Shown here one piece after another: positions 1-64,000 of a stretch of DNA of 64,000 nt. The stretch is from Rhodococcus sp. IEGM 1381 (GTDB lineage Bacteria; Actinomycetota; Actinomycetes; Mycobacteriales; Mycobacteriaceae), in assembly GCF_030056795.1 (NCBI RefSeq), contig NZ_JASHKQ010000001.1:124001-188000 (forward strand). Direction: 5' to 3'. Numbering within the stretch: the first letter of the stretch is position 1; every line of letters begins with the position of its first letter. The notes beneath the pieces were generated by a model. It was not told the origin of the DNA, ran no database searches, and saw only the letters and a program-made list of their open reading frames with translations. The translations under genes were made by a program, and so were the position numbers.

Positions 1-10
1 TTGTGAGCGG

Positions 11-34
11 AAATTCGTAGCCTGCTACGAATTT
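11..34. terminator. Perfect 11-bp inverted repeat at the 3' end of the ABC gene
   Basis: AAATTCGTAGC at 11-21 is followed after two bases by its exact reverse complement at 24-34. The hairpin contains the TAG stop codon of the leftward ABC transporter gene. It has A/T-rich outer arms, so it could act as a bidirectional terminator or as a protein-binding palindrome. The gene on the other side lies outside the window. Confidence 0.5.
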
Positions 35-1977
35 TCGTGCACCTGCGGCGAAGCAGTTCCAGCCGCATTCAGGCGGAAATACGCACCCCTGGCGTCGAGG
101 AGTTCCTCGTGATTACCCTGCTCGACGATGCTGCCGTTCTCCATCACCACGATCGTGTCCGCGTCACGGATGGTCGAGAGGCGATGCGCAATAACAAAAC
201 TGGTGCGATCGCTGCGCAGTTTCGCGGTGGCCTTCTGAACCAGCAGCTCGGTTCGGGTGTCGACGGAGCTCGTGGCCTCGTCGAGGATGAGGATCAACGG
301 CTTGGCCAGGAAGGCGCGGGCGATGGTGATGAGCTGCTTCTCACCGGCGCTGACGTTGTTGCCCTCCTCGTCGATGATCGTGTCGTAGCCGTCGGGCAGA
401 GAGTGCACGAATCGGTCCACGTAGCTCACCCGCGCGGCCTCGAGGATTTCCTCTTCACTGGCACTCGGGTCGCCGTAGGCGATGTTGTCGCGAATGGTTC
501 CGCCGAACAACCAGGTGTCCTGCAGCACCATGCCGGTGCGAGCGCGCAGTTCTTCGCGGGTCATCTTTCTGGTGTCGACGCCGTCGAGAGTGATGCGGCC
601 CGAGTCGATCTCGTAGAACCGCATGATGAGGTTGACCAATGTGGTCTTTCCCGCACCGGTGGGACCGACGATCGCGACCAGGTGACCGGGATCGGCGACC
701 AGCGAGAGGTTTTCGATCAGCGGGCGGTCGGCCGAGTAGCCGAAGGAGACGTTCTCGAATTCGACGCGTCCCCGTCGCTCGATGGGCCGCACCGCATCGG
801 CCGGATCTGCGTCCTCTTCCTCGGCGTCGAGCACCTCGAAGATGCGCTCGGCGGAGGCGACACCGGACTGGATGAGGTTCACCATCGAACCGACCTGAGT
901 GAGCGGCTGAGTGAACTGACGCGAGTACTGGATGAAGGCCTGCACTTCACCGAGACTGAGCGTGCCCGACGCCACCCGTAGCCCACCGACGACGGCGATG
1001 ACCACGTAGTTGATGTTTCCGAGGAACATGATGACGGGCATGATCATGCCGGAGATGAACTGGGCTCGGAAGCTGGACTGGAAGAGCTTTTCGTTGCGAT
1101 CGCCGAACTCGCGCTCCACCTCTTCCTGCCGACCGAAGGCCTTGACGATCTCGTGGCCGGTGTAGGTCTCCTCGATCTGGGCGTTCAGCTTTCCGGTGTG
1201 CTTCCACTGCGCGACGAAGTGTGGCTGCGAACGCTTGGCGATGACCGCGGTCACCGCGAATGACGCCGGAATGGTCAGCACCGCAACGAGAGCCAGCAGT
1301 GGCGAGATCCAGATCATCACACCGAGGATGCCGAGCACGGTGAGAATGCCGGTGATCAACTGACTGAGCGTCTGCTGCAAGCTCGTCGAGACGTTGTCGA
1401 TGTCGTTGGTGACGCGGCTGAGCGTCTCACCGCGGGCATTGTTGTCGAAGTACTTCAGCGGCAGCCGATGGACCTTGGCCTCGACGCTGCCGCGCAGCAA
1501 CAGGATTCGACGCTGTAGTGCGATGTTGAGGATGTAGCCCTGCGCCCAGGCCAGTAGCGACGAGAGCACATACAGAACCAGGACCCACATCAGGACGGTT
1601 CCGACCGCACCGAAATCGATACCTGCTCCAGGGGTGACATCCGTCCCGGACAGCAGGTCGGCGACGGAGTCGTTCCCCTCCGCCCGCAGCTGCTCGATCG
1701 CTTGGTCTTTCGTCTGACCCGGATCCAGCTCGCGGCCGACGACGCCGTTGAAGATCAGGTCGGTCGCGTGGCCGAGCACGGTCGGCGCGGCAACGGTGAG
1801 CACGGTGCTGGCGATACCGAAGGCCAACATCACCGACAGGAGCACCCTCTCGGGAGCGAGCAGGCCGACCAATCGCTTCAACGAACCCTTGAAATTGCGG
1901 GCCTTGGTCCCCGGCACCACAGCCTTCGCGACGGGTACGTCGTCCTTCTCTTCCGTCTTCTCCGCCTGCGCGGTCAC
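25..1977 (-). CDS. Heterodimeric ABC exporter, canonical-ATPase half (650 aa)
   Basis: Type I ABC exporter half-transporter with an N-terminal six-helix membrane domain and a C-terminal ATPase domain. Walker A GPTGAGKTT begins near residue 438, the signature reads VSAGEKQ (near 542) instead of LSGGQ, Walker B ends LILDE (Glu567), and the H-loop has His598. The GTG start overlaps the TGA of the upstream partner (GTGA at 1974-1977), so the two halves are translationally coupled. An in-frame opening runs on upstream to 2799 but reads antisense-type junk inside the partner. By family resemblance this is the Rv1272c-like member of an Rv1273c/Rv1272c-type drug or lipid exporter; the substrate is unknown. 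Confidence 0.9.
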   Translation of the reverse strand: MTAQAEKTEEKDDVPVAKAVVPGTKARNFKGSLKRLVGLLAPERVLLSVMLAFGIASTVLTVAAPTVLGHATDLIFNGVVGRELDPGQTKDQAIEQLRAEGNDSVADLLSGTDVTPGAGIDFGAVGTVLMWVLVLYVLSSLLAWAQGYILNIALQRRILLLRGSVEAKVHRLPLKYFDNNARGETLSRVTNDIDNVSTSLQQTLSQLITGILTVLGILGVMIWISPLLALVAVLTIPASFAVTAVIAKRSQPHFVAQWKHTGKLNAQIEETYTGHEIVKAFGRQEEVEREFGDRNEKLFQSSFRAQFISGMIMPVIMFLGNINYVVIAVVGGLRVASGTLSLGEVQAFIQYSRQFTQPLTQVGSMVNLIQSGVASAERIFEVLDAEEEDADPADAVRPIERRGRVEFENVSFGYSADRPLIENLSLVADPGHLVAIVGPTGAGKTTLVNLIMRFYEIDSGRITLDGVDTRKMTREELRARTGMVLQDTWLFGGTIRDNIAYGDPSASEEEILEAARVSYVDRFVHSLPDGYDTIIDEEGNNVSAGEKQLITIARAFLAKPLILILDEATSSVDTRTELLVQKATAKLRSDRTSFVIAHRLSTIRDADTIVVMENGSIVEQGNHEELLDARGAYFRLNAAGTASPQVHENS

Positions 1978-3707
1978 AGTGCACCGGCCACGGCGCGCTG
2001 CGAATCGACGATCTCGGCGTAGGTGGGGCAATCGGCCATCAATTGATCGTGGGTACCCACACCTACCGGCTTTCCGTCGTCGAGTACGAGTATCTGATCG
2101 GCGTCGATGATGGTCGAAACGCGTTGAGCAACAACGATCATGCACGCATCTCGCGTCACCGGCCTCAGTGCCGCGCGCAGATTGGCATCGGTCGTGAGAT
2201 CGAGCGCGGAGAACGAGTCGTCGAACAGGTAGATGCTCGGTTTGCGCACCAGCGCACGAGCGATCGCCAGACGTTGACGCTGACCACCGGAGACGGTGGT
2301 ACCACCCTGCGCGACGGGCGTTTCCAATCCCTCGGGCATAGCGCGAACGAAGTCGGCACCCTGGGCGATCTCGAGTGCCTCCCACAGTTCGGCGTCGGTC
2401 GCGTCGGATTTGCCGTATCGCAGATTGCTGGCGATGGTGCCCGAGAACAGGTACGGCTTCTGTGGGATCAGGCCGATCTCGGAGCGCAACAGAGCAAGAT
2501 CGAGTTCGCGGATGTCGACTCCCCCGACGCGTACCTCGCCGCCGGTAACGTCGATGAGTCGCGGAATCAGGTTGACGAGGGTGGACTTTCCCGAACCGGT
2601 ACCGCCGATGATCGCGGTGACCTTGCCCGCCTCGGCCCTCAGGTTCACCCCGCACAGCACCGGATATTCGGCACCGGGGAAGGAGAATTCGGCGTTCACG
2701 AGCTCGACCGTCCCCGGCGAGGATGCGAACATCTTGGGCTCGTCCGGCAACACGACCGACGATTCGGTGGCGAGTACCTCGCTGATGCGATCGGCGCACA
2801 CCGATGCGCGGGGCACCATCATGGCGATGAACGAGGCCATCATCACCGACATGAGAATGAGCATGATGTAGCTCAGAAGAGCTGTGAGAGAGCCGATCTG
2901 CATGGTGCCCTGATCGATGGCATGGCCACCGAACCAGATGACGGCGACGCTGGTGACGTTGCTGATGAGCATGACCGTCGGGAACATCAAGGCCATCAGC
3001 CGCCCGACGCGTAATGCGGTTTCGGTCAGTGCGGTGTTGGCCGCTCCGAACCGGTCGATCTCGAAGTCCTCCCGGACGAACGCCCGCACCACGCGAATTC
3101 CGGTGATCTGTTCACGCAGAACACGATTGACGGCGTCGATTCGCTTCTGCATCGAGCGAAAGGCCGGCACCATCTTGATGATGATCAGGCCCATGGAGAT
3201 CGCCAGCCCCGGTACCGCGATCAACAGGATCCAGGACAGGCCGAGGTCCTCGCGCAGCGACATGACGATGCCACCGACGCACATGATCGGCGCCATCACC
3301 ACGATGGTGAACCCCATGACGATCACCAACTGGACCTGCTGAACGTCGTTGGTGTTGCGGGTGATCAACGACGGCGCACCGAACTGGCCGACCTCACGAG
3401 CCGAGAACGTGCCGACGCGGTGCAGTATCGCACCGCGAAGGTCACGTCCGACGCCCATGGCCGCGCGAGCACCGATGAACACCGCGGCCACCGAGCTGAT
3501 GATCTGTACTGCCGAGACCAGCAGCATCAGTCCGCCGGCGGAGAGGATGTAACCGGTGTCGCCGGTGGTGACGCCCTTGTCGATGATGTCGGCATTGAGG
3601 CTGGGCAGGTACAGCGCCGCCAGTGTGGCGACGAGTTGCAGCAGAACCAACGCGACTATCGGCATCTTGTACGGCGCCAGATAGGTGCGCAGCAGGGGAA
3701 TCAGCAT
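1974..3707 (-). CDS. Heterodimeric ABC exporter, degenerate-ATPase half (577 aa)
   Basis: First gene of the ABC pair, resembling mycobacterial Rv1273c. Six membrane segments precede an ATPase domain with Walker A GGTGSGKST near residue 368 and a canonical VSGGQRQ signature near 472. The catalytic Glu after Walker B is Asp497 (YLFDDS) and the H-loop His is Gln528 (VAQRVST). These changes mark the non-hydrolysing site of asymmetric exporters such as TM287/288 or LmrCD. The consensus signature here would complete the active site formed with the partner's Walker motifs. ATG start at 3707; an inverted repeat lies just upstream. Confidence 0.9.
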   Translation of the reverse strand: MLIPLLRTYLAPYKMPIVALVLLQLVATLAALYLPSLNADIIDKGVTTGDTGYILSAGGLMLLVSAVQIISSVAAVFIGARAAMGVGRDLRGAILHRVGTFSAREVGQFGAPSLITRNTNDVQQVQLVIVMGFTIVVMAPIMCVGGIVMSLREDLGLSWILLIAVPGLAISMGLIIIKMVPAFRSMQKRIDAVNRVLREQITGIRVVRAFVREDFEIDRFGAANTALTETALRVGRLMALMFPTVMLISNVTSVAVIWFGGHAIDQGTMQIGSLTALLSYIMLILMSVMMASFIAMMVPRASVCADRISEVLATESSVVLPDEPKMFASSPGTVELVNAEFSFPGAEYPVLCGVNLRAEAGKVTAIIGGTGSGKSTLVNLIPRLIDVTGGEVRVGGVDIRELDLALLRSEIGLIPQKPYLFSGTIASNLRYGKSDATDAELWEALEIAQGADFVRAMPEGLETPVAQGGTTVSGGQRQRLAIARALVRKPSIYLFDDSFSALDLTTDANLRAALRPVTRDACMIVVAQRVSTIIDADQILVLDDGKPVGVGTHDQLMADCPTYAEIVDSQRAVAGAL

Positions 3708-3710
3708 GAT

Positions 3711-3780
3711 GGCCGAAGATTACTCGTACACATGGATGACATTCTCTCCGTTTTTCGAGTGTTGCGGGCAATCTTCGGCC
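3711..3780. promoter_or_regulatory. Inverted repeat upstream of the ABC operon
   Basis: GGCCGAAGATT at 3711-3721 is repeated exactly in inverted form at 3770-3780, with 48 bases between. It fills the 86-bp gap between the ABC operon start (3707) and the 3' end of the MMPL gene (3794). It could be two operator half-sites around the ABC promoter, or a long-loop hairpin ending the MMPL transcript. Confidence 0.35.
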
Positions 3781-3793
3781 GACCGGTCAGGAC

Positions 3794-6091
3794 CTAAGCG
3801 GGTACAGATTCCTTCTCCGGAGCCGTCTTCAACTTGGCACCTTCGATGTCGACGTTGGGCAGGATCTTGTCCAGCCACTTCGGCAGCCACCAGGCCTTGT
3901 CGCCCAGTAGTGCCATCACCGACGGAATCAGCACCATGCGCACCACGAACGCGTCGAAGAACACGGCCGCAGCGAGCGCGAAGCCGATGGACTTGATGAA
4001 CGAGTCCGGCTCGGCGATGAACGCGGCGAACACCGAGATCATGATGACTGCAGCCGAGGTGACCACGCGTGCGCCGTATTTGAATCCGTTGACGACGGCA
4101 TCCTTGGCAGCGGCTCCGTGGACGAACTCCTCACGCATACGCGAGACGAGGAACACCTGGTAATCCATCGCGAGACCGAACACCACACCGATGAGGAAGA
4201 TCGGCATGAAGCTGACGATCGGCTGCGGGTTGGAGATCAGGCCGAGCCCGCCCTCTTGGAAGATGAACACCGTCGCTCCGAAGGTGGCAAGCACGCTGAG
4301 CAGGAACCCGACTGTCGCGGTGAGCGGCACCAGAATCGAGCGGAACACCAGCATCAGCAGCACGAACGCCAGTCCGACAACCACAGCCAGGTACGGAATC
4401 AGCGCGCTCTGCAACCGCTCCGAGATATCGATCCCGATCGCGGTCTCGCCGGTCACCCCGTAGGTGACGCCCTCGGCCTGCTGCAATCCACTTTCGGCGT
4501 CGCGAAGGTTGGTCACCAGAGCCTTGGTCTGGTCACTGTTCGGTGTACTCGACGGCGTCACCAGTATCTGAGCCGTGTCACCCGCCGGGTTGACGGCGAC
4601 GATCTGAGCATTCGTGACATCGGGTTGACCGGTGATCGTGTCGACCACCTTGCCGAAGGACGCGGTGCGATCGGCTTCTGCGACGCCGGACGCATCGGCG
4701 ATGACGAGCAGCGGACCGTTACGTCCCGGCCCGAAGGCGTTTTCGGTGACGTCGTATGCCTGACGGGCAGGCGTGGACGGGTCCGAGGTTGCGATCGACG
4801 GGAGTGCGAGAGACAACCCAGTGGTCGGCCCTGCGATGACGCCGAGGAGCACGATGCCTCCGACGAGTCCGAGGATCGGCTTCTTGACCAGGAATCGAGC
4901 CCACCGGAGTCCGTTGGTCGGGGTGGCCTTCGGGTCCTCGGGGTCGGTGGTGTTGACGAACTTCAGCTTGCCCGCGAAGGCCTTGCCCTTGTAGACGCCG
5001 AGCATGGCGGGCAGGAACGTCAACGCGATCAAGACGGCGACCAGCACCGCGAAGCCTGCGGCCAGACCCATCTGGGACAGGAACGGGATGCCCACCACGC
5101 GGAGCGCGACGAGGGCGATGAGCACCGTCGCACCGGCGAAAACGACGGCCGAGCCAGCGGTTCCCACCGACCGTCCGACGGCTTCTTCGCGGTCGTCGGT
5201 GAGCGTGAGCTCGTGCCGGTATCTGGCCAGGATGAACAGGGAGTAGTCGATCGCGACCGCGAGGCCGATCATGATGGCAAGAACCGGAGTGAACGACGTC
5301 AGATCCGCGAACCCCGTTGCGGTTGTTATCGCGAGGCTCGAGATGCCGATGCCCACGATTGCGGTGATCAGCGGAAGGCTGGCCGCGGCGGCCGAGCCGA
5401 ACATGATGAGCAGAACGACCGCTGCGACGGCCAGACCGACGAGCTCGGCGGTGCCTCCCGGTGCCGCGTTCTCCTGGGCGACGCTACCGCCGAGCAGAAC
5501 GTTCAATCCCGCGTCGCGGGCCGGCTGCGCGGCGGCGTCGAGATCACTGCGAATCTGGTCGGTGACGTCGGCCAGATCGAGGTCGATCGGCGCGGTGACG
5601 GTACCGACGTTGCCGTCGGGGCTCAGCGGCGAGGTGGCCGCCGCATCGGCCGCTATCTGGTCGGCTGGAGTGCCCGCCTCGGTGGCTGCCTCGGTGTACT
5701 GCTCGATGACCGACTGATTGGCCGCGACCGGATTGGCTAGTGCGGGCGCACCTTCCGCCGTCTTGGCCGCATCGATCTTCTCGATCTCGGCGATGGTGGC
5801 GTCGATCGCCGAGGTGTACTGCGGGGTGTCGAGAGACTGGCCGTCCGGCGCCTGGAAGACGTACTCGGCATTGACCGCTTGCAGTGGGTCCTCGGCTCCG
5901 CCGAACCGCTCCTTCTGCAGATCGAGTGCGGCCTGGGCCGGCGTGCCGGGAATCGAGAAGGAATTGGCGGTCGGACCTGAGAGCGTTGCCGCGCCCACAC
6001 CGGCGAGAATCAGAATCGCCAGCCACAGTCCGAGGACGATGCCCTTGCGTCGGTACGCGAATCTTCCGATTCGGTAGAGATAGGTGGCCAC
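3794..6091 (-). CDS. MMPL/RND family transporter (765 aa)
   Basis: Proton-driven export protein of the MMPL branch of the RND superfamily, in the cytoplasmic membrane. It starts with a membrane helix (ATYLYRIGRFAYRRKG then hydrophobic), followed by a large extracytoplasmic loop and two five- to six-helix bundles. Asp-Tyr pairs typical of the proton relay are visible in both repeats (AIDYSLFILARYRHEL and AMDYQVFLVSRMREEF). The GTG start at 6091 is chosen because GAGGAG sits at the right distance; upstream reading belongs to the TetR gene. Only two bases separate it from the TetR stop, so they form an operon. Substrate unknown (lipids or drugs are usual in this family). Confidence 0.9.
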   Translation of the reverse strand: MATYLYRIGRFAYRRKGIVLGLWLAILILAGVGAATLSGPTANSFSIPGTPAQAALDLQKERFGGAEDPLQAVNAEYVFQAPDGQSLDTPQYTSAIDATIAEIEKIDAAKTAEGAPALANPVAANQSVIEQYTEAATEAGTPADQIAADAAATSPLSPDGNVGTVTAPIDLDLADVTDQIRSDLDAAAQPARDAGLNVLLGGSVAQENAAPGGTAELVGLAVAAVVLLIMFGSAAAASLPLITAIVGIGISSLAITTATGFADLTSFTPVLAIMIGLAVAIDYSLFILARYRHELTLTDDREEAVGRSVGTAGSAVVFAGATVLIALVALRVVGIPFLSQMGLAAGFAVLVAVLIALTFLPAMLGVYKGKAFAGKLKFVNTTDPEDPKATPTNGLRWARFLVKKPILGLVGGIVLLGVIAGPTTGLSLALPSIATSDPSTPARQAYDVTENAFGPGRNGPLLVIADASGVAEADRTASFGKVVDTITGQPDVTNAQIVAVNPAGDTAQILVTPSSTPNSDQTKALVTNLRDAESGLQQAEGVTYGVTGETAIGIDISERLQSALIPYLAVVVGLAFVLLMLVFRSILVPLTATVGFLLSVLATFGATVFIFQEGGLGLISNPQPIVSFMPIFLIGVVFGLAMDYQVFLVSRMREEFVHGAAAKDAVVNGFKYGARVVTSAAVIMISVFAAFIAEPDSFIKSIGFALAAAVFFDAFVVRMVLIPSVMALLGDKAWWLPKWLDKILPNVDIEGAKLKTAPEKESVPA

Positions 6092-6093
6092 TG

Positions 6094-6777
6094 TCAAGCT
6101 CCTCGGTTGTGTTCGGACGAGTCGGGGTGGGGATGCGGTTCGGGAGTGGAGCCTGCGGAATGACCGTTGGGTTCGGGCAGTCCAGCGCGAAGTTGGTCGA
6201 AGGCGTCTTCGATGAGGGCCTTGGGTGTCGACGCACCTGCGGGGTCGGTGATCCAAATGTTCAGTGCGGATGTCACGGCACCACCGACGGCCATTTGCAG
6301 CAGGTTCGGGTACAGGTCGGTGTCGATATCCGTTCCGGTTCGCTCGGCGATGGCCTCGCCGAGTTTGCGGGTCAGCGAGTGGTGCATTTCGAGCTTGCGG
6401 GCCATCAATGCGGGGTTGGCCTCGATGAGGCGGGCCGCAGCGAAGGTATCCTCCAGGTCCCTGCCGGGATCTGCGACAAGGTTGATTGCTATGTGCCGCA
6501 ATGAGTCCCAGATCGGCTCCGTCGACGGCCGCGCACGCAGCAGTTCGAACCATTCGAGGGCCGAGACCTCGATGTGGTGCAGAACCGCTTCTTCTTTGTT
6601 GGAGAAGTAGTTGTGGAACGTGCGGGTGGAGACTCCCGCCTCGTGCGCGATGGCGTCGGCGGTGACCGCGTCGAAGCCATGCAGCTTTCCCAGACGCACG
6701 GCCGCCAGACCGAGAGCGTCGCGGGTAGCGGCCTTCTTCAGATCACGAAGGCCCGTCGGAGAAGTCACGATTACCAA
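6094..6777 (-). CDS. TetR-family repressor of the MMPL operon
   Basis: 227-aa TetR regulator with the helix-turn-helix in residues about 30-65 (VTADAIAHEAGVSTRTFHNY, then FSNKEEAVLHH). The ligand domain follows and is not diagnostic. Start is TTG at 6777 or GTG at 6768; neither has a strong Shine-Dalgarno site. It is first gene of the operon with the MMPL transporter and has a 34-bp palindrome 10 bp upstream, so autoregulation together with the exporter is likely. The inducer is unknown. Confidence 0.88.
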   Translation of the reverse strand: MVIVTSPTGLRDLKKAATRDALGLAAVRLGKLHGFDAVTADAIAHEAGVSTRTFHNYFSNKEEAVLHHIEVSALEWFELLRARPSTEPIWDSLRHIAINLVADPGRDLEDTFAAARLIEANPALMARKLEMHHSLTRKLGEAIAERTGTDIDTDLYPNLLQMAVGGAVTSALNIWITDPAGASTPKALIEDAFDQLRAGLPEPNGHSAGSTPEPHPHPDSSEHNRGA

Positions 6778-6787
6778 CGTACGGAAC

Positions 6788-6821
6788 TTGCACGGTTCTG
6801 CAAGTTTGCAGAGACGTGCAA
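6788..6821. promoter_or_regulatory. TetR operator (34-bp nested palindrome)
   Basis: TTGCACG at 6788-6794 mirrors CGTGCAA at 6815-6821, and CTGCAA at 6798-6803 mirrors TTGCAG at 6806-6811. Both pairs share the same centre (6804.5), so 13 of 17 half-site positions are symmetric. It lies immediately upstream of the TetR-MMPL operon start. Confidence 0.75.
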
Positions 6822-6863
6822 TTTTGTCGATCCTGCCACACCTGACCGTCGGTGTGACTCAGA

Positions 6864-7322
6864 TCATCGACGAGCCCATGCCGTCGGCTCGCTGACCAGC
6901 TCTTTCACGAATCCCGGCAGATCGTCCTCGACGATATCCGCGAGCGACACCGCTTCGAGCACCGCGCGCAGATTGACCCGCACCGCCAGCCAGACCCGGG
7001 TGAGCGGCTCGGCCGGGCCGGCGTACTCCGCATCCTCGGGCCGTTGACCACGCACCGACGCCAGCGGCCCCTCGACGGCCCTGATCACGTCGGCAACAGA
7101 AATGTCCGACGCCTCCCGCGCCAACCAGTAGCCGCCGTCGGGCCCCCGCCGGCTGCAGACGAGGTCCGCGCGACGCAAATCCGAGAGCACCGACTCGAGA
7201 AACTTGTGCGGAATTCCTTGCGCGGCGGCGAGCGCCTCGGCTTTTGCGGGGCCCTGCCCGCCGACCGCTGCCAGTTCGATGAGCGTCCGCACTGCGTAGT
7301 CCGCCCTCGCCGTGATGTGCAC
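6864..7322 (-). CDS. Rrf2-family transcriptional regulator
   Basis: About 152 aa. Winged-helix regulator with the family hallmarks ARADYAVRTLIELA at the N-terminus, a helix-turn-helix with IPHKFLESVLSDLRRADLV, and the wing SRRGPDGGYWLAR. It resembles mycobacterial Rv1287. Only one cysteine (LVCSRRG) is present, so the three-cysteine iron-sulfur cluster of IscR, NsrR or RsrR is absent and another signal is likely. The GTG at 7322 has AGGA at good spacing; the TTG two codons upstream is too close to it. A palindrome overlaps the promoter region. Confidence 0.87.
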   Translation of the reverse strand: MHITARADYAVRTLIELAAVGGQGPAKAEALAAAQGIPHKFLESVLSDLRRADLVCSRRGPDGGYWLAREASDISVADVIRAVEGPLASVRGQRPEDAEYAGPAEPLTRVWLAVRVNLRAVLEAVSLADIVEDDLPGFVKELVSEPTAWARR

Positions 7323-7328
7323 CGTCAA

Positions 7329-7349
7329 TTCCTATCATTTCGGTAGGAA
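7329..7349. promoter_or_regulatory. Probable Rrf2 operator
   Basis: TTCCTA (7329-7334) and TAGGAA (7344-7349) form a perfect inverted repeat with a 9-base spacer, ending 6 bases before the GTG start of the Rrf2 gene. Part of it doubles as the ribosome-binding site (TAGGAA), so binding would block expression: autorepression is likely. Confidence 0.6.
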
Positions 7350-7381
7350 ATTAGCGAGCAGTCGGCCATGTCCATCGCATG

Positions 7382-8014
7382 TCAGGAACCTTCCGGTACC
7401 ACCACGACCACCTCGTTGCGACGCAGTGGCGCCAAGGTCCAGGGCGGATCGTAGAACCAGGTCATCGGCTCACCCAGCATCTCGATGTCGTGTGCGCGCA
7501 GCGCTGCGGTCAACGCCGCCAGTTGCGGTTCGACGTCGTCCCGGCCGCGCCCACCGCTGAAACGCAGTACAGCCACCGTCTCTGCCGGAACCGACGTCAA
7601 CGTCACGCGATCGTCGTCGGGCTTCGGCAGCGTGTCCATCGTCCACTTCGACGGCATGAAGAACCGGACGACCCAGCCGTCGCTGCCGGGCGTGCTCGAC
7701 ACCGGGGCCGTCATCGCGATCTTCTGCGAGCCTTTCGGCGACTGACTGACGGGAGCGGTCATCGCAACCTTCTGCTTGCCCCGGTTTCCACCGAAAATGT
7801 ACCGGGCCAGGCGACGGAAACCCTCCTGACGTGCCTCTTCTTCATCTGCGTCGACGGTGGTCTGCGCCGCGATGCGTGGTTCGTAACGACGGATCTCCAC
7901 CGCATCGGTCAGTCGTCGGCTCGTGTGCGGCGGCTCCTCGGTGCCGACCCGAATTCCGACGACACCCAACGCGGCCTCGCCCACCTGTCCGATCGTGGAC
8001 GTGATTTTCTTCAA
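7382..8014 (-). CDS. SOUL heme-binding family protein
   Basis: About 210 aa. Contains the SOUL core: VEIRRYEPRIAAQTTV, FRRLARYIFGGNRGKQKVAMTAPV, WVVRFFMPSKW and the C-terminal WTLAPLRRNEVVVVV. The repeated VAMTAPV/IAMTAPV strands are typical of the family. SOUL proteins bind heme or tetrapyrroles in some members, but the bacterial role is not established. A TTG at 8014 has GGAG at 9-base spacing; the frame is open to a GTG at 8053, an alternative start. It is divergent from the sterol-desaturase gene. Confidence 0.85.
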   Translation of the reverse strand: MKKITSTIGQVGEAALGVVGIRVGTEEPPHTSRRLTDAVEIRRYEPRIAAQTTVDADEEEARQEGFRRLARYIFGGNRGKQKVAMTAPVSQSPKGSQKIAMTAPVSSTPGSDGWVVRFFMPSKWTMDTLPKPDDDRVTLTSVPAETVAVLRFSGGRGRDDVEPQLAALTAALRAHDIEMLGEPMTWFYDPPWTLAPLRRNEVVVVVPEGS

Positions 8015-8131
8015 CAAAGCCCCACTCCGCTCTCTCGGCCGATAGGTGCGCACATCCCACGGTACGAGCCGTGGGAAACCTGGACCGGCAGCGTTACACT
8101 TCCTCCGTTACTGTCACGCAATGGAGGTTCG

Positions 8132-9037
8132 ATGGGCGAGTGGATCGGTTCGGCGTGGAATGCACTGCCGGAACCGCTGCGCGATCCCGTCGCGCTGGCC
8201 ATCCCCGCGTTCGCGCTGCTACTGACGATCGAATGGATCGCGGCCGCGAAGCTCGAAGACGGTGAACGCGGCGGTTACTCCGGCAAGGACGCGCGGGCCA
8301 GCCTGAGCATGGGCTTGGTGTCCATCGCGACCACCACGGCGTGGAAGGCGCTGGCATTGGTCGGCTACACGGCCATCTACGTCTACGTCGCGCCGTGGCA
8401 CCTTCCCGCAGACGCCTGGTACACGTGGGCGATTCTGATCCTGGGCGTCGACCTGCTGTTCTACGGCTACCACCGCATCGCGCATCGAACTCGACTCATC
8501 TGGGCGACGCATCAGGCACACCATTCGAGCGAGTACTTCAACTTCGCCGCGGCGCTACGACAGAAGTGGAACAACAGCGGCGAGGTCGTGATGTGGCTGC
8601 CGCTCCCCCTGTTGGGCATGCCGCCGTGGATGGTGTTCGTCGGATTCTCGATCAACCTCGTCTATCAGTTCTGGGTGCACACCGAGCGCATCGACCGGCT
8701 GCCGCGCCCGTTCGAGTTCGTCTTCAACACGCCTTCGCATCACCGCGTCCATCACGGCCGCGATCCGCAGTACCTCGACAAGAACTACGGCGGGATCTTG
8801 ATCATCTGGGATCGACTGTTCGGAAGTTACGCCGAGGAGGTCGAGCGGCCGAACTACGGATTGACCAAGCCTGTCGAGACGTTCAACATCTGGACCCTCC
8901 AGACACACGAATACCGCAACATCGCACGGGATGTTGCGGCATCGCGGTCGTGGAAGGAACGCGTCGGATACCTCGTGGGACCGCCGGGATGGACGCCGCA
9001 GGCCCCACGAGAACGAGCTACTGCCGGCTCAGATTGA
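8132..9037 (+). CDS. Sterol desaturase / fatty acid hydroxylase superfamily protein
   Basis: 301-aa integral membrane di-iron oxygenase. The histidine clusters are complete: HRIAH (114-118), HQAHH (127-131) and HHRVHH (203-208), with hydrophobic segments before and between. These bind the two irons that hydroxylate or desaturate an alkyl or sterol substrate. ATG at 8132 follows TGGAGG by four bases. The 3' end overlaps the convergent YceI gene by 20 bp. The exact substrate is not predictable. Confidence 0.9.
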   Translation: MGEWIGSAWNALPEPLRDPVALAIPAFALLLTIEWIAAAKLEDGERGGYSGKDARASLSMGLVSIATTTAWKALALVGYTAIYVYVAPWHLPADAWYTWAILILGVDLLFYGYHRIAHRTRLIWATHQAHHSSEYFNFAAALRQKWNNSGEVVMWLPLPLLGMPPWMVFVGFSINLVYQFWVHTERIDRLPRPFEFVFNTPSHHRVHHGRDPQYLDKNYGGILIIWDRLFGSYAEEVERPNYGLTKPVETFNIWTLQTHEYRNIARDVAASRSWKERVGYLVGPPGWTPQAPRERATAGSD

Positions 9038-9707
9038 TCAGGAAGTCGACGGTGCCCGAATCCTCGACGGTGACGAAACCGAGCGACGGCGGTTCGATTC
9101 CGTAATCGGCCCATGTGGTCGGAATGGCACCCGATGCGATGAGCGTGTCACCGGATTGCAATACCTGCATCTCCACCGAGATGGGACGCGTCTGGTCCTT
9201 GAGCGTCAATGTGCCTTCGGCCGTGACGGTTTCAGTGGTTCCGTCCTTGGGGAGGCCGGCCAGATCGATCGGCGAGTCGATCGTGAACGTCGCCGTCGGG
9301 TACGTCGCGGTGTCGAAGATGTTGCCGCGGAACTGGTTGTCTCGGCGATCACTGTCGGTGGTGATCGAATTCGTCTGCACCACAACCTCACCGGTGGTCA
9401 AGGAGTTGTCGGCGATGGTGACCGAGCCGCTGACCTCGGACGTCGACCCGACAACGGTCACGTCGGAGCCGTTGAGTACCTCGTCGACGGTGTAGCCCGC
9501 CGCGGTGGTGTTCGACGCGTCACCTGGGGTGACCGTCCATGTTCCGTTCAGATCCTCGGTCGTCGCGGCCTGCGCGCCCGAGGTGTCGACGGACGCCGCC
9601 GGGGCGGCGTCTTCTTGGAACGACGCGTAGATCTTGGGCCCGAAATACAGTCCGAGCGCCACGAGTACAACGACAACCACGCCTACGATCCACCATTTCT
9701 TGGTCAT
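9018..9707 (-). CDS. Membrane-anchored YceI-like protein
   Basis: 229 aa. An N-terminal membrane anchor (WWIVGVVVVVLVALGLYF) is followed by a YceI-type lipocalin-like beta barrel: NGTWTVTPG, AGYTVDEVL, FDTATYPTATF, GTLTLKDQTRPI. YceI proteins bind isoprenoid-like lipids in a hydrophobic pocket. The ATG at 9707 is preferred because the membrane anchor follows at once; no Shine-Dalgarno site is visible, and a TATCAT-like -10 just upstream suggests a leaderless transcript. A second, soluble YceI gene lies at 28943. Confidence 0.85.
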   Translation of the reverse strand: MTKKWWIVGVVVVVLVALGLYFGPKIYASFQEDAAPAASVDTSGAQAATTEDLNGTWTVTPGDASNTTAAGYTVDEVLNGSDVTVVGSTSEVSGSVTIADNSLTTGEVVVQTNSITTDSDRRDNQFRGNIFDTATYPTATFTIDSPIDLAGLPKDGTTETVTAEGTLTLKDQTRPISVEMQVLQSGDTLIASGAIPTTWADYGIEPPSLGFVTVEDSGTVDFLINLSRQ

Positions 9708-9818
9708 GACAGCCGATGATAGTTGCAGCTTCAAGCCGATGGGAGGTGAGAGAGCTGGCAAGTACCTGAGAGTTTTGTCCGTTTACCCCGTGCGCACGTG
9801 TCGGTACCGACAGGCACA

Positions 9819-10838
9819 ATGGAACCCATGGATCCGGTGGACGCACTTCGAGAGATCGGGTACTGGCTCGAGCGCTCACGCTCGGACACCCACCGCGTCA
9901 AGGCGTACCGTCGAGCCGCCGATGTCGTCGAATCACTCGGTGCTGCAGAACGATCCGAGCACGAGAAGGCCGACAGCTGGTCCTCACTGGCCGGTATCGG
10001 AGCCAAGACCTCGCTGATCATTCGTCAGGCTCTGACGCAGGACGTTCCGGACTATCTGGCCGAGCAACGAAACGCTGCCGAACCCATCGGAAACAACGAC
10101 CTCCGCGCCGCGCTCAAGGGTGATCTGCACACCCATTCCAACTGGTCCGACGGCGGTAGCCCCATCGAGGAGATGATGCGCACCGCTGCACGGCTCGGCC
10201 ACGAGTACTGCGCGCTGACCGATCACTCCCCGCGCCTGAAGGTAGCGAACGGCCTCACCGCCGAGCGTCTGCGCGCCCAACTCGACATCATCGCCGAACT
10301 CAACGAACGGCTCGCACCGTTCCGCATCCTCACCGGAATAGAGGTCGACATCCTCGACGACGGGTCACTCGACCAGGACGAAGGCCTGCTCGCCGAACTG
10401 GACGTGGTGGTCGCGAGCGTGCATTCCAATCTGCGCGCCGATTCTGTGGCGATGACAAAGCGCATGGTCACCGCCATCGCGAACCCACACGTCGATGTCT
10501 TGGGCCACTGCACCGGACGGCTCGTCGAGGGCGGTCGCGGCACCAGGCCCGAATCGACGTTCGACGCACCCGTGGTCTTCGAGGGCTGCCGCCAATTCGG
10601 CACAGCAGTGGAGATCAACGCCCGACCCGAACGACAGGATCCACCCGAGCGCCTCATAGACATCGCCCTCGAACGCGAGTGCCTCTTCTCCATCGACACC
10701 GATGCGCACGCACCCGGCCAGCTCGACTGGCAGGGGTACGGCTGTATCCGCGCCGAGGCCCGCGGTGTGCCCGCGGAGCGAGTGATCAACACCTGGCCGC
10801 TGGACGGACTGCTCGATTGGACGGCTCGGCGCGCGTGA
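9819..10838 (+). CDS. PHP-domain phosphoesterase
   Basis: 339 aa. An N-terminal helical helix-hairpin-helix-like part (residues 1-80, LAGIGAKTSLIIRQAL) precedes a PHP metal-dependent hydrolase domain. Metal ligands are visible in GDLHTHSNWSDG, ALTDHSPR, GIEVDIL, VVASVHSN, VLGHCTGR and FSIDTDAHAP. The layout resembles the C-terminal half of bacterial PolX without the polymerase palm. Family members are exonucleases or phosphatases. Its stop overlaps the GTG of the next gene (GTGA), so the two are co-translated. Confidence 0.85.
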   Translation: MEPMDPVDALREIGYWLERSRSDTHRVKAYRRAADVVESLGAAERSEHEKADSWSSLAGIGAKTSLIIRQALTQDVPDYLAEQRNAAEPIGNNDLRAALKGDLHTHSNWSDGGSPIEEMMRTAARLGHEYCALTDHSPRLKVANGLTAERLRAQLDIIAELNERLAPFRILTGIEVDILDDGSLDQDEGLLAELDVVVASVHSNLRADSVAMTKRMVTAIANPHVDVLGHCTGRLVEGGRGTRPESTFDAPVVFEGCRQFGTAVEINARPERQDPPERLIDIALERECLFSIDTDAHAPGQLDWQGYGCIRAEARGVPAERVINTWPLDGLLDWTARRA

Positions 10839-11749
10839 ACCGTCGTCACTTCCTCTCCGGCCTGCTCGCTGTGACGCTGGTCGGCTGCAGCTCCACCGAC
10901 ACCGACTCCTCACCGAGTACGGCCGAGACGTATTCGGCTGCGCTGCAACCGGTCTCAGGCCCTACCGGCAACCCTGTCCGATTGAAGTACGGATACGAGC
11001 CGGACAACATCGGCGATCTCTACCTCCCCGACAACGACGCCGGCTCACTCCCGGTGGTGGTGATGATTCACGGCGGCGGGTGGCAGGAAGACCTCGACCT
11101 GTCGTACTTCCAGCAGATGTCGACGGCCATCGCCGATGAGGGCATCGCCGTCTGGAACGTCGAATATCGGCGTGGGCCCAACAACTGGGCCAACACTCTC
11201 TCCGATGTCGACGACGCCACCGAGGCACTTGCAACCGTCGTACAGGACGCGGCCGGCGGGAGGCTCGATCTCGATCGCGTCCACATCGCCGGACACTCGG
11301 CCGGCGGGCAGCTGGCCGCCTGGGTGGCCGCTCGACACCTGATGCCGGTCGATGCGCCGGGAGCAGAACCGAGAATCAAGCCGCGTAGCGCCACCATCAT
11401 GGCCGGCGTGTTCGACATGAAGCGGGCGGCCACACTCGGAAACGACAAGTTCGTGCCGGTCTTCCTCGGCGGCATGCCGAACGAGGTACCCGGCCGCTAC
11501 AAGATCGCATCGCCCATCGAATATCTCCCCCTCGATGTCCCGCTGACTGCGCTGCACGGTGATGCCGATCAGACGGTGTCGGTCAATCAGAGCCGCGTGT
11601 ACGTCGATGCAGCGACCAAGGCGGGCAGCACCGACACCGAACTCGTCGTACTGCCCGGAGCCGGACACGGCGCGTTTCTCGACCCGAAGAACCGCGCCTG
11701 GTCGACGGCATTGAGCACCATCACCGGACGTGCGCAGACCCTGCTCTGA
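10835..11749 (+). CDS. Lipoprotein alpha/beta-hydrolase (esterase)
   Basis: 304 aa. Signal peptide with lipobox VTLVGC (Cys about 18), so probably anchored outside the membrane. The esterase/lipase fold shows the oxyanion motif HGGGW, the nucleophile GHSAGG, an acid in LHGDADQTV and the catalytic His in PGAGHGAF. Resembles bacterial carboxylesterases of the BD-FAE/hormone-sensitive type. The GTG start overlaps the PHP gene stop; upstream in-frame reading lies inside the PHP gene and is ignored. Confidence 0.87.
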   Translation: MNRRHFLSGLLAVTLVGCSSTDTDSSPSTAETYSAALQPVSGPTGNPVRLKYGYEPDNIGDLYLPDNDAGSLPVVVMIHGGGWQEDLDLSYFQQMSTAIADEGIAVWNVEYRRGPNNWANTLSDVDDATEALATVVQDAAGGRLDLDRVHIAGHSAGGQLAAWVAARHLMPVDAPGAEPRIKPRSATIMAGVFDMKRAATLGNDKFVPVFLGGMPNEVPGRYKIASPIEYLPLDVPLTALHGDADQTVSVNQSRVYVDAATKAGSTDTELVVLPGAGHGAFLDPKNRAWSTALSTITGRAQTLL

Positions 11750-11772
11750 GCCGTAGGTGGTACACAGTTGCG

Positions 11773-12225
11773 ATGAACGGAAAAATCGCGACCGGATTGC
11801 TCGGGCTGATCGTGGCCGTCTCGGTGGCCGGATGTAGCAACGACACGTCGAGCGAGGCCGCGTCGAGCACTCCGGCCGCTGCCAGCACGACGACGTCTGT
11901 CACCTCGACCACGGTGCCTGCCACCACCACGGTCGAGGCACCAGCGCCCGCCCCTGCCGACACTCCGGTTCCCGAAGCTCCGCCTGCCGCTGAACCCGAA
12001 GCCCCTACCTCGGGCGTCACCGGCGAAGCGCTGTACCAGCAGACCTGCACCCAATTTCTGCCGTCCATCGACGCACTCGAACAAACCGGAATCTCCGATC
12101 GCGCCAAGTCGGTCGAGGGTCTGCGCACCGAAATGACCACCGCGCCGAGTTGGAACACCGTGCCGCCGAGCGATCAGGAACAAATTCTGCGTGGACTCGA
12201 CGCCGCCGGTACGGGGCAATGCTGA
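11773..12225 (+). CDS. Small Thr/Pro/Ala-rich lipoprotein
   Basis: 150 aa. Signal peptide with lipobox VAGC (Cys21), then about 60 residues of low-complexity Thr/Ala/Pro linker, then a short globular tail with two cysteines (YQQTCTQF and C-terminal GQC) that may form a disulfide. No known domain recognised. It follows the esterase by 23 bp on the same strand and may be co-transcribed. Function unknown. Confidence 0.75.
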   Translation: MNGKIATGLLGLIVAVSVAGCSNDTSSEAASSTPAAASTTTSVTSTTVPATTTVEAPAPAPADTPVPEAPPAAEPEAPTSGVTGEALYQQTCTQFLPSIDALEQTGISDRAKSVEGLRTEMTTAPSWNTVPPSDQEQILRGLDAAGTGQC

Positions 12226-12359
12226 GCGTCTGAGTCGCTGCGTCGATTCGCCGGAGCCAAGTGCGCTCACTGTCCACTAACTTCCGCCTATGACGGGATT
12301 CCGCCTCGCGAGGCAAAATGTGGACACTGAGTGCACCCCGACCAGCGCAGCCCCACCCA
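12226..12359. other. Intergenic stretch left of the tRNA-associated islet
   Basis: No gene is supported here. The sequence lies between the small lipoprotein and the partial tRNA-Ser repeat; short openings run through without start signals or family resemblance. Confidence 0.5.
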
Positions 12360-12425
12360 GCACAAAAAACTCCCCACCCGACGGATCGGGTGGGGAGTTT
12401 TGGCGGTGGCGCAGGGATTTGAACC
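12360..12425. repeat. att-like direct repeat, left copy (partial tRNA-Ser 3' end plus terminator)
   Basis: 66 bp nearly identical to 15597-15663: one missing C and one C/G difference. It contains the tRNA terminator hairpin (stem 12369-12380 with 12387-12398) and the last about 26 bases of a tRNA-Ser(CGA) gene in minus orientation, including CCA, the acceptor strand and the T-loop. The rest of the tRNA is absent. This is the arrangement left by site-specific integration at a tRNA 3' end. Confidence 0.75.
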
Positions 12426-12559
12426 GCGTTGGGCAAGGACAAGATGCGCGTCGTGCCGGGCCTGCTGTCGAAGGGGATGTCGGTGGCCGGTCAGTACAGC
12501 CCGCGGTTCGGGACCGCTCCTATCGTGGGAGTTTCTACAAGAAGCTGGGCGGATCGTAG
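12426..12559 (+). pseudogene. 3' remnant of a short-chain dehydrogenase gene
   Basis: About 44 codons resembling the C-terminal tail of an SDR: ALGKDKMRVVPGLLSKGM then APIVG, continuing after a frameshift as SFYKKLGGS and a TAG stop at 12557. It begins exactly where the att-like repeat ends, so the rest of the gene was lost at that junction. Its 3' end overlaps the broken cupin gene on the other strand. The family assignment rests on remembered SDR tails only. Confidence 0.5.
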
Positions 12560-13033
12560 GTCTGGCGTCGCGTCGCGAGAAGTCGCAGCAGGAATCCAGG
12601 TACTCCCGCGGCGGTGATGTCGTCGGGGTACCGCCGCAGCACCGCTGCTGCGGACCTCAGCCGTGGGGCACCGGTGGTGACATTGCGGCTTGTCGAGTCG
12701 ATGCCGTAGATCTCGGCGAAGAAACTCCGCCATGCGCCCCGAAGGATCCAGTTCGACGTTCACACGCGCGGATCGGCCGGGCACGCCCTCGTACCCGTGG
12801 ACGACGCCCGCCGGTACCCGTGCCGACTCACCGGCCGTGAGTATGCGTCTGCGCGTGCCAACGCGAATCCGAATGACGCCGTCGATGACGGTGAACCGCT
12901 CGGCGGAGTGCGGGTGCACGTGCGCGGGCGGGGCGTGGTGAACCGGCTCGATCGCCAGTTCGGCTCGCAGCAACGGCGCGGCGTCGAACACCGTCAGGGT
13001 TTCCCCCGCCGCCACATTGCGGTGCACCCTCAT
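12535..13033 (-). pseudogene. Cupin-domain protein, frameshifted
   Basis: The first part encodes a cupin barrel (MRVHRNVAAGETLTVFDA, PPAHVHPHSAERFTVIDG, PAGVVHGYEG) ending at MAEFL. There the frame breaks: one extra T in a TTTCTTC run (about 12720) shifts reading. The other frame continues sensibly as FFAEIYGIDSTSRNV and APRLRSAAAVLRRYPDD to a TAG at 12535. The unrepaired frame runs to 12491 as junk. The ATG overlaps the epimerase stop (ATGA). It may be a true mutation or a sequencing error. Confidence 0.7.
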
Positions 13034-13950
13034 GACGCCTGCCCTAGAAACCACTCGACCGTCGCGGCCGCAGCCTCGGGCAAGGGGGTCGACGTGAACG
13101 ATCCGACCTCACGGCGGAAGCGACCGTCGTCGACGACGAACGGGGCGTCGAATTGATAACGCGTGCTGCGTAATTCGCGCAGTATTGGATGACCCAAGGC
13201 GAGCAACCGATGCAACCACGGCGGTAGGGCGGACATCCTCGCGCGGTCGTTCCCAGCTGCCCGAGCGAACGCGTCGGCCAACTCCCGTTGAGTGTGGGGC
13301 GGGCCGACCGGAAGATGGTAAGCGCGGCCCACCGGACCGTCTGCGAGCATCGCCAGTGCGCGGCCGACGTCCGGCAAGTAGCTCCAACTGTGGGGTATAT
13401 CCGTCGCCCCGACCACGCGGACGACCGCTCCGGCGATCGCGGCCGGCACCATCTGCTCGCCGGCCGCACTGGTTGTGCCGCGCGGACCGAAGTAGTCACT
13501 GGCTCTACCGATCACGACGTCGAGGCGTCCATCGGCATGCCTGTCTTCCAGATCGTTCGCCATCGCCGTCCGGACACGACCCTTCGCGTCGGTCGCGGCA
13601 GCCGGCAGGTCCTCGGTCAGTGGCTTCGACACCGGCCCGTAGCCGTACAGGTTGTCGACGAACACCAACCGTTTCCCCTCCGAAGCGTCGGCCACCGCAG
13701 AGGTCAGTGACGGGAACTCCTGCACCCAGCGGTGGTAACTGGGTGCGGCGGCGTGCACCACGACGTCGGCCCCGTCGACTGCAGCACGAAGCCTGGCCGG
13801 GTCGCGCAGATCCGCGATGAAGGGCTCGACACCGTCCGGTAGCTCTACCGCAATCCGAGTGACGGCGCGGACCGATCGGCCTTGCGCCAGCAAGGCGTCG
13901 ACCACATGCGACCCGATTCCCCCGGCCGCCCCCAACACGACGACGGTCAT
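13030..13950 (-). CDS. NAD(P)-dependent epimerase/reductase (extended SDR-like)
   Basis: 306 aa. Rossmann motif LGAAGGIGSHVVDALL at residues 6-21, AD-type acidic loop (FIADLRDP), HAAAPSY, and an active-site region at YGYGP. The substrate half includes RASDYFGPRG and SWSYLPDVGRAL, typical of NAD-dependent epimerases/dehydratases. It sits in the middle of a four-gene run (DUF4386, this gene, cupin) joined by ATGA overlaps at both ends, so a single regulated transcript from the 14678 promoter is expected. Substrate unknown. Confidence 0.85.
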   Translation of the reverse strand: MTVVVLGAAGGIGSHVVDALLAQGRSVRAVTRIAVELPDGVEPFIADLRDPARLRAAVDGADVVVHAAAPSYHRWVQEFPSLTSAVADASEGKRLVFVDNLYGYGPVSKPLTEDLPAAATDAKGRVRTAMANDLEDRHADGRLDVVIGRASDYFGPRGTTSAAGEQMVPAAIAGAVVRVVGATDIPHSWSYLPDVGRALAMLADGPVGRAYHLPVGPPHTQRELADAFARAAGNDRARMSALPPWLHRLLALGHPILRELRSTRYQFDAPFVVDDGRFRREVGSFTSTPLPEAAAATVEWFLGQAS

Positions 13951-14678
13951 CGCGCATCGACTAGGGCGGGTGCCTGGCGGAGCAGTGCCACTCCGACGAC
14001 ACCGAGCCAGCAGAACCACGCCGCGTACGCGGTGAATCCCACCGTGCCGGCAACGCCGTCGGCCAAGGCCGGGTAGAACGGCCCGACGAGGAATGACAGG
14101 ACCCACGCGGCGGTCAACACCAGACCTGCCACCGCCGTCACCGCGCTGACGACCCGCGCCCGGACGAGTAGCACAGCGATGCCGACCGCCCACAGCGCCT
14201 GAAACGACCAGCCGAGGTACTCGCCGAGCGCGCCGCCGGCGTAGCTATTGAGCAGGTCGTAGGACACCTCGGTCGCCGTGCGAACCTCGGGCGACGTGGC
14301 CGGGTCGAGCCAAGTGGCGGCGAGGCCGGGAACCGTCAGAGGCCAGCGAATCCAGCCCAGCGTCTGGGTGAGTCCGGCCAAGATGCCGAACACGGCAACG
14401 GTTAGCGGCCACAGCCGCGGCCCCTCACCCGATGCCCGGCTCACAAAGTGTTGGTGAAGTCCGATCGCGATCGGAACCAACGCCACGGACAGAATCGTTT
14501 GCAGCAGGAACCCGGCAACCACCGGGCCCTTCGCGGCAGCGAACGCCGGGAGCACGACAGCGGCCGGCTCATCGAGCACGGCGGGCCAGCCGAAGGCTGC
14601 GCCCAGAACCATCACCGCGACGAAATTCAGGGCGGTGAACGCAATCAGTAGGGCGGCGGTGGAGCGTCGATCAGTCAT
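13947..14678 (-). CDS. DUF4386-like membrane protein
   Basis: 243 aa with about six hydrophobic helices (for example ALLIAFTALNFVAVMVLGAA and GFLLQTILSVALVPIAIGL). Conserved surroundings such as YDLLNSYAGGALGEYLGWSFQALW fit DUF4386. No enzymatic motif. ATG at 14678 is preceded by AGAGGAAG. First gene of the islet operon, divergent from the TetR gene across a region with two matching palindromes, so it is very probably the TetR target. Confidence 0.75.
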   Translation of the reverse strand: MTDRRSTAALLIAFTALNFVAVMVLGAAFGWPAVLDEPAAVVLPAFAAAKGPVVAGFLLQTILSVALVPIAIGLHQHFVSRASGEGPRLWPLTVAVFGILAGLTQTLGWIRWPLTVPGLAATWLDPATSPEVRTATEVSYDLLNSYAGGALGEYLGWSFQALWAVGIAVLLVRARVVSAVTAVAGLVLTAAWVLSFLVGPFYPALADGVAGTVGFTAYAAWFCWLGVVGVALLRQAPALVDAR

Positions 14679-14698
14679 TGGAGCTTCCTCTCTGTAGT

Positions 14699-14714
14699 GA
14701 GAGCATCTGCTCTC
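14699..14714. promoter_or_regulatory. TetR operator copy 1
   Basis: GAGAGCATCTGCTCTC: perfect 6-bp arms with a 4-base spacer, in the divergent promoter region between the DUF4386 and TetR genes. The same architecture recurs at 14750. Confidence 0.65.
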
Positions 14715-14749
14715 TCGATAGAATCGTAGAGGACTCAGCGGGTCGAGAC

Positions 14750-14765
14750 AAGAGCAACCGCTCTC
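14750..14765. promoter_or_regulatory. TetR operator copy 2
   Basis: AAGAGCAACCGCTCTC: same AGAGC-N4-GCTCT symmetry and spacing as copy 1, 20 bases before the TetR start codon. Two equal sites suggest one per divergent promoter. Confidence 0.6.
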
Positions 14766-14785
14766 GAATATGACATGATGTTCCA

Positions 14786-15469
14786 ATGCCGCTCAAGCCG
14801 CGCCAGCGGGCACGCCAGATTGCCGTCGAGGACATCAAACAGATCGCCAGCCGACAGATCCTCGAGGGCGGCGCGGGCGCGCTGTCGCTACGGGAGATTG
14901 CCAAGGAGATGGGGCTGGTCAGCAGTGCGATCTACCGGTACGTCCCTTCGCGGGACGCTCTGCTCACCGACCTCATCTCCGACGCCTACAACCGGCTGGG
15001 CTCGGCGGCCGAGGCGGCGGATGCCGAGCTGCCCCGCGACGACCTGAGCGGCCGATGGCGTGCGTTGGCCGGGTCGTTACGGGACTGGGCGCGAGCGCAT
15101 CCTGCCGACTACGGGCTGGTCTACGGCCCACCGCTGACCGGATACTTGGCCCCGCCGCAGACCTACGCCCCGGCCCAGCGATGGCTGGAGATCATGATCG
15201 ACGTGCTCGCGCGGGCTGCATCCGACGCGCCCGACCCGATCGATCCGACGCTCTGCGCCCAACTCGACGTCCTACGCGAGAGACGAAGCCCGAGCAGCTC
15301 GATCGGGGCCATCGCGGCGGGTCTCGCAGCGTGGACGCAACTGCACGGGTTGGTCGCCATGGAAATTCACGGCCAGATCGCGTTCGTACTGCCCGATGAT
15401 GGGGGCCATCTCTTCGGTCACTGCGTCGAGAAGCAGATACGAGAGCTTGGTTTGCTGAGCGCGGAGTAA
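14786..15469 (+). CDS. TetR-family regulator (WHG-type C-terminal domain)
   Basis: 227 aa. N-terminal helix-turn-helix (ALSLREIAKEMGLVSSAIYR, then YVPSRDALLTDLI). The C-terminal region with WRALAGSLRDWARAHPADYGLVYGPPLTGY and AAWTQLHGLVAMEIHG matches the TetR_C_13 (WHG) type. Divergent from the DUF4386-epimerase-cupin operon and flanked by paired palindromic sites, so it should control that operon and itself. Confidence 0.88.
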   Translation: MPLKPRQRARQIAVEDIKQIASRQILEGGAGALSLREIAKEMGLVSSAIYRYVPSRDALLTDLISDAYNRLGSAAEAADAELPRDDLSGRWRALAGSLRDWARAHPADYGLVYGPPLTGYLAPPQTYAPAQRWLEIMIDVLARAASDAPDPIDPTLCAQLDVLRERRSPSSSIGAIAAGLAAWTQLHGLVAMEIHGQIAFVLPDDGGHLFGHCVEKQIRELGLLSAE

Positions 15470-15596
15470 CCGGCGCAGGCGCCATCGGCGCAGTCATCTT
15501 CTGGTACGCGGACTCCCGGTCGATCGTTTGACCGACCGTACTTGGCAATCAGTGACGAGGCAGGGGTCAGGGGCGGAAGCGGGCGGAAGATCTCGC
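15470..15596. other. Intergenic stretch between TetR and the right repeat
   Basis: No supported gene, hairpin or family resemblance was seen in this stretch. It is the right end of the putative islet, and no integrase remnant could be recognised. Confidence 0.5.
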
Positions 15597-15663
15597 GCAC
15601 AAAAAACTCCCCACCCGACGGATCGGGTGGGGAGTTCTTGGCGGTGGCGGAGGGATTTGAACC
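15597..15663. repeat. att-like direct repeat, right copy (inside complete tRNA-Ser)
   Basis: 67-bp counterpart of 12360-12425. It covers the terminator and the last 25 bases of the complete tRNA-Ser gene. Identity stops inside the T-arm on one side and just beyond the terminator A-run on the other. Confidence 0.75.
15601..15635 (-). terminator. Intrinsic terminator of tRNA-Ser
   Basis: 12-bp GC-rich stem (15606-15617 with 15624-15635, ACTCCCCACCCG and complement) with a six-base loop, followed on the minus strand by a run of U (AAAAAA at 15601-15606). Confidence 0.85.
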
Positions 15664-15728
15664 CTCGGAGGGGGTGAACCCTCACACGCTTTCGAGGCGT
15701 GCTCCTTAGGCCGCTCGGACACGCCACC
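15639..15728 (-). tRNA. tRNA-Ser (anticodon CGA)
   Basis: 90 nt including encoded CCA. Acceptor GGTGGCG pairs with CGCCACC, discriminator G. The anticodon stem CACGC/GCGTG encloses the loop CTCGAAA, giving anticodon CGA (reads UCG). The long variable arm (GAGGGTTCACCCCCTC-like) is diagnostic of class II tRNA-Ser, and the T-loop GGTTCAAATCC is intact. Confidence 0.95.
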
Positions 15729-15786
15729 GCAGAAGACTGTACCGGAATGCGGCCCTGAGGCTAAATCGCCTGCTCAGCGGATAAAT

Positions 15787-15984
15787 CTAGTGTCCGGTGA
15801 GCTTGTCCTTGATGTTCGATGCCGCGTCCTTGACCTTTTCGACGCCGTCCTTGACTGCTGCCGAAGTCTGATCGCCCTTGCCCTCTGCTTCGAGGTCCTT
15901 GTCTCCGGTGGCCGAACCTGCGGCTTCTTTCGCCTTGCCGCCGAGGTCTTCGGTCTTGTTCGAGATCTTGTCGCCGAGTCCCAT
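15787..15984 (-). CDS. CsbD-family stress protein
   Basis: 65 aa, highly charged and Lys/Asp/Ala-rich: GLGDKISNKTEDLGGKAKEA at the start and KVKDAASNIKDKLTGH at the end. This matches small CsbD-like proteins, which are stress- or stationary-phase-induced in many bacteria. ATG at 15984 with GGAG upstream. No signal peptide. Confidence 0.85.
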   Translation of the reverse strand: MGLGDKISNKTEDLGGKAKEAAGSATGDKDLEAEGKGDQTSAAVKDGVEKVKDAASNIKDKLTGH

Positions 15985-16077
15985 GAGTGTCTCCTTCACA
16001 AGTTCGGAGCGCAGCGTTGCGCTCTGTCCTCCACCCTCCACAATCTTGGACATCGGGGCCACCATGTGACGAGATCG

Positions 16078-16533
16078 TTATCTCTGGTGGGCGAAGAAAC
16101 GAGTCAGCACTTCGGCGCATTCGGCTTCCAACACCCCGCCGCGAACCTGTGGCCTATGAGTGAGTCGACGATCCCGCACGACGTCCCACAGCGAGCCGAC
16201 GGCTCCGGTTTTGGGTTCCCACGCGCCGAACACCACAGCTCCGACCCGGGCCAGCACCAGTGCCCCCGCGCACATCGTGCAGGGTTCCAACGTGACGGCC
16301 AGGGTGCAGCCTTCGAGTCGCCAACCGTCACCGTGCACCGCCGCTGCTCGACGCAATGCGATCACTTCCGCGTGTCCGGTCGGGTCGCCCGACGCCTCCC
16401 GCGCGTTGCAGGCCCGGGCGATCTCACGTCCCGACGCGTCGAACACAACTGCTCCGACGGGTACATCGGCGTCCGACGCCTCGGCCGCGGCCGAGAGCGC
16501 TGCGCGGATCATGTCCGCGTCGGACACCACCAT
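16078..16533 (-). CDS. tadA: tRNA-specific adenosine deaminase
   Basis: 151 aa. Zinc-dependent deaminase that converts A34 of tRNA-Arg(ACG) to inosine. The active-site motifs HAE (His54, Glu56) and PCTMC (Cys85, Cys88) are intact, and the family-specific GAWEPKTGAVGSLWDV region is present. It lies three bases after the tadA-associated gene and, with tyrA on the other side, repeats the order seen in mycobacteria (Rv3752c-Rv3754). Confidence 0.93.
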   Translation of the reverse strand: MVVSDADMIRAALSAAAEASDADVPVGAVVFDASGREIARACNAREASGDPTGHAEVIALRRAAAVHGDGWRLEGCTLAVTLEPCTMCAGALVLARVGAVVFGAWEPKTGAVGSLWDVVRDRRLTHRPQVRGGVLEAECAEVLTRFFAHQR

Positions 16534-16536
16534 CGG

Positions 16537-17076
16537 TCAGCGCCGCAGCTTGTTCACCGCTGCGGCGAACTCGTCCTCGAAGCCCAGGCGTTCGGCGATG
16601 GATTGCAGTTGCTCGTCGGGGTAGTCGTCGGTCTCGGCGACGATGATGCCCAGCACGGCCTCGGGTAGTCCAAGGTCGGCGAGCAGGGCGAGGTCGCCTT
16701 CTTCGTAGGGTTCGATGTCATCGAGTTCGTCGGGGTCCACGTCGGGGATCTCGATATTCAACGCATCGAGAACGTCCGCGGCGATTTCGTAGTCCACTGC
16801 GGCGACCGCGTCGGACAGCAGCAGGCGCGTGCCGTTCGGTGCCGGACGCAGGATCACGAAGAATTCCTCGTCCACGTCGAGCAGCCCGAACACTGCACCC
16901 GAGCTGCGAAGTTCACGCAGTTCGGTCTCTGCCGCCGACAGGCTGGTCAGTGCATCGTCGGACAGCGGTGTCACAGTCCACTTGCCGTCCTCTCGGACAA
17001 CTGCAACGCCGAATCCCTCGAGGTCGTCGTACTCCGATGCGGATGCACGATTGTCTTTCGCGCGCTGTGCGGCCAT
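16537..17076 (-). CDS. tRNA adenosine deaminase-associated protein
   Basis: 179 aa, acidic (pI low by inspection; the stretch DVDPDELDDIEPYEEGDLAL is nearly all acidic). Matches the actinobacterial family always found next to tadA (TIGR03941-type, Rv3753c-like): GFGVAVVREDGKWTVTPL, then FFVILRPAPNGTRLLLSDA. Its role is unknown. ATG at 17076 fits the family start; the upstream open frame runs into tyrA antisense and is ignored. Confidence 0.87.
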   Translation of the reverse strand: MAAQRAKDNRASASEYDDLEGFGVAVVREDGKWTVTPLSDDALTSLSAAETELRELRSSGAVFGLLDVDEEFFVILRPAPNGTRLLLSDAVAAVDYEIAADVLDALNIEIPDVDPDELDDIEPYEEGDLALLADLGLPEAVLGIIVAETDDYPDEQLQSIAERLGFEDEFAAAVNKLRR

Positions 17077-17157
17077 GCGCGCAACGGTAGTCCGGTAGGG
17101 GTCGGTATTCGAAGTCCACCTCCCGCCTACGGCACCCACCTGTGCCAATCTGATCGG

Positions 17158-18111
17158 GTGACTTCTTCCTCGGTGTGCGTTCTCGGCCTCGGACTGATCG
17201 GCGGGTCGATTCTGCGCGCCGCACAGGGTGCCGGCCGTCAGGCGTGGGGGTGGAACCGATCGGCAGACGCGATCGCCGGTGCTACAGCCGACGGATACGA
17301 CGTCGGTACCGACCTGATAGCTGCTTTGACCAGGGCATCCAGAGAAGATGCGCTGATCGTCATCGCCGTTCCGATGCCCGCTGTCGATTCCATTCTGGCC
17401 GCCGTTGCCGAGCACGCACCTTCAGCTCCGCTCACCGATGTGGTCAGCGTCAAGGCCGAGGTCGCTGCCGCTGTGATTGCCCGCGGACTGCAGGCGCGCT
17501 ATGTCGGCGGGCATCCGATGGCGGGCACCAATCATTCGGGCTGGTCTGCCACCGACCCGACTCTGTTCGCCGACGCGGTGTGGGTGGTGTCCACGGACCC
17601 CGGGGTCGACGCCGACGTGTGGGTCCGCGTGGCCCGGCTCGCCCTGGACTGCGGTTCGGTGGTGGTTCCGGCGGAGAGCGTCGAGCACGATCGCGCCGTT
17701 GCCCGAATCTCTCACCTGCCGCATCTGCTGGCCGAGGCGCTGGCGATAGTGGGAGCGGCCGGCGGGCCGTTGGCATTGGGCCTGGCTGCGGGCTCGTTCC
17801 GCGACGGGACGCGGGTGGCGTCGTCGTCGCCGACTCTCGTCCGGGCGATGACCGAGGGCAACGCTGCCGCTCTGCGAACCGCGCTCGACGAGGCGCTGCA
17901 TGCGCTCACCGCAGCGCACGAAGAACTGGACAAGAACTCGACGAAAACACTGGTCGACGCCGGAAACGCAGCACGGCTACAGTACGAGCAGCATCAGCGC
18001 TTCGAGATCACCGACATCACTCCGGGCGAGCCGGGGTGGCGCGAAAGACTGCAGGACGCGGGTCGACGCGGCGGCGTCGTGCGTCAGATCCGTTCGGCCA
18101 GTCCCGGGTAA
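17158..18111 (+). CDS. tyrA: Prephenate dehydrogenase
   Basis: 317 aa. Oxidises prephenate to 4-hydroxyphenylpyruvate in tyrosine synthesis. NAD-binding motif VLGLGLIGGSIL at residues 8-19, catalytic-region VSVKAEV, GGHPMAGTNHSGW, and ARISHLPHLLAEAL. GTG start at 17158. No ACT domain is evident at the C-terminus. Divergent from the tadA pair; its 3' end overlaps the next convergent gene by 28 bp. Confidence 0.92.
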   Translation: MTSSSVCVLGLGLIGGSILRAAQGAGRQAWGWNRSADAIAGATADGYDVGTDLIAALTRASREDALIVIAVPMPAVDSILAAVAEHAPSAPLTDVVSVKAEVAAAVIARGLQARYVGGHPMAGTNHSGWSATDPTLFADAVWVVSTDPGVDADVWVRVARLALDCGSVVVPAESVEHDRAVARISHLPHLLAEALAIVGAAGGPLALGLAAGSFRDGTRVASSSPTLVRAMTEGNAAALRTALDEALHALTAAHEELDKNSTKTLVDAGNAARLQYEQHQRFEITDITPGEPGWRERLQDAGRRGGVVRQIRSASPG

Positions 18112-18710
18112 TCGAGAACGAATCCTTCGGCATCGACCGTGACGGACGACGTCGACACCGGAGAGATGACGTGGATGCCCTCGGAACCACTGCTGTAGGT
18201 CAGCGTTGCCTCTTGAATGCTGAGGTCGAGGAGATTGACGTACACCGTCGGCACTTCGAGGTCCTGGACCTGGGTGTGCAGACCGAATCGACGGATCGGC
18301 AAGGTGTTGAAGAACGGGCTGAGGACCATATCGACGTCGAGCGCGCCACCGTAGGTCGAGCGCTGATGACTGGCGCTGTTCTCCACCATCCAGTAGCCCT
18401 CGTCGTCTCGGCTCACGGACGCCTGCCGATCACCGGAGGCCAGCGAGGTGCGCACCGAGAGCCGCTTGGTGACGCCGTATTCGTCGGTCACCAGGTCGTA
18501 GGAGGCGCTGAAGGCGGGATGATCGGCGCACGCGGCACCGATGATGCGTCCAGCAGCCTTGATTCGGTTGCCGGAGAGCTGAACGCGCACGGACTCCATG
18601 CGGGGAACATCATGCGCTCGCCACGTCAGGATCGAGGGCCAGGCTTTCGCGTCGGTGGAGTCGGACGCGGGGACGGAGGCATGCTCGGCACCCGATGCTT
18701 GAGTGATCAC
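18084..18710 (-). CDS. Putative glycolipid-binding protein (DUF1089-like)
   Basis: About 208 aa. WPSILTWRAHDVPRMESVRV, FSASYDLVTDEYGVTKRLSV, STYGGALDVDMVLSPFFNTL, PIRRFGL and FVLDYPGLAERI match the family annotated as putative glycolipid-binding (PF06475). No signal peptide, so probably cytoplasmic. The biochemical role is poorly defined. GTG 18710 is proposed; the frame is open to a TTG at 18740. Confidence 0.75.
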   Translation of the reverse strand: MITQASGAEHASVPASDSTDAKAWPSILTWRAHDVPRMESVRVQLSGNRIKAAGRIIGAACADHPAFSASYDLVTDEYGVTKRLSVRTSLASGDRQASVSRDDEGYWMVENSASHQRSTYGGALDVDMVLSPFFNTLPIRRFGLHTQVQDLEVPTVYVNLLDLSIQEATLTYSSGSEGIHVISPVSTSSVTVDAEGFVLDYPGLAERI

Positions 18711-18821
18711 CCATCTACGGTAGGCGACGAAGCCGGCCAAAGAACAAGCGGACGCAACTTTTACTTTTCACTCCAGGTCATTCCGCAGGCTCCACTCCCG
18801 CAGATTACTAAGGTGATCCCC

Positions 18822-19163
18822 GTGACGACAGAGAACGCAGGCGGCGGGCAGTTCGATTTCGCACATTCCGAACAGGCCGCGAAGAGTCGACAGGACAAGG
18901 CGACGGCACTGGCGCGCTACGTCTGGGATCGCGGTATCACTGGTTCCGAACTCCTCGACCTCACCGACGCCGTCCGCCGAAAACTTGCCCGCGCCGCCGA
19001 CCTACACCCACCGAGCACGATGGAAACGTGGACCATCGTTGCCGAGCTGCTCGACCGCAAATCCGAATGGGCAGCCGAACACCCCGGTCACGACGGGGCA
19101 ACGCCCCGGCACACCGACGAAAAGATCATGTGGGTCAAGCCGCCCATCACGCCTTGGACCTGA
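18822..19163 (+). CDS. Conserved hypothetical protein (113 aa)
   Basis: Soluble and charged. Key stretches: ATALARYVWDRGITGSELLD, VRRKLARAADLHPPSTMETW, and the Trp-rich C-terminus KIMWVKPPITPWT. No domain recognised. GTG at 18822 has AAGGTGAT upstream. The longer same-frame opening from 17175 is an artefact of tyrA in another frame. Confidence 0.65.
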   Translation: MTTENAGGGQFDFAHSEQAAKSRQDKATALARYVWDRGITGSELLDLTDAVRRKLARAADLHPPSTMETWTIVAELLDRKSEWAAEHPGHDGATPRHTDEKIMWVKPPITPWT

Positions 19164-19185
19164 TCAGCCGGTCACCAGGCCGATC

Positions 19186-19575
19186 TCACTGGCGATAGAT
19201 CTCGACGTGCGCACCGGTAACCACACCGAGGGTCGACGTCGGCTGACCCCAGCTCGAACCGCAATTGCCCGACGCCTGACCTGTCGGCACGAAGTATCGG
19301 CTCGACGAGGTGTAGGGACCGACCGCCGGGATCGGAAAGCGATTGGGGACGAAGTGAAAACCCCAGCACTCGGTGATGAGTACATACTCTCTACCCGGAG
19401 GAGCACCGGTGTCATGACAGGACGCCGACGCGCCGAAGGCATCGTGGGCGATAGTGCAATCCTGAGTGTCAGCATGGGAAACGCCTGCGCCGATGATTGC
19501 TGTAAAGGCCAGACCTGAGACGACGACGGTGGCAACTCGTGTTGCCGCGACAAATGTTCTTCTCATACAGGTCAT
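19186..19575 (-). CDS. Small secreted Cys-containing protein
   Basis: About 129 aa. A signal peptide (RRTFVAATRVATVVVSGLAF to VSHADT) precedes a mature part with four cysteines (DCTIAH, ASCHDTG, TECWGF, GNCGSS), so two disulfides are possible. No domain recognised. Start ATG at 19575 or 19566. Its frame extends into the ABC gene downstream end, but those residues lack support. Confidence 0.65.
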   Translation of the reverse strand: MTCMRRTFVAATRVATVVVSGLAFTAIIGAGVSHADTQDCTIAHDAFGASASCHDTGAPPGREYVLITECWGFHFVPNRFPIPAVGPYTSSSRYFVPTGQASGNCGSSWGQPTSTLGVVTGAHVEIYRQ

Positions 19576-19606
19576 TTCGCCGGAGAGCCGCGCGGCGTTA
19601 CGGAAA

Positions 19607-21430
19607 TCAGACCAGTGAGTCTTCCCATGCCTCGTGCAGGTGCGCAAAGCGTCCCTGCCCCGCGATGAGGTCCTCGGGGGTGCCGTCCTCGACGATGTGA
19701 CCGTCGGCCATGACGAGGACGCGATCGGCGATGGCCACCGTCGACAGGCGGTGCGCGATGATCAACGCCGTCCGTCCCTGCAGGATGGTCTCGAGAGCAC
19801 GCTGCACCAGCCGCTCGCTCGGGATATCCAGACTCGATGTCGCCTCGTCGAGCACGATCACCGACGGCGCGGCGAGGAACACCCGCGCGAAGGCCACCAA
19901 TTGCCGTTGACCCGAGGACAATCGGCCACCGCGCTTGCGTACGTCGGTATCGATGCCGTCGGGCAGCGACGCGATGAACTCCGTCAATCCGACGGCGTCC
20001 GCCGCAGCCCGGACCTCGGCATCGGTCGCCGTCGGGCGTCCGAGACGGATGTTGTCCGCCACCGAACCGGAGAACAGGAACGACTCCTGCGTCACCATGA
20101 CGACGTTGCGGCGTAGGTCCTCGTCGCTGATCTCACGCATGTCGATGCCGTCGAGTCGCACGGCTCCGGCCGTCGGATCGTAGAAGCGCGCCAACAGCTT
20201 GGCCAGTGTCGACTTTCCGGCTCCGGTGGCCCCGACCATCGCGACCACCTGCCCTGCAGGCACGTGCAGCGAGAACTCGGGCAGCACGACGCGCTCGGAT
20301 CCGTAGGAGAAGTGCACGTCGTCGAACGTGATGTCGCCCTTCACCGTTCCGATCTTCACCGGATTCTTCGGTGCGATCACCGACGGTTCCTCCTCGAGCA
20401 CACCGGAGATCTTCTCCAGCGCAGCAGCAGCGGACTGGTAGGCGTTGAACACCATTGCCAGCTCGTCGAGCGGCCCGTAGAACCGTCGTAGGTACAGCAC
20501 GTAGGCGGCAAGCACGCCGATGTCCATGTGGCCGTTGATCACTCGCCAGCTGCCGAACACCAGGATGATCGCGAGCGTGACGTTGCCGATCCAGCGCACG
20601 ATGCCGGTGTAGCTCGCCATGCCGCGCAACGCCGCGGTAGTGGCGTCCCGATACTCCGAATCCTCGGTGCTCAGAATGGCGTCGTTGCGACCCTCACGCC
20701 GGAACACCTGTACCGCGCGGATACCGCCCATCGACTCCACGAAGTGGACCACGACGCGCGCGATCGCCACCCGTGTTCGACGGTATCCCTGACGTTGACG
20801 CCGCTGCGACCACCGAGTGACGAGAACAAGCGGAACGAAGCCGGCCAACACGATCATCGCCATCGGCACGTCGAGATACACCAGGATGATCGCGATCGAC
20901 ACCATCGACAGGATGGCCGTCAGTGCATCGTTGAGCGCACTTTCGAGCAGCGTCTGCAGAGACTCGACATCGCTGGTCAGTCGCGAGATCAACCGTCCCG
21001 AGGTGTATTTCTCGTGGAACGACAGGCTCAGCTTCTGTGCATGATCGAACACCCGGCCGCGGAGGTCGTACAGGATGTTCTGACTGAGCCGTCCCGAGAC
21101 GGTGAGAAACGCATAGGTGGTGAACATTCCGAGCAGACCGAAGCCGGTGTAGCCGCCGACCGCCCACAGCAATGGACCCCAATTACCCTGCCCCGCAGCG
21201 CCGACGCCGTTGTCCAATGCATAGGCGATGAACAGTGGGCCCGCCACGTAGGTGATGTTGTCGACCAGGATGATCAGGAACGACAGCAGGGCCTGCTTCT
21301 TGTACGGGCGCACCAGCGATGCGAGTAGGCGACGAGAACGACCGGCCAGCACCAGATTTCCGGTGGCGTCGACCTCGGATTCCTCCCCGCCGACGCCCCG
21401 CCAGTCCTCGGTGCTGCTCTGATCACTCAT
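19607..21430 (-). CDS. ABC exporter half, canonical ATPase site (607 aa)
   Basis: Second gene of an ABC heterodimer. Six membrane helices, then Walker A GATGAGKST (about 400), signature LSSGQRQ (about 504, Gly to Ser), Walker B VIVLDE (Glu529) and H-loop His560. The slightly altered signature pairs with the partner's degenerate site. It overlaps the upstream partner by 8 bp. Multidrug- or lipid-exporter family; substrate unknown. Confidence 0.9.
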   Translation of the reverse strand: MSDQSSTEDWRGVGGEESEVDATGNLVLAGRSRRLLASLVRPYKKQALLSFLIILVDNITYVAGPLFIAYALDNGVGAAGQGNWGPLLWAVGGYTGFGLLGMFTTYAFLTVSGRLSQNILYDLRGRVFDHAQKLSLSFHEKYTSGRLISRLTSDVESLQTLLESALNDALTAILSMVSIAIILVYLDVPMAMIVLAGFVPLVLVTRWSQRRQRQGYRRTRVAIARVVVHFVESMGGIRAVQVFRREGRNDAILSTEDSEYRDATTAALRGMASYTGIVRWIGNVTLAIILVFGSWRVINGHMDIGVLAAYVLYLRRFYGPLDELAMVFNAYQSAAAALEKISGVLEEEPSVIAPKNPVKIGTVKGDITFDDVHFSYGSERVVLPEFSLHVPAGQVVAMVGATGAGKSTLAKLLARFYDPTAGAVRLDGIDMREISDEDLRRNVVMVTQESFLFSGSVADNIRLGRPTATDAEVRAAADAVGLTEFIASLPDGIDTDVRKRGGRLSSGQRQLVAFARVFLAAPSVIVLDEATSSLDIPSERLVQRALETILQGRTALIIAHRLSTVAIADRVLVMADGHIVEDGTPEDLIAGQGRFAHLHEAWEDSLV

Positions 21431-23216
21431 GGACCGACCCCATCACCTCGCGGTACCGCGGCGACGACGCCAACAGTCCCTCGTGCGTTCCCTGCTCCAC
21501 AATTCTTCCGTTCTCGAGATAGAGCACGCGGTCGGCCAACGCAGCGGTCGACGGCCGGTGTGCCACCAGCACTGTCGTCGAATGCGCCAACACGCGCCGC
21601 AGCTCCTTCTGTACTTTCGCTTCGGTGTCCACGTCGAGCGCAGACAGGGGGTCGTCGAGCACCAGCACCCGTGGCTTGCCCAGCACCGCACGCGCCAGCG
21701 CGAGCCGCTGCCGCTGTCCGCCGGACAGGCTCATGCCCTGCTCGCCGATGCGAGTGGCCAAACCCCACGGCAGCTGCTCGACGAAATCCGTTGCGTGCGC
21801 GATCTCCAACGCTTCGGCAATCTCGGCATCGGACGCCCCGGGAGAACCGAGTGCGATGTTCTCGCGCGCACTGGCCGAGAACAGCACCGGATCCTCGAAG
21901 GCCACCGACACGATGGAACGCAGGTCCGACAACCGCATCGAGGCCACGTCGATACCGTCGATCGTGATGGACCCCTCGGTGACGTCGAACAGCCGAGGAA
22001 CCAGGTTGGTCAGTGCAGTCTTTCCGCTGCCGGTGTTACCGACGAGCGCGACGGTCTCCCCCGGCTCGATGACGAAACTGACATCCTCGAGCAGCGGCGA
22101 GGACGCGTCGGGAAAGGTGAATCCCACGCGGTCGAATTGCACTCGGCCACGGATTCTTTCGGGCAGTTCGACGGGATTGTCCGGATCGGTGACGGTTTCG
22201 GGAGTGTCCATGATTTCCCAGTACCGATCCGCTGCCGTACGTGCATTGTTCAGCTCGGCCAACAGGTAGCCGAACGACTCGATCGGCCACAACAGGAAGG
22301 TGACGATGGCGATGGCAGCGACGAGCGTGCCGACCGTCATCGTGCCCTGCACGATCGAGTACGTTCCCACGGCCAGAATCGCGCCGATGGTGATCGGTTG
22401 CAGCCCGACGATGACGGCCCAGATGATCGCGAGGTAGCGCACCTTCTTCAGCTCGGTCCCGCGCAGAGTGCGAGCCTGCCGAAGAAACTGCTTGCCCAGG
22501 TGCGCACTTCGACCGAAGGCCTTCAGGACGCGAATGCCTTGAATGGACTCCTCGACCGTCGTCGTGACATCGCCCGCCTGATCCTGAGCATCACGCGCTA
22601 CGACGCGGTACAGCGTCTCGAACTTGGTGCAGGCGATCACCAGCGGCACCGACGTCACCAACATGATCAGCCCCAATTGCCAGGACTGGACCAGCAATAC
22701 GCCGATACCCACAACGAGCGTGACGGCGTTGATGATGATGAACGGGCCGATGAACGCCATGAACCGGCGCAGTGAACCGAGATCGGCGATGGCGCGCGAG
22801 AGCAGCTGACCCGATTCCCAACTTTCGTGCGCCGCGACCGAGAGCCGCTGCAATTTGTCGAATACTGTTGCACGAGCCGTGATCTCGAATTGACTCGACG
22901 GCCTGGACACCAGGTAGCGCCGCACCCAGATTCCGGCCGCGTCAATGGTGCCCAACAGCAGGATCAGCGCTGCGGGCCACCACACCGCCGAGAAATTCCG
23001 GTCGGTGATCGGGCCGTCGATGACACGCTGTATCACCAGAGGAATGACCAGACCGGTCAGAGTCGCGATGAGCGAGACCACGATCGAGCCGATGTAGAAC
23101 CACTTGTACGGGGCCAGAAACGGCGCGAAACGCTGCAGCGAGCTGGGTGCCTTCGCCGTGTCCGGGTATGGCTGATCCAGGGTTCGGGTTTCGGGATCGA
23201 GCACACCCGTAGACAC
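21423..23216 (-). CDS. ABC exporter half, degenerate ATPase site (597 aa)
   Basis: First gene of the second ABC heterodimer. Walker A GNTGSGKTA (about 393), canonical signature LSGGQRQ (about 497), Walker B VLVLDD with Asp522 in place of the catalytic Glu, and H-loop His553 retained. The milder degeneration than in the 1974-3707 protein (which also lost the His) is notable. ATG at 23216; divergent from the methyltransferase gene. Confidence 0.9.
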   Translation of the reverse strand: MSTGVLDPETRTLDQPYPDTAKAPSSLQRFAPFLAPYKWFYIGSIVVSLIATLTGLVIPLVIQRVIDGPITDRNFSAVWWPAALILLLGTIDAAGIWVRRYLVSRPSSQFEITARATVFDKLQRLSVAAHESWESGQLLSRAIADLGSLRRFMAFIGPFIIINAVTLVVGIGVLLVQSWQLGLIMLVTSVPLVIACTKFETLYRVVARDAQDQAGDVTTTVEESIQGIRVLKAFGRSAHLGKQFLRQARTLRGTELKKVRYLAIIWAVIVGLQPITIGAILAVGTYSIVQGTMTVGTLVAAIAIVTFLLWPIESFGYLLAELNNARTAADRYWEIMDTPETVTDPDNPVELPERIRGRVQFDRVGFTFPDASSPLLEDVSFVIEPGETVALVGNTGSGKTALTNLVPRLFDVTEGSITIDGIDVASMRLSDLRSIVSVAFEDPVLFSASARENIALGSPGASDAEIAEALEIAHATDFVEQLPWGLATRIGEQGMSLSGGQRQRLALARAVLGKPRVLVLDDPLSALDVDTEAKVQKELRRVLAHSTTVLVAHRPSTAALADRVLYLENGRIVEQGTHEGLLASSPRYREVMGSVHE

Positions 23217-23379
23217 AGTTCTTCTCCTTATTGCCGTGCTCGAATGATTTCATTGCACAGGCTCAGTTTCCAACCGATTTTTCGGCCCTCGCATTCCAGT
23301 GTGAAACCTCGAGCAAGGTCGAGGTCAAGTGCAACCGCGCTCGAGTACCGTAGGACCGTCGGGCGAGAGAAGGGCATAC

Positions 23380-24543
23380 GTGAGCGCACGGTCGATGGTC
23401 GGGTTGTTCGCGGGAATCGGCGGGCTCGAGCTGGGGCTGGCCGAGGCGGGCTGGTCGACGCAGTTGCTGTGCGAGGTCGATCCCGGAGCCCAAGCCGTAC
23501 TCACCGCCCGCATGCCCGATGTCCCCCTGCACAGCGATATCACCACACTGCGCAGCCTGCCCGCCGACACCGAACTGGTAGCAGCGGGCTTTCCGTGCCA
23601 GGACCTCTCCCAGGCAGGACGCACCGCGGGCATCACCGGTGCCCGATCCGGCCTGGTCGACGAAGTGTTCCGGCTGGTCACGCGGCGGCGCGGCCCGCGC
23701 TGGCTGCTGATCGAGAACGTGCCGTTCATGCTGCAACTCGGCCGCGGGGCCGCCATGCGGCACATCACCGACGCACTCGAGGACCTCGGTTACATGTGGG
23801 CCTACCGCGTCGTCGACGCCCGAGCGTTCGGATTGCCGCAGCGTCGGCAGCGAGTGGTGATGCTGGCCTCGCGCACCGACGATCCGCGCGAGGTCCTGTT
23901 CTCCCAGGATGCCGGCCCGTTGCCCGACGGCGATCCGAGCACCCAGCCGTGCGGGTTCTACTGGACCGAGGGAATCCGCGGACTGGGCTGGGCCGTCAAC
24001 GCGGTCCCGACACTCAAGGGCGGGTCCTCGCTCGGCATCGCCAGTCCCCCGGCTGTGCGGTTGCGGTCCGGGGAAATCGTCACGCCCGGCATCATCGGGG
24101 CCGAACGTCTGCAGGGCTTCGATCCGGACTGGACGCTGCCTGCCGTCCAGCATCCCGGCGTCCGGAGTGGGCATCGCTGGAAGCTCGTCGGCAATGCCGT
24201 CAGTGTGCGGATGGCGTCATGGGCCGCGCAAGCCCTGGACGACCCGAAGCCGTACGACGCCTCGCATGATGTAGCTGTTCTGCCGGGCCAGGCCTGGCCG
24301 ACGGCAGCATGGGGACGCGACCGGACGACGTTCAAGGTGACGATCTCGACCATGCCGGTACACGAGCCGTACGAGGACCTGGCCGGCTTTCTGGACGACT
24401 CGAAGCTGCTCTCTGCACGCGCGACCGCCGGATTTCTTAAGCGGGCCCGGGCCGGCAGCCTCCGTTTCGCTCCGGGATTCCTCGACGATCTCGACGCCCA
24501 CCTCGAGCGCATGGGCGGATACGCCGAGCGGGTTTCGGTGTGA
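23380..24543 (+). CDS. C5-cytosine DNA methyltransferase
   Basis: 387 aa. All core motifs are visible: I FAGIGGLELGL (near 10), IV GFPCQDLS with catalytic Cys73, VI ENV (Glu112), VIII QRRQRVV (154-160) and X GNAVSVRMA. The target-recognition region between VIII and X is short. GTG at 23380 has GAGAAGGG upstream. It overlaps the vsr gene by 4 bp. No restriction endonuclease gene is adjacent, so it may be a solitary Dcm-like enzyme or the survivor of a restriction system. Recognition sequence unknown. Confidence 0.9.
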   Translation: MSARSMVGLFAGIGGLELGLAEAGWSTQLLCEVDPGAQAVLTARMPDVPLHSDITTLRSLPADTELVAAGFPCQDLSQAGRTAGITGARSGLVDEVFRLVTRRRGPRWLLIENVPFMLQLGRGAAMRHITDALEDLGYMWAYRVVDARAFGLPQRRQRVVMLASRTDDPREVLFSQDAGPLPDGDPSTQPCGFYWTEGIRGLGWAVNAVPTLKGGSSLGIASPPAVRLRSGEIVTPGIIGAERLQGFDPDWTLPAVQHPGVRSGHRWKLVGNAVSVRMASWAAQALDDPKPYDASHDVAVLPGQAWPTAAWGRDRTTFKVTISTMPVHEPYEDLAGFLDDSKLLSARATAGFLKRARAGSLRFAPGFLDDLDAHLERMGGYAERVSV

Positions 24544-24956
24544 AAGCCGAACGCCCCGTCACCGACGCCAAGACCAGTGCTCGGCTGAGCAAGCAACGGC
24601 GCCGCGACACCAAACCCGAGGTAGCCCTACGGCAAGCACTGCACCGCCGAGGTCTGCGGTATTTCGTCGATCGTGCTCCGCTGAAGGGCATGCGGCGTCG
24701 AGCAGATCTGGTGTTTCCCAGGCGCAAGGTCGCGGTTTACGTCGACGGCTGCTTCTGGCACAGCTGCCCGGTTCACGCCACCAAGCCCCGCAACAACGCG
24801 CAGTGGTGGGCCGACAAATTGGCAGCCAACGTCGCCCGCGATCGCGACACCGACAGGCGATTGATCGACGAGGGCTGGCGCGTCGTACGAATCTGGGAAC
24901 ACGAGGACCCCGCCATCGCCGCCGACCGAGTCGAAGACGAACTACTAGGAGACTGA
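24540..24956 (+). CDS. vsr: Very short patch repair endonuclease
   Basis: 138 aa. Nicks next to T:G mismatches formed by deamination of 5-methylcytosine. Motifs DTKPEVALRQALHRRGLRYF, RRADLVFPRRKVAVYVDGCF (metal Asp), FWHSCPVH and GWRVVRIWEHED match Vsr. The GTG start overlaps the methyltransferase TGA (GTGTGA), so the repair enzyme is co-translated with the enzyme that creates its lesions. Confidence 0.93.
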   Translation: MKAERPVTDAKTSARLSKQRRRDTKPEVALRQALHRRGLRYFVDRAPLKGMRRRADLVFPRRKVAVYVDGCFWHSCPVHATKPRNNAQWWADKLAANVARDRDTDRRLIDEGWRVVRIWEHEDPAIAADRVEDELLGD

Positions 24957-25019
24957 AACCCTTTCGAGCCCCCGCGCGTCCAACCCCATGATCGGTCGGT
25001 TCGAGTTCGGGGGAAAACA

Positions 25020-26081
25020 GTGCGCAGAAATTGGTTGCTCGCGGCGGTGGCGCTGACGATGTCGGTCTCGACGAGCGGATGCGCGGTGGTGTTGCTCGGC
25101 AGCGCGTTCCCCGCAGGCAGTTCGTCGCCCACCGGCAGTTTTTCGCCACAGGACACGTACGGATTCGAGATGTCGGAGGCCGACCGGTATCTGGCCGACA
25201 CGGCAGAATTCGTACGCAGTCTCGATCCGTGTGGCTTTCTCACCGAGGACGATCTCGCTGCCCTCGGCACCGTGGTGCAGCTTCGCCCCGATGGCGAGTT
25301 GAGCACGTGCTCGGCCGGCCTGAACCCTGGGGGATCGAGCGCCACCGACTCCGTCTCGATCGATCTGAACGGATATCAACCGACGTCCGACGACCCGGAC
25401 TACGAGCAGATCACCATCGGTGACGAACAGGTGTATCTCGACAACTCGTCGCAAGGGTCGTGCCGCATCGGCTTTCCGCTTCGCGACGAGTTCGACGGCA
25501 CCACCCCGGGGGCCATGGACGGTTTCCTCACCGAATCCGGGCGCGGCTTCGCCACGATCGACGTCTATCGCGCCGACGCGGACGCGTGCTCTGCAGCAAA
25601 ATCTATTACCGAGACCGCACTCGGTCTGTTGGACGATCCACCGCTGCGCGCCGATTCCAAGTACAACCTCCCGCTTGCCTCGAAAGATTTATGCGCCGTC
25701 TTGGAACACTTGCCCGAAACCTGGACGGTGGATCGCTGGAACCCTCCCTCCGACCCGTACCGTTGCCACTTCATGGCGTCCTCGGCAACATTCGAGGACA
25801 ACCTCATGATGCTCGACGTCACGCTCGCCTACGTCGATACCGATCTGCGTTCGACGGACCGCACGACCGTCGAGCAGGGCGGCTACACCGTCGAAACACG
25901 AGGTTCCGATTCGGCATGCTTCGCGGACATCGTGTTGGGCAACCCCGTGCTCGGCATGCCCGAAAACGAGGACACTGCCGCGCGCTATGCCCGTACGGTT
26001 CCCACACTGTCCGTCTTGACCGATAGCTGCGAGTCCGCGGTCGCACTGGCCGTGGCAGCTGCCGATGTACTGACTGGCTAG
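25020..26081 (+). CDS. DUF3558-like lipoprotein (353 aa)
   Basis: Signal peptide with lipobox STSGC (Cys about 21). The body seems to hold two related halves, each starting with a Cys-containing motif (LDPCGFLTEDDLAAL and KDLCAVLEHLPETW) and each with YRC/LSTC-type cysteines, as in DUF3558 proteins. Exported lipoprotein of unknown function, common in mycolic-acid actinobacteria. GTG start with GGGGGA upstream. Confidence 0.75.
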   Translation: MRRNWLLAAVALTMSVSTSGCAVVLLGSAFPAGSSSPTGSFSPQDTYGFEMSEADRYLADTAEFVRSLDPCGFLTEDDLAALGTVVQLRPDGELSTCSAGLNPGGSSATDSVSIDLNGYQPTSDDPDYEQITIGDEQVYLDNSSQGSCRIGFPLRDEFDGTTPGAMDGFLTESGRGFATIDVYRADADACSAAKSITETALGLLDDPPLRADSKYNLPLASKDLCAVLEHLPETWTVDRWNPPSDPYRCHFMASSATFEDNLMMLDVTLAYVDTDLRSTDRTTVEQGGYTVETRGSDSACFADIVLGNPVLGMPENEDTAARYARTVPTLSVLTDSCESAVALAVAAADVLTG

Positions 26082-26090
26082 CCTTGGTTC

Positions 26091-26780
26091 GTGCGTTCGA
26101 GAACTGAAGGCGTGGATATTCGCCGCGTCGTAGTGGCGGTCTGCTTGATCCTCGCCGGACTGCTGTACTCCGCGTGGGTGGCCGAATTCTTCCTGGACAC
26201 CGGTCTCGACCCAACCACATCGTTCCTCAGCGAACTCGATGCCCGCGATCAGCCGTACCGCGAATTCTTCTCCACCGCAGACGTCGTCACGGGGTCACTG
26301 ATGATCTTCGCTGCGGTCCTCGGCTTCCTCTCCACTGCGCGTCGACGGCTCGTCGTCACCGGCTGGGTGGCGTCGGGCATTTTCGGTATCGCAACCATCG
26401 CCGACGCGAAACTTCCGCTCGAGTGTGTGGCCGCCGACGATCCGAGCTGTCCGATCGAGCCCAGCGGATTGTTCCCGCAACTCCATCACCTGCACGCACT
26501 CACCAGCACCATCGCGGTGTTCGCGATCTTCACGGTCATGATCGCGTTCACGCTCGCTGCATTCCGTTATGCGGCCTATCCCCTGCTTCGGACGCTTGGT
26601 GTCGCGGTGCTGACGGTCACGACCCTGGCAACGGCGTGGCTGTTGATCGCCGACAATCTTTCCGGCGACCACGGCCTCGGTGTTGCCCAGCGGGTTCAGG
26701 TGGGCGGCATGTCGGCGTATCTGGTGGTGCTGGGGTGTGCGCTTAAACTCGGCGCATGTCTTTCACCGCGACCGAACTGA
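26091..26780 (+). CDS. DUF998-family membrane protein
   Basis: 229 aa with about six membrane helices. Family marks: PTTSFLSELDARDQPYREFF near the N-terminus and LPQLHHLHAL-like His-rich loop (FPQLHHLHALTSTIAV). DUF998 has no established function. Its 3' end overlaps the fRMsr gene by 25 bp. Confidence 0.78.
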   Translation: MRSRTEGVDIRRVVVAVCLILAGLLYSAWVAEFFLDTGLDPTTSFLSELDARDQPYREFFSTADVVTGSLMIFAAVLGFLSTARRRLVVTGWVASGIFGIATIADAKLPLECVAADDPSCPIEPSGLFPQLHHLHALTSTIAVFAIFTVMIAFTLAAFRYAAYPLLRTLGVAVLTVTTLATAWLLIADNLSGDHGLGVAQRVQVGGMSAYLVVLGCALKLGACLSPRPN

Positions 26781-27241
26781 ACGGGTCCAAGGTAGAGCAG
26801 TACCAGCAGCTCGCCGAGCAGGCCAAGGGCCTCGTATACGAAGAGTCGAACCTGATCGCCAACGCCGCCAATCTCTCCGCATTGGTCTATCACGCTCTGC
26901 CGGAGGTCAATTGGGTCGGCTTCTACCTGTTCGACGGCACCGAACTCGTCGTCGGTCCCTTTCAAGGTCAGCCCGCTTGTGTCCGCATCGCTCTGAGCAA
27001 AGGCGTCTGCGGCGCTGCCGCGACCACCCGCGAGACGCAGCGAGTAGCCGACGTTCATGCCTTCCCCGGCCACATCGCGTGTGATGCGAACACTCGCTCC
27101 GAGGTCGTCGTACCGCTGTACCAGGGCGAGACACTGATCGGTGTGTTCGACTTGGACAGCCCCGTCCCGAACCGCTTCGACGCCGACGATCAGGCCGGCC
27201 TCGAAGCGATCGCGGAGGTCTTTCTCAGTTCGCTGAGCTAG
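26756..27241 (+). CDS. Free methionine-(R)-sulfoxide reductase (GAF domain)
   Basis: 161 aa. A single GAF domain of the fRMsr type: NWVGFYLF, GPFQGQPACVRIALSKGVCG, FPGHIACDANTRSEVVVPL and GVFDLDSP. The three conserved redox cysteines (about 84, 94 and 118) are present. It reduces free Met-R-sulfoxide using thioredoxin. Convergent with the dihydroxyacetone kinase gene (17-bp overlap). Confidence 0.9.
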   Translation: MSFTATELNGSKVEQYQQLAEQAKGLVYEESNLIANAANLSALVYHALPEVNWVGFYLFDGTELVVGPFQGQPACVRIALSKGVCGAAATTRETQRVADVHAFPGHIACDANTRSEVVVPLYQGETLIGVFDLDSPVPNRFDADDQAGLEAIAEVFLSSLS

Positions 27242-28877
27242 CTGCTGCCTCGAAGAACCAGGCGATGACGAGCGCACCGGGATCTACGACGCCTCGCGCG
27301 GCCTCACCGACATAGCTGGCGCGGCCGCGGTTGGCGGTGATGTCCTTGGTCGATTCGGCTCCGGTCTTCGCGGCGTCGGCTGCATTCTGCAGGGTGCCGC
27401 CGTCCTTTTCGAGCGCCTCGACGGCGGGGGCGATGGCGTCGACCATCGTCTTGTCGCCCACCCGTGCGCCACCGAGCTCGGTGATGCTGTCCAGTCCTGC
27501 CCGGGCGGCCTGCCCGATTGCCGCGAGATCCGGCTCCGATTCCAGCATCGTCCGGTAGAACTGCCGAAACCAGATACCGAACAGCGCGCCGGACGTACCG
27601 CCGGAGTGGCCCAGGTAGGCCTCGCTCACGGCCTCGAATACCGTTGCCGCCGAGTAGGATTCCTTAACCGCGTCCAAATCGAGTTGTTCGAGTGCGGCCA
27701 CCATGTTGGTTCCGAAGTCGCCGTCGCCTGCCTTGCGGTCCAGCTCGGTCAAGGCCGGCTCCTCGTCGAGCACACGCTGCGCCCACGACCCGATCCACTT
27801 CGAAACGAATGCCGACTTCTCACCGGTGTCGGACGGTGAGAACGTCGGCCCGAATGCGCCGCGTTCGGCCACCGGCTTAGCGCCTCGACTCTGAGCGTTG
27901 GGCCAACCGGGCGCGTCCGTGGGGGCGTCCCACAACTCGAGCATCTCGTCGTCCGCACGAACGAGGGTGATCGAGGCTCCGCCCATGTTCAACGCAGTGA
28001 CGAAGCTGCCGACGAGCGAGCGGGAGATCTCGATCCCTTTGCCGTGCAGGTACTCCGAGAGTTCACCGAACAGCAGATGCAGCTCCAGCGGGTGCGTTGC
28101 CCCGAGCCCGTTGACGATCGCGATCACCGACTCACCCGAGCTCAAACCGAGCGAGCCCACGATGGGCTCGGTCAGCTTCTCCACGATCTCCTGAGCAGGC
28201 AGCCGGGGCACGCGGTCGGTGCCGCGCTCTCCGTGGATACCGATGCCGAGTTCGATTTCCTCCTTGGGCAATTCGAACGACGGTTCGTCCGCTCCAGGCA
28301 ATGTGGGCGGGTTCAGCGCGACCGCCATACTGCGCGCGTTCTCCGCTGTTCGACGCCCCAGTGCAACGACCGCCTGCAGGCTGTCGCCGCGTTCCGCCGC
28401 TGCACCGCATACCTTTTCGACGGCGATGGTCGCAGCTGTTCCGCGGCGACCCGGGCCGTCCTCGCTCTCACTGGCGACGTCGTCGTCGACGAGAATCACG
28501 TCGGCGACGATGCCGTCCTCCTGCAACAATTCTCTGGCGATCTTGAAGTTCATCACGTCGCCGGTGTAGTTCTTCACGATGTGCACCACGCCACCGCCGG
28601 AGTCCACGGCCTTGGACGCCTCGTGCACCTGAAGGGCATTCGGTGAGGTGAAGACCAAACCGGGGCACGCACCGGTGAGCATGCCGCGACCGATGAATCC
28701 GGCATGCATCGGCTCGTGGCCCGATCCCCCACCGGACAGGAGGGCAACCTGACCGTCGGAGATGCGATAACGACGGGTGAGAAATCCGGGATCGGAGTGC
28801 CAGGTGACGTCGTCGGTGGCGGCGACGAAGCCGCGGAGGGCGTCGGCAACGAATGTTCGAGGGGAGTTGGAGAACAT
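27225..28877 (-). CDS. ATP-dependent dihydroxyacetone kinase (DhaK-DhaL fusion)
   Basis: 550 aa. Residues 1-330 are DhaK: LLSGGGSGHEPMHAGF and GIGIHGERG with the substrate-binding His215. Residues about 360-550 are DhaL: LDRKAGDGDFGTNM, GHSGGTSGALFG, GDKTMVDAIAP and GRASYVGE, which bind ADP and magnesium. The fusion order is that of single-chain DAKs that use ATP. It phosphorylates dihydroxyacetone in glycerol or triose metabolism; a glp operon is 17 kb away. Confidence 0.93.
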   Translation of the reverse strand: MFSNSPRTFVADALRGFVAATDDVTWHSDPGFLTRRYRISDGQVALLSGGGSGHEPMHAGFIGRGMLTGACPGLVFTSPNALQVHEASKAVDSGGGVVHIVKNYTGDVMNFKIARELLQEDGIVADVILVDDDVASESEDGPGRRGTAATIAVEKVCGAAAERGDSLQAVVALGRRTAENARSMAVALNPPTLPGADEPSFELPKEEIELGIGIHGERGTDRVPRLPAQEIVEKLTEPIVGSLGLSSGESVIAIVNGLGATHPLELHLLFGELSEYLHGKGIEISRSLVGSFVTALNMGGASITLVRADDEMLELWDAPTDAPGWPNAQSRGAKPVAERGAFGPTFSPSDTGEKSAFVSKWIGSWAQRVLDEEPALTELDRKAGDGDFGTNMVAALEQLDLDAVKESYSAATVFEAVSEAYLGHSGGTSGALFGIWFRQFYRTMLESEPDLAAIGQAARAGLDSITELGGARVGDKTMVDAIAPAVEALEKDGGTLQNAADAAKTGAESTKDITANRGRASYVGEAARGVVDPGALVIAWFFEAAASSAN

Positions 28878-28942
28878 GACTCCACCCTAACCACCTGCGC
28901 CGCGTCCCTTCCTCGGTTCTGCGGGACCGATACAGTCGGGGC

Positions 28943-29494
28943 ATGACTACCGTGACCTGGACGCTCGACTCATCGGACGGTGGGCAGTTGGCCGTTCGGA
29001 CGGATGTCACCGGACGGGCAGCCAAGATGGGCCATCGCCTCACGATTGCGGTGACCTCCTGGACCGCGACAGTCGAGTGGTCGGGGGACGCACCCACCGC
29101 GATCACCCTCGTCGCCGAGGTGAGTTCACTCGATGTGGTCCATGCCGAGGGCGGACTGACACCGTGGCTCGGGCCCGAGAAGATCGTGGCGAAAGCCAAC
29201 GCGCTCAAGAGCTTCGACGCCGACCGATATCCATCGATTCGATTTCGTTCAGAGGAGATCACCGCCGGCGACTCCGGATTCAGGCTGGCAGGCACGTTGG
29301 AGATTCACGGTGTGTCCAGGAAGATCACCGTGGACGTGAACGTCACCGACCTCGGCGATCGATGGCACATCGTGTCCGAAAGTATTGTGCGTCAATCGGA
29401 TTACAAGATCACTCCGTATTCGCAGATGTTCGGAGCCATGAAGGTGGTGGACGAGGTGACCGTGACGTTCGACGCCGAGTATCGCAAGCCCTGA
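28943..29494 (+). CDS. YceI-family protein (soluble)
   Basis: 183 aa without a signal peptide. YceI barrel: GHRLTIAVTSWTATVEW, KSFDADRYPSIRFRS, AGTLEIHGVSRKITVDVN, DYKITPYSQMFGAMKV. Likely binds a lipid or amphipathic molecule in the cytoplasm. Divergent from the dihydroxyacetone kinase gene. Confidence 0.87.
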   Translation: MTTVTWTLDSSDGGQLAVRTDVTGRAAKMGHRLTIAVTSWTATVEWSGDAPTAITLVAEVSSLDVVHAEGGLTPWLGPEKIVAKANALKSFDADRYPSIRFRSEEITAGDSGFRLAGTLEIHGVSRKITVDVNVTDLGDRWHIVSESIVRQSDYKITPYSQMFGAMKVVDEVTVTFDAEYRKP

Positions 29495-29532
29495 GCCTTT
29501 CCCATTCGCCTGTCATAGTGGACACTACGGCG

Positions 29533-30264
29533 ATGAGTCGAAATCGATGGATGATCGGATCGTGCGTATCGGCCCTGTTGCTGACCGTTGCCCTGACCGC
29601 GGGCTGCAGCAGCCCAGCGACTTCGTCCCCTGATGGACCTCCCGGAGTGAACGTCAATGGCGTGGGAGAAGTCCAAGGTGCACCGGACACGTTGACGACC
29701 CAGATCGGCGTTCAGGCCACAGCCGAGGACGTCACCGCAGCCATCGAACAGGCCAATTCTGCCGTCGGTGACGTCACGGACGCAGTGATTGCGGCCGGCG
29801 TCACCCGCGAGGACATCCAGACTCAACAGGTGTCGATCGATCCGCAGTACTCGGGCGCATTGCCGGGCGGCACCTCGAACATCTCCGGATATCAGGCCAC
29901 CAACACCTTGCAGGTCACGGTTCGCGACCTGTCGAAGGCGTCGGCAGTCCTGGGCGAAGCCACATCGGCCGGCGGAAACGCGACCCGAATCTCCGGGGTC
30001 TCCTTCAGGATCGACGACGATTCCGAGCTGATCGCCGATGCTCGGTCCAGGGCATTCGCCGACGCACGCGATCGCGCCGAGCAGTACGCGACGCTCGCAG
30101 GCGGCGAACTCGGTGACGTTCTGTCGATCACCGAGTCGATCACCGGCCAGGAGCAGGCGAGAACCTTCGGCGATTCCGCGAGTTCGGCAGACATGGCGGT
30201 GCCCATCGAACCGGGACAGCAGACCGTCAGCGTGTCCGTTTCGGTGAAGTGGGCGTTGAACTAA
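29533..30264 (+). CDS. SIMPL-domain lipoprotein (DUF541)
   Basis: 243 aa. Lipobox LTAGC (Cys about 25) after a hydrophobic signal. The rest is a SIMPL domain: GEVQGAPDTLTTQIGVQ, VTREDIQTQQVSIDPQY, GYQATNTLQVTVRDLS, ARSRAFADARDRAEQYATLA. Exported, membrane-anchored, role unknown. Four-base convergent overlap with the CoA-transferase gene. Confidence 0.85.
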   Translation: MSRNRWMIGSCVSALLLTVALTAGCSSPATSSPDGPPGVNVNGVGEVQGAPDTLTTQIGVQATAEDVTAAIEQANSAVGDVTDAVIAAGVTREDIQTQQVSIDPQYSGALPGGTSNISGYQATNTLQVTVRDLSKASAVLGEATSAGGNATRISGVSFRIDDDSELIADARSRAFADARDRAEQYATLAGGELGDVLSITESITGQEQARTFGDSASSADMAVPIEPGQQTVSVSVSVKWALN

Positions 30265-31370
30265 GACCCGGCGGGCGGTGGCAGGCGATAGTTCACCGGG
30301 GTGGCCGAGAAGTCCAGAGGATTACGGACGCCGTCGGCCACTGAACCCGGCACCTGGACCCGCGGCTCGAGCCCGAGTGATTCCGCGAACGCAAAGGCCT
30401 CGTCGATGGAATTGACCGGCCCAGCGGGAACGTTGCGGGCCATCAGTTCTCGATACCATTCGTCCGCGGTCCGCGTCTGCAATGCCGAGTTCACGATGTC
30501 CACCAACTGATCTCGATGTTCGACGCGCGCCGAGTTGGACGAGAAGCGTTCGTCCGCAGCTAATTCCGGGATTCCCAGCACGTCCGTCAGCTCCGAGAAC
30601 TGCCGGTCGTTGCCCACTGCCAACGCGAGCGGACGGTCGGCGGTCTCGAACACCTCGTACGGCACCAACGAGGGATGCTTGTTGCCCATCGGGACGGGCA
30701 CGACCCCTGCCCCGAGGTAGGCCGCCGACTGATTGCTCAGTGCGGACAGTACCGACGCCATCAGCGAGGTGTGCACCTGCTGACCCTCACCGGTCTGCGA
30801 TCGATGATGCAGTGCCGCAAGGATTCCGCTGAGTGCATGCAGGCCGGTGACGATATCGACCATCGCCACTCCCACTTTCGTGGGCGTCGACGCATCGGGG
30901 CCGGTGACGCTCATGAGCCCGCCGACGGCTTGGACCACCAGATCGTACCCAGGGAGCGCAGCTCCTCCGCCGGTGCCGAAGCCAGAGATCGAGCAGTAGA
31001 TCAGGCCCGGGTTCGATTGCGACACAGCTGAATAACCCAGCCCGAGGCGATCCATCGTTCCGGCGCGGAAGTTCTCGATCACGATATCCGCGCCCGAGAC
31101 GATCTCGCGCGCCTCGGCTACGCCGCTCTCGGACTGCAGGTCGATGAACCTCGACGTCTTGTTGCGATTCACCGAGTTGAAATAGGTTGCCGTACCGGCG
31201 GAGTCGTACGGGGGACCCCAGGATCGGGTGTCGTCGCCGGTTCCGGGTCGCTCGATCTTGATCACGTCTGCGCCCATGTCGCCGAGCATCATTGTCGCGT
31301 ACGGTCCGGCGAGCACTCGGGAGAAGTCCGCGACGACGAGCCCCGCGAGTGGACCGGTGGCAGGTGTCAT
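30261..31370 (-). CDS. Class III CoA-transferase (CaiB/BaiF family)
   Basis: 369 aa. LAGLVVADFSRVLAGPYATM, ADVIKIERPGTGDDTR, FIDLQSE, IENFRAGTMDRLGLG and AMVDIVTGLHAL, with Asp172 at the catalytic position equivalent to formyl-CoA transferase Asp169. Transfers CoA between carboxylic acids; substrate not predictable. Single gene. Confidence 0.9.
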   Translation of the reverse strand: MTPATGPLAGLVVADFSRVLAGPYATMMLGDMGADVIKIERPGTGDDTRSWGPPYDSAGTATYFNSVNRNKTSRFIDLQSESGVAEAREIVSGADIVIENFRAGTMDRLGLGYSAVSQSNPGLIYCSISGFGTGGGAALPGYDLVVQAVGGLMSVTGPDASTPTKVGVAMVDIVTGLHALSGILAALHHRSQTGEGQQVHTSLMASVLSALSNQSAAYLGAGVVPVPMGNKHPSLVPYEVFETADRPLALAVGNDRQFSELTDVLGIPELAADERFSSNSARVEHRDQLVDIVNSALQTRTADEWYRELMARNVPAGPVNSIDEAFAFAESLGLEPRVQVPGSVADGVRNPLDFSATPVNYRLPPPAGS

Positions 31371-31393
31371 CGGTCCACTGTATGACCCAGCGC

Positions 31394-32275
31394 CTAGGCG
31401 ACCGCGAAGGACCGCTTCGCCAACCCGAACTGGAAGCCGGTGATCGCCGTGGTCACCGGAGCTTCCGGGTTCTCGGCAGCACCGAGAGTGACGAACAGCG
31501 GGGTGAAATGTTCGACGGTGGGATGTGCGTACGGCATTCCCGGTGCGGCGTTGCGGAAGTCCGCCAGTGTTCCGACGTCACCGCGCGCCAACGCGTCGGC
31601 CGCCCAGAGATCGAAGTCCTCGGACCACGTCGGGACAGTGTTGGTGCTGAAGTTCTCCCGCGAGAGGAACGGCAACCCGTGCGTCATGAATCCGGATCCG
31701 ATGACCAGAACACCCTCGGCCCGCAGCTCTTTGAGCGCTCCGCCGATGCCCATCAGCCGATCGGGTGCATGGGTCGGCAGGCTCAATTGCAGAACGGGAA
31801 CATCGGCGTAGGGGTACATGACCTTCAGCGGAACCCAGGCACCGTGATCGAGGCCGCGAGAAGTGTGCCGGTGCAGGTTCTCCGACGCGGGGATCGCCGC
31901 GGCGACGCGCGCGGCCAACACCTCGGCGTCGGGCGTCCGGTATTCCATCGAGAAGTAACGCTGAGCGAAACCGCCGAAGTCGTAGACCAGCGGGGTCGCG
32001 GCCGCCGACGCAGACAGACTCAGCGGGGCCTCTTCCCAGTGCGCGCTGACGATGAGGATCGCCTTCGGCTTGGGCATCGACTGCGACCAGGTGAACAGCT
32101 GGTCCATCCAGAGTGCGTCGTCGAACACCGGGGGCGCGCCATGGCTGATGTACAGGGCGGGCATCGGCCCGTCGTTCGGGGTCCACATCTGCTGTGACCG
32201 GCTCGCGGGTGCGGTATCGGCGAGAAACGCATCGAACGCTGCTCCCGCGATCGGCGGGTTTACGACAGATGTCAT
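31394..32275 (-). CDS. Class III extradiol dioxygenase (DODA/YgiD-like)
   Basis: 293 aa. LigB-type metal site: ALYISHGAPP, ILIVSAHWEE, GLDHGAWVPLKVMYP, GSGFMTHGLPFL and HPTVEHFTPLFVTLGA. These match DOPA 4,5-dioxygenase-like proteins; the natural substrate is probably a catechol. A short palindrome upstream (32297-32310) suggests control by a MarR-like regulator not found nearby. Confidence 0.88.
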   Translation of the reverse strand: MTSVVNPPIAGAAFDAFLADTAPASRSQQMWTPNDGPMPALYISHGAPPVFDDALWMDQLFTWSQSMPKPKAILIVSAHWEEAPLSLSASAAATPLVYDFGGFAQRYFSMEYRTPDAEVLAARVAAAIPASENLHRHTSRGLDHGAWVPLKVMYPYADVPVLQLSLPTHAPDRLMGIGGALKELRAEGVLVIGSGFMTHGLPFLSRENFSTNTVPTWSEDFDLWAADALARGDVGTLADFRNAAPGMPYAHPTVEHFTPLFVTLGAAENPEAPVTTAITGFQFGLAKRSFAVA

Positions 32276-32296
32276 GAGGGGTCCTTCGAGTGCTTA

Positions 32297-32310
32297 GTTG
32301 AACCTTCAAC
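32297..32310. promoter_or_regulatory. Candidate operator of the extradiol dioxygenase gene
   Basis: GTTGAACCTTCAAC: perfect 6-bp arms with a two-base spacer, extended by partial TAG/CTA symmetry, 22 bases upstream of the dioxygenase start. The form resembles MarR-family sites. Confidence 0.5.
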
Positions 32311-32373
32311 CTAGCACTGGATTCCATTTTGCACAAGGCACCTCACACGCCCCTCACCACCTACAGTGACCAG

Positions 32374-33204
32374 GTGCCCAAGGTGACCCTGTCGCAGTAC
32401 CCCACGCCCCTGGAACCAGCTCCCCGGCTGGCTGCGGCTCTGGGGCTCGGTCCGAACGATCTGTGGATCAAACGCGACGACCTTCTCGGGCCGGGCGGCG
32501 GCGGAAACAAGGTGCGCAAGCTCGAATGGCTCTGCGGGGCGGCGATCGAGGCCGGGGCCACCGCACTCGTCACCAGCGGCGCGGCCCAGAGCAACCACGC
32601 CCGGCTCACCGCGGCCGCAGGTGCACGACTCGGCCTCGACGTCGTACTGGTCCTGGCCGGCGCACCCCAGGCCAACGAGAACGGAAACATCGTGCTCGAC
32701 GGCCTGTTCGGGGCACAGATCGTCTGGGCGGGCACCGACTCGCTGGACGAACGAGCCGCCGAGACCGCCGCCGAACTGGGCGAGGGGGCATCGCTGATCC
32801 CATTCGGCGGTACCTCGCTGGACAGTGTCGAGGGCTACGTCTCGTGCGCCGACGAGGTCCTGGCCGAAATCCCCGCAGTGCACACGATCGTCACAGCGGT
32901 CGGATCAGGAGGAACGATGGCGGGGCTCGTCCGACGCCTCGGTGCCGAACGCGTCCTCGGCGTCGACTGCGGCGCCGTCTCGGATCCGGTGGATCGTGTA
33001 CTCCATTTCGCCAATCGGCCGATCGATCGGGAGCAGTTGAGATTCCGGCACGATCTCGTCGGCGAGGGGTATGCGGTGCTGTCGGATTCAGTCGCCGAAG
33101 CAATGACGTTGGTCGCCCGCACCGAGGGGCTCGTGCTCGACCCTGTCTATTCCGGGCGCGCTGCTGCCGGACTCGTTGCTGCCGTGAGGGATTCGATGAT
33201 CTAG
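32374..33204 (+). CDS. PLP-dependent D-cysteine desulfhydrase / ACC deaminase family enzyme
   Basis: About 276 aa. WIKRDDLLGPGGGGNKVRKL carries the PLP-binding lysine; TSGAAQSNHARLTAAA and VGSGGTMAGLVRR are the phosphate-binding loops. At 276 aa it is shorter than the usual 320-340 aa for the family. The GTG at 32374 follows a TACAGT-like -10 and may be leaderless; a TTG at 32329 is possible. Substrate (D-cysteine or ACC) is not resolved. Confidence 0.82.
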   Translation: MPKVTLSQYPTPLEPAPRLAAALGLGPNDLWIKRDDLLGPGGGGNKVRKLEWLCGAAIEAGATALVTSGAAQSNHARLTAAAGARLGLDVVLVLAGAPQANENGNIVLDGLFGAQIVWAGTDSLDERAAETAAELGEGASLIPFGGTSLDSVEGYVSCADEVLAEIPAVHTIVTAVGSGGTMAGLVRRLGAERVLGVDCGAVSDPVDRVLHFANRPIDREQLRFRHDLVGEGYAVLSDSVAEAMTLVARTEGLVLDPVYSGRAAAGLVAAVRDSMI

Positions 33205-33213
33205 GCAGGTGAG

Positions 33214-33256
33214 CGAACAGTCCTGTTGCACTCCGGCGGCCTACCAGGACTGTTCG
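33214..33256. terminator. Inverted repeat between convergent genes
   Basis: CGAACAGTCCTG (33214-33225) and its exact complement (33245-33256) with a 19-base loop, just after the PLP enzyme gene. Probably a terminator for that gene and for the convergent small secreted-protein gene; there is no T-run. Confidence 0.5.
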
Positions 33257-33338
33257 GCCACCGCGGCGCAGTCGAATTGGGCCTACGCCAGGCCGGTTAC
33301 CCGACGGAAACTCGAACTCCAGACTGAGGTTCACACGG

Positions 33339-33602
33339 CTACTCCACAACGACGCGGCCACCACCGGGCAGGTTGGGAGTGTCCGTGACTTCCCCTGCCT
33401 CGATCACCGTCGCAGTTGCCTCGACCGGCCCCGACCCGACGCTGACGCCGTGCTGAAAGAACAAGAACGCCTGCACGGGCCTGAGCTCCGTGGTGGGCGC
33501 GGCCGACGCGATACCCGCCGACCCCAGCGTCAGGGCTCCTGCAACCAACGGTGCCGCCACGAGGCGAGTGATTACTTTTCTCGAAAACACGATGCTCCCC
33601 AT
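33339..33602 (-). CDS. Small secreted protein (87 aa)
   Basis: Signal peptide RKVITRLVAAPLVAGALTLG ending at GIASAAPT, then about 50 residues (TTELRPVQAFLFFQHGVSVG) without recognised domain. Start ATG at 33602, or a GTG four codons on preceded by GGGGAG. Function unknown. Confidence 0.6.
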   Translation of the reverse strand: MGSIVFSRKVITRLVAAPLVAGALTLGSAGIASAAPTTELRPVQAFLFFQHGVSVGSGPVEATATVIEAGEVTDTPNLPGGGRVVVE

Positions 33603-33685
33603 TCCGTTGAATTCGTCCGATGTCCGAGAACATCGCGCAACGGACCAGGTGGTGTGCAAACCCCTCGGGCCCTAGGCTCGGCGAT

Positions 33686-34087
33686 ATGCCTGGTGCTGTC
33701 TATCGCGCACCGATGCCGGACGGCGTCGAGCGTGCCCTCACCTACGGACTCTGCGGAATGTCGGCCGACGACGAACGATCGCTACGACGGGTCGAGCGCT
33801 TCGAGCAGGTTCCGGACGGCTCTTTCGTCTGGACGCGAACCGCGCGTGGCGAGTACTTCCTCGGCCGAATCTCCGGTCCACTGCGGGAAGATCACAGCGC
33901 CGACGCGGTGGCGTCGAACATGATGTTCGTACGGGACTGCGAGTGGACCGGCGAACCCGTTCCCGTGCACGAGGTGCCCGCCGCCACGCTCCGCACGTTT
34001 GCCCGCGGCGGGCGAAACTTTCAGCAGACACACGACCCGCAGGTCGCCGCGGAGTCGACTAGCGTGTGGCGAACGCGAGGTCGCTGA
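33686..34087 (+). CDS. Conserved hypothetical protein (133 aa)
   Basis: Starts MPGAVYRAPMPDGVERAL. The centre (GSFVWTRTARGEYFLGRISG, then MMFVRDCEWTG and FARGGRNFQQTHDP) faintly resembles SH3-like modules that accompany restriction-type nucleases; that comparison is from memory and weak. Overlaps the convergent membrane protein by 29 bp. No nuclease motif. Confidence 0.55.
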   Translation: MPGAVYRAPMPDGVERALTYGLCGMSADDERSLRRVERFEQVPDGSFVWTRTARGEYFLGRISGPLREDHSADAVASNMMFVRDCEWTGEPVPVHEVPAATLRTFARGGRNFQQTHDPQVAAESTSVWRTRGR

Positions 34088-34268
34088 CCTGGGGATCGAT
34101 CTGCACAACCGAGTAGCCCTGGATCTCGAACTTGTTCTCGCCCTCGGGCGGTCCGAGCACGGCGCGAACTATCAGGGTGGCGACAGCGGCGACGAGTGCG
34201 ATCGCGACCACCACCGCCGCGACGATCAGCAGGGTGCGGGGTCCGCCGAACAGGTTCTTCGAGCTCAT
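34059..34268 (-). CDS. Small single-pass membrane protein (69 aa)
   Basis: MSSKNLFGGPR precedes one long hydrophobic helix (TLLIVAAVVVAIALVAAVAT) and a short tail (ENKFEIQGYSVVQIDPQVSD). Probably membrane-bound with the tail outside. No family recognised. Confidence 0.6.
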   Translation of the reverse strand: MSSKNLFGGPRTLLIVAAVVVAIALVAAVATLIVRAVLGPPEGENKFEIQGYSVVQIDPQVSDLAFATR

Positions 34269-34353
34269 GGGTCCATCATGGCCCACTCGGAACAGAGAAC
34301 GAGCCGCGCGGTGGACTTCGACGCAGTAATTCGACCGCCTGGTTCTTGACTAG

Positions 34354-34512
34354 AGTTGGCCCGGATGCTCGCCCGCGCCCGACGAGTCGACCAGCAGCGA
34401 ACGGGAGAACGTGCCGTACTACCATTCCGATCTCGACTCCGACGAGGTCATGTTCCAAGTCGACGGTGACAACGAGGCCCGCACCGGTATCGGCCTGGGA
34501 CCGAACCGATGA
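34354..34512 (+). pseudogene. hmgA: Remnant of homogentisate 1,2-dioxygenase
   Basis: A 53-codon open stretch without a start codon. From about 34405 it reads ENVPYYHSDLDSDEVMFQVD then GDNEARTGIGLG, the hallmark metal-site region of actinobacterial homogentisate dioxygenases (YHSD..DEVMFYVDGD). The preceding codons do not match, and the protein stops where about 100 more residues should follow. The TGA overlaps the ATG of the next gene. Read as a deletion scar; assignment from memory of the family. Confidence 0.55.
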
Positions 34513-35297
34513 TCCCTCAGTTCTTCCGTCGACTGTGCGACGACGCCGCCGTCTTCCCACCTGGCAACGCGCCGCTCGATGTCGCTGTGCAGCAACATCT
34601 CGAGTACCGAGCCAGTACGTTCGCTGATCTGGTCGGTCTGCTCGTCGTACCCATCGATCGAGTGACCGAGCTCGAATTGGGCACTCGGATGCAGGTGTCG
34701 TTGACTGCTCCGCACGGTCCCGGCACTGTCGAGGCCGGCCTCCGCGCGGCCGACCGTACGGCCGGAGTGACGGTCGTGGCCATCGAAGTGGAAGTTCCCG
34801 ACGGCACCGACATCGACGCACTGCGCGCCATCACCCAGGACATCGACATCTATGTCGAGATTCCCCGGGACTCTCGACGCGACCATGTCTTCGACGCCGT
34901 GGACGAGCGCGGGTACCGCGCGCTGTTCAGGACCGGCGGCGTCACCGCCGACATGCATCCGAGCGAGCACGAACTGGCGTCGGAGATATACGAGGCTGCC
35001 AAACGAGAGATTCACTTCAAGGCTATCGCCGGACTGCACCACGCGGCCCGAAACACCGACCTTCACAACGGTTTCGAGCAACACGGCTTTCTCAACGTGA
35101 TACTTGCGGCCGAGGCCGCGCACAGCGGGGCTCGGGTCGGCGAGCTCGAAAAGATACTGGCGATCCGGGACGAGGAGGTCCTCGCCGGGATTGTGGCCGG
35201 TGTCGAAGGTGAACGCGCCTTCGCCTCGTTCGGAACGTCCAGTATCCGTGAGCCGCTCGACGACCTCGTTCGCCTGGGACTCGTGCCACCTCAGTGA
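34509..35297 (+). CDS. Conserved hypothetical protein next to hmgA remnant (262 aa)
   Basis: MIPQFFRRLCDDAAVFPPGN at the start, then alternating helix/strand patterns (TAGVTVVAIEVEVPDGTDID, IYVEIPRD, YRALFRTGGVTADMHPSEHE, IHFKAIAGLHHA, GFLNVILAAEAAH) suggesting a TIM-barrel-like alpha/beta protein. No catalytic motif identified. The ATGA overlap with the hmgA remnant suggests it was once the downstream gene of a homogentisate operon. Confidence 0.65.
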   Translation: MIPQFFRRLCDDAAVFPPGNAPLDVAVQQHLEYRASTFADLVGLLVVPIDRVTELELGTRMQVSLTAPHGPGTVEAGLRAADRTAGVTVVAIEVEVPDGTDIDALRAITQDIDIYVEIPRDSRRDHVFDAVDERGYRALFRTGGVTADMHPSEHELASEIYEAAKREIHFKAIAGLHHAARNTDLHNGFEQHGFLNVILAAEAAHSGARVGELEKILAIRDEEVLAGIVAGVEGERAFASFGTSSIREPLDDLVRLGLVPPQ

Positions 35298-35443
35298 CGA
35301 AGAAGCGCGGTCGATAACTCACATCGCCATCTCCACCGATTCACGGCACAGTGCGGACAGCGATCATCACCACCTACCTCCCCGCTACGCACGCATGGCG
35401 TCACTGCAGCGTCAGGAAGGCTGCCCCAGCCGGTTGATTCCGC

Positions 35444-36421
35444 TCAGATCCCGAGCGACCCCGCCAGCGTCGGCCAACTCTTGGGCAGCTGGTCCACCCA
35501 GTACGGCCACGAGTGGGTTCCGGTCTCGGTGAAGTCGAATGTCGCCGGGATGTTCAACTGACCGAGTCGGTCCGCAAGTCGGTGGGTGCAGTAGTTCGCG
35601 CCCACCTCGATGAGGCCGCCGACCACTACGACATCCAATGCTGCTGCACTGTCGAAACTTTCGTGGGGTCCCGGCGCTCCGGTTCCCACCGACACGTACA
35701 CGTCCGTGCCGCGCAGACTCTCTGCATTGACGACCGAATCGTGCTCCGCCCAAGCAGGATCGAGAGGTCCGCCCCACATGTTGTCGGCATTTCCACCGAA
35801 GGCTCCGACGATCGCCCGAATGCTCGCCTGGCCCAACGGCTCCGAGGACGCGAAGCACCCACTGTACGACGCCACCCCGGAGTAGACATCCGGGTTACGT
35901 GCGGCCAGCATCATGGCCGACTGCGCGCCCATCGACAGTCCCGCAATTGCGTTGCGTCCGTTGCCGTCCAGCGCCGCGTCGATCAGGGGTGGCAGTTCCT
36001 CGGTGAGGAACGTTTCCCATTGATATCGGCCGAGTTTCGGATCGTCGCGCTGCCAGTCGGTGTAGAAGCTGCCGGGGCCGGCGAGCGGCAGCACGACGTT
36101 GACGTTCTTGTCTGCGAAGAACTCGGCTGCGCCACCTTTGCGCAGCCACATGCTGTTGTGCGGATCCTCTTCACCGATACCGCTGAGCATGTACAGCGTC
36201 GGCCTCGGCCCAGTGTTCACCGCCGGAGTCAACACCTGCACCTCGACGATTGCGCCCATGGCGGGCGATTCCACACTCAGCGTCCGCAGGGTGTCGGACG
36301 CGATCGCGGTGTCGACGATGCGCGCAGCAGAGTCGACCGGATCGGCGGCAGCCACGCCGATCGAGGACAACGACATCGCCGCGACGACGACGAACGGGGT
36401 GAAGACGCGTCGACGACGCAT
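35444..36421 (-). CDS. Secreted antigen-85-like esterase/mycolyltransferase
   Basis: 325 aa. Signal peptide (RRRRVFTPFVVVAAMSLSSI ... VAAADPVDS). Alpha/beta-hydrolase of the esterase D/Ag85 type: LYMLSGIGEEDPHNSMW, nucleophile in GLSMGAQSAMM, and catalytic His in TGTHSWPYWVDQLP. Ag85 proteins transfer mycolic acids to trehalose and arabinogalactan in the cell wall. ATG at 36421 has GGAGG at 7-base spacing. Confidence 0.85.
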   Translation of the reverse strand: MRRRRVFTPFVVVAAMSLSSIGVAAADPVDSAARIVDTAIASDTLRTLSVESPAMGAIVEVQVLTPAVNTGPRPTLYMLSGIGEEDPHNSMWLRKGGAAEFFADKNVNVVLPLAGPGSFYTDWQRDDPKLGRYQWETFLTEELPPLIDAALDGNGRNAIAGLSMGAQSAMMLAARNPDVYSGVASYSGCFASSEPLGQASIRAIVGAFGGNADNMWGGPLDPAWAEHDSVVNAESLRGTDVYVSVGTGAPGPHESFDSAAALDVVVVGGLIEVGANYCTHRLADRLGQLNIPATFDFTETGTHSWPYWVDQLPKSWPTLAGSLGI

Positions 36422-36610
36422 GGCGATCCTCCGGAAAATCTCGAGGGAAACAGCGAATCGACACGGAGCATCGCACAAGTTCGGACGGGATAGAACGTCG
36501 AACGCGAAGTCCATCGAATTCACAGACCGGGACCCTGCCGATGCATCCAGATTAAATCAGTCTCCCTGTTTTGCAGCACTTTTCGGGCGCAGCACTCGAT
36601 TTCGAGCAAA

Positions 36611-36643
36611 CAGTTAGTGCACGAACCATTCGTGCACTAACTG
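36611..36643. promoter_or_regulatory. OhrR/MarR operator (perfect 33-bp palindrome)
   Basis: CAGTTAGTGCACGAA (36611-36625) and its exact complement (36629-36643) around a CCA spacer. It ends 19 bases before the OhrR start codon, so autorepression is very likely. Arms of 15 perfect bases are unusually long. Confidence 0.8.
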
Positions 36644-36662
36644 ATCTGCTAACCTGGTCGTC

Positions 36663-37115
36663 GTGACCACCACCGACGACCCACTCGCACTCGATCGGCA
36701 AGTCTGCTTCGCGCTCGCCGTCGCCAACCGTGCTGTGCTGTCGGTGTATCGGCCACTGCTCGAGCCGATGGGGCTGACACATCCGCAGTATCTGGTGATG
36801 CTGGCACTGTGGGGCGAGTCGCCGATGTCGGTCAAAGCCATCGGATCAGCGTTGCAGCTCGACTCGCCCACGCTCTCGCCGCTCCTCAAGCGTCTGGAAT
36901 CGATGGGGCTACTGTCCCGCAAGCGAAGCCCGGAGGACGAACGCGTCCTGCTGGTCGCGCTCACCCCGGCTGGGACCGCACTGAGAACGAGGGCCGAGAA
37001 GATCCCGCCCGCCGTCGTGGAGAAGCTCGGCGCGTCACTGGCCGAACTCGACGATCTTCGACGGGTCCTCACCCGTGTCAACGACGCGGCCATCGCAGCA
37101 GGAGCACTGTCATGA
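36663..37115 (+). CDS. OhrR-type MarR-family peroxide sensor
   Basis: 150 aa. The N-terminal motif QVCFALAVANRAVLSVYRPL carries Cys15 at the position of the reactive cysteine of OhrR, followed by the usual LTHPQYLVMLALW. Winged helix at LDSPTLSPLLKRLESMGLL and SPEDERVLLVALTP. Oxidation of the cysteine by organic hydroperoxides releases the repressor. No ohr gene is next to it; the ATGA-coupled downstream gene is a DUF5313 protein. Confidence 0.87.
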   Translation: MTTTDDPLALDRQVCFALAVANRAVLSVYRPLLEPMGLTHPQYLVMLALWGESPMSVKAIGSALQLDSPTLSPLLKRLESMGLLSRKRSPEDERVLLVALTPAGTALRTRAEKIPPAVVEKLGASLAELDDLRRVLTRVNDAAIAAGALS

Positions 37116-37492
37116 ACACGAACCGCAACCGTCCGTCCTTCGGTCAGTGGCTGGGCTACGCCGTCCTCGCCCGCAAACTACCCGATTCCCTGCAGGATTG
37201 GGTTCGATGCGACCTCGTCGGGCCGGGTGCGACGCCGCGTCACATCCTGCGGTCGATGATTCCGTTCCTGCCCATCTTCGTCGGGTTCTTCGTCCTCTTC
37301 CCCGGAGCGATCTGGCTACGCGCCTCGATGGTGCTGCTCAGTTTGCTGCTCGCGCTGTTCTACACCGCCGCCTACATGGACCAGAACCGCGCCCGTCGCC
37401 TCGAAATCCACGGGCTACCAGCTGATTTGAAGAGTGTCAAGAAGATGGCCGAAATGCAACGCGAGCGCGAGAACTATCGCCGCAATCACTGA
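37112..37492 (+). CDS. DUF5313 membrane protein
   Basis: 126 aa. SFGQWLGYAVLARKLPDSLQ, WVRCDLVGPGATPRHILRSM, two membrane helices (PFLPIFVGFFVLFPGAIWL and ASMVLLSLLLALFYTAAYM), then DQNRARRLEIHGLP. Actinobacterial family of unknown role. Translationally coupled to OhrR, so probably peroxide-inducible. Overlaps the hybrid kinase end by 7 bp. Confidence 0.8.
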   Translation: MNTNRNRPSFGQWLGYAVLARKLPDSLQDWVRCDLVGPGATPRHILRSMIPFLPIFVGFFVLFPGAIWLRASMVLLSLLLALFYTAAYMDQNRARRLEIHGLPADLKSVKKMAEMQRERENYRRNH

Positions 37493-39867
37493 CCCTCGCG
37501 GCTGAGCCCAGCGGTGAAGTCGTCGGCAATCATAATTGCCAGGTCGCGGGTTTTGCGGTTCGAGTTCTGCGACAGCTCGGTCAGTTGGGTGAAGGCAGCG
37601 TCAGCGTCGATTCGGTACACCGACATCAGGATTCCCACGGCACGGCCGATTGCTGCGCGGGTGTCGAGGGCGCTGCGTAGTGTCGCGGCCTGGTTGTCGC
37701 TTTCTTCGAGCAATTGCTCACGCATACGGGACAGTTCGAGGTGCACCCGAATTCGAGCGACCAGCTCGCGGTCGTGGAACGGTTTGACGATGTAGTCGTC
37801 GGCACCGCGCCCGAGGCCGTCGAGCACGAAGTCGGTTCCCGCTCGTGCAGTCACCAGGATCACCGGTACTCGCTGCAGCGCGTCATCGCGGCGGATGTCG
37901 TCCACCAGGTCCAGTCCGCTGCGTCCGGGCAGCATGACGTCGGTGAGCACCAGTCCCGGTGTCGTCGAGCGCGCACGATCGAGCGCGGTCTCGACATCAC
38001 CTGCGGTCGTGATGGTCCAGCCTTCGTGGGTGAGCAGCCGGACGAGATAGTTGCGCATGTCGATGTTGTCTTCGACGAGCAGTATGTCTGCGCGGTCGGT
38101 GGTGACCGTTGCCGGTTCTTGCGGTGCGAAGATCGCGGACACCGAATCCACAACCGGGATCGGTCTCTCGACGCCCACGGTGGACTCGACGGGCAGTCGA
38201 GGTACGACCACGGTGAAGGTACTGCCCACGCCCACCTGGCTGTCGACGTCGATCCGTCCGTCCAGGACCGTGACCAGATCCGACACGAGCGCGAGTCCGA
38301 TCCCGGACCCTTCGATGCTGTGAGCACCGGACCGTTCGACCCGGTGGAACCGATCGAATATTCGGGGCAGATCGTCTTCGGGAATGCCGAGGCCGGTGTC
38401 TGCGACGACCAACCGAATCGCGTCCGCGCCGGTGACGAGGCGGACGGAGATGCGGCCGGCCGGGGTGTATTTGACGGCGTTCGCGACCAGGTTGAAGACG
38501 ACCTTCGCCCACATCTCGCCGTCGGTGAGAACGACCACGTCCTCGGCCGCGTCGACAACGAGCTCCAGGCCCTGATCCGACACGACCGCCGCGAACATCG
38601 ACGCGCAGTCCCATATCACCGCAGCCAAGTCGGTGGGCTCGAGGCGAGCGCGCAGCTGACCGGCGTCGGCACTGACCGCGTCGAGCAGGTCGTCGACGAG
38701 ACGTCGAAGCCGAGTCGACGCGCGATGGACGACGTCGAGCGAGTCGCGGTCGACGTCGGTCAGCGTCGACGTGGTGCTCTCGCGCACGGAGTCCAGCGGG
38801 CCGGCGAGCAGGGTGAGCGGAGTTCGAAACTCGTGGCCTACGTTTTCGAGCAGTCGAGTCTTGGCCTCGTCGGCCTCGGCCAGCGCCGCAACGCGACGCC
38901 GCTCCATCTCGAAAGCATGCGAGGCGGTCAATGCCGTGGACACTCGCTCGGCCACTGCGACGAGGAACGAGGTGGCGGAATCGTCGCGGGCCCGAAATAC
39001 ATCGACTCCGACCAGCAAAGCACCGATGGGTCGAGCATGTCCGGCCAGCGTCAGCGGAACGATCACCGCATTCGTGACCGTTCCGTCCACGTCGACGGTC
39101 GCGCGGGTGACCCGACCGTCCGAGACCTCGACAACGTCGGCGAGGTCCCAGGTAGCGGCCTCGCAGCCGAGGGCGCCTGCGGTCGCGATGTGCTCGAGTT
39201 CCCCGTCGTCGGCAAGATCGCGTCGCAGGTACGCCGCCACCAACGGAAATTCACGTGCTTCGTTGCCCAGCGCATCGATTGCCGCGCGGCAGATGCCGAC
39301 CGGGCCACCGGTATCGTCGCCGGTCAGCGATCCGAGGGCGAGGAGCGCGTGCATGCGGCGCTCGCCGAGCACCTGCATCGTCACCTCCGTCGTGGCAACG
39401 AACACACCCAGCACCGTGCCGCCCGGTCCGAAGATCGGGCTGTACGAGAAGGTCCAGTACGTCTCCTCGGGGTAGCCGTACCGCTCCATGACGAACAGCT
39501 GGCGAACACCGTGCACTGGCTCGCGGCCGTCCACCACCTGCGCACACAGCCCCCCGACGTAGTCCCACATCTCGGACCAGCTTTCGCTGGCCCGCTGACC
39601 TGCAGCCCGCGGAAACTTGTCGCCGAGAAAGTTCGTGTAGGAGTGGTTGAAGATCTGCACCAGGTGCGGACCCCACCAGATCAGCATCGGGATTGTCGAC
39701 GGCAGGACGGTGCGCACGGCCGTCACCAGCTCGTCCGGCCAACTCTCCACCGGTCCCACGTCGGTGGACGCCCAATCCAGCTCGCGAAATCTGGCGTCGG
39801 TGGGGTTGTCGCCCGGAAATAGTTCGTCCAACCGGGCCGAACCATCGTCGGGTCGTGCGGAGTTCAT
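37486..39867 (-). CDS. Hybrid histidine kinase with receiver and C-terminal ANTAR domain
   Basis: 793 aa, no membrane segments. Order: PAS-like domain (about 25-165, STIPMLIWWGPHLVQIFNHS), GAF-like domain (about 180-335), HisKA with LLENVGHEFRTP (His365), HATPase (N-box FNLVANAVKYTP, Asn483; G boxes VVADTGLGIP and GSGIGLALV), receiver (about 604-720; LVEDN, phospho-acceptor Asp653 in VLTDVMLPG, Lys in IVKPF), and an ANTAR segment (about 734-785: AAIGRAVGILM, AFTQLTELSQNSNRKTRDLA). ANTAR domains bind RNA hairpins and cause antitermination. ATG at 39867. Confidence 0.88.
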   Translation of the reverse strand: MNSARPDDGSARLDELFPGDNPTDARFRELDWASTDVGPVESWPDELVTAVRTVLPSTIPMLIWWGPHLVQIFNHSYTNFLGDKFPRAAGQRASESWSEMWDYVGGLCAQVVDGREPVHGVRQLFVMERYGYPEETYWTFSYSPIFGPGGTVLGVFVATTEVTMQVLGERRMHALLALGSLTGDDTGGPVGICRAAIDALGNEAREFPLVAAYLRRDLADDGELEHIATAGALGCEAATWDLADVVEVSDGRVTRATVDVDGTVTNAVIVPLTLAGHARPIGALLVGVDVFRARDDSATSFLVAVAERVSTALTASHAFEMERRRVAALAEADEAKTRLLENVGHEFRTPLTLLAGPLDSVRESTTSTLTDVDRDSLDVVHRASTRLRRLVDDLLDAVSADAGQLRARLEPTDLAAVIWDCASMFAAVVSDQGLELVVDAAEDVVVLTDGEMWAKVVFNLVANAVKYTPAGRISVRLVTGADAIRLVVADTGLGIPEDDLPRIFDRFHRVERSGAHSIEGSGIGLALVSDLVTVLDGRIDVDSQVGVGSTFTVVVPRLPVESTVGVERPIPVVDSVSAIFAPQEPATVTTDRADILLVEDNIDMRNYLVRLLTHEGWTITTAGDVETALDRARSTTPGLVLTDVMLPGRSGLDLVDDIRRDDALQRVPVILVTARAGTDFVLDGLGRGADDYIVKPFHDRELVARIRVHLELSRMREQLLEESDNQAATLRSALDTRAAIGRAVGILMSVYRIDADAAFTQLTELSQNSNRKTRDLAIMIADDFTAGLSREGQ

Positions 39868-39990
39868 CGCCTCGTCCTTCTCGACCAGCGTTCCGCGGGA
39901 GTTCGGCGGTCGCATTCTCGGCATCGACAGTAGCCGAGCGCCCGGTACGCAGGCGTTTCGCTCATCCCCCGTGGGGGTACTGGGGCGAGC

Positions 39991-42033
39991 ATGCCCTCCT
40001 CATCAAGTCTCCCGTACCCCCTGGGCGTCTCGCGTCTGTCGAACGACGGTGCCAACCTTGCCGTCTACTCCGAAACAGCGGACTCGGTGTCCGTGGTCGT
40101 ACTGAACGACGACGGGACAGAACGCAGCACGACACCGTTGACGCTTCGCACCGGTCATGTCTTCCACGATCTCGTGCCCGACGTCACGCCGGGAGCCCGC
40201 TACGGTCTCCGAGTCGACGGCCCATGGGACCCGGCATCAGGATTGCGGCACAATGCGGCGAAGTTGCTACTCGATCCGTATGCCACCGCCATCACCGGCC
40301 AGGTCGACTGGAACGAGTCGGTCTTCTCGCATCTACACGACGAGCCGGAGACCCGCAACGACGAGGACTCGGCTCCGTTCATGCCGTATTCCGTTGCGGT
40401 GCAGTCGAATTTCGATTGGTCCGGCGACGAGTCGCCGCGCACACCACTGGACAAGACGGTCGTCTACGAGGTGCATGTCAAGGGATTCACCGCCACCAAT
40501 CCTGATGTACCCGAGGACATTCGGGGGACGTACGCCGGACTGGCGCACCCCGCCGCTATTGCTCATCTGAAGCGCATCGGGGTCACGGCAGTGGAGCTGC
40601 TGCCGATCCACCAGTTCGTCCAGGATTCGCATCTCCTGGAAGAGGGTCGACGCAATTACTGGGGATACAACTCCATCGGCTTCTTCGCCCCGCACAACGA
40701 ATACAGCAGCAGCGGCGACACCGGCGGCCAGGTGGACGAGTTCAAGGCACTGGTCAAAGCCATGCACGACAACGACATCGAGGTCATTCTCGACGTCGTC
40801 TACAACCACACCGCCGAGGGCAACCACCTCGGACCGACCCTCTCGCTCAAGGGGATCGACAACGGCTCGCACTACCGACTGGTCGACGACGACCGAAGCG
40901 CGTACTACGACATCACCGGCACCGGCAACAGCCTCAACGTCGGCCACCCCGCCGCCCTGGCGCTGATCCTGGACTCGCTGCGGTACTGGGTGACGGAAAT
41001 GCACGTCGACGGCTTCCGGTTCGACCTCGCGAGCACACTGACCCGTCAGGACTCGGACCTCGACGTGCACAGCGCTTTCCTGAGCATCGTGCATCAGGAT
41101 CCGACGCTCGCTCCGGTCAAACTCATCGCCGAGCCGTGGGACACCCAGGGCTACCAGGTGGGCGGCTTCCCGGCTCGGTGGTCGGAGTGGAACGGCAAGT
41201 TCCGCGACGACGTTCGAGACTTCTGGCGCGGCGAGAGCGGCGCACTCCCGGCACTGGCGCAACGCGTCACCGGCAGCCCCGATGTCTACGAAAGCACCCG
41301 GCGCCCCACGTTGGCGAGCGTCAACTTCATCACCGCCCACGACGGTTTCACGCTGGCGGACCTGAACTCCTACGACGACAAGCACAACGAGGAAAACGGC
41401 GAAGACAGTCAGGACGGCGAATCCGACAATCGCTCGTGGGGTTGCGGCGCCGAGGGACCGACCGACGACGAGGGCGTCAATGCACTGCGCGCCCGCCAGC
41501 AGCGCAATCACCTGGCGACGCTGTTGCTCTCGGCCGGAGTACCGATGATCCTCGGCGGCGACGAGCTGGGCAGGACGCAGAACGGCAACAACAATGCCTA
41601 CTGCCAGGACAACGAGGTCTCCTGGTTCGATTGGAGCGCAGCCGATCAGGAGCTCATCGACTTCACGACCCATCTGATTGCGCTTCGTGACGAGCACCCG
41701 GCACTACGCCCCACATGGTTCCGACACGACAGTGATTCGGAGGAAGAGGGAGCCGGGCCGGACACCGTCGACTTCTACCGCGCCGACGGCGAGAAGCTCT
41801 CCGACGAGGATTGGTCCGACGGCAATGCGCACAGCATCCTGGTGCTCATGCGCGCCGGCGAGGGCGATGCGTCGTTCGCGTGGATGGTCAATGCCTCACC
41901 CGGAACCGTCGACTTCACGTTGCCGAAGGGCACATGGACACAGTCGATTTCGAGTGATCCCGATCAGGCATACGAGGCGGGCGGTCCGTCGATCCTGATT
42001 CGTGAGCACTCGTTCACGTTGCTGCAGGGCTGA
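39991..42033 (+). CDS. glgX: Glycogen debranching enzyme
   Basis: 680 aa. CBM48-like N-terminus (YPLGVSRLSNDGANLAVYSE), then a GH13 barrel: VVYEVHVKGFT, VELLPIHQF, NYWGYNSIGFFAPHNEY, VILDVVYNHTAEGNHLGPTL. Catalytic residues Asp345 (DGFRFDLAS), Glu381 (LIAEPWD) and Asp451 (TAHDGFTL). Hydrolyses alpha-1,6 branches of limit dextrin in glycogen turnover. Its 3' end overlaps the convergent monooxygenase gene by 70 bp. Confidence 0.93.
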   Translation: MPSSSSLPYPLGVSRLSNDGANLAVYSETADSVSVVVLNDDGTERSTTPLTLRTGHVFHDLVPDVTPGARYGLRVDGPWDPASGLRHNAAKLLLDPYATAITGQVDWNESVFSHLHDEPETRNDEDSAPFMPYSVAVQSNFDWSGDESPRTPLDKTVVYEVHVKGFTATNPDVPEDIRGTYAGLAHPAAIAHLKRIGVTAVELLPIHQFVQDSHLLEEGRRNYWGYNSIGFFAPHNEYSSSGDTGGQVDEFKALVKAMHDNDIEVILDVVYNHTAEGNHLGPTLSLKGIDNGSHYRLVDDDRSAYYDITGTGNSLNVGHPAALALILDSLRYWVTEMHVDGFRFDLASTLTRQDSDLDVHSAFLSIVHQDPTLAPVKLIAEPWDTQGYQVGGFPARWSEWNGKFRDDVRDFWRGESGALPALAQRVTGSPDVYESTRRPTLASVNFITAHDGFTLADLNSYDDKHNEENGEDSQDGESDNRSWGCGAEGPTDDEGVNALRARQQRNHLATLLLSAGVPMILGGDELGRTQNGNNNAYCQDNEVSWFDWSAADQELIDFTTHLIALRDEHPALRPTWFRHDSDSEEEGAGPDTVDFYRADGEKLSDEDWSDGNAHSILVLMRAGEGDASFAWMVNASPGTVDFTLPKGTWTQSISSDPDQAYEAGGPSILIREHSFTLLQG

Positions 42034-43430
42034 CCGGTCCATCGGTCGAGAACCTTTTGCCACTCCTCCGATTCGGAGCGTCCGGCCCACGCGATGTAGC
42101 CGTCGGGCCGGACGAGGATGGCCGGGCCGTCATCGCTCCGGTGAGCAATATCCGTTCTTGGGCAGTCTTTCTCACCGATCAGAAGAAAGTCGTGCGCACG
42201 CAGCTCGTCGGTGACCGTGCCCTGGGCCAACGGGATTCGTACCGCGCGGGTCCCCACCAGGGCGTGCTCACCGCGCTTGTGCACATACGAGATCCCTACC
42301 CCCGAGAACATTCCCGCGATCTTGCCCACCGCGCGCTTGTTGCGGAGCATTCGAGCGGACACCACGTTACGTAGTGCCTGTGCGATCATCGAGCGCAGCA
42401 ACAACATTCGGATGGTTACGCCACTACTGCGCAGCACCAGCTTTCCTACCGGATGCCGTTCGTCGTGGTAGGTGTCGAGGATCTTCTCGTCGGCACCGCC
42501 GAGGACGGCGGCAAGCTTCCAGCCGAGGTTCATCGCGTCCTGGATTCCGGTGTTCATGCCTTGCCCTCCTGCAGGCGAATGCACGTGTGCCGCATCGCCT
42601 GCCAGAAGCACCCGACCCACCCGGTAGCGTCGAACCTGCCGTTCGTCGCAGGAGAAGCGCGAACTCCATCGCACGTCGGTCCAGCCGTAGTCGGTTCCGA
42701 CCGCGCGCCGCAGCACCTCACGAAGCCGAGACACGTCGAGCGGTGCATTCTCGTCCGCGTCGTCGGTGCCGTCCCATGCGATCACACGGAACCATCCGTC
42801 GCCGAAGGGAGCGACGAAGGCGAAGCAGTCCTTGCCTGCGTCGACGTTGATCAGACCGTTGGGCGGGTCGGTCAGCCGCACGTCCGCGAGCATGATCGAC
42901 CGCAACAATTCCTTGCCGGGGAAGTCGAGTCCCATCGACGCGCGGACGACACTGTGCACCCCGTCGGTTCCGGCTACATACGACGCCGTCCATTCCTGCG
43001 CGCTGCCGTCGGCCGCGCTCCCACTCACCACGACTCCGTCTGCGTCCTGCTCGACACCGGTGACAGTCACCCCACGCAGAATCCGCGCACCGGATGCCCG
43101 CGCGTACTCCTCGAGTCGCCGGTCCACGTTGCACTGCGGTGTGATCAGCAGATACGGAAACTGCGACGGTAGTACTCCGAGGTCAAGGGACAGCCCGTTC
43201 CAGAGTTTCAATCCCGACGCATGCACTCCGGTGGTGAGCAGGTCCTCAGCCAGACCACGACTGTCGAGAACCTCCAGCGTGCGGGCATGCACTCCGAAAG
43301 CCCGCGACAGCGGTGACGGTGCATCGTGCTTCTCGAGCACGGTCACCGTCCGGCCGGCACGCGCGAGTTCCCCGGCCAGCATGCAGCCCGCGGGACCTGC
43401 ACCGACGACGATCACGTCCGAATGGTTCAT
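41964..43430 (-). CDS. FAD-dependent aromatic monooxygenase (PheA/TetX-like)
   Basis: 488 aa. Dinucleotide motif VIVVGAGPAGCMLAGELARA at the N-terminus, DG motif GTDGVHSVVRASMG, and GD motif VLLAGDAAHVHSPAGGQGMN with NTGIQDAMNLGWKLA. Group A flavin hydroxylase, as used on phenols, polyketides or rifamycin-like drugs. ATG at 43430 with GGAGC upstream. Divergent from a TetR gene across two identical-type palindromes. Confidence 0.9.
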   Translation of the reverse strand: MNHSDVIVVGAGPAGCMLAGELARAGRTVTVLEKHDAPSPLSRAFGVHARTLEVLDSRGLAEDLLTTGVHASGLKLWNGLSLDLGVLPSQFPYLLITPQCNVDRRLEEYARASGARILRGVTVTGVEQDADGVVVSGSAADGSAQEWTASYVAGTDGVHSVVRASMGLDFPGKELLRSIMLADVRLTDPPNGLINVDAGKDCFAFVAPFGDGWFRVIAWDGTDDADENAPLDVSRLREVLRRAVGTDYGWTDVRWSSRFSCDERQVRRYRVGRVLLAGDAAHVHSPAGGQGMNTGIQDAMNLGWKLAAVLGGADEKILDTYHDERHPVGKLVLRSSGVTIRMLLLRSMIAQALRNVVSARMLRNKRAVGKIAGMFSGVGISYVHKRGEHALVGTRAVRIPLAQGTVTDELRAHDFLLIGEKDCPRTDIAHRSDDGPAILVRPDGYIAWAGRSESEEWQKVLDRWTGQPCSNVNECSRIRIDGPPASYA

Positions 43431-43458
43431 GACGGGCTCCCACTGTGAGTCAAGCTTG

Positions 43459-43474
43459 GTCAACGCTTGTTGAC
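43459..43474. promoter_or_regulatory. TetR operator copy 1 (monooxygenase/TetR region)
   Basis: GTCAACGCTTGTTGAC: 6-bp arms, 4-base spacer, next to the monooxygenase start side of the divergent region. Confidence 0.65.
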
Positions 43475-43503
43475 TTCTGACGATAGACCCACCGACAGCC
43501 GTG

Positions 43504-43519
43504 GTCAACGGCCGTTGAC
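43504..43519. promoter_or_regulatory. TetR operator copy 2 (monooxygenase/TetR region)
   Basis: GTCAACGGCCGTTGAC: 16-bp fully palindromic version of copy 1, 13 bases before the TetR start codon. The centre-to-centre spacing of 45 bp places both on nearly the same helix face after about four turns. Confidence 0.7.
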
Positions 43520-43532
43520 TTAGGCTGTCCAG

Positions 43533-44093
43533 ATGGCCGAACGACAACCTCGATCCGCAGCCGCAACTCGAGCACGCATTCTCGACGCCGCCCGCGCTCA
43601 ATTCGCTACCGACGGCTACGACCGCACCACCATGCGATCCGTCGCCGGCACTGCGGGCGTCGACGCAGCCATGGTCGTGCGGTACTTCGGGACCAAGGAG
43701 GCACTGTTCGTCGAAGCCGCCACGTTCGTGGTCGACATTCCGGACCTCAGCGGTGTTGCGTCCGAAGATCTCGCAGAAGTGTTGATGACCAGATTCTTTC
43801 AGATCTGGGAGGAGGACGGTACCTTCCTCGCCCTGCTCCGAGCCGCCGCCACCAACGCCGCAGCCGCAGCGGCGATGCAACAGGTGTTCGCGACCCAGGT
43901 TGCGCCCGCCCTGGCCGCCGTCACGGTCGACCGGCATGCGGAACGCGCTGCGCTCGTCGGAACCCAGGTACTCGGCCTGGCATTCGCTCGCTACATCCTT
44001 CAGGTTCCGCCACTGGCGGGGATGAGCCAGGAGCAGTTGGTTCGGTGGGTAGGGCCGACGCTGCGGCGCTACCTCACCGAACCACTCGACTGA
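43533..44093 (+). CDS. TetR-family repressor, divergent from monooxygenase
   Basis: 186 aa. TRARILDAARAQFATDGYDR, helix-turn-helix TTMRSVAGTAGVDAAMVVRY, FGTKEALFVEA; the C-terminal TetR_C-type domain ends VGPTLRRYLTEPLD. It should repress the FAD monooxygenase and itself through the two GTCAAC palindromes. Convergent with glpD (4-base gap). Confidence 0.9.
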   Translation: MAERQPRSAAATRARILDAARAQFATDGYDRTTMRSVAGTAGVDAAMVVRYFGTKEALFVEAATFVVDIPDLSGVASEDLAEVLMTRFFQIWEEDGTFLALLRAAATNAAAAAAMQQVFATQVAPALAAVTVDRHAERAALVGTQVLGLAFARYILQVPPLAGMSQEQLVRWVGPTLRRYLTEPLD

Positions 44094-44097
44094 CTGC

Positions 44098-45804
44098 TCA
44101 GCTCACCCCGGCACGCACGTCCGGTGCCCCGAGTCGGGCTGCATCGGCAGTGTCGTCATCAGGCTGCTGCTGCGAATCCCGTTCTGCCAGAACACGAAGC
44201 CGATAGTGCTCGATCTCCTCGGCAACGTGCTGGTCGTCCCATCCCAGGATAGGTGCCACCAGCCGGGCCACCTCGTCGGCGGCCGCTTCACCACGATCGG
44301 GAACCTCGATGGAGATGCGGGTACGACGCGTCAGAATATCTTCGAGGTGCCGCGCGCCTTCATGACTCGCGGCATAGACGGCCTCGGCTTTCAGGTACTC
44401 CGGTGCACTCTCGAGAGGTTTGCCGAGCTCGGGATCGGCGTCGATGAGATCCAACAACTCACCCATCAGAGTGCCGTACCGACCCAGCAGATGCTCGACG
44501 CGTGAGACGCGCATCCCCGTGCGTTCGGCCGTGAGAGCACGGGAGTTGAACGCCCCGAGGTAACCGTCGGCACCGACGAGGGGAATGTCCTCGGTGACGC
44601 ACTTCGGTACCGTCCGCTCGAGCCCGTGCACCGCGGCATCGACTGCATCCTTGGCCATCACGCGGTAGGTGGTGTACTTGCCACCCGCGATGACGGTCAG
44701 TCCGCGGACTGGGCTCGACACCGCATGCTCCCGGGAAAGGGTGCTGGTGGAATCGGATTCGCCGAACAACAACGGACGCAGACCTGCGTAGACCCCGACG
44801 ACGTCGGTCCGGTCCAGCGGATCGGCCAGCAGCTTGTTCACATGTCCGAGGATGTAGTCGATGTCGCTCTGGCTCGCGGCCGGGTGAGCCAGATCGAGCT
44901 TCCAGTCGGTATCGGTGGTACCGATGATCCAGTGACTGCCCCACGGGATGACGAACAGCAGGCTCTTCTCGGTACGCGTGATGATTCCGGTGGCACTGTT
45001 GATGCGATTGCGTGGCACCACCAGGTGCACACCCTTGGACGCGCGAACCTGGAATTGTCCACGCCCACCGACCATCTGCTGAATCTCGTCGGTCCAGACA
45101 CCCGCAGCATTGATGACCTGCTTGGCCCGCACCTCGAAGGAGCGGCCCGTTTCGAGGTCGCTCGCCACGACGCCGACAACCTTGTCGTCCTCTCTGAGGA
45201 ACCCCGTGACGCGAGTGCTGTTGGCGCACAATGCACCATAGGCTGCCGCGGTGCGAGCGAGCATCATCGTGTGCCGTGCGTCGTCGACCTGACCCTCGTA
45301 GAACTTCACCGACCCGCGAATAGCCGAGCGCTTGCCGGACGGGAAGGACTCGAGAGTCTTCTTCTTGCCGAGATGCTTGTGGTGGCTCGGAACACCGCGT
45401 CCGGCACCCATGACGTCGTACACGCCGATGCCGAGCCCTACGTACGGACGGTCGATCACCTTCTCCAGCGGATAGATGAACGGCACCGGACGAGCGAGGT
45501 GCGGGCACAGCTTGTTCAGTACCAGCGAACGCTCCTTCAGCGCCTCGAACACCAACGCGAAGTTGAACTGTTCGAGATAGCGAAGACCGCCGTGGAAGAG
45601 CTTGCTGGAGCGGCTTGACGTACCGGCCGCGTAGTCACGCGCTTCGAGCAGGCCCACCTTCAACCCGCGGGTCACTGCGTCCAACGCTGTTCCCGCGCCG
45701 ACGACGCCGCCGCCGATCACCAGGATGTCGAGCTCTTCCGACTCCATCCTCGCCAGCGCATCCGTGCGCGACTGCGGACTCAAAGCCGTTGTGGTGGAAC
45801 TCAT
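44098..45804 (-). CDS. glpD: Glycerol-3-phosphate dehydrogenase (FAD)
   Basis: 568 aa. FAD motif [79 protein letters not shown] and [11 protein letters not shown]. Oxidises glycerol-3-phosphate to dihydroxyacetone phosphate at the membrane. Last gene of glpF-glpK-glpD, overlapping glpK by 4 bp (ATGA). Confidence 0.95.
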
Positions 45805-47318
45805 TCTTCATCAACCCAATCGAGAGTACGTGTTACTGCCTTCTTCCAGCCGGCGTACAACTTCGCCCGCTGGTCTTCGTCCATGGACGGGGTCCATGTC
45901 TTGTCCTCGGCCCAGTTCTGGCGAATATCGTCTTCGCTCTCCCAATAGCCTACGGCCAGCCCGGCGGCGTAAGCCGCTCCGAGAGCAGTGGTTTCGGCCA
46001 CGACGGGCCGCACCACATCGACGTTAAGGATGTCGGACTGGAACTGCATCAGCAGCTCGTTGACGACCATTCCGCCGTCGACCTTGAGTACTTCGAGATC
46101 GACACCGGAGTCGGCGTTCATCGCCTCGATCACCTCACGCGTCTGATATGCGGTGGCTTCGAGGACGGCACGGGCCAGGTGGCCCTTGTTGACGAACCGC
46201 GTCAATCCCACGATGGCACCGCGGGCATCCGAGCGCCAGTGCGGAGCGAAGAGTCCGGAGAACGCGGGCACGAAGTACGCGCCGCCGTTGTCGTCCACCG
46301 AACGTGCGTCGGTCTCGATGTCCGCGGCGGAGGAGATCATTCCCAGGTTGTCGCGCAGCCACTGCACGAGCGAGCCCGTCACGGCGATGGAACCTTCGAG
46401 CGCGTACACCGTCGGCTGGTCGCCGATCTTGTAGCAGACCGTGGTCAGCAGGCCGTTCTTGCTCATGACCTTTTCGGTGCCGGTGTTGAGCAGCACGAAA
46501 TTGCCTGTGCCGTAGGTGTTCTTGGCCTCACCTGGAGACAGGCAGGCCTGTCCGAAGGTGGCTGCCTGCTGATCGCCCAGGATGCCGGAGATCGGCACTC
46601 CACTGAACGGTCCGCGCTCACGACCGGTGCCGTACACCTCGGAGCTCGAGCGGATCTCGGGCATCATCGACATCGGGATGTCCATGTCGGCGCAAATGCT
46701 CTCGTCCCACTGCAGGGTGTCCAGGTCCATCAGCAGGGTGCGCGAGGCATTGGTCGGATCGGTGTAGTGCAACCCGCCGTCGACACCGCCGGTCATGTTC
46801 CACAGCACCCAGGTGTCCATGTTGCCGAAACACAGTTCTCCCGCTTCGGCTTTCGCCCGAGCACCGTCGACGTTGTCGAGGATCCACTTGATCTTCGGGC
46901 CGGAGAAGTAGGTGGCCAAGGGCAGTCCGGTCTTGGCGGTGTACTTGTTGGCGTCGCCGCCGCCCAGCGCCGTGGCGATGCGATCGGTACGGGTGTCCTG
47001 CCAGACGATGGCGTTGTAGATGGGCTTGCCCGTCTCGCGTTCCCACACGAGCGCCGTCTCACGCTGGTTGGTGATACCGACTGCGGCGATGTCCTCGCGC
47101 GTCAGGTCCGCTGCGGCCATGGCACCGGCCGCGACGGCGCGCACGTTGTCCCAGATCTCCGACGCGTCGTGCTCGACCCAGCCGGCCTGAGGAAAGATCT
47201 GCTTGTGTTCCTTCTGATCGACGGCGACGACGGTGCCCGCGTGATCGAAGATCATGCAGCGTGAAGACGTGGTTCCCTGATCGATCGCGGCGACGTACTT
47301 TCCTGCGAACTCGCTCAT
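45801..47318 (-). CDS. glpK: Glycerol kinase
   Basis: 505 aa, FGGY family. [19 protein letters not shown] at the start, [46 protein letters not shown], and [20 protein letters not shown]. Phosphorylates glycerol with ATP. ATGA overlaps join it to glpF upstream and glpD downstream. Confidence 0.96.
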
Positions 47319-48169
47319 GGCTTTTCTCCTGTGGTCTGGGTGTCGGCTGGGAGTCGAGATGCTGTCTCGGGCGTCGAGCCCTCTTGTTTACGTAGGTTCT
47401 TCCCGATGAGCAGGTCGTACAGGAGTACTCCTATCGGTCCGCCTACGAGAGGTCCGACAATCGGGACCCAGAAGTAGAGGCCGCCGTATTGGTCTCGCCA
47501 TGCTCCACCGTATCCGGTGATGTACGACGCCAGGCGAGGTCCGAAATCTCGGGCCGGATTGATCGCGTAGCCGGCATTGGTCGCCCAGGCGAAGCCGATG
47601 GCGACGACGATGAGGCCCACGATCAGCGGTGCCATATTGGCCATCGGTGCGGTTCCCATCGAATCGGTCACGGCCACAATGAGGAACAGCAGGATCGCAG
47701 TGCCGATGATCTGGTCGATCAGGGCCGAGGACACGCTGACCGGCAGAGTTCCGTTACCGGGAAGCGTGGAGAAGATGGTCTGGGTCGCCGTGGTGTGCCC
47801 TGGGTCCACCGCGTTGATCATGTCGTTGTAGTTCCAGCGCACCAGCAGCGCGGCCACGAAGGCACCTGCGGTCTGCGCGAGAATGTACGGGGCAACCATC
47901 TTCCAGCTGAATCCACGGAAGAGTGCGAACGTGATCGTGACCGCGGGGTTGAGGTGCGCGCCGGTTATGCGACCCGCGACGTAGATGCCGAACATCACGC
48001 CCAGCCCCCATGCCCAGGCAATCGAATCGTGGTCACCGAGACTTCCCGATTCACCCCCCGACACGACCTGCGCGACGACGCCGACGCCGAACAGAATGAG
48101 AATCATGGTTCCGGCGAACTCGGCAGCCATGTGCGCCGGCAGTCCCCATTCCGGTTCCTTACGAGCCAT
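47315..48169 (-). CDS. glpF: Glycerol uptake facilitator (aquaglyceroporin)
   Basis: 284 aa, MIP family with six helices and two half-helices carrying GAHLNPAVT and [13 protein letters not shown] (NPA boxes). The DFGPR continuation with Asp after the second NPA is typical of glycerol channels. ATG at 48169 with GAGG upstream; the in-frame opening beyond it lies in the promoter. First gene of the glp operon. Confidence 0.94.
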
Positions 48170-48243
48170 TGTGTAGCCTCCGCAAAGTTGGTGATGCACG
48201 CCACATTGCGTGCTGTTTGCCACGCTAGACGTCCTGCACTGCG

Positions 48244-48270
48244 TTGCACAGCTGATGCACATACGTGCAA
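48244..48270. promoter_or_regulatory. Clustered TGCAC operator in glp promoter region
   Basis: TTGCAC (48244), TGCACATACGTGCA (48256-48269, perfect 5-bp arms) and further TGCAC/GTGCT half-sites at 48194-48213 and 48233. They lie between glpF and its divergent SorC-type regulator, which binds as a tetramer and usually needs repeated half-sites. Confidence 0.6.
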
Positions 48271-48291
48271 TTCGGTCGTACACTGGTGCCG

Positions 48292-49275
48292 GTGACGGAC
48301 CCCGACATCACTCCCGAATCCGACCTGCGGACCGGCCACGCCACCCAGGCCGCCCGGCTGTATTACTTCCAGGACATGACGATGGCGGCGATCGGCCGTG
48401 AGCTGGGTGTCTCTCGTTCGACAGTCTCACGGCTGATCACCTTCGCGCGGGCGTCGGGACTGGTGGAAATCAAGATCTCGACACCGCTCGGGCAGGCACC
48501 GCGGATCGAGCGGGCGTTCGCCGATCTGTACGACATCCGTGCACACGTCGTCCCCGTCTCGGAGACGGTGGACGAATTGCAGCGCCTCGATCGTGTCGCC
48601 ACGTTCGCCGGTCGACTGCTGACATCGTTCTTCGAGTCCGACATGGTGATGGGCGTTGCCTGGGGAACCACCGTCAGCGCCGTCAGCCGCAAGCTGGCAC
48701 CCAAGAGAACCCACAACTCGACCGTCGTACAGCTCAACGGGGCAGCAAACACCCGCACCACCGGAGTCTCCTACGCAACCGACATCATCAAAACCTTCGC
48801 CGACGCCTACGGCGCTGTGGCACAGGGTTTTCCGGTTCCGGCATTCTTCGATTACCCCGAGACCCGCCGACACCTGTGGCGTGAACGCAGCATCAAGCGA
48901 GTACTCGAGCTGCAGGATCGGATGAACCTGGCCGTGTTCAGCATCGGCGTCATGAGCGGAGCCGTGCCGAGCCACGTGTACAGCGCCGGCTACCTCGAAC
49001 CCGAGGACGGTGCCGAACTCCGACGTGACGGCGTCGTCGGCGACATCGCCACCGTGTTCCTACGCTCCGACGGCAGTTACGACCGCATAGCGTTGAACGA
49101 CAGGTCCAGCGGGCCGAGCCTCGACCGACTCAAAGCCGTTCCGCGCCGGGTCGCGATCGTGGCCGGGGAATCCAAACTCGACGCTCTCACAGCGGCCCTG
49201 CGCGGTGGTCTGATCACCGATCTGGTGATCGACGACATCAGCGCCGCGAACCTGGTATTGCGCTCACGAATCTGA
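48292..49275 (+). CDS. SorC-family sugar-responsive regulator of the glp operon
   Basis: 327 aa. N-terminal helix-turn-helix (YYFQDMTMAAIGRELGVSRS, TVSRLITFARASGLV), then the SorC sugar-phosphate-binding domain (VMGVAWGTTVSAVSRKLAPK, TVVQLNGAANTRTTGVSY, GDIATVFLRSDGSY, VAIVAGESKLDALTAALRGG). In rhodococci and corynebacteria such proteins respond to phosphorylated intermediates; here the ligand is probably glycerol-3-phosphate (inference from context). GTG at 48292 or 48286. Confidence 0.88.
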   Translation: MTDPDITPESDLRTGHATQAARLYYFQDMTMAAIGRELGVSRSTVSRLITFARASGLVEIKISTPLGQAPRIERAFADLYDIRAHVVPVSETVDELQRLDRVATFAGRLLTSFFESDMVMGVAWGTTVSAVSRKLAPKRTHNSTVVQLNGAANTRTTGVSYATDIIKTFADAYGAVAQGFPVPAFFDYPETRRHLWRERSIKRVLELQDRMNLAVFSIGVMSGAVPSHVYSAGYLEPEDGAELRRDGVVGDIATVFLRSDGSYDRIALNDRSSGPSLDRLKAVPRRVAIVAGESKLDALTAALRGGLITDLVIDDISAANLVLRSRI

Positions 49276-49500
49276 GGTCCTTCCAGCCGGATCGGAGAAC
49301 CGATCACCCCTGCTGTCGGGTGCGCGCATCTGATCCGACCTGAATACGGGCACGCACTCGACAACACGGGCGCGCCCCGAACTGTGATCCACGCCTCACC
49401 TCCAAGCGCTCTGATAGGTGCATCTCGAATTGAGTCTCGGATCAGTAAGTGTGACGCGATGTACCACTAAAGTTCGCGGCATGGTTGACGCTCTCGATCC

Positions 49501-50841
49501 GTGCTTCCCGTGACCGGCACCCCCTTGCCGATGCAGAACCGGCTTCTCGGAATTGCACTCGTGGTCCTCATCGTCGTGTTCGTCGGGTGGAGCGTCACGT
49601 CGTACAACAAGACGTTCGAGGACGTCGTGACCGTCTCCCTGGAGACCGACAGCGTCGGCAACGCCCTCCCCCGCAATGCCGACGTCAAGGTGCGCGGCAT
49701 GATCGTCGGCGAGGTCCGATCGGCGACGACAACCGATGGCGTCGTGACTTCCGAGTTGGCGATCCAGCCGGACATGGCCGAGATGATTCCGTCGAACGCC
49801 ACCGCGCGGCTTCTCCCCAAGACACTGTTCGGCGAGCGGTACGTGTCGCTGATACTCCCGGACGGCGCACCGGCCTCGCCGATCGGTGAGGGCACTGTCC
49901 TCGAGCAAGATCGCAGCGGCAATGCCATCGAGGTGGGGCAGCTGCTCGACGGCCTGTTGCCGTTGCTCCAAGCCGTGCCGCCGCAGGACCTGTCGAACAC
50001 TCTCGGTGCGTTGGCGCAGGGTCTGAGCGGTCGCGGCGAGGAACTCGGTCTCACCATCGACCGCCTGCAGAACATCTTCGCCGGGCTCAACACCGAACTT
50101 CCCGCGATCCAGCAGGATCTGCGCGGTCTCGCAGACTTCTCACAGACTTACTCCGATGCGGCCCCCGAGTTGATCAACGCGCTGGACAATCTGCGGACCA
50201 CCGGCAACACCGTCGTCGAGAAGCGCCCGGCCCTCGAGACGCTCTACTCCTCGGTCACCTCGGCCGCGGGCACCACCGCAGATTTCCTCGACGCCAACTC
50301 CGCCGACGTCATCGGACTGGCCGCGAATTCGCGCGAGGCGCTCGAGGTGTTCGCCGAATTCTCGCCTGCTCTCGGCTGCACCGTCTCACAGTTCGCCGAG
50401 GGTGCCAGGCGCGGCAAGGTCCTGCTCGGCGACGGTGACGAGTATCCCGGCATCAACGTTTCGATGCCGCTGGTCAATCCGAAGGGGCGCTACCTGCCCA
50501 ACCAGGACGAACCGAGACTGTTCGAGCAAAACCGAGGCCCGAGCTGCTACTCGTCCCTCGATCGCTATGCCGGCGAGTACTTCCCCCAGTATCCGGGCGG
50601 TTCACCCAACGACGGCTCGTACCAGGTGCCGACGAGGAACCCCGGCGAGCAGAACATTCCCGTCCTCCCAGCACCACAACTCTCCCCCGTGCCCGCCTCC
50701 TATGCAGGCTCGGTCACCGAGCAGCAGACCTTGGCGGTCATCTACGGCGGAGCCACAGGAATCGAGCCCGATGCTGTGCCGTCCTGGACGACGACGGTCG
50801 GAGCTCCCGCACTCAGAGGAACGCAGGTCACCTTCCAGTAG
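49501..50841 (+). CDS. Orphan MCE-family protein
   Basis: 446 aa. One N-terminal membrane helix (LLGIALVVLIVVFVGWSVTS), then the MCE domain (VSLETDSVGNALPRNADVKV, RGMIVGEVRSA, LLPKTLFGERYVSL) and a long helical region (GQLLDGLLPLLQAVPPQDLS, RGLADFSQTYSDAAPELINA). MCE proteins form lipid-shuttling tubes with YrbE permeases, normally six mce genes in a row. Here no YrbE or other mce gene is adjacent. Start GTG 49501, 49510 or ATG 49531; no clear ribosome site. Confidence 0.85.
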   Translation: MLPVTGTPLPMQNRLLGIALVVLIVVFVGWSVTSYNKTFEDVVTVSLETDSVGNALPRNADVKVRGMIVGEVRSATTTDGVVTSELAIQPDMAEMIPSNATARLLPKTLFGERYVSLILPDGAPASPIGEGTVLEQDRSGNAIEVGQLLDGLLPLLQAVPPQDLSNTLGALAQGLSGRGEELGLTIDRLQNIFAGLNTELPAIQQDLRGLADFSQTYSDAAPELINALDNLRTTGNTVVEKRPALETLYSSVTSAAGTTADFLDANSADVIGLAANSREALEVFAEFSPALGCTVSQFAEGARRGKVLLGDGDEYPGINVSMPLVNPKGRYLPNQDEPRLFEQNRGPSCYSSLDRYAGEYFPQYPGGSPNDGSYQVPTRNPGEQNIPVLPAPQLSPVPASYAGSVTEQQTLAVIYGGATGIEPDAVPSWTTTVGAPALRGTQVTFQ

Positions 50842-50907
50842 TCCCTACTGATTGAATGGTGCGCAACCCCGTCGACGAGCGCGGCGGGTAACGATTCAGG
50901 AGTACAT

Positions 50908-51264
50908 ATGTCTGCCGATACGAACGCCGGGTTCTCGATTCAATCCAGCAACGATGGCCGAGTAGCCGTCGTTGCGGTGTCCGGCGAACTCGATATCACC
51001 ACCGCACCGGCTCTCGCCACCGCCATCCAAGGGCAGATCGAGTCCACGCCCTCGGCCTTGATCATCGATCTGTCCGCCGTCTCGTTCCTGGCCTCGGCCG
51101 CGATGACCGTGCTGGCAACGACGCAGCAAGATCACGGAGACACAGTGGCATTCTCGGTCGTCGCCGACGGACCGACCACCAGCCGTCCGATCAAACTGAT
51201 GGGCCTGGACCAGGAATTCGCACTGCATGCCGACCTAGCGTCAGCGCGCGCTGCTCTCGACTGA
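50908..51264 (+). CDS. STAS-domain anti-sigma factor antagonist (RsbV-like)
   Basis: 118 aa. STAS fold: VAVVAVSGELDITTAPALAT, LIIDLSAVSFLASAAMTVLA, VADGPTTSRPIKLMGLDQEF. The serine in FLASAAM sits where RsbV/SpoIIAA is phosphorylated. ATG preceded by AGGAG. Convergent with the PP2C gene (24-bp overlap), whose product is a candidate phosphatase for it. Confidence 0.88.
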   Translation: MSADTNAGFSIQSSNDGRVAVVAVSGELDITTAPALATAIQGQIESTPSALIIDLSAVSFLASAAMTVLATTQQDHGDTVAFSVVADGPTTSRPIKLMGLDQEFALHADLASARAALD

Positions 51265-52389
51265 CGAGACTCCCAATGCCATGACCGCCGCGTCGTCGAC
51301 CAGACCGTCGCCGAAGCTGTCGAGCAGTTTCCGCAAATGGTCGATCAGAACGGCCGGCGCTGCGGGAGCATGCTCGGACGCGAAATCCAGCAGTGCGCCG
51401 TCGTCGTCGTAACGACCTGTGTCCACCCGGGCCTCGGTGAGGCCGTCTGTGTAGAGCATCAGGGTGTCGCCGGGATCCAGCGTCACTGTGGCCGATACGA
51501 AGCGCGCGTTGCGGAGAATTCCCACCAGCTGGCCGCCGGTCATGAGTACGTAGTGCGCGCTGCCATCGGCCCGAATCACCAACGGCGGCGGATGGCCGCC
51601 ACTGGCCATGCACACCTCGAATCCCTCGGCGCAGCGGCTGAGAACACCGAACACCGCCGTACAGAACTGCGCGTTGCTCTCGCGAAATTCTTGACGCAGA
51701 ACCGAATCCAGGTTGTGCAGCACTGCCACCGGATCGTGGTCGTATACCGCAGCTGCGCGCAACGTGTACCGCGTCAGCGATGTGACGGCTGCGGCCGACG
51801 CGCCTTTTCCGCACACGTCGCCGAGGAAGAATCCCCACCGGTCGTCCGAGAGCGGAAACAGATCGTAGAAATCGCCGCCCACCTCGTCGCTCGACGCCGC
51901 ATGGTAGTGAGCAGCTGCGGTCATTCCCGACGGCGGTAGCAGACTCGGCGGCAACAGCGACCGCTGCAGTGTTTTCGCGAGTAGTTCTGCCCGCGTGCGG
52001 GATTCGAGCAGTTCCCGCTCGTAGGTGCGTCGATCCCTGGCATCGAGCGCAGTGATACGGATCAGCACCGGCGTGCCGGACTCGTCGGTCTTGACGTTCG
52101 CGGTCATGAACACCGGTAGCCGACGACGATCCGACGTCACGAAATCCAACGCGATGCCGTCGAGCTGGCCGTACATCCGCAGAATGGGGCCGAAGTGCGT
52201 CTCGTAGTGAATGCGTCCACCAGCGGTGAGCAGCTCGGTGAAATCCATGCCGATCAACGCGTCGACGTCGAAACCGAGCCAACCCGCCAGCGTCGCGTTG
52301 AGTCTCGCGATCCGCATGTCGGGATAGACCGACAGGTAACCGCACGGCGCGTTCTCGTAGAGATCCTCTATGTCGAGTTCGTTGATCAC
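51241..52389 (-). CDS. PAS-PP2C phosphatase (RsbP-like)
   Basis: 382 aa. N-terminal PAS domain (residues 5-120: LYENAPCGYLSVYPDMRIAR, LNATLAGWLGFDVDALIGMD), short coiled linker (ERELLESRTRAELLAKTLQR), then SpoIIE-type PP2C with the metal ligands SSDEVGGDFYDLF, FFLGDVCGKG and LYTDGLTEA. The layout matches RsbP, which dephosphorylates a STAS protein under energy stress. ATGA-coupled to an RsbQ-like hydrolase upstream. Confidence 0.88.
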   Translation of the reverse strand: MINELDIEDLYENAPCGYLSVYPDMRIARLNATLAGWLGFDVDALIGMDFTELLTAGGRIHYETHFGPILRMYGQLDGIALDFVTSDRRRLPVFMTANVKTDESGTPVLIRITALDARDRRTYERELLESRTRAELLAKTLQRSLLPPSLLPPSGMTAAAHYHAASSDEVGGDFYDLFPLSDDRWGFFLGDVCGKGASAAAVTSLTRYTLRAAAVYDHDPVAVLHNLDSVLRQEFRESNAQFCTAVFGVLSRCAEGFEVCMASGGHPPPLVIRADGSAHYVLMTGGQLVGILRNARFVSATVTLDPGDTLMLYTDGLTEARVDTGRYDDDGALLDFASEHAPAAPAVLIDHLRKLLDSFGDGLVDDAAVMALGVSSVESSAR

Positions 52390-53192
52390 GACGATCTCAC
52401 GAAAGTCGCAATCGCCTCGGCGGTCTGCTCGGGTTCGGTGACGTGCGGGCAGTGGCCGCTCGCGTCGAGAGTCTTCAGGGTGCTGCCGGCAATGTGTTCG
52501 TGGACGTACCTGCCGACCTGAGGCGGGGCCAGCGAATCCCTGGCGCAGTCGACGATCATCGTGGGCAGGTTCACGCCTGCCAGATCAGCGCGATTGTCGG
52601 ACAGGAAGGTGGTCCGGGCGAACACCCGTGCACACGCCGGGTCTGTTCGGCAGAAGCTCGCGGTCCACATGTTCTCCAGATCCGGCCGATCCGGTGCGTT
52701 CACCACGATCGGCGCCATCGCCGCGGACCAACCCAGATAGTTGCTGTCCAACGATTCGAGCAATTCATCGATGTCCTCGCGGCTGAACCCGCCACGGTAG
52801 TCACCATCGTCGATATAGCGCGGTGACGGCGTCAGGAGAAAGAGCTTGGAAAACCGCTCGGGAGCCGCCTGAACCGCAAGAACACCCATCATCGACGCCA
52901 CCGAGTGACCGACGAACGTGACGTTGCGGAGGTCGAGTTCTTCGACGATCTCGACGATGTCCTGGGCGTAGGCGTCCAACGGCACGTACTTTTCAGCATC
53001 CCAGGCGGCCGAGTCCGACGCTCCTGACCCGACGTGATCGAAGAGCACGACACAAAAGTGTGCCGCCAGGATGTCGGTCACCGAACGCCACAGCGTCTGG
53101 TCGCAGCCGAACCCGTGAGCCAGCATCACCACGGGACCGTCGGCAGCCCCGACGACCCTGACGTTGTTCCTGGTTCGTGCGTTCACCCGCAC
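52386..53192 (-). CDS. RsbQ-like alpha/beta hydrolase
   Basis: 268 aa. VVMLAHGFGCDQTLWRSVTD, VVLFDHVGSGASD, nucleophile Ser97 in FVGHSVASMMG, Asp219-region VDCARDSLAPP, and His247 in SGHCPHVTEP. This is the RsbQ/KAI2 family; in Bacillus subtilis RsbQ is needed to activate RsbP during energy stress. Directly upstream of and overlapping the RsbP-like gene by 4 bp. Confidence 0.88.
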   Translation of the reverse strand: MRVNARTRNNVRVVGAADGPVVMLAHGFGCDQTLWRSVTDILAAHFCVVLFDHVGSGASDSAAWDAEKYVPLDAYAQDIVEIVEELDLRNVTFVGHSVASMMGVLAVQAAPERFSKLFLLTPSPRYIDDGDYRGGFSREDIDELLESLDSNYLGWSAAMAPIVVNAPDRPDLENMWTASFCRTDPACARVFARTTFLSDNRADLAGVNLPTMIVDCARDSLAPPQVGRYVHEHIAGSTLKTLDASGHCPHVTEPEQTAEAIATFVRSS

Positions 53193-53273
53193 AGTCTGTC
53201 ATCTGTCGCCGACAGCGGGGAGTGAGACTGCTCCGACCGGGTATCGCATGTACCTACAGAAACGAGATTCATC

Positions 53274-54326
53274 ATGCGAGTACTGGTCACCGGCGCAACC
53301 GGATACATCGGGTCTCGGCTGATCCCCGTGCTCCTCGAGCAGGGCCACGAGGTCCACGCAGCCATGCGTGACCCCGCGAAGAAGTCGCGCTTCGCATGGG
53401 GTGCCCAGGTCACCGCCGTACATTTCGACCTCGACGAGCACGAGACCTTCGACACCGCGACGGCAAATGTCGACGCCGTCGTCTACCTGGTGCACTCGAT
53501 GGACGAGGGAGACTTCGTCGAGAAAGATCGCCACGCGGCACAGTCCATGGCCGCCGCAGCCGAACGCAACGGCCTGCAGCGGATCGTCTACCTCTCCGGT
53601 CTCATCCCCGACGACGACTCACCGTTGTCGGATCATCTGCGCTCACGACTACAGGTCGAGGAAACGTTCCTCGACAGCTCCGTCGACGCAACCGTGCTGC
53701 GCGCGGCCATCATCCTCGGCTCCGGATCGACGTCCTTCGAGTTGGTTCGACGCATGACCGAGCGACTGCCGCTCACTCCGATACCGACGTGGATGCGTAG
53801 GCAGGTGCAGCCCATCGCCGTCGTCGATGTGGTTGCCATCATCGCTCGCGCCCTCGGCGACACCGCCCGTCCCGGTTCCTTCGACATCGGGGGCACCGAA
53901 ACGATGAGCTACCCGGAACTGCTGCAGGCGTACGGCAGCGTCGCCGGTCTGCGCCGCGCCCAGATTCCGGTCCCGCTGCTGCCGACCGGATTGGTGGGCC
54001 GCGCCGTCGCGATCATCACCGGTATGCCTCCGGGTACGGTGATCTCGTTGGTGGACAGCCTCACTCACGACATGGTGGTACGTCGGGGCAACGCCGCTAC
54101 GGAGGTGTTCGCCGAACCCGATACGACGCCGATGAGCGTCCGAGAAGCCTTGCAGCGTTCCATCACAGTGGTAGCCGACGAGGGTACCGACGCCCACGCC
54201 GATCCCCAGGCGGCCGCCGACACCGATCCCGAGTGGGCCGGTGGCGTCGTCGACATCGTCGATGGGCAGGTGCGGCAACGGCCGTCGGGAATTTTGGGCA
54301 AGGCCCAATTGGGAGCGACTCGCTAG
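53274..54326 (+). CDS. Atypical NAD(P)-binding SDR protein
   Basis: 350 aa. Rossmann motif VLVTGATGYIGSRLIPVLLE at residues 3-22, VVYLVHSMDEGDF, IVYLSGLIPDDDSPLSDHLR, and an NmrA/YesF-like C-terminal half (QPIAVVDVVAIIARAL, GSFDIGGTETMSYPELLQAY). The catalytic YxxxK is absent, as in atypical SDRs; often redox or quinone-related. Four-base convergent overlap with the amidase gene. Confidence 0.85.
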   Translation: MRVLVTGATGYIGSRLIPVLLEQGHEVHAAMRDPAKKSRFAWGAQVTAVHFDLDEHETFDTATANVDAVVYLVHSMDEGDFVEKDRHAAQSMAAAAERNGLQRIVYLSGLIPDDDSPLSDHLRSRLQVEETFLDSSVDATVLRAAIILGSGSTSFELVRRMTERLPLTPIPTWMRRQVQPIAVVDVVAIIARALGDTARPGSFDIGGTETMSYPELLQAYGSVAGLRRAQIPVPLLPTGLVGRAVAIITGMPPGTVISLVDSLTHDMVVRRGNAATEVFAEPDTTPMSVREALQRSITVVADEGTDAHADPQAAADTDPEWAGGVVDIVDGQVRQRPSGILGKAQLGATR

Positions 54327-55807
54327 TCGAGGGCTTCGTAACGATGCGCCCAGGGTGCTGCACGTTCGATTTGCCCAGCAAGTTGGACGAGCAGCCCTTC
54401 TCCACCCAGAGGTGCGGTGAAGTGCGCGCCCATCGGGAGACCGTCCGGTGTCCAGTGCACGGGAAGCGAGAGCGCCGGACGTCCGGTGACGTTCGCCAAC
54501 TGGGTGTACGGAATCCACGAGATGTTGTCGTCGATCATCTGATCGACGACTCCGGTGTACTTGAGGATCCCGGCGGTCTTGCTGCGCAACAACAACTCCG
54601 ACGCCAATTGCAGCGGCTTCGCGAGCTCGAATGCGCCGATCTTCGGAGGTAGTTCCGCGAGAGTAGGTGTGAGCAGGAGATCGTAGGTCTCGAAGTACGT
54701 CGCCAGCGCACGAACGTGGACATGGCGGCCTTCCACCGCCTCCAGGTAGTCGACACCGCTGGCGGATCTGCCCAGCGCGGCCATGATTCGGGTATCACGC
54801 TCGAATGTGTCGTCGCCGCAACCGGTTCTGCGCTTGACTTCGTCCATCTCCCAGGCCAGGTAGGTAAACCAGGCCAGCAGAAATTCGCGATTGAGGCTCG
54901 TGTCGTCGTACGGCGAGGTGCCCAGAAGTTCGACGGTGTGGCCGAGGTCGGTCAAGATCGTCGCCGCCTGTTCCATCGCGGCAACAGCCTGCGCGTCCGG
55001 TGCTGGATTCACCGACGTGACCGAATACATGCCGATACGTAAAGGCTTGGGGTCCTTGTGCGTTCGAGACAGAAACGTGCCGTCCGGACGCGCAGGCAAA
55101 TAACCGGACGTCGCCTCGCCGCCCGCCAGCACGTCGAGCATCGCTGCGGTGTCTCGTACCGACCGCGACACGACGCCCTGTACCGCGGCCCCGTGCATCG
55201 GCTCGCCAAACGTGGGGCCCGACGGTACTAGTCCGCGTCCCGGCTTGAGCCCGACGAGCCCACAGCACGACGCCGGAATCCGGATCGACCCGCCACCGTC
55301 GTTCGCTCCCGCTACCGGGACGATTCCGGCCGCGACCGCCGCGGCGGATCCACCCGACGAACCACCGGGAGTTCGGCTGTGGTCCCACGGATTTCGGGCC
55401 GGACCGAACACCGTCGGCTCGGTGATCCCCTTCGCGCCGAATTCTGGAGTGTTGGTCTTTCCGAAGATGACGAGGCCGGCATCGAGCCAGCGCTGCACCA
55501 CTGTCGCGTGCTCGGGCATCGGCAGGTCCGTCAACGCACGCGATCCACTCGATGTGGGCAGCCCGGCATAATCCTGCGAGAGATCCTTGATCAGGAACGG
55601 CACTCCGGCGAACGGGCCTGCCAATGTCCCGGACGCCCGTCGCTCGGCTTCCTCACGCATCGGACGAACGATCGCGTTGAGAGCCGGGTTCACCGACTTC
55701 GCGTGTGTCGATGCGCAATCGAGTAGTTCACGGGGCGTGACCTCGCCGTTGGCCACCAATTCTGCCAGGCCCAGCCCGTCGTACTTCCGATACTCGTCGG
55801 TGCGCAT
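54323..55807 (-). CDS. Amidase (amidase-signature family)
   Basis: 494 aa. Ser-cis-Ser-Lys triad: Lys74 in [10 protein letters not shown], Ser150 region in [20 protein letters not shown], and nucleophile Ser174 in [17 protein letters not shown]. Hydrolyses a carboxamide; closest by look to 6-aminohexanoate-cyclic-dimer-hydrolase-like amidases, substrate uncertain. ATG at 55807 follows GTGGCCGGT. Confidence 0.9.
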
Positions 55808-55850
55808 ACCGGCCACAGTATCCGAGAACACCTGCGCCGCGACTGCGAAT

Positions 55851-57053
55851 TCAGTGTCGAGAGTTCGAACCCGGGAGTGGTCGCAGCGCTCCCATCACGA
55901 GCAGCGAACATGCGAGAAGACCCGCGACGACGAGCAACGCGTGGAGCACATCACCATGACCGCCGAGGAAACCGATCAGGGGCGGGCCACCCAGGAAGGC
56001 GAAGTACCCGATGGAGGCCACCACACTCACGCGCGCGGCCGCGGCTGCCGGTTCGTCGGCCGCCGCGCTCATTGCGACAGGGAAACCGAGCGACACGCCC
56101 GATCCCCACAGGAATGCGCCCAGAAAAGCCAGCGGCACAACAGGACTGAGCACGAACAGCAGCACTCCGACCACCGAGACGCCTGCCAAGCCTCGGAGTA
56201 CCACGACTCGGCCGTAGCGATCGAGTAGTCCGTTACCGAACCACCGCACAGCGGTCATGGCGACCAGAAACGTGGTGAACGCGAGGGTTCCAGCCACGGC
56301 CGACGCGTCGTATCCGTCGATCAATGCGATGTTGAGCCAATCATTTCCGCTGCCCTCGGCAAACGCGAACGACAAGGCAACGACGCCGATCAGCAGGGTG
56401 CGCGGCTCCTTCCACCGAGCAAGGGCGTGCGGCCGCGTGGTACCAGGGGTCAGCTGTTCGGGTTCGGCATCGGATTCGTTCAGGAACTGGCGCACTCCCC
56501 AGGGAATGGTGCCGGCGATCAAGGCTGCGACCGTCAGCAGATGCACCGTGACCGAGATGTTCAGCGCCACCATCGCAGTGCCGATCAGCGCTCCCACCAC
56601 AGTGCCGGCGCTGAAACCCGCGTGGAATCGCGGCATGATCGAGCGCCCGAGCCGACGTTCGGCCACCGCACCGTGGACGTTCATGGCGACATCCCATGCA
56701 CCGTTCGCGAATCCGAGCACGAACAGTCCGATGAGCAACGGCACTACACCCACGAGATAGCCGGTGGCGATGATCGTAAGACCGACCGCGAGAACGAGAG
56801 ACATCACGGTAACCGTGAGTCGAGACCCGAAGCGGTTGATGATGATTCCGGACATCGGCAGCGCGAGGAGGGATCCGACTGCGATGGCGAGCAACACGAT
56901 TCCGAGTTGAGATGAGGTGAGTTCGAGGCGATCGCGCACCTGTGGGATCCGAGAAGCCCAACTGGCGAAGGCGAAGCCGGCACCGATGAACGCGATATAG
57001 GTCGCCCGCACCGCCACGGCCGTGCGCGCCGAGGCGGCGTCGATGTCAGACAC
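55851..57053 (-). CDS. MFS transporter (YbjJ/DHA-like)
   Basis: 400 aa with 12 hydrophobic segments. Loop motif FASWASRIPQVRDRL and the conserved NGAWDVAMNVHGAVAERRL plus PRFHAGFSAGTVVGAL are typical of the YbjJ-type MFS subfamily. Substrate unknown. Its promoter carries an AGGGTAA inverted repeat. Confidence 0.87.
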   Translation of the reverse strand: MSDIDAASARTAVAVRATYIAFIGAGFAFASWASRIPQVRDRLELTSSQLGIVLLAIAVGSLLALPMSGIIINRFGSRLTVTVMSLVLAVGLTIIATGYLVGVVPLLIGLFVLGFANGAWDVAMNVHGAVAERRLGRSIMPRFHAGFSAGTVVGALIGTAMVALNISVTVHLLTVAALIAGTIPWGVRQFLNESDAEPEQLTPGTTRPHALARWKEPRTLLIGVVALSFAFAEGSGNDWLNIALIDGYDASAVAGTLAFTTFLVAMTAVRWFGNGLLDRYGRVVVLRGLAGVSVVGVLLFVLSPVVPLAFLGAFLWGSGVSLGFPVAMSAAADEPAAAAARVSVVASIGYFAFLGGPPLIGFLGGHGDVLHALLVVAGLLACSLLVMGALRPLPGSNSRH

Positions 57054-57059
57054 TGTGAA

Positions 57060-57092
57060 TTACCCTGTTCTCTCGCTGTTCTTCAAGGGTAA
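57060..57092. promoter_or_regulatory. Candidate operator upstream of MFS gene
   Basis: TTACCCT (57060-57066) and AGGGTAA (57086-57092), perfect 7-bp arms with 19 bases between, immediately upstream of the MFS start codon. No regulator gene is adjacent. Confidence 0.45.
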
Positions 57093-57121
57093 CGAACGAC
57101 AGGGTCGATGCCGCGGTGGCC

Positions 57122-57181
57122 GCCGAACTCGAAGTTATGGATGGATTCCGGGCAGATTCCGTCCATAACTTCGAGTTCGGC
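57122..57181. repeat. 60-bp palindromic repeat, copy 1
   Basis: GCCGAACTCGAAGTTATGGA and its complement form 20-bp arms, extended by three more pairs past one G-T type mismatch, around an asymmetric loop. The 60 bases are identical to 59541-59600 and in the same orientation. Confidence 0.85.
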
Positions 57182-57192
57182 AGCGAAGTGTG

Positions 57193-57556
57193 TCAGAGCC
57201 CGATCGGCAGTCCGGCATAGTTCTCCGCCAGTCCCATGGCACTCGCCCTGACCGTGACCGTGACCGTGACCGTGACCGAGTCTGGTGCCCAACACGTCCC
57301 AGATTCGGTCGTCGGACCACGCATCGATCTCCGCGAGCACGCCGAGCCAGGAATACGGATACACCCGCTCCCAGGTGTTCCGGACGGCGTCGGGCATCGC
57401 AGCGCGACGCGGCCGCGAAAGTGACGTAGGGTTCGTCGGATTCGACGTCGTGCAAGGCCGTGTCGGAGAGGTCGTAGTAGATCTGCTTGCCGGCCTTCTC
57501 GCGTGCCGCCGCGAGATCCTTCGTTACCTCCGTTTGCCCGTACACCCACACAGTTT
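57193..57556 (-). pseudogene. pobA: Remnant of 4-hydroxybenzoate 3-monooxygenase
   Basis: Three segments of PobA in shifting frames. Segment A (57551-57410): VWVYGQTEVTKDLAAARE, YDLSDTALHDVESDEPYVTF. Segment B (57397-57268): VRNTWERVYPYSWLGVLAE joined directly to IDAWSDDRIWDVLGTRLG, which are normally about 30 residues apart. Segment C (57250-57193): GLAENYAGLPIGL and stop, the usual PobA C-terminus. The FAD-binding N-terminus and most of the middle are gone, so no enzyme is made. Family match from memory. Confidence 0.7.
57249..57278. repeat. Hexanucleotide tandem repeat (TGACCG)5
   Basis: Five perfect copies of TGACCG inside the pobA remnant. On the pobA strand it reads as a Gly-His or Thr-Val repeat depending on frame; copy-number change in an array like this keeps frame because the unit is six bases. 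Confidence 0.9.
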
Positions 57557-57778
57557 CGACAGCCGCCTACCGACGACGTAGCGGCCGTCCTCGGCGCGGA
57601 CCAACGCACCCCACTCCACCAGTTCAAGAACCAGTCGATGCGCTGTAGCGATGGGCAGCTCTGCACCGTCGGCCAGTTCGGTCAACGTCAGCGCAGAGGC
57701 CTTCTCGTCGAACACGCCGACCAGGGCCAGCAGTCGCGCGGCCACAGAGACACCGGGATCCCGAGCGTTTCCTGCCAC
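57552..57778 (-). pseudogene. N-terminal remnant of IclR-family regulator (pobR-like)
   Basis: About 75 codons from GTG 57778 encode only the IclR winged helix: SVAARLLALVGVFDEKASAL, TLTELADGAELPIATAHRLV, WGALVRAEDGRYVVGRRL. The effector domain is missing; the sequence then joins the pobA remnant at about 57556. IclR-type PobR genes commonly sit beside pobA in actinobacteria, so one deletion removed the end of pobR and the start of pobA. Confidence 0.7.
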
Positions 57779-57825
57779 CGGAACGACGATAGTGTCCCCA
57801 CAGGAGAGAGGGTGAGACCACGCCG

Positions 57826-58689
57826 ATGAACGACGACGACACCGCCGCGTTCGAGCTGGCACGCCCGCGGCTGTTCGGGATCGCCTATCGCATGCTGGGT
57901 TGCGCCGCCGAGGCCGAGGATGTAGTGCAGGACGTGTGGCTGAAGTGGCACGCCACCGACCGGACAGCCGTCCGCAATTCGCTCGCTTTTCTCACCACCG
58001 TCACCACGCGCTCGGCCATCAACGTCACGCAGTCGGCGCGGGTACGGCGAGAGTCGTACATCGGCCCGTGGTTGCCCGAGCCGATCGATACCCGAGCGGA
58101 TCCGGCGATGGGTGCAGCCAGTGATGCCGCCGTCGAGCTGGCTGTTCTGGTTGTCCTGGAACGACTTCCGGCGCGCGAGCGGGCCGCGTACGTTCTACGG
58201 GAGGCATTCGACTACCCATACGGCCAGATCGCCGACATAGTCGAGACAACCGAAACCAACGCGCGGCAACTGGTGACGCGTGCCCGCAGACATCTGGCCG
58301 ATGCACGTCCGACACCTGTCGACTCCGACCACCATCATCGACTTCTCGACGCCTTCCTCGCTGCAGCCAAGGAGGGCGACCTGGCTGCTCTGGAGAAGAT
58401 TCTAGCGCAGGACGTGGTCAGCCTTTCCGACGGCGGCGGCAAGGTCAACGCCGCTGCTCGCATCCCGGTCGCCGGACGCTCCCGCGTCGCGACATTCATC
58501 GCAGCGTTCTCTTCGCATTTCTGGACGGGTGCGACGACAACGTTCGCCGAGGTCAACGGCCGTGCAGCCGTCCTGATCACACGGGATGCGGCACTGTCGA
58601 CGCTGCTGACGATCGATGCCTTCGAGGACGGAATCGGGACCGTCCTGCGGGTGATGAATCCGGAGAAGCTGAACGCGCTGTCGCGCTAG
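57826..58689 (+). CDS. ECF41-type sigma factor with SnoaL-like C-terminal domain
   Basis: 287 aa. Sigma2 (ARPRLFGIAYRMLGCAAEAE, DVVQDVWLKW) and sigma4 (LVVLERLPARERAAYVLREA, YPYGQIADIVETTETNARQL) followed by a SnoaL-like domain that regulates activity in place of an anti-sigma factor. The ECF41 linker motif YIGPWLPEP and the C-terminal DGGGK are both present. Next gene downstream carries a matching promoter. Confidence 0.9.
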   Translation: MNDDDTAAFELARPRLFGIAYRMLGCAAEAEDVVQDVWLKWHATDRTAVRNSLAFLTTVTTRSAINVTQSARVRRESYIGPWLPEPIDTRADPAMGAASDAAVELAVLVVLERLPARERAAYVLREAFDYPYGQIADIVETTETNARQLVTRARRHLADARPTPVDSDHHHRLLDAFLAAAKEGDLAALEKILAQDVVSLSDGGGKVNAAARIPVAGRSRVATFIAAFSSHFWTGATTTFAEVNGRAAVLITRDAALSTLLTIDAFEDGIGTVLRVMNPEKLNALSR

Positions 58690-58690
58690 G

Positions 58691-58717
58691 TGTCACAGAT
58701 CGGAACGCTGTCCTGTC
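58691..58717 (+). promoter_or_regulatory. ECF41-like promoter
   Basis: TGTCACA at 58691 and TGTC at 58714, exactly 16 bases apart. ECF41 promoters are described as TGTCACA, 16 bases, CGTC, so only one base differs. It lies between the sigma gene stop and the SDR start. Confidence 0.7.
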
Positions 58718-58794
58718 AACACTCTGACCGGCGGCCGACAGAGGCGACCGGTTTGCTCCGTAGGTGCCCACCCTGCGGCGAAGAGAGGCTTCTC

Positions 58795-59535
58795 GTGAAG
58801 ATCGTTGTCATCGGCGGAACCGGCCTCATCGGCTCCAAGGTCGTGGAGACTCTGACCGACCACGGCCACGAGGCGATTGCCGCGTCACCCAACTCAGGTG
58901 TGGACACACTGACCGGTGAAGGCCTGGCCGACGTCCTCGTCGGTGCCGACGTCGTGGTCGACGTGTCGAATTCACCGTCGTTCGAGGATGCGGCGGTGCT
59001 GGACTTCTTCATCCGTGCCACCACCAACATTCTCGCAGCCGAAGCGAGTGCGAGCGTGCAGCACCACGTCGCACTGTCGGTGGTCGGCACCGACCGACTT
59101 CCCGCCAGCGGTTACATGCGCGCAAAGGTGTCTCAGGAGAACTTGATTCGCGCATCGTCGATTCCGTACACCCTCGTGCACGCAACGCAGTTCTTCGAGT
59201 TCTTCTCCGCCATCGCACAGGGCGCAACGACGGGAGACGAAGTCCGGTTGAGCCCAGCCCTCGTCCAACCGATAGCAGCACAAGACGTATCGGCTGTAGT
59301 CGCTCGCGTCGCGATCGAGCCACCACGAAACGGAATGCTCGAAATCGGTGGCCCGGAAGCGTTCGGGCTCAACGAGTTCGTCGAACGCGGGCTGAAGGCG
59401 CGCGGCGACAGCAGAAGTGTCGTCCCAGATGAGCAGGCTCCGTACTTCGGCGCGCTGCTGCACGGCAGCGAGCTGGTACCCGGCGAGGGCGCGGAGCTCT
59501 CGAGTACCACCTTTGCCGCCTGGTTGGAGTCCTGA
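58795..59535 (+). CDS. NmrA-like atypical SDR, probable ECF41 target
   Basis: 246 aa. KIVVIGGTGLIGSKVVETL, VVVDVSNSPSFEDAAVLDFF, HHVALSVVGTDRLPASGYMR, AKVSQENLIRASSIPYTLVH, ATQFFEFF. NAD(P)-binding reductase or redox-sensor type. GTG at 58795 follows AGAGAGG. ECF41 genes usually adjoin an oxidoreductase or carboxymuconolactone-decarboxylase gene that they activate. Confidence 0.87.
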   Translation: MKIVVIGGTGLIGSKVVETLTDHGHEAIAASPNSGVDTLTGEGLADVLVGADVVVDVSNSPSFEDAAVLDFFIRATTNILAAEASASVQHHVALSVVGTDRLPASGYMRAKVSQENLIRASSIPYTLVHATQFFEFFSAIAQGATTGDEVRLSPALVQPIAAQDVSAVVARVAIEPPRNGMLEIGGPEAFGLNEFVERGLKARGDSRSVVPDEQAPYFGALLHGSELVPGEGAELSSTTFAAWLES

Positions 59536-59540
59536 TTCTC

Positions 59541-59600
59541 GCCGAACTCGAAGTTATGGATGGATTCCGGGCAGATTCCGTCCATAACTTCGAGTTCGGC
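59541..59600. repeat. 60-bp palindromic repeat, copy 2
   Basis: Identical over all 60 bases to 57122-57181. Sits exactly between the 3' ends of the convergent SDR (59535) and membrane-protein (59606) genes, so it probably terminates both, though no T-run follows. Confidence 0.85.
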
Positions 59601-59605
59601 GGCTG

Positions 59606-61108
59606 TCAGACTGTGGCGGCTCGGTCGACAGCTAGCTCGAGTCGAACACGTGCCCTGTCCCGATCGCTCAGCCGTCGATCGCCGAGGACCGTCAAACCCG
59701 CGGTCACCACGGCAATGACGACAAGGCTCAGCCGCTCGGTGGTCCCAGACCAGATCGCGATTCCGGCGACGGTGTGTCCGACCAAGGCACCGCCTACTAC
59801 CGCGAGGGTGTGCCGCTGCGTCCATACCGTCGACTGTGCGCAATAGCGCAGTGCCGCAACCGCAACCGCTAGGACGGCCACAGCAGCCGTCATGGGGATC
59901 AGCACCTGTGCGCCATGGGTATGGGCCGGCTGCGACGATCCAAAGGTTCGGAAGGTCAGCCACATCACGGCGAGAGCGGTGGCGCAGGAGCCCAAATAGA
60001 ACCACGGAAGTGCAACGAGCGGACGGTGCCACGATCGAGAAGCCCGTTTCGGAAGAATTCTCAGCGCAACGAACCCCAGGATCGATATGGCGACACCACA
60101 GCCCACTACGAAACCGATCGGGGCCTGATACCCGGGGTCCTGCGAGGGCGGCACGGTGAAGCGCAGTGCTGCAACACTTGCCACTACGGCCGAGGCGATC
60201 ACCGCAGTCCCCCGAACACCGAGGTATGGGCGGCCGCGATGTTCGGGGAAGACCAATTCGGCCAAGACGATGGGCACCGCGACCGTGAAGACAGCGTGAT
60301 ACAGCACATTGGCTTCCCAGTACGTGACGTTGACTCCGAGGAATCGAACGCCCCAGTCTGCCGCCCCGTAGAGGTGCGGACTGGTGAGGGCTTGCAATCC
60401 GATTCCGTCTTCGGCGATCTCGAAAGCGATGCCGAGTAGCAGCACACTCGGCCACCCGCGTCCGGACCGAACGACCAGCTCGCGGATCAGCAGAACGCCG
60501 CACCCGTAGAACGGGGTCCACAGAACGATCAACCACGCCAACGTGATCGGGGTGGAACCGAAAGCCAGTTCGGCGACCACCGGGGTCGCTACAGCCAATA
60601 ACAGCGCGGCCTTGGGATGCCCGGTTGCAACTTTTTTCTTGTAGCCGAACAGTTCCCGCACACTGGGGCGAATAGAGACGAAGAACGTCGCGACAACGGC
60701 GACCGCCTGCACCAGGTACAGCACGCACAACCACGTCGGATAGTCTCCGCCGACCGTGAGCCATCCGACCGAAAGCAGTTGAAGCACAGCAATGATCAAC
60801 ACACGGCGATAGCTTCGTCGTCGACCGGACCTCAAGCGTCGCACCAACAGTGGGAACAGCACAGCAATACCTGCAGCGGGCCCGGGGCGCGACCACAGCG
60901 TTGTCGAGAGGGTGTCGCGCATCGCGGCATAGCCGGCACCGGTCGGGTTCACACCGGCGAGCTGATAGGACAGGATCCGATCGTGAAAGATCCACGTGCA
61001 CACCGCGGCGATCAGCCCGATCGCCATGTTGACGAACATGATTCGGACGAGTCGGTCGAGGGCAGGTGAGCTGCCTCTCGGTATGGTGTTCTCCGGGCGT
61101 TCGGGCAT
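59606..61108 (-). CDS. Polytopic membrane protein (500 aa)
   Basis: About 12-14 hydrophobic helices (for example VLIIAVLQLLSVGWLTVGG, ALLLAVATPVVAELAFGS, AVVGGALVGHTVAGIAIWSG). No transporter or enzyme motif recognised; YWEANVLYHAVFTVAVPIVL is a conserved-looking core. It follows its TetR gene by 6 bp, so it is that repressor's probable target. Confidence 0.7.
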   Translation of the reverse strand: MPERPENTIPRGSSPALDRLVRIMFVNMAIGLIAAVCTWIFHDRILSYQLAGVNPTGAGYAAMRDTLSTTLWSRPGPAAGIAVLFPLLVRRLRSGRRRSYRRVLIIAVLQLLSVGWLTVGGDYPTWLCVLYLVQAVAVVATFFVSIRPSVRELFGYKKKVATGHPKAALLLAVATPVVAELAFGSTPITLAWLIVLWTPFYGCGVLLIRELVVRSGRGWPSVLLLGIAFEIAEDGIGLQALTSPHLYGAADWGVRFLGVNVTYWEANVLYHAVFTVAVPIVLAELVFPEHRGRPYLGVRGTAVIASAVVASVAALRFTVPPSQDPGYQAPIGFVVGCGVAISILGFVALRILPKRASRSWHRPLVALPWFYLGSCATALAVMWLTFRTFGSSQPAHTHGAQVLIPMTAAVAVLAVAVAALRYCAQSTVWTQRHTLAVVGGALVGHTVAGIAIWSGTTERLSLVVIAVVTAGLTVLGDRRLSDRDRARVRLELAVDRAATV

Positions 61109-61114
61109 CGAGGA

Positions 61115-61726
61115 TCAGCCTTTCGTGGCACGGCGGAAGGTCGCCACCAGTTCGTCGGCATAGTGCTCCAGGTCCAGGTCCGGATGCGTCCGCAGCAGAA
61201 AGGCGATGCCGTCGAGTGAGCGCTGAATGGTGGCGGCCATGATCGACGTATCGAACTCGGTGAACTCGCCGGCGTTCTGACCATCGGTCAGAATCTGCTG
61301 GATCGGCGACATCGCGGCCGACTCCTCGGCGGGTCCGTAGGAGGCCCACCCGCCTTCCGGGTGATGCTCGAGAAAGATGCTCATCAGCGCCTGCATGGAC
61401 GATCCGTGTGCAGAGTTCAGAGCCACCGTAGCTCTGATGGCGCTCTCCAGAGCGTCGCCGGCCGAGTCGAACGGGCCTGCCGACCTACCGGACATGAAGC
61501 TTCGGACGGTCGCCAAGACACTGTCGACCACTGCCTCGATGAGCTCGTCGCGACCGGCGAAGTGGTAGGAGATGGTCCTCGTCGACTTGATCCCTGCGCG
61601 TAAGGCTATGGCGTGGAACGTGGCTGCGCGATACCCCTCGGAGGCGATCACCTCGATGGTGGCGGAGACGATCTGTTCGCGTCGCGCCCGGTTGGTGACC
61701 GTCTGCTGCTCCGATGGTACTTGCAT
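61115..61726 (-). CDS. TetR-family regulator of the membrane-protein operon
   Basis: 203 aa. RREQIVSATIEVIASEGYRA, helix-turn-helix ATFHAIALRAGIKSTRTISY, HFAGRDELIEAVVDSVLATV. ATG at 61726 lies inside the left arm of a 36-bp palindrome, so binding would block its own expression. The longer open frame to 61867 runs through the operator and is not used. Confidence 0.88.
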   Translation of the reverse strand: MQVPSEQQTVTNRARREQIVSATIEVIASEGYRAATFHAIALRAGIKSTRTISYHFAGRDELIEAVVDSVLATVRSFMSGRSAGPFDSAGDALESAIRATVALNSAHGSSMQALMSIFLEHHPEGGWASYGPAEESAAMSPIQQILTDGQNAGEFTEFDTSIMAATIQRSLDGIAFLLRTHPDLDLEHYADELVATFRRATKG

Positions 61727-61752
61727 GAGTAATAAAGTACTCGTGCAAGTAC
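61717..61752. promoter_or_regulatory. TetR operator (36-bp nested palindrome)
   Basis: GTACTTGCA (61717-61725) with TGCAAGTAC (61744-61752), and GAGTA (61727-61731) with TACTC (61738-61742), share the centre 61734.5. It overlaps the TetR start codon. Confidence 0.75.
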
Positions 61753-61757
61753 ATATG

Positions 61758-61907
61758 TCAATGCATCTCTTGCACTCGGGTTGCGTCACCGCCGCTGATC
61801 GACTTCTCCGATCGCAGTCCGGCACGCTCGAGAATTTCGTCCCAGTGGATCTCGGCCTCGGCCTCACCCATGCCGGTGGCCGCGATTCGCTCGTAGTCGT
61901 CGCCTAA
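61758..61907 (-). pseudogene. Coding-like fragment, unidentified
   Basis: 50 codons without a plausible start, beginning right after the TetR remnant's stop and ending in TGA. It reads GDDYERIAATGMGEAEAEIH then WDEILERAGLRSEKS with very high GC at third positions, as in real genes here. Probably the 3' end of a lost gene; the family is not recognised. A 37-codon ORF from an internal ATG is an alternative. Confidence 0.3.
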
Positions 61908-62357
61908 CTACTCCTCGCGGTGGTCACCGCTGACCAGCAATGGCACGATGCTGCGGTGCGCGAAAACGAGCAAGTCGTCGTACGTCTCGAGGGCAGCGCC
62001 GGCAGCAGGCGTCAACAGAATCGAATGCACGACGCGGACAACAACTTCCGGGGCATCGGGTATTGCGAAGCGCTCCAAGTCCACTTCTCCTCGAGCGATA
62101 TGCGCGGCCGCGTCTATCGCGGACGCGAGCAAAGTCGACGCATTGGTCGTCAACTGTTCGAGCACCAACGCACTCTCGGAATCGAACATCTTGAGCAGAA
62201 TGGGGTTGGTTCGCACCGAATCGATTGTCGTCGCGAATCCGTGCGCGGCTCGATCCGCCCGTGACGACTGTTCGGCAGCCGCTGCCGCCACCGCAACGAA
62301 CAGCCTCGTCGATTCACGCGCCATGACCGCCCGCACTAGCTCGTCCTTGGAGCCGTC
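61908..62357 (-). pseudogene. TetR-family regulator lacking its DNA-binding domain
   Basis: Starts abruptly at DGSKDELVRAVMARESTRLF, the end of a TetR helix-turn-helix, then has a full ligand domain (AVAAAAAEQSSRADRAAHGF, NPILLKMFDSESALVLEQLT, DAPEVVVRVVHSILLTPAAG). The DNA-binding helices are missing, and the sequence upstream belongs to the monooxygenase on the other strand. A long open frame continuing to 63368 is antisense to that gene. Not functional as a repressor. Confidence 0.75.
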
Positions 62358-63410
62358 GCAGGACTGGAATCGTTCTCGGGCTCGGTGTTCCATTCCGCGA
62401 ACTGGGACCAAGACTATTGCGTGAAGGGTCGACGCCTCGCCATCATCGGCACCGGTGCATCGGCGGTGCAGTTCGTCCCGCGTCTGGCCCCCGAGGCCGG
62501 GCATCTCACGTTGTTCCAGCGGACACCGACATGGATTCTTCCGCATCCAGACAGGCCCATCTCCGAATCCGGCAGATCCGTGTTCGAGAAGTTCCCACCG
62601 GCTCAGCGCGCCATGCGTCGCATTTTCGATTTGTTCCAGGAAGCATTGCTGCCGGGATTGATTCGGCACCGTTCTCTGTTGGCCCCACTGACCGCACTCG
62701 GGCGCGCGCACCTGCGTCGTCAGGTGAAGGATCCGATTCTTCGCGAGAAGCTCACGCCCTCCTATGCATTCGGTTGCAAACGGCCGACCTTCTCCAATAA
62801 GTTCTACCCCGCTCTGTGCCGGGAGAACGTCACTGTCGAGACCACTGGCATCGACGCGATCGTGCCCGAGGGAATCGTCACGACCGACGGAACGGTGCAC
62901 GAGGTAGATGCGATCGTTCTCGGAACCGGCTTCACCGTCGCCGGCCACTCGGGCTTTCGACGCATCGTCGGGCGAGGCGGAACGTCGTTGGCGGACACAT
63001 GGAAGGGCGGCGAGATGTCGTCCTATCGCGGGACCACGGTGCACGGTTTTCCGAACTTCTTCATGCTGCTCGGACCCAATTCGGTGGTGTACACCTCGCA
63101 GGTCGTCACCATCGAAGCACAGGTGAACTACATCCTGGCGGCCCTGCACGCCATGGACTCTCAAGCGATTTGGGTACTCGAAGTGAGTAAGCGAGCGCAG
63201 ACCGAATTCGCCGATCACACCGACGCGCAACTGGCAGGGTCGGTGTGGAACTCGGGCGGATGCAGCAGCTACTACCTGAGCCCCTCGGGCCGAAACGTCA
63301 CCTACTGGCCGGGTTCGGTCCGCAACTTTTCTCGGCGGATGTCGACCATCGAACTCGGTCACTATCACTGCCGAAGTGCGGCTGTCGACGCCACGAAGGA
63401 GTCTGTATGA
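62358..63410 (+). pseudogene. Flavin-containing monooxygenase lacking its N-terminus
   Basis: About 350 codons of a BVMO/FMO-type enzyme beginning at GLESFSGSVFHSANWDQDY. The second Rossmann motif (RLAIIGTGASAVQFVPRLAP), FGCKRPTFSNKFYPAL, ATGF-type VLGTGFT and FFMLLGPNS follow, to TGA at 63410. The first about 140-150 residues with the FAD-binding GxGxxG and FxGxxxHxxxW start are gone or truncated. A GTG at 62385 could start a shorter product, which would not bind FAD. ATGA-coupled to the next SDR gene. Confidence 0.8.
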
Positions 63411-64000
63411 ACAACCGTATGGACCTCACCGACAAGGTCGCATTGGTGACGGGTGGGGCACGCGGCATCGGAGCTGCGACCGTGGCGGCACTGCTGTCCG
63501 CGGGAGTCCGAGTAGCGTTGGTGGATCGAGACTTTCCACCCGGGACGGCCGGTTCCGAGCGTGCACTCCAGCTCACCGGCGACGTCACCGATCCGGCAGC
63601 GATGGTGGACTGCGTCGCGGCAACGATCGAAAAGTTCGGACGCCTCGACATCGTGATCGCCAATGCCGGAATCACGCCGCCGCCTGCCACCATCAGGACC
63701 ATCGACCGTGCGGTCTTCGACTCGGTGCTGGCCGTGAACTTCGGCGGCGTCCTCAACATCGTGCGGGCCGCTGCCGACGAGATCGTGGCGAGCGGCGGCC
63801 ACATACTGCTCGTATCGTCCTGTGCTGCATTCACTCCCGGCATGGGCGGGTCTGCATACATGGCGAGCAAGGCTGCCGTGGAACAGCTGGGACGCGCTCT
63901 GCGTATCGAATTCGCTGCCGTCGGCGCGTCCGCCGGTCTCGCGTACTTCGGAGTGGTGGACACCGACCTGGCGCGTCACACCCTCGACGACGACCCGATC
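63407..64000 (+). CDS. Short-chain dehydrogenase, partial (cut by window end)
   Basis: 198 codons visible, no stop. Classical SDR: KVALVTGGARGIGAATVAAL, LTGDVTDPAAM, IVIANAGITPPP, catalytic Ser in LLVSSCAAFTPG and YMASKAA (Tyr, Lys). Coupled by ATGA to the truncated monooxygenase; an alcohol dehydrogenase plus BVMO pair is the usual layout for oxidation of a secondary alcohol via ketone to ester. ATG at 63407 with AAGGAG upstream. Confidence 0.88.
   Translation, partial: MNNRMDLTDKVALVTGGARGIGAATVAALLSAGVRVALVDRDFPPGTAGSERALQLTGDVTDPAAMVDCVAATIEKFGRLDIVIANAGITPPPATIRTIDRAVFDSVLAVNFGGVLNIVRAAADEIVASGGHILLVSSCAAFTPGMGGSAYMASKAAVEQLGRALRIEFAAVGASAGLAYFGVVDTDLARHTLDDDPI

Follow-up and report, generated by a model that had tools for sequence, protein, structure and literature searches.

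The minus strand of the window (the whole stretch of 64,000 nucleotides that we analysed) encodes at positions 37486-39867 a 793-residue protein in which a hybrid histidine kinase, a receiver and a C-terminal ANTAR domain follow one another in a single chain, as established by its open reading frame and Pfam matches. This layout belongs to a conserved family and is not a chance fusion. We consider it somewhat more probable than not that the protein represents a two-component system in a single chain, with an output of the RNA-binding type, i.e. an RNA counterpart of the Bacteroides HTCS. The phosphorylation-controlled systems EutW/EutV and PdtaS/PdtaR keep the kinase and the RNA binder as separate proteins; a conserved one-chain form would combine the signal input, the phosphotransfer and the binding of RNA in a single soluble protein that can be purified, and would allow a direct test of the coupling between phosphorylation and RNA binding by the ANTAR domain. 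We did not find a one-chain hybrid two-component class with an RNA-reading output described in the literature searched, as far as titles and abstracts go: these name no kinase-receiver-ANTAR protein, and the text around the word "ANTAR" in PMC2653504, PMC8396549, PMC11784639 and PMC2222644 describes none. Such a protein may be among the 17 architectures in Figure 1 of PMC3369931.

Domain architecture of the hybrid kinase

The reading frame begins with an ATG at 39867 and ends with a stop codon at 37488-37486, which agrees with the extent given in the initial annotation and adds the strand that was absent there. An alternative upstream ATG at 39924 would extend the product to 812 residues; this start is absent from the frame beginnings of several close orthologues (e.g. 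the plus-strand loci L018, L022 and L023), and all 11 aligned rows share the ATG at 39867. Pfam searches recovered the proposed succession of PAS, GAF, HisKA, HATPase, receiver and ANTAR in one chain, the first two weakly. A PAS-like sensor domain covers residues 13-161 approximately (39385-39831, minus strand; PAS_4 at 20.4 bits, under the cut-off of 23.1) and is followed by a GAF-like one at about 163-300 (38968-39381, minus strand; GAF_3 at 17.3 bits, under the cut-off of 27); at both places the AlphaFold model shows a domain of mixed alpha/beta structure. Among 24 family members PAS_4 is matched at E<=0.001 in 16 and GAF_2 in eight, and in some members the GAF match exceeds the cut-off. 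No membrane helix is evident in a Kyte-Doolittle profile, the top 19-residue mean (1.57) lying within the GAF-like domain, and the protein is thus likely to be soluble, as had been supposed.

The kinase core consists of a HisKA dimerisation and phosphoacceptor domain (residues 335-403; 38659-38865, minus strand; 46.8 bits against a cut-off of 26.9), with the phosphoacceptor H345 at 38833-38835, and a HATPase_c catalytic domain (residues 454-557; 38197-38508, minus strand; 89.8 bits against 26.4). A flexible linker, residues 558-594 (38086-38196, minus strand), marked by its pN/pS and by a pLDDT below 50 at 563-591 in the AlphaFold model, leads to the receiver (residues 595-707; 37747-38085, minus strand; 89.5 bits against 30.2), whose phosphoacceptor D643 is encoded at 37939-37941. 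Across 26 hybrids of this type H345, the HATPase_c residues N463, D490 and G520, and the receiver residues E599, D600, D643 and K695 are invariant, and position 673 is threonine or serine. Judged by these residues, the predicted catalytic apparatus is intact, and the protein has what is expected of a hybrid histidine kinase: HisKA, HATPase and receiver with a phosphorylatable histidine and aspartate in one chain.

The ANTAR domain spans residues 729-780 (37528-37683, minus strand) and scores 59.9 bits against the curated cut-off of 27.3 (PF03861); a profile search of the genome returned a match at the same place, and all 24 family members scanned match at E<=0.001. Five conserved residues, namely three alanines, one alanine or serine and one aromatic residue, are given for the domain in PMC3369931. 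By our own matching to those positions they correspond to A743, A758 and A777, S766, and F759 (37591-37593), all invariant in a 24-row alignment. Hence the C-terminal ANTAR assignment of the initial annotation, which it had made dependent on a profile match and on the alanine and aromatic positions, is upheld.

The AlphaFold models predict a continuous signalling helix from alpha5 of the receiver to helix 1 of the ANTAR domain (residues 699-751; 37615-37773, minus strand). The stretch from K695 to R737 is 43 residues long in all 26 hybrids, as against 39 from the receiver lysine to the ANTAR arginine in EutV. In a model of the REC-ANTAR fragment (pLDDT 92) a single helix runs from 105 to 157 in fragment numbering, and with the helices at 161-175 and 179-198 it forms a three-helix bundle after the coiled coil, as in EutV. 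The best structural match of this model is RNA-bound EutV (6WW6; E 8.4e-12), followed by Rv1626 and apo EutV; by sequence, the ANTAR of known structure that matches best is PAL (6HMJ). The receiver-helix-ANTAR half of the protein is thus predicted to have the EutV fold.

Distribution and conservation of the family

Hybrids ending in receiver, connector and ANTAR occur at 26 of 80 named loci, from Rhodococcoides, Rhodococcus, Saccharothrix, Prauserella, Labedaea, Amycolatopsis and one MAG. They have 80-91 residues after the receiver, whereas the other 54 loci, which combine the same sensor-HK-REC module with other C-terminal ends (34-44% identical over the best segment), have 242-1341; by eye these longer ends are PAS domains, SpoIIE-like phosphatases or second kinases. 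HisKA, HATPase_c, Response_reg and ANTAR are all matched at E<=0.001 in each of the 24 members scanned. Carriers make up 22 of 37 genomes of the genus and 20 of 201 of the family; the 22 genus loci and the 26 named loci overlap in several shared contigs, so that the counts are not additive.

In a tree of the kinase and receiver regions, from which the ANTAR part was excluded, a branch supported at 99/100 separates the 30 proteins in which the ANTAR domain immediately follows the receiver from the non-ANTAR hybrid kinases, and the split was recovered in 100% of 200 bootstrap trees. The kinase core of the HK-REC-ANTAR family therefore shares ancestry, and not the ANTAR end alone, although a clade is not strictly shown since the root of the tree is not fixed. 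One protein with a PAS domain between receiver and ANTAR (HK-REC-PAS-ANTAR; L196) is placed apart; we do not claim a separate acquisition of ANTAR for it because the data do not reject a grouping of all 31 (p-AU 0.357).

Raw pN/pS values from 11 close sequences, taken over nine segments, are lowest in the connector (residues 706-727; 0.125) and the ANTAR domain (0.151), followed by REC (0.174), DHp (0.188), CA (0.250), PAS (0.257), GAF (0.424), the kinase-receiver linker (0.514) and the nine-residue tail (0.604). The presence of the family in named genomes, these values and the tree lead us to reject an isolated odd fusion or an artefact. Among plasmids, a protein search gave 48 records, with identity below 60% among the matches listed.

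RNA-contact residues and the search for a target

Comparison with EutV revealed a mixed pattern at the RNA-contacting positions. R737, at the position of EutV R142, is arginine in 25 of 26 hybrids; F759, corresponding to Y164, is phenylalanine in every one. N770 and K772 occupy the RNA-backbone positions R175 and R177 of EutV and are retained in all 26 and in 25 hybrids, respectively, the asparagine being the residue of NasR where EutV has arginine. By sequence, the hybrids would thus retain the canonical hexaloop-ANTAR features at 142, aromatic 164 and loop positions 175 and 177. They lack those at K149 and R168: the position of K149, which contacts G4 of the loop, is V, I or L in all 26, and that of R168, which contacts a ribose, is arginine in one and mostly T, A, S or V in the remainder. 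By our own position matching R168 corresponds to NasR R366, a residue needed for binding according to the portion of PMC7496416 consulted. Further EutV contacts are also mostly lost (K143 basic in 1/26, E160 in 1/26, N173 in 12/26). Neither 149 nor 168 is basic in 25 of the 26 hybrids, as against 10 of 55 other ANTARs; a basic residue at one or the other is found in the remaining 45, and in seven of the ten other ANTARs of the same genome. As two basic contacts are missing, any RNA ligand is probably not entirely of the canonical ANNGNN hexaloop type. This family-wide change is a testable hint of another RNA specificity; if that is real, such proteins may have targets that searches for canonical hexaloops overlook.

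Within the window, both strands taken together, dual ANNGNN hexaloops were not above chance: with a total stem of at least 9 there was one against a mean of 1.1 (range 0-4) in 12 shuffles of the window, with at least 8 one against 1.9, and with at least 10 none against 0.4. The sole pair lies at 4693-4746. No Rfam family matched the 64 kb at gathering thresholds. The 123-bp divergent intergenic region between the hybrid kinase gene and glgX (39868-39990) contains no dual hexaloop; a single ANNGNN hairpin of 4 bp lies upstream of a glgX-sense element, GTTT-N16-GGGTA, at 39955-39979. GTTT and GGGGGTA are invariant in all 11 aligned intergenic regions. The element resembles a stress sigma-factor promoter, and it stops 11 nt before the glgX ATG. 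If it is a promoter, almost no glgX leader remains, and that leader is an unlikely RNA target.

Gene context likewise indicates no target, since conservation of the neighbours is confined to the close clade. Only part of the seven window neighbours was found in the 10 close loci (tblastn, 1e-10), the genes for the esterase, MarR, DUF5313 and glgX being present in all ten; none of the seven was found at the other 16 of the 26 hybrid loci at the same threshold, one of which (L118) holds only about 3 kb. No other neighbour cluster was common to more than four of 18 loci under crude gene calling.

Proposed mechanism, alternatives and related systems

In the favoured reading, the soluble PAS- and GAF-like domains would read a cytoplasmic signal, upon which the HisKA dimer would autophosphorylate on H345. 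Crossing the linker, which is predicted to be disordered, the phosphate would then reach D643 on the receiver tethered to the kinase. The alpha4-beta5-alpha5 face of the receiver would shift, and the change may travel down the unbroken helix of residues 699-751 into the ANTAR domain, a coupling suggested by the predicted continuity of the helix and its fixed length. Finally, the pair of ANTAR domains in the dimer would gain RNA-hairpin binding and alter elongation or translation of a target. The kinase is expected to hold the chain as a dimer from the outset, so a release from an inhibitory domain arrangement is a more likely mode of control than a monomer-to-dimer switch of the EutV type. Precedents are the Bacteroides HTCS, in which tethering to a dimeric kinase demands output suppression (PMC11253607, in part), and NasR, which is dimeric throughout and is freed from inhibition (PMC7496416, in part). 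A direct signal-to-RNA switch, as put forward in the initial annotation, may operate, perhaps on a non-canonical RNA. We tentatively entertain, with less than even confidence, the wider reading of an old actinobacterial class of one-chain hybrids whose output reads its own non-canonical RNA code, either carrying a signal to RNA control or being RNA-gated.

The ANTAR domain might instead be retained because of its fold and its contacts within the dimer, without EutV-like RNA reading, and serve dimerisation, a protein-binding output or kinase regulation. The non-basic state of the K149 and R168 positions favours this, as do three f2 members in which position 142 is N and position 149 is I or M, yet these members retain R168. 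The loss of both contacts does not by itself mark a dead domain, since 10 of 55 other ANTARs, including three of the ten in the same genome, share it; moreover, the ANTAR pN/pS is the second lowest of the nine segments and the backbone-position residues N770 and K772 are kept. We therefore regard this alternative as unlikely, though of some weight. RNA could also be the input, a trans-acting RNA on the ANTAR domain altering the receiver or the kinase through the fixed helix, so that the protein would act as a kinase gated by RNA or as an RNA sink. Trans-acting RNAs are known to titrate ANTAR regulators (PMC8131098, in part), and a helix that is predicted to be unbroken and is fixed in length could transmit a change in either direction; but the domain that follows a receiver at the C-terminus is conventionally read as the output, and we hold this alternative improbable.

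A slightly slimmer chance still attaches to an ordinary hybrid kinase of a longer phosphorelay, with the receiver passing phosphate to a separate Hpt protein and the ANTAR domain as a minor add-on. Pfam finds no Hpt domain in the chain, no neighbour gene recurs at more than four of the 18 loci, and the ANTAR pN/pS lies below that of the kinase. Patchy presence across the genus and family might suggest a fusion that arose by chance or is decaying, or an error of assembly, but the same architecture across many separately sequenced genomes, the low pN/pS and the fixed connector length contradict this in practice, leaving it a negligible probability.

Of the known systems, the Bacteroides HTCS resemble the favoured one-chain two-component system in joining sensor, histidine kinase, receiver and an output of the nucleic-acid-binding type (PMC11253607, in part), a likeness of architecture only. 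They combine a membrane sensor with a DNA-binding output, whereas the hybrid has soluble sensors, lacks a membrane helix and carries a predicted RNA-binding ANTAR in place of the DNA-binding domain, and so is not an HTCS proper. EutW/EutV and PdtaS/PdtaR (Rv1626) share with it a chain of events through kinase, receiver and ANTAR but divide this between two proteins, and EutV has the K149 and R168 contacts missing from the hybrid. NasR (NIT-ANTAR) and PAL likewise hold sensor and ANTAR in one chain; unlike the hybrid, NasR is without kinase or phosphotransfer, and to our knowledge the same is true of PAL. The generalisation that ANTAR proteins are normally separate response regulators stands in so far as these are the largest ANTAR class, at nearly 50%; it is too narrow in that fusions to PAS, GAF and NIT sensors exist as well (PMC3369931, in part). 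The same genome also contains a short REC-ANTAR gene (L001), Rv1626-like by eye, and a kinase (L198) with a GAF_PdtaS domain.

Domain architecture of the hybrid kinase

The hybrid kinase gene (window 37486-39867, minus strand) encodes a 793-residue protein in which HisKA, HATPase_c, Response_reg and ANTAR domains, all over the Pfam cut-offs, follow one another in that order in one chain, as the initial annotation had proposed; its description of the protein as soluble was likewise borne out, in that no membrane-helix-like stretch was found in the sequence. The sensor region it had named as PAS and GAF held in part: AlphaFold predicts two N-terminal alpha/beta domains there, but PAS_4 and GAF_3 remain below the Pfam cut-off. 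The best 25 of the 156 NCBIfam families matched by the protein are other kinases, all under their own cut-offs. AlphaFold's prediction for the whole chain (24 sequences, mean pLDDT 81.7) runs from the two alpha/beta domains along an extended helix to the HisKA hairpin and then the ATPase domain, followed by a low-confidence linker (563-591), the receiver, a 53-residue helix (699-751) and two more ANTAR helices; since the pTM is 0.45, the mutual arrangement of these domains is not reliable.

The receiver-ANTAR part was also modelled alone (21 sequences, mean pLDDT 92.1, pTM 0.69); searched against 350,542 PDB chains, this model recovered RNA-bound EutV at the top, then Rv1626 and apo EutV. The TM-scores of 0.5-0.7, with large rmsd, probably reflect a different angle between the two domains, imposed by the long helix; the receiver by itself also resembles many others (MtrA, VicR, CpxR).

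Hybrid kinases, HTCSs and REC-ANTAR regulators have all been described before. By 2012 ANTAR had already been recorded in 17 architectures, available here as a count alone (PMC3369931), and none of the papers listed in the literature searched was on a kinase-receiver-ANTAR protein. Judged from its sequence, we file the hybrid as a putative one-chain two-component system with an RNA-binding-type output, built from known parts.

Distribution and probable common origin

The closest named records, from 94% down to 74-75% identity, are Rhodococcus isolates, and one clade of 11 rows unites the window's protein with Rhodococcus isolates and a Rhodococcoides fascians record (L079), suggesting that the window's genus is Rhodococcoides. 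An orthologue is present in 22 of the 37 genomes of the genus (E <=2.2e-138), with none in 15. A profile of the ANTAR domain and of the connector that precedes it told hybrids from other ANTAR proteins. In the family genomes this left a clean gap between hybrids (E <=8.1e-36) and the next match (9.3e-20), placing hybrids in 20 of 201 genomes and two genera. Across the order, at least 10 of 397 genomes matched at E <=4.7e-36 (frames of 791-1184 aa); three more (G482, G488, G474) gave weaker matches (9e-25 to 6e-21) yet read as HK-REC-ANTAR, a layout that Pfam confirms in two of them (L185, L187). In a phylum sample of 396 genomes, a match with a frame above 552 aa occurred only in two, both of the window's genus.

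A scan of the named collection, seeded with PAS motifs of the hybrid family and hence not an unbiased census, matched 478 relatives; among the 80 loci listed, judged by eye, 26 have a receiver-ANTAR end and 54 have longer and different ends. One sensor module may feed into sigma factors in some relatives and into ANTAR in the hybrid. SpoIIE-like ends were seen by eye on other relatives of the kinase. Near another relative, on a Streptomyces californicus plasmid (L200, 270-1221), lie genes for STAS-domain and ATP-binding proteins, usual partners of anti-sigma switching.

We built a maximum-likelihood tree from 92 rows and 402 columns covering just the kinase and receiver core. One of its branches, supported at 99/100 and present in 100% of 200 bootstrap trees, has on one side the 30 proteins in which ANTAR comes straight after the receiver; the root is not fixed, and the relative L118 sits on a long branch. 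From the receiver Lys to the ANTAR Arg (Asn in L118) there are 43 residues in 26/26 hybrids, and the kinase-receiver linker is weakly kept (12-13% identity to more distant genus members). Across 11 close sequences, the connector (706-727) and ANTAR show the smallest pN/pS values, 0.125 and 0.151; the receiver (0.174) and the HisKA region (0.188) come next, and the linker (0.514) and nine-residue tail (0.604) have the largest. Comparison with more distant genus members shows the receiver to be better conserved than ANTAR (54% vs 38% identity in one subclade, 67% vs 55% in another), a pattern that tells against the strictest reading. Taken together, these patterns indicate that the output end is under selection and not decaying, though diverged between lineages. 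By Pfam, L196 (G576, 117-3713, minus strand; 1199-aa frame) is an HK-REC-PAS-ANTAR variant and a possible case of a hybrid kinase gaining ANTAR a second time; a tree test on the same core did not reject a single origin including it.

A probably altered RNA surface and a proposed mechanism

EutV contacts RNA through R142, K143, K147, K149, E160, Y164, R168, N173, R175 and R177, of which K149 reaches the flipped-out loop G4 and R168 a ribose (PMC8934654); in NasR, alanine mutants of R340, W362, R366 and N373 lose binding (PMC7496416). We matched these positions to the hybrids from our own alignments. The main rival to a changed RNA surface is that the hybrid ANTAR has lost RNA binding: K149 is replaced by V, I or L in 26/26 hybrids, Arg at 168 is found in 1/26, position 143 is basic in 1/26, Glu160 occurs in 1/26 and Asn173 in 12/26, and position 147 is Arg or Lys in 13/26. 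Of the hybrids, 1/26 has a basic residue at either 149 or 168, versus 45/55 other ANTARs, including 7/10 from the same genome. The comparison set was picked partly for likeness to the hybrids, its sequences are related, and some have long frames (those scanned, L188 and L193, are GAF-ANTAR proteins), so no probability is attached to the contrast. On the other side, R142 is retained in 25/26, the aromatic residue in 26/26 (as Phe), Asn at 175 in 26/26 and Lys at 177 in 25/26. Three HK-REC-ANTAR proteins from another family of the order (L185, L186, L187) have, like L118, Asn for the R142 of most others, and I or M at 149, yet retain R168. We read the alignments as pointing to an RNA surface that is changed rather than absent.

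Around the parts, residues, predicted helix and conservation established for the hybrid, we infer a signal, dimerisation of the chain and phosphotransfer, as well as RNA binding, its target and the direction of control. Phosphorylation promotes EutV dimerisation, with RNA affinity raised only ~3.5-fold in one study (PMC8934654), and NasR is a constant dimer whose RNA binding is freed from inhibition (PMC7496416). Two ANTAR domains tethered to a kinase should be dimeric from the outset, via HisKA. In Bacteroides hybrid systems an inhibitory receiver-output contact answers this problem of a pre-dimerised output (PMC11253607), so that phosphorylation of D643, the receiver's phosphoacceptor, would be expected to free the two already paired ANTAR domains, or to realign them, by way of the fixed helix.

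Candidate targets and gene neighborhood

The window holds no excess of dual hexaloops and no match to an Rfam family; its sole dual ANNGNN hairpin pair (4693-4746, minus strand) is at chance level. The hybrid gene is divergent to glgX (identified by TIGR02100, 891 bits) and convergent with DUF5313 and MarR-type genes, neighbors present in 10/10 close loci and not found in the other 16 hybrid loci. The MarR-family regulator (window 36663-37115, plus strand) is nearest to an OhrR model, at 147 bits against a cut-off of 200. Window 41967-43436 (minus strand) encodes a FAD-dependent aromatic-ring monooxygenase, for which the best 25 NCBIfam models listed are all under their cut-offs. A glgX-sense GTTT-N16-GGGTA element lies in the intergenic sequence (window 39955-39979, plus strand), its GTTT and GGGGGTA parts invariant in 11/11 intergenic rows; we take it to resemble the SigF/SigB general-stress promoter consensus, and with this element as promoter the glgX transcript would be nearly leaderless. 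A genome search recovered ten further ANTAR matches, one under cut-off, and the same genome encodes a kinase with a GAF_PdtaS domain; from these we consider it probable that the genome has, in addition to the hybrid, a split system of the PdtaS-PdtaR type.
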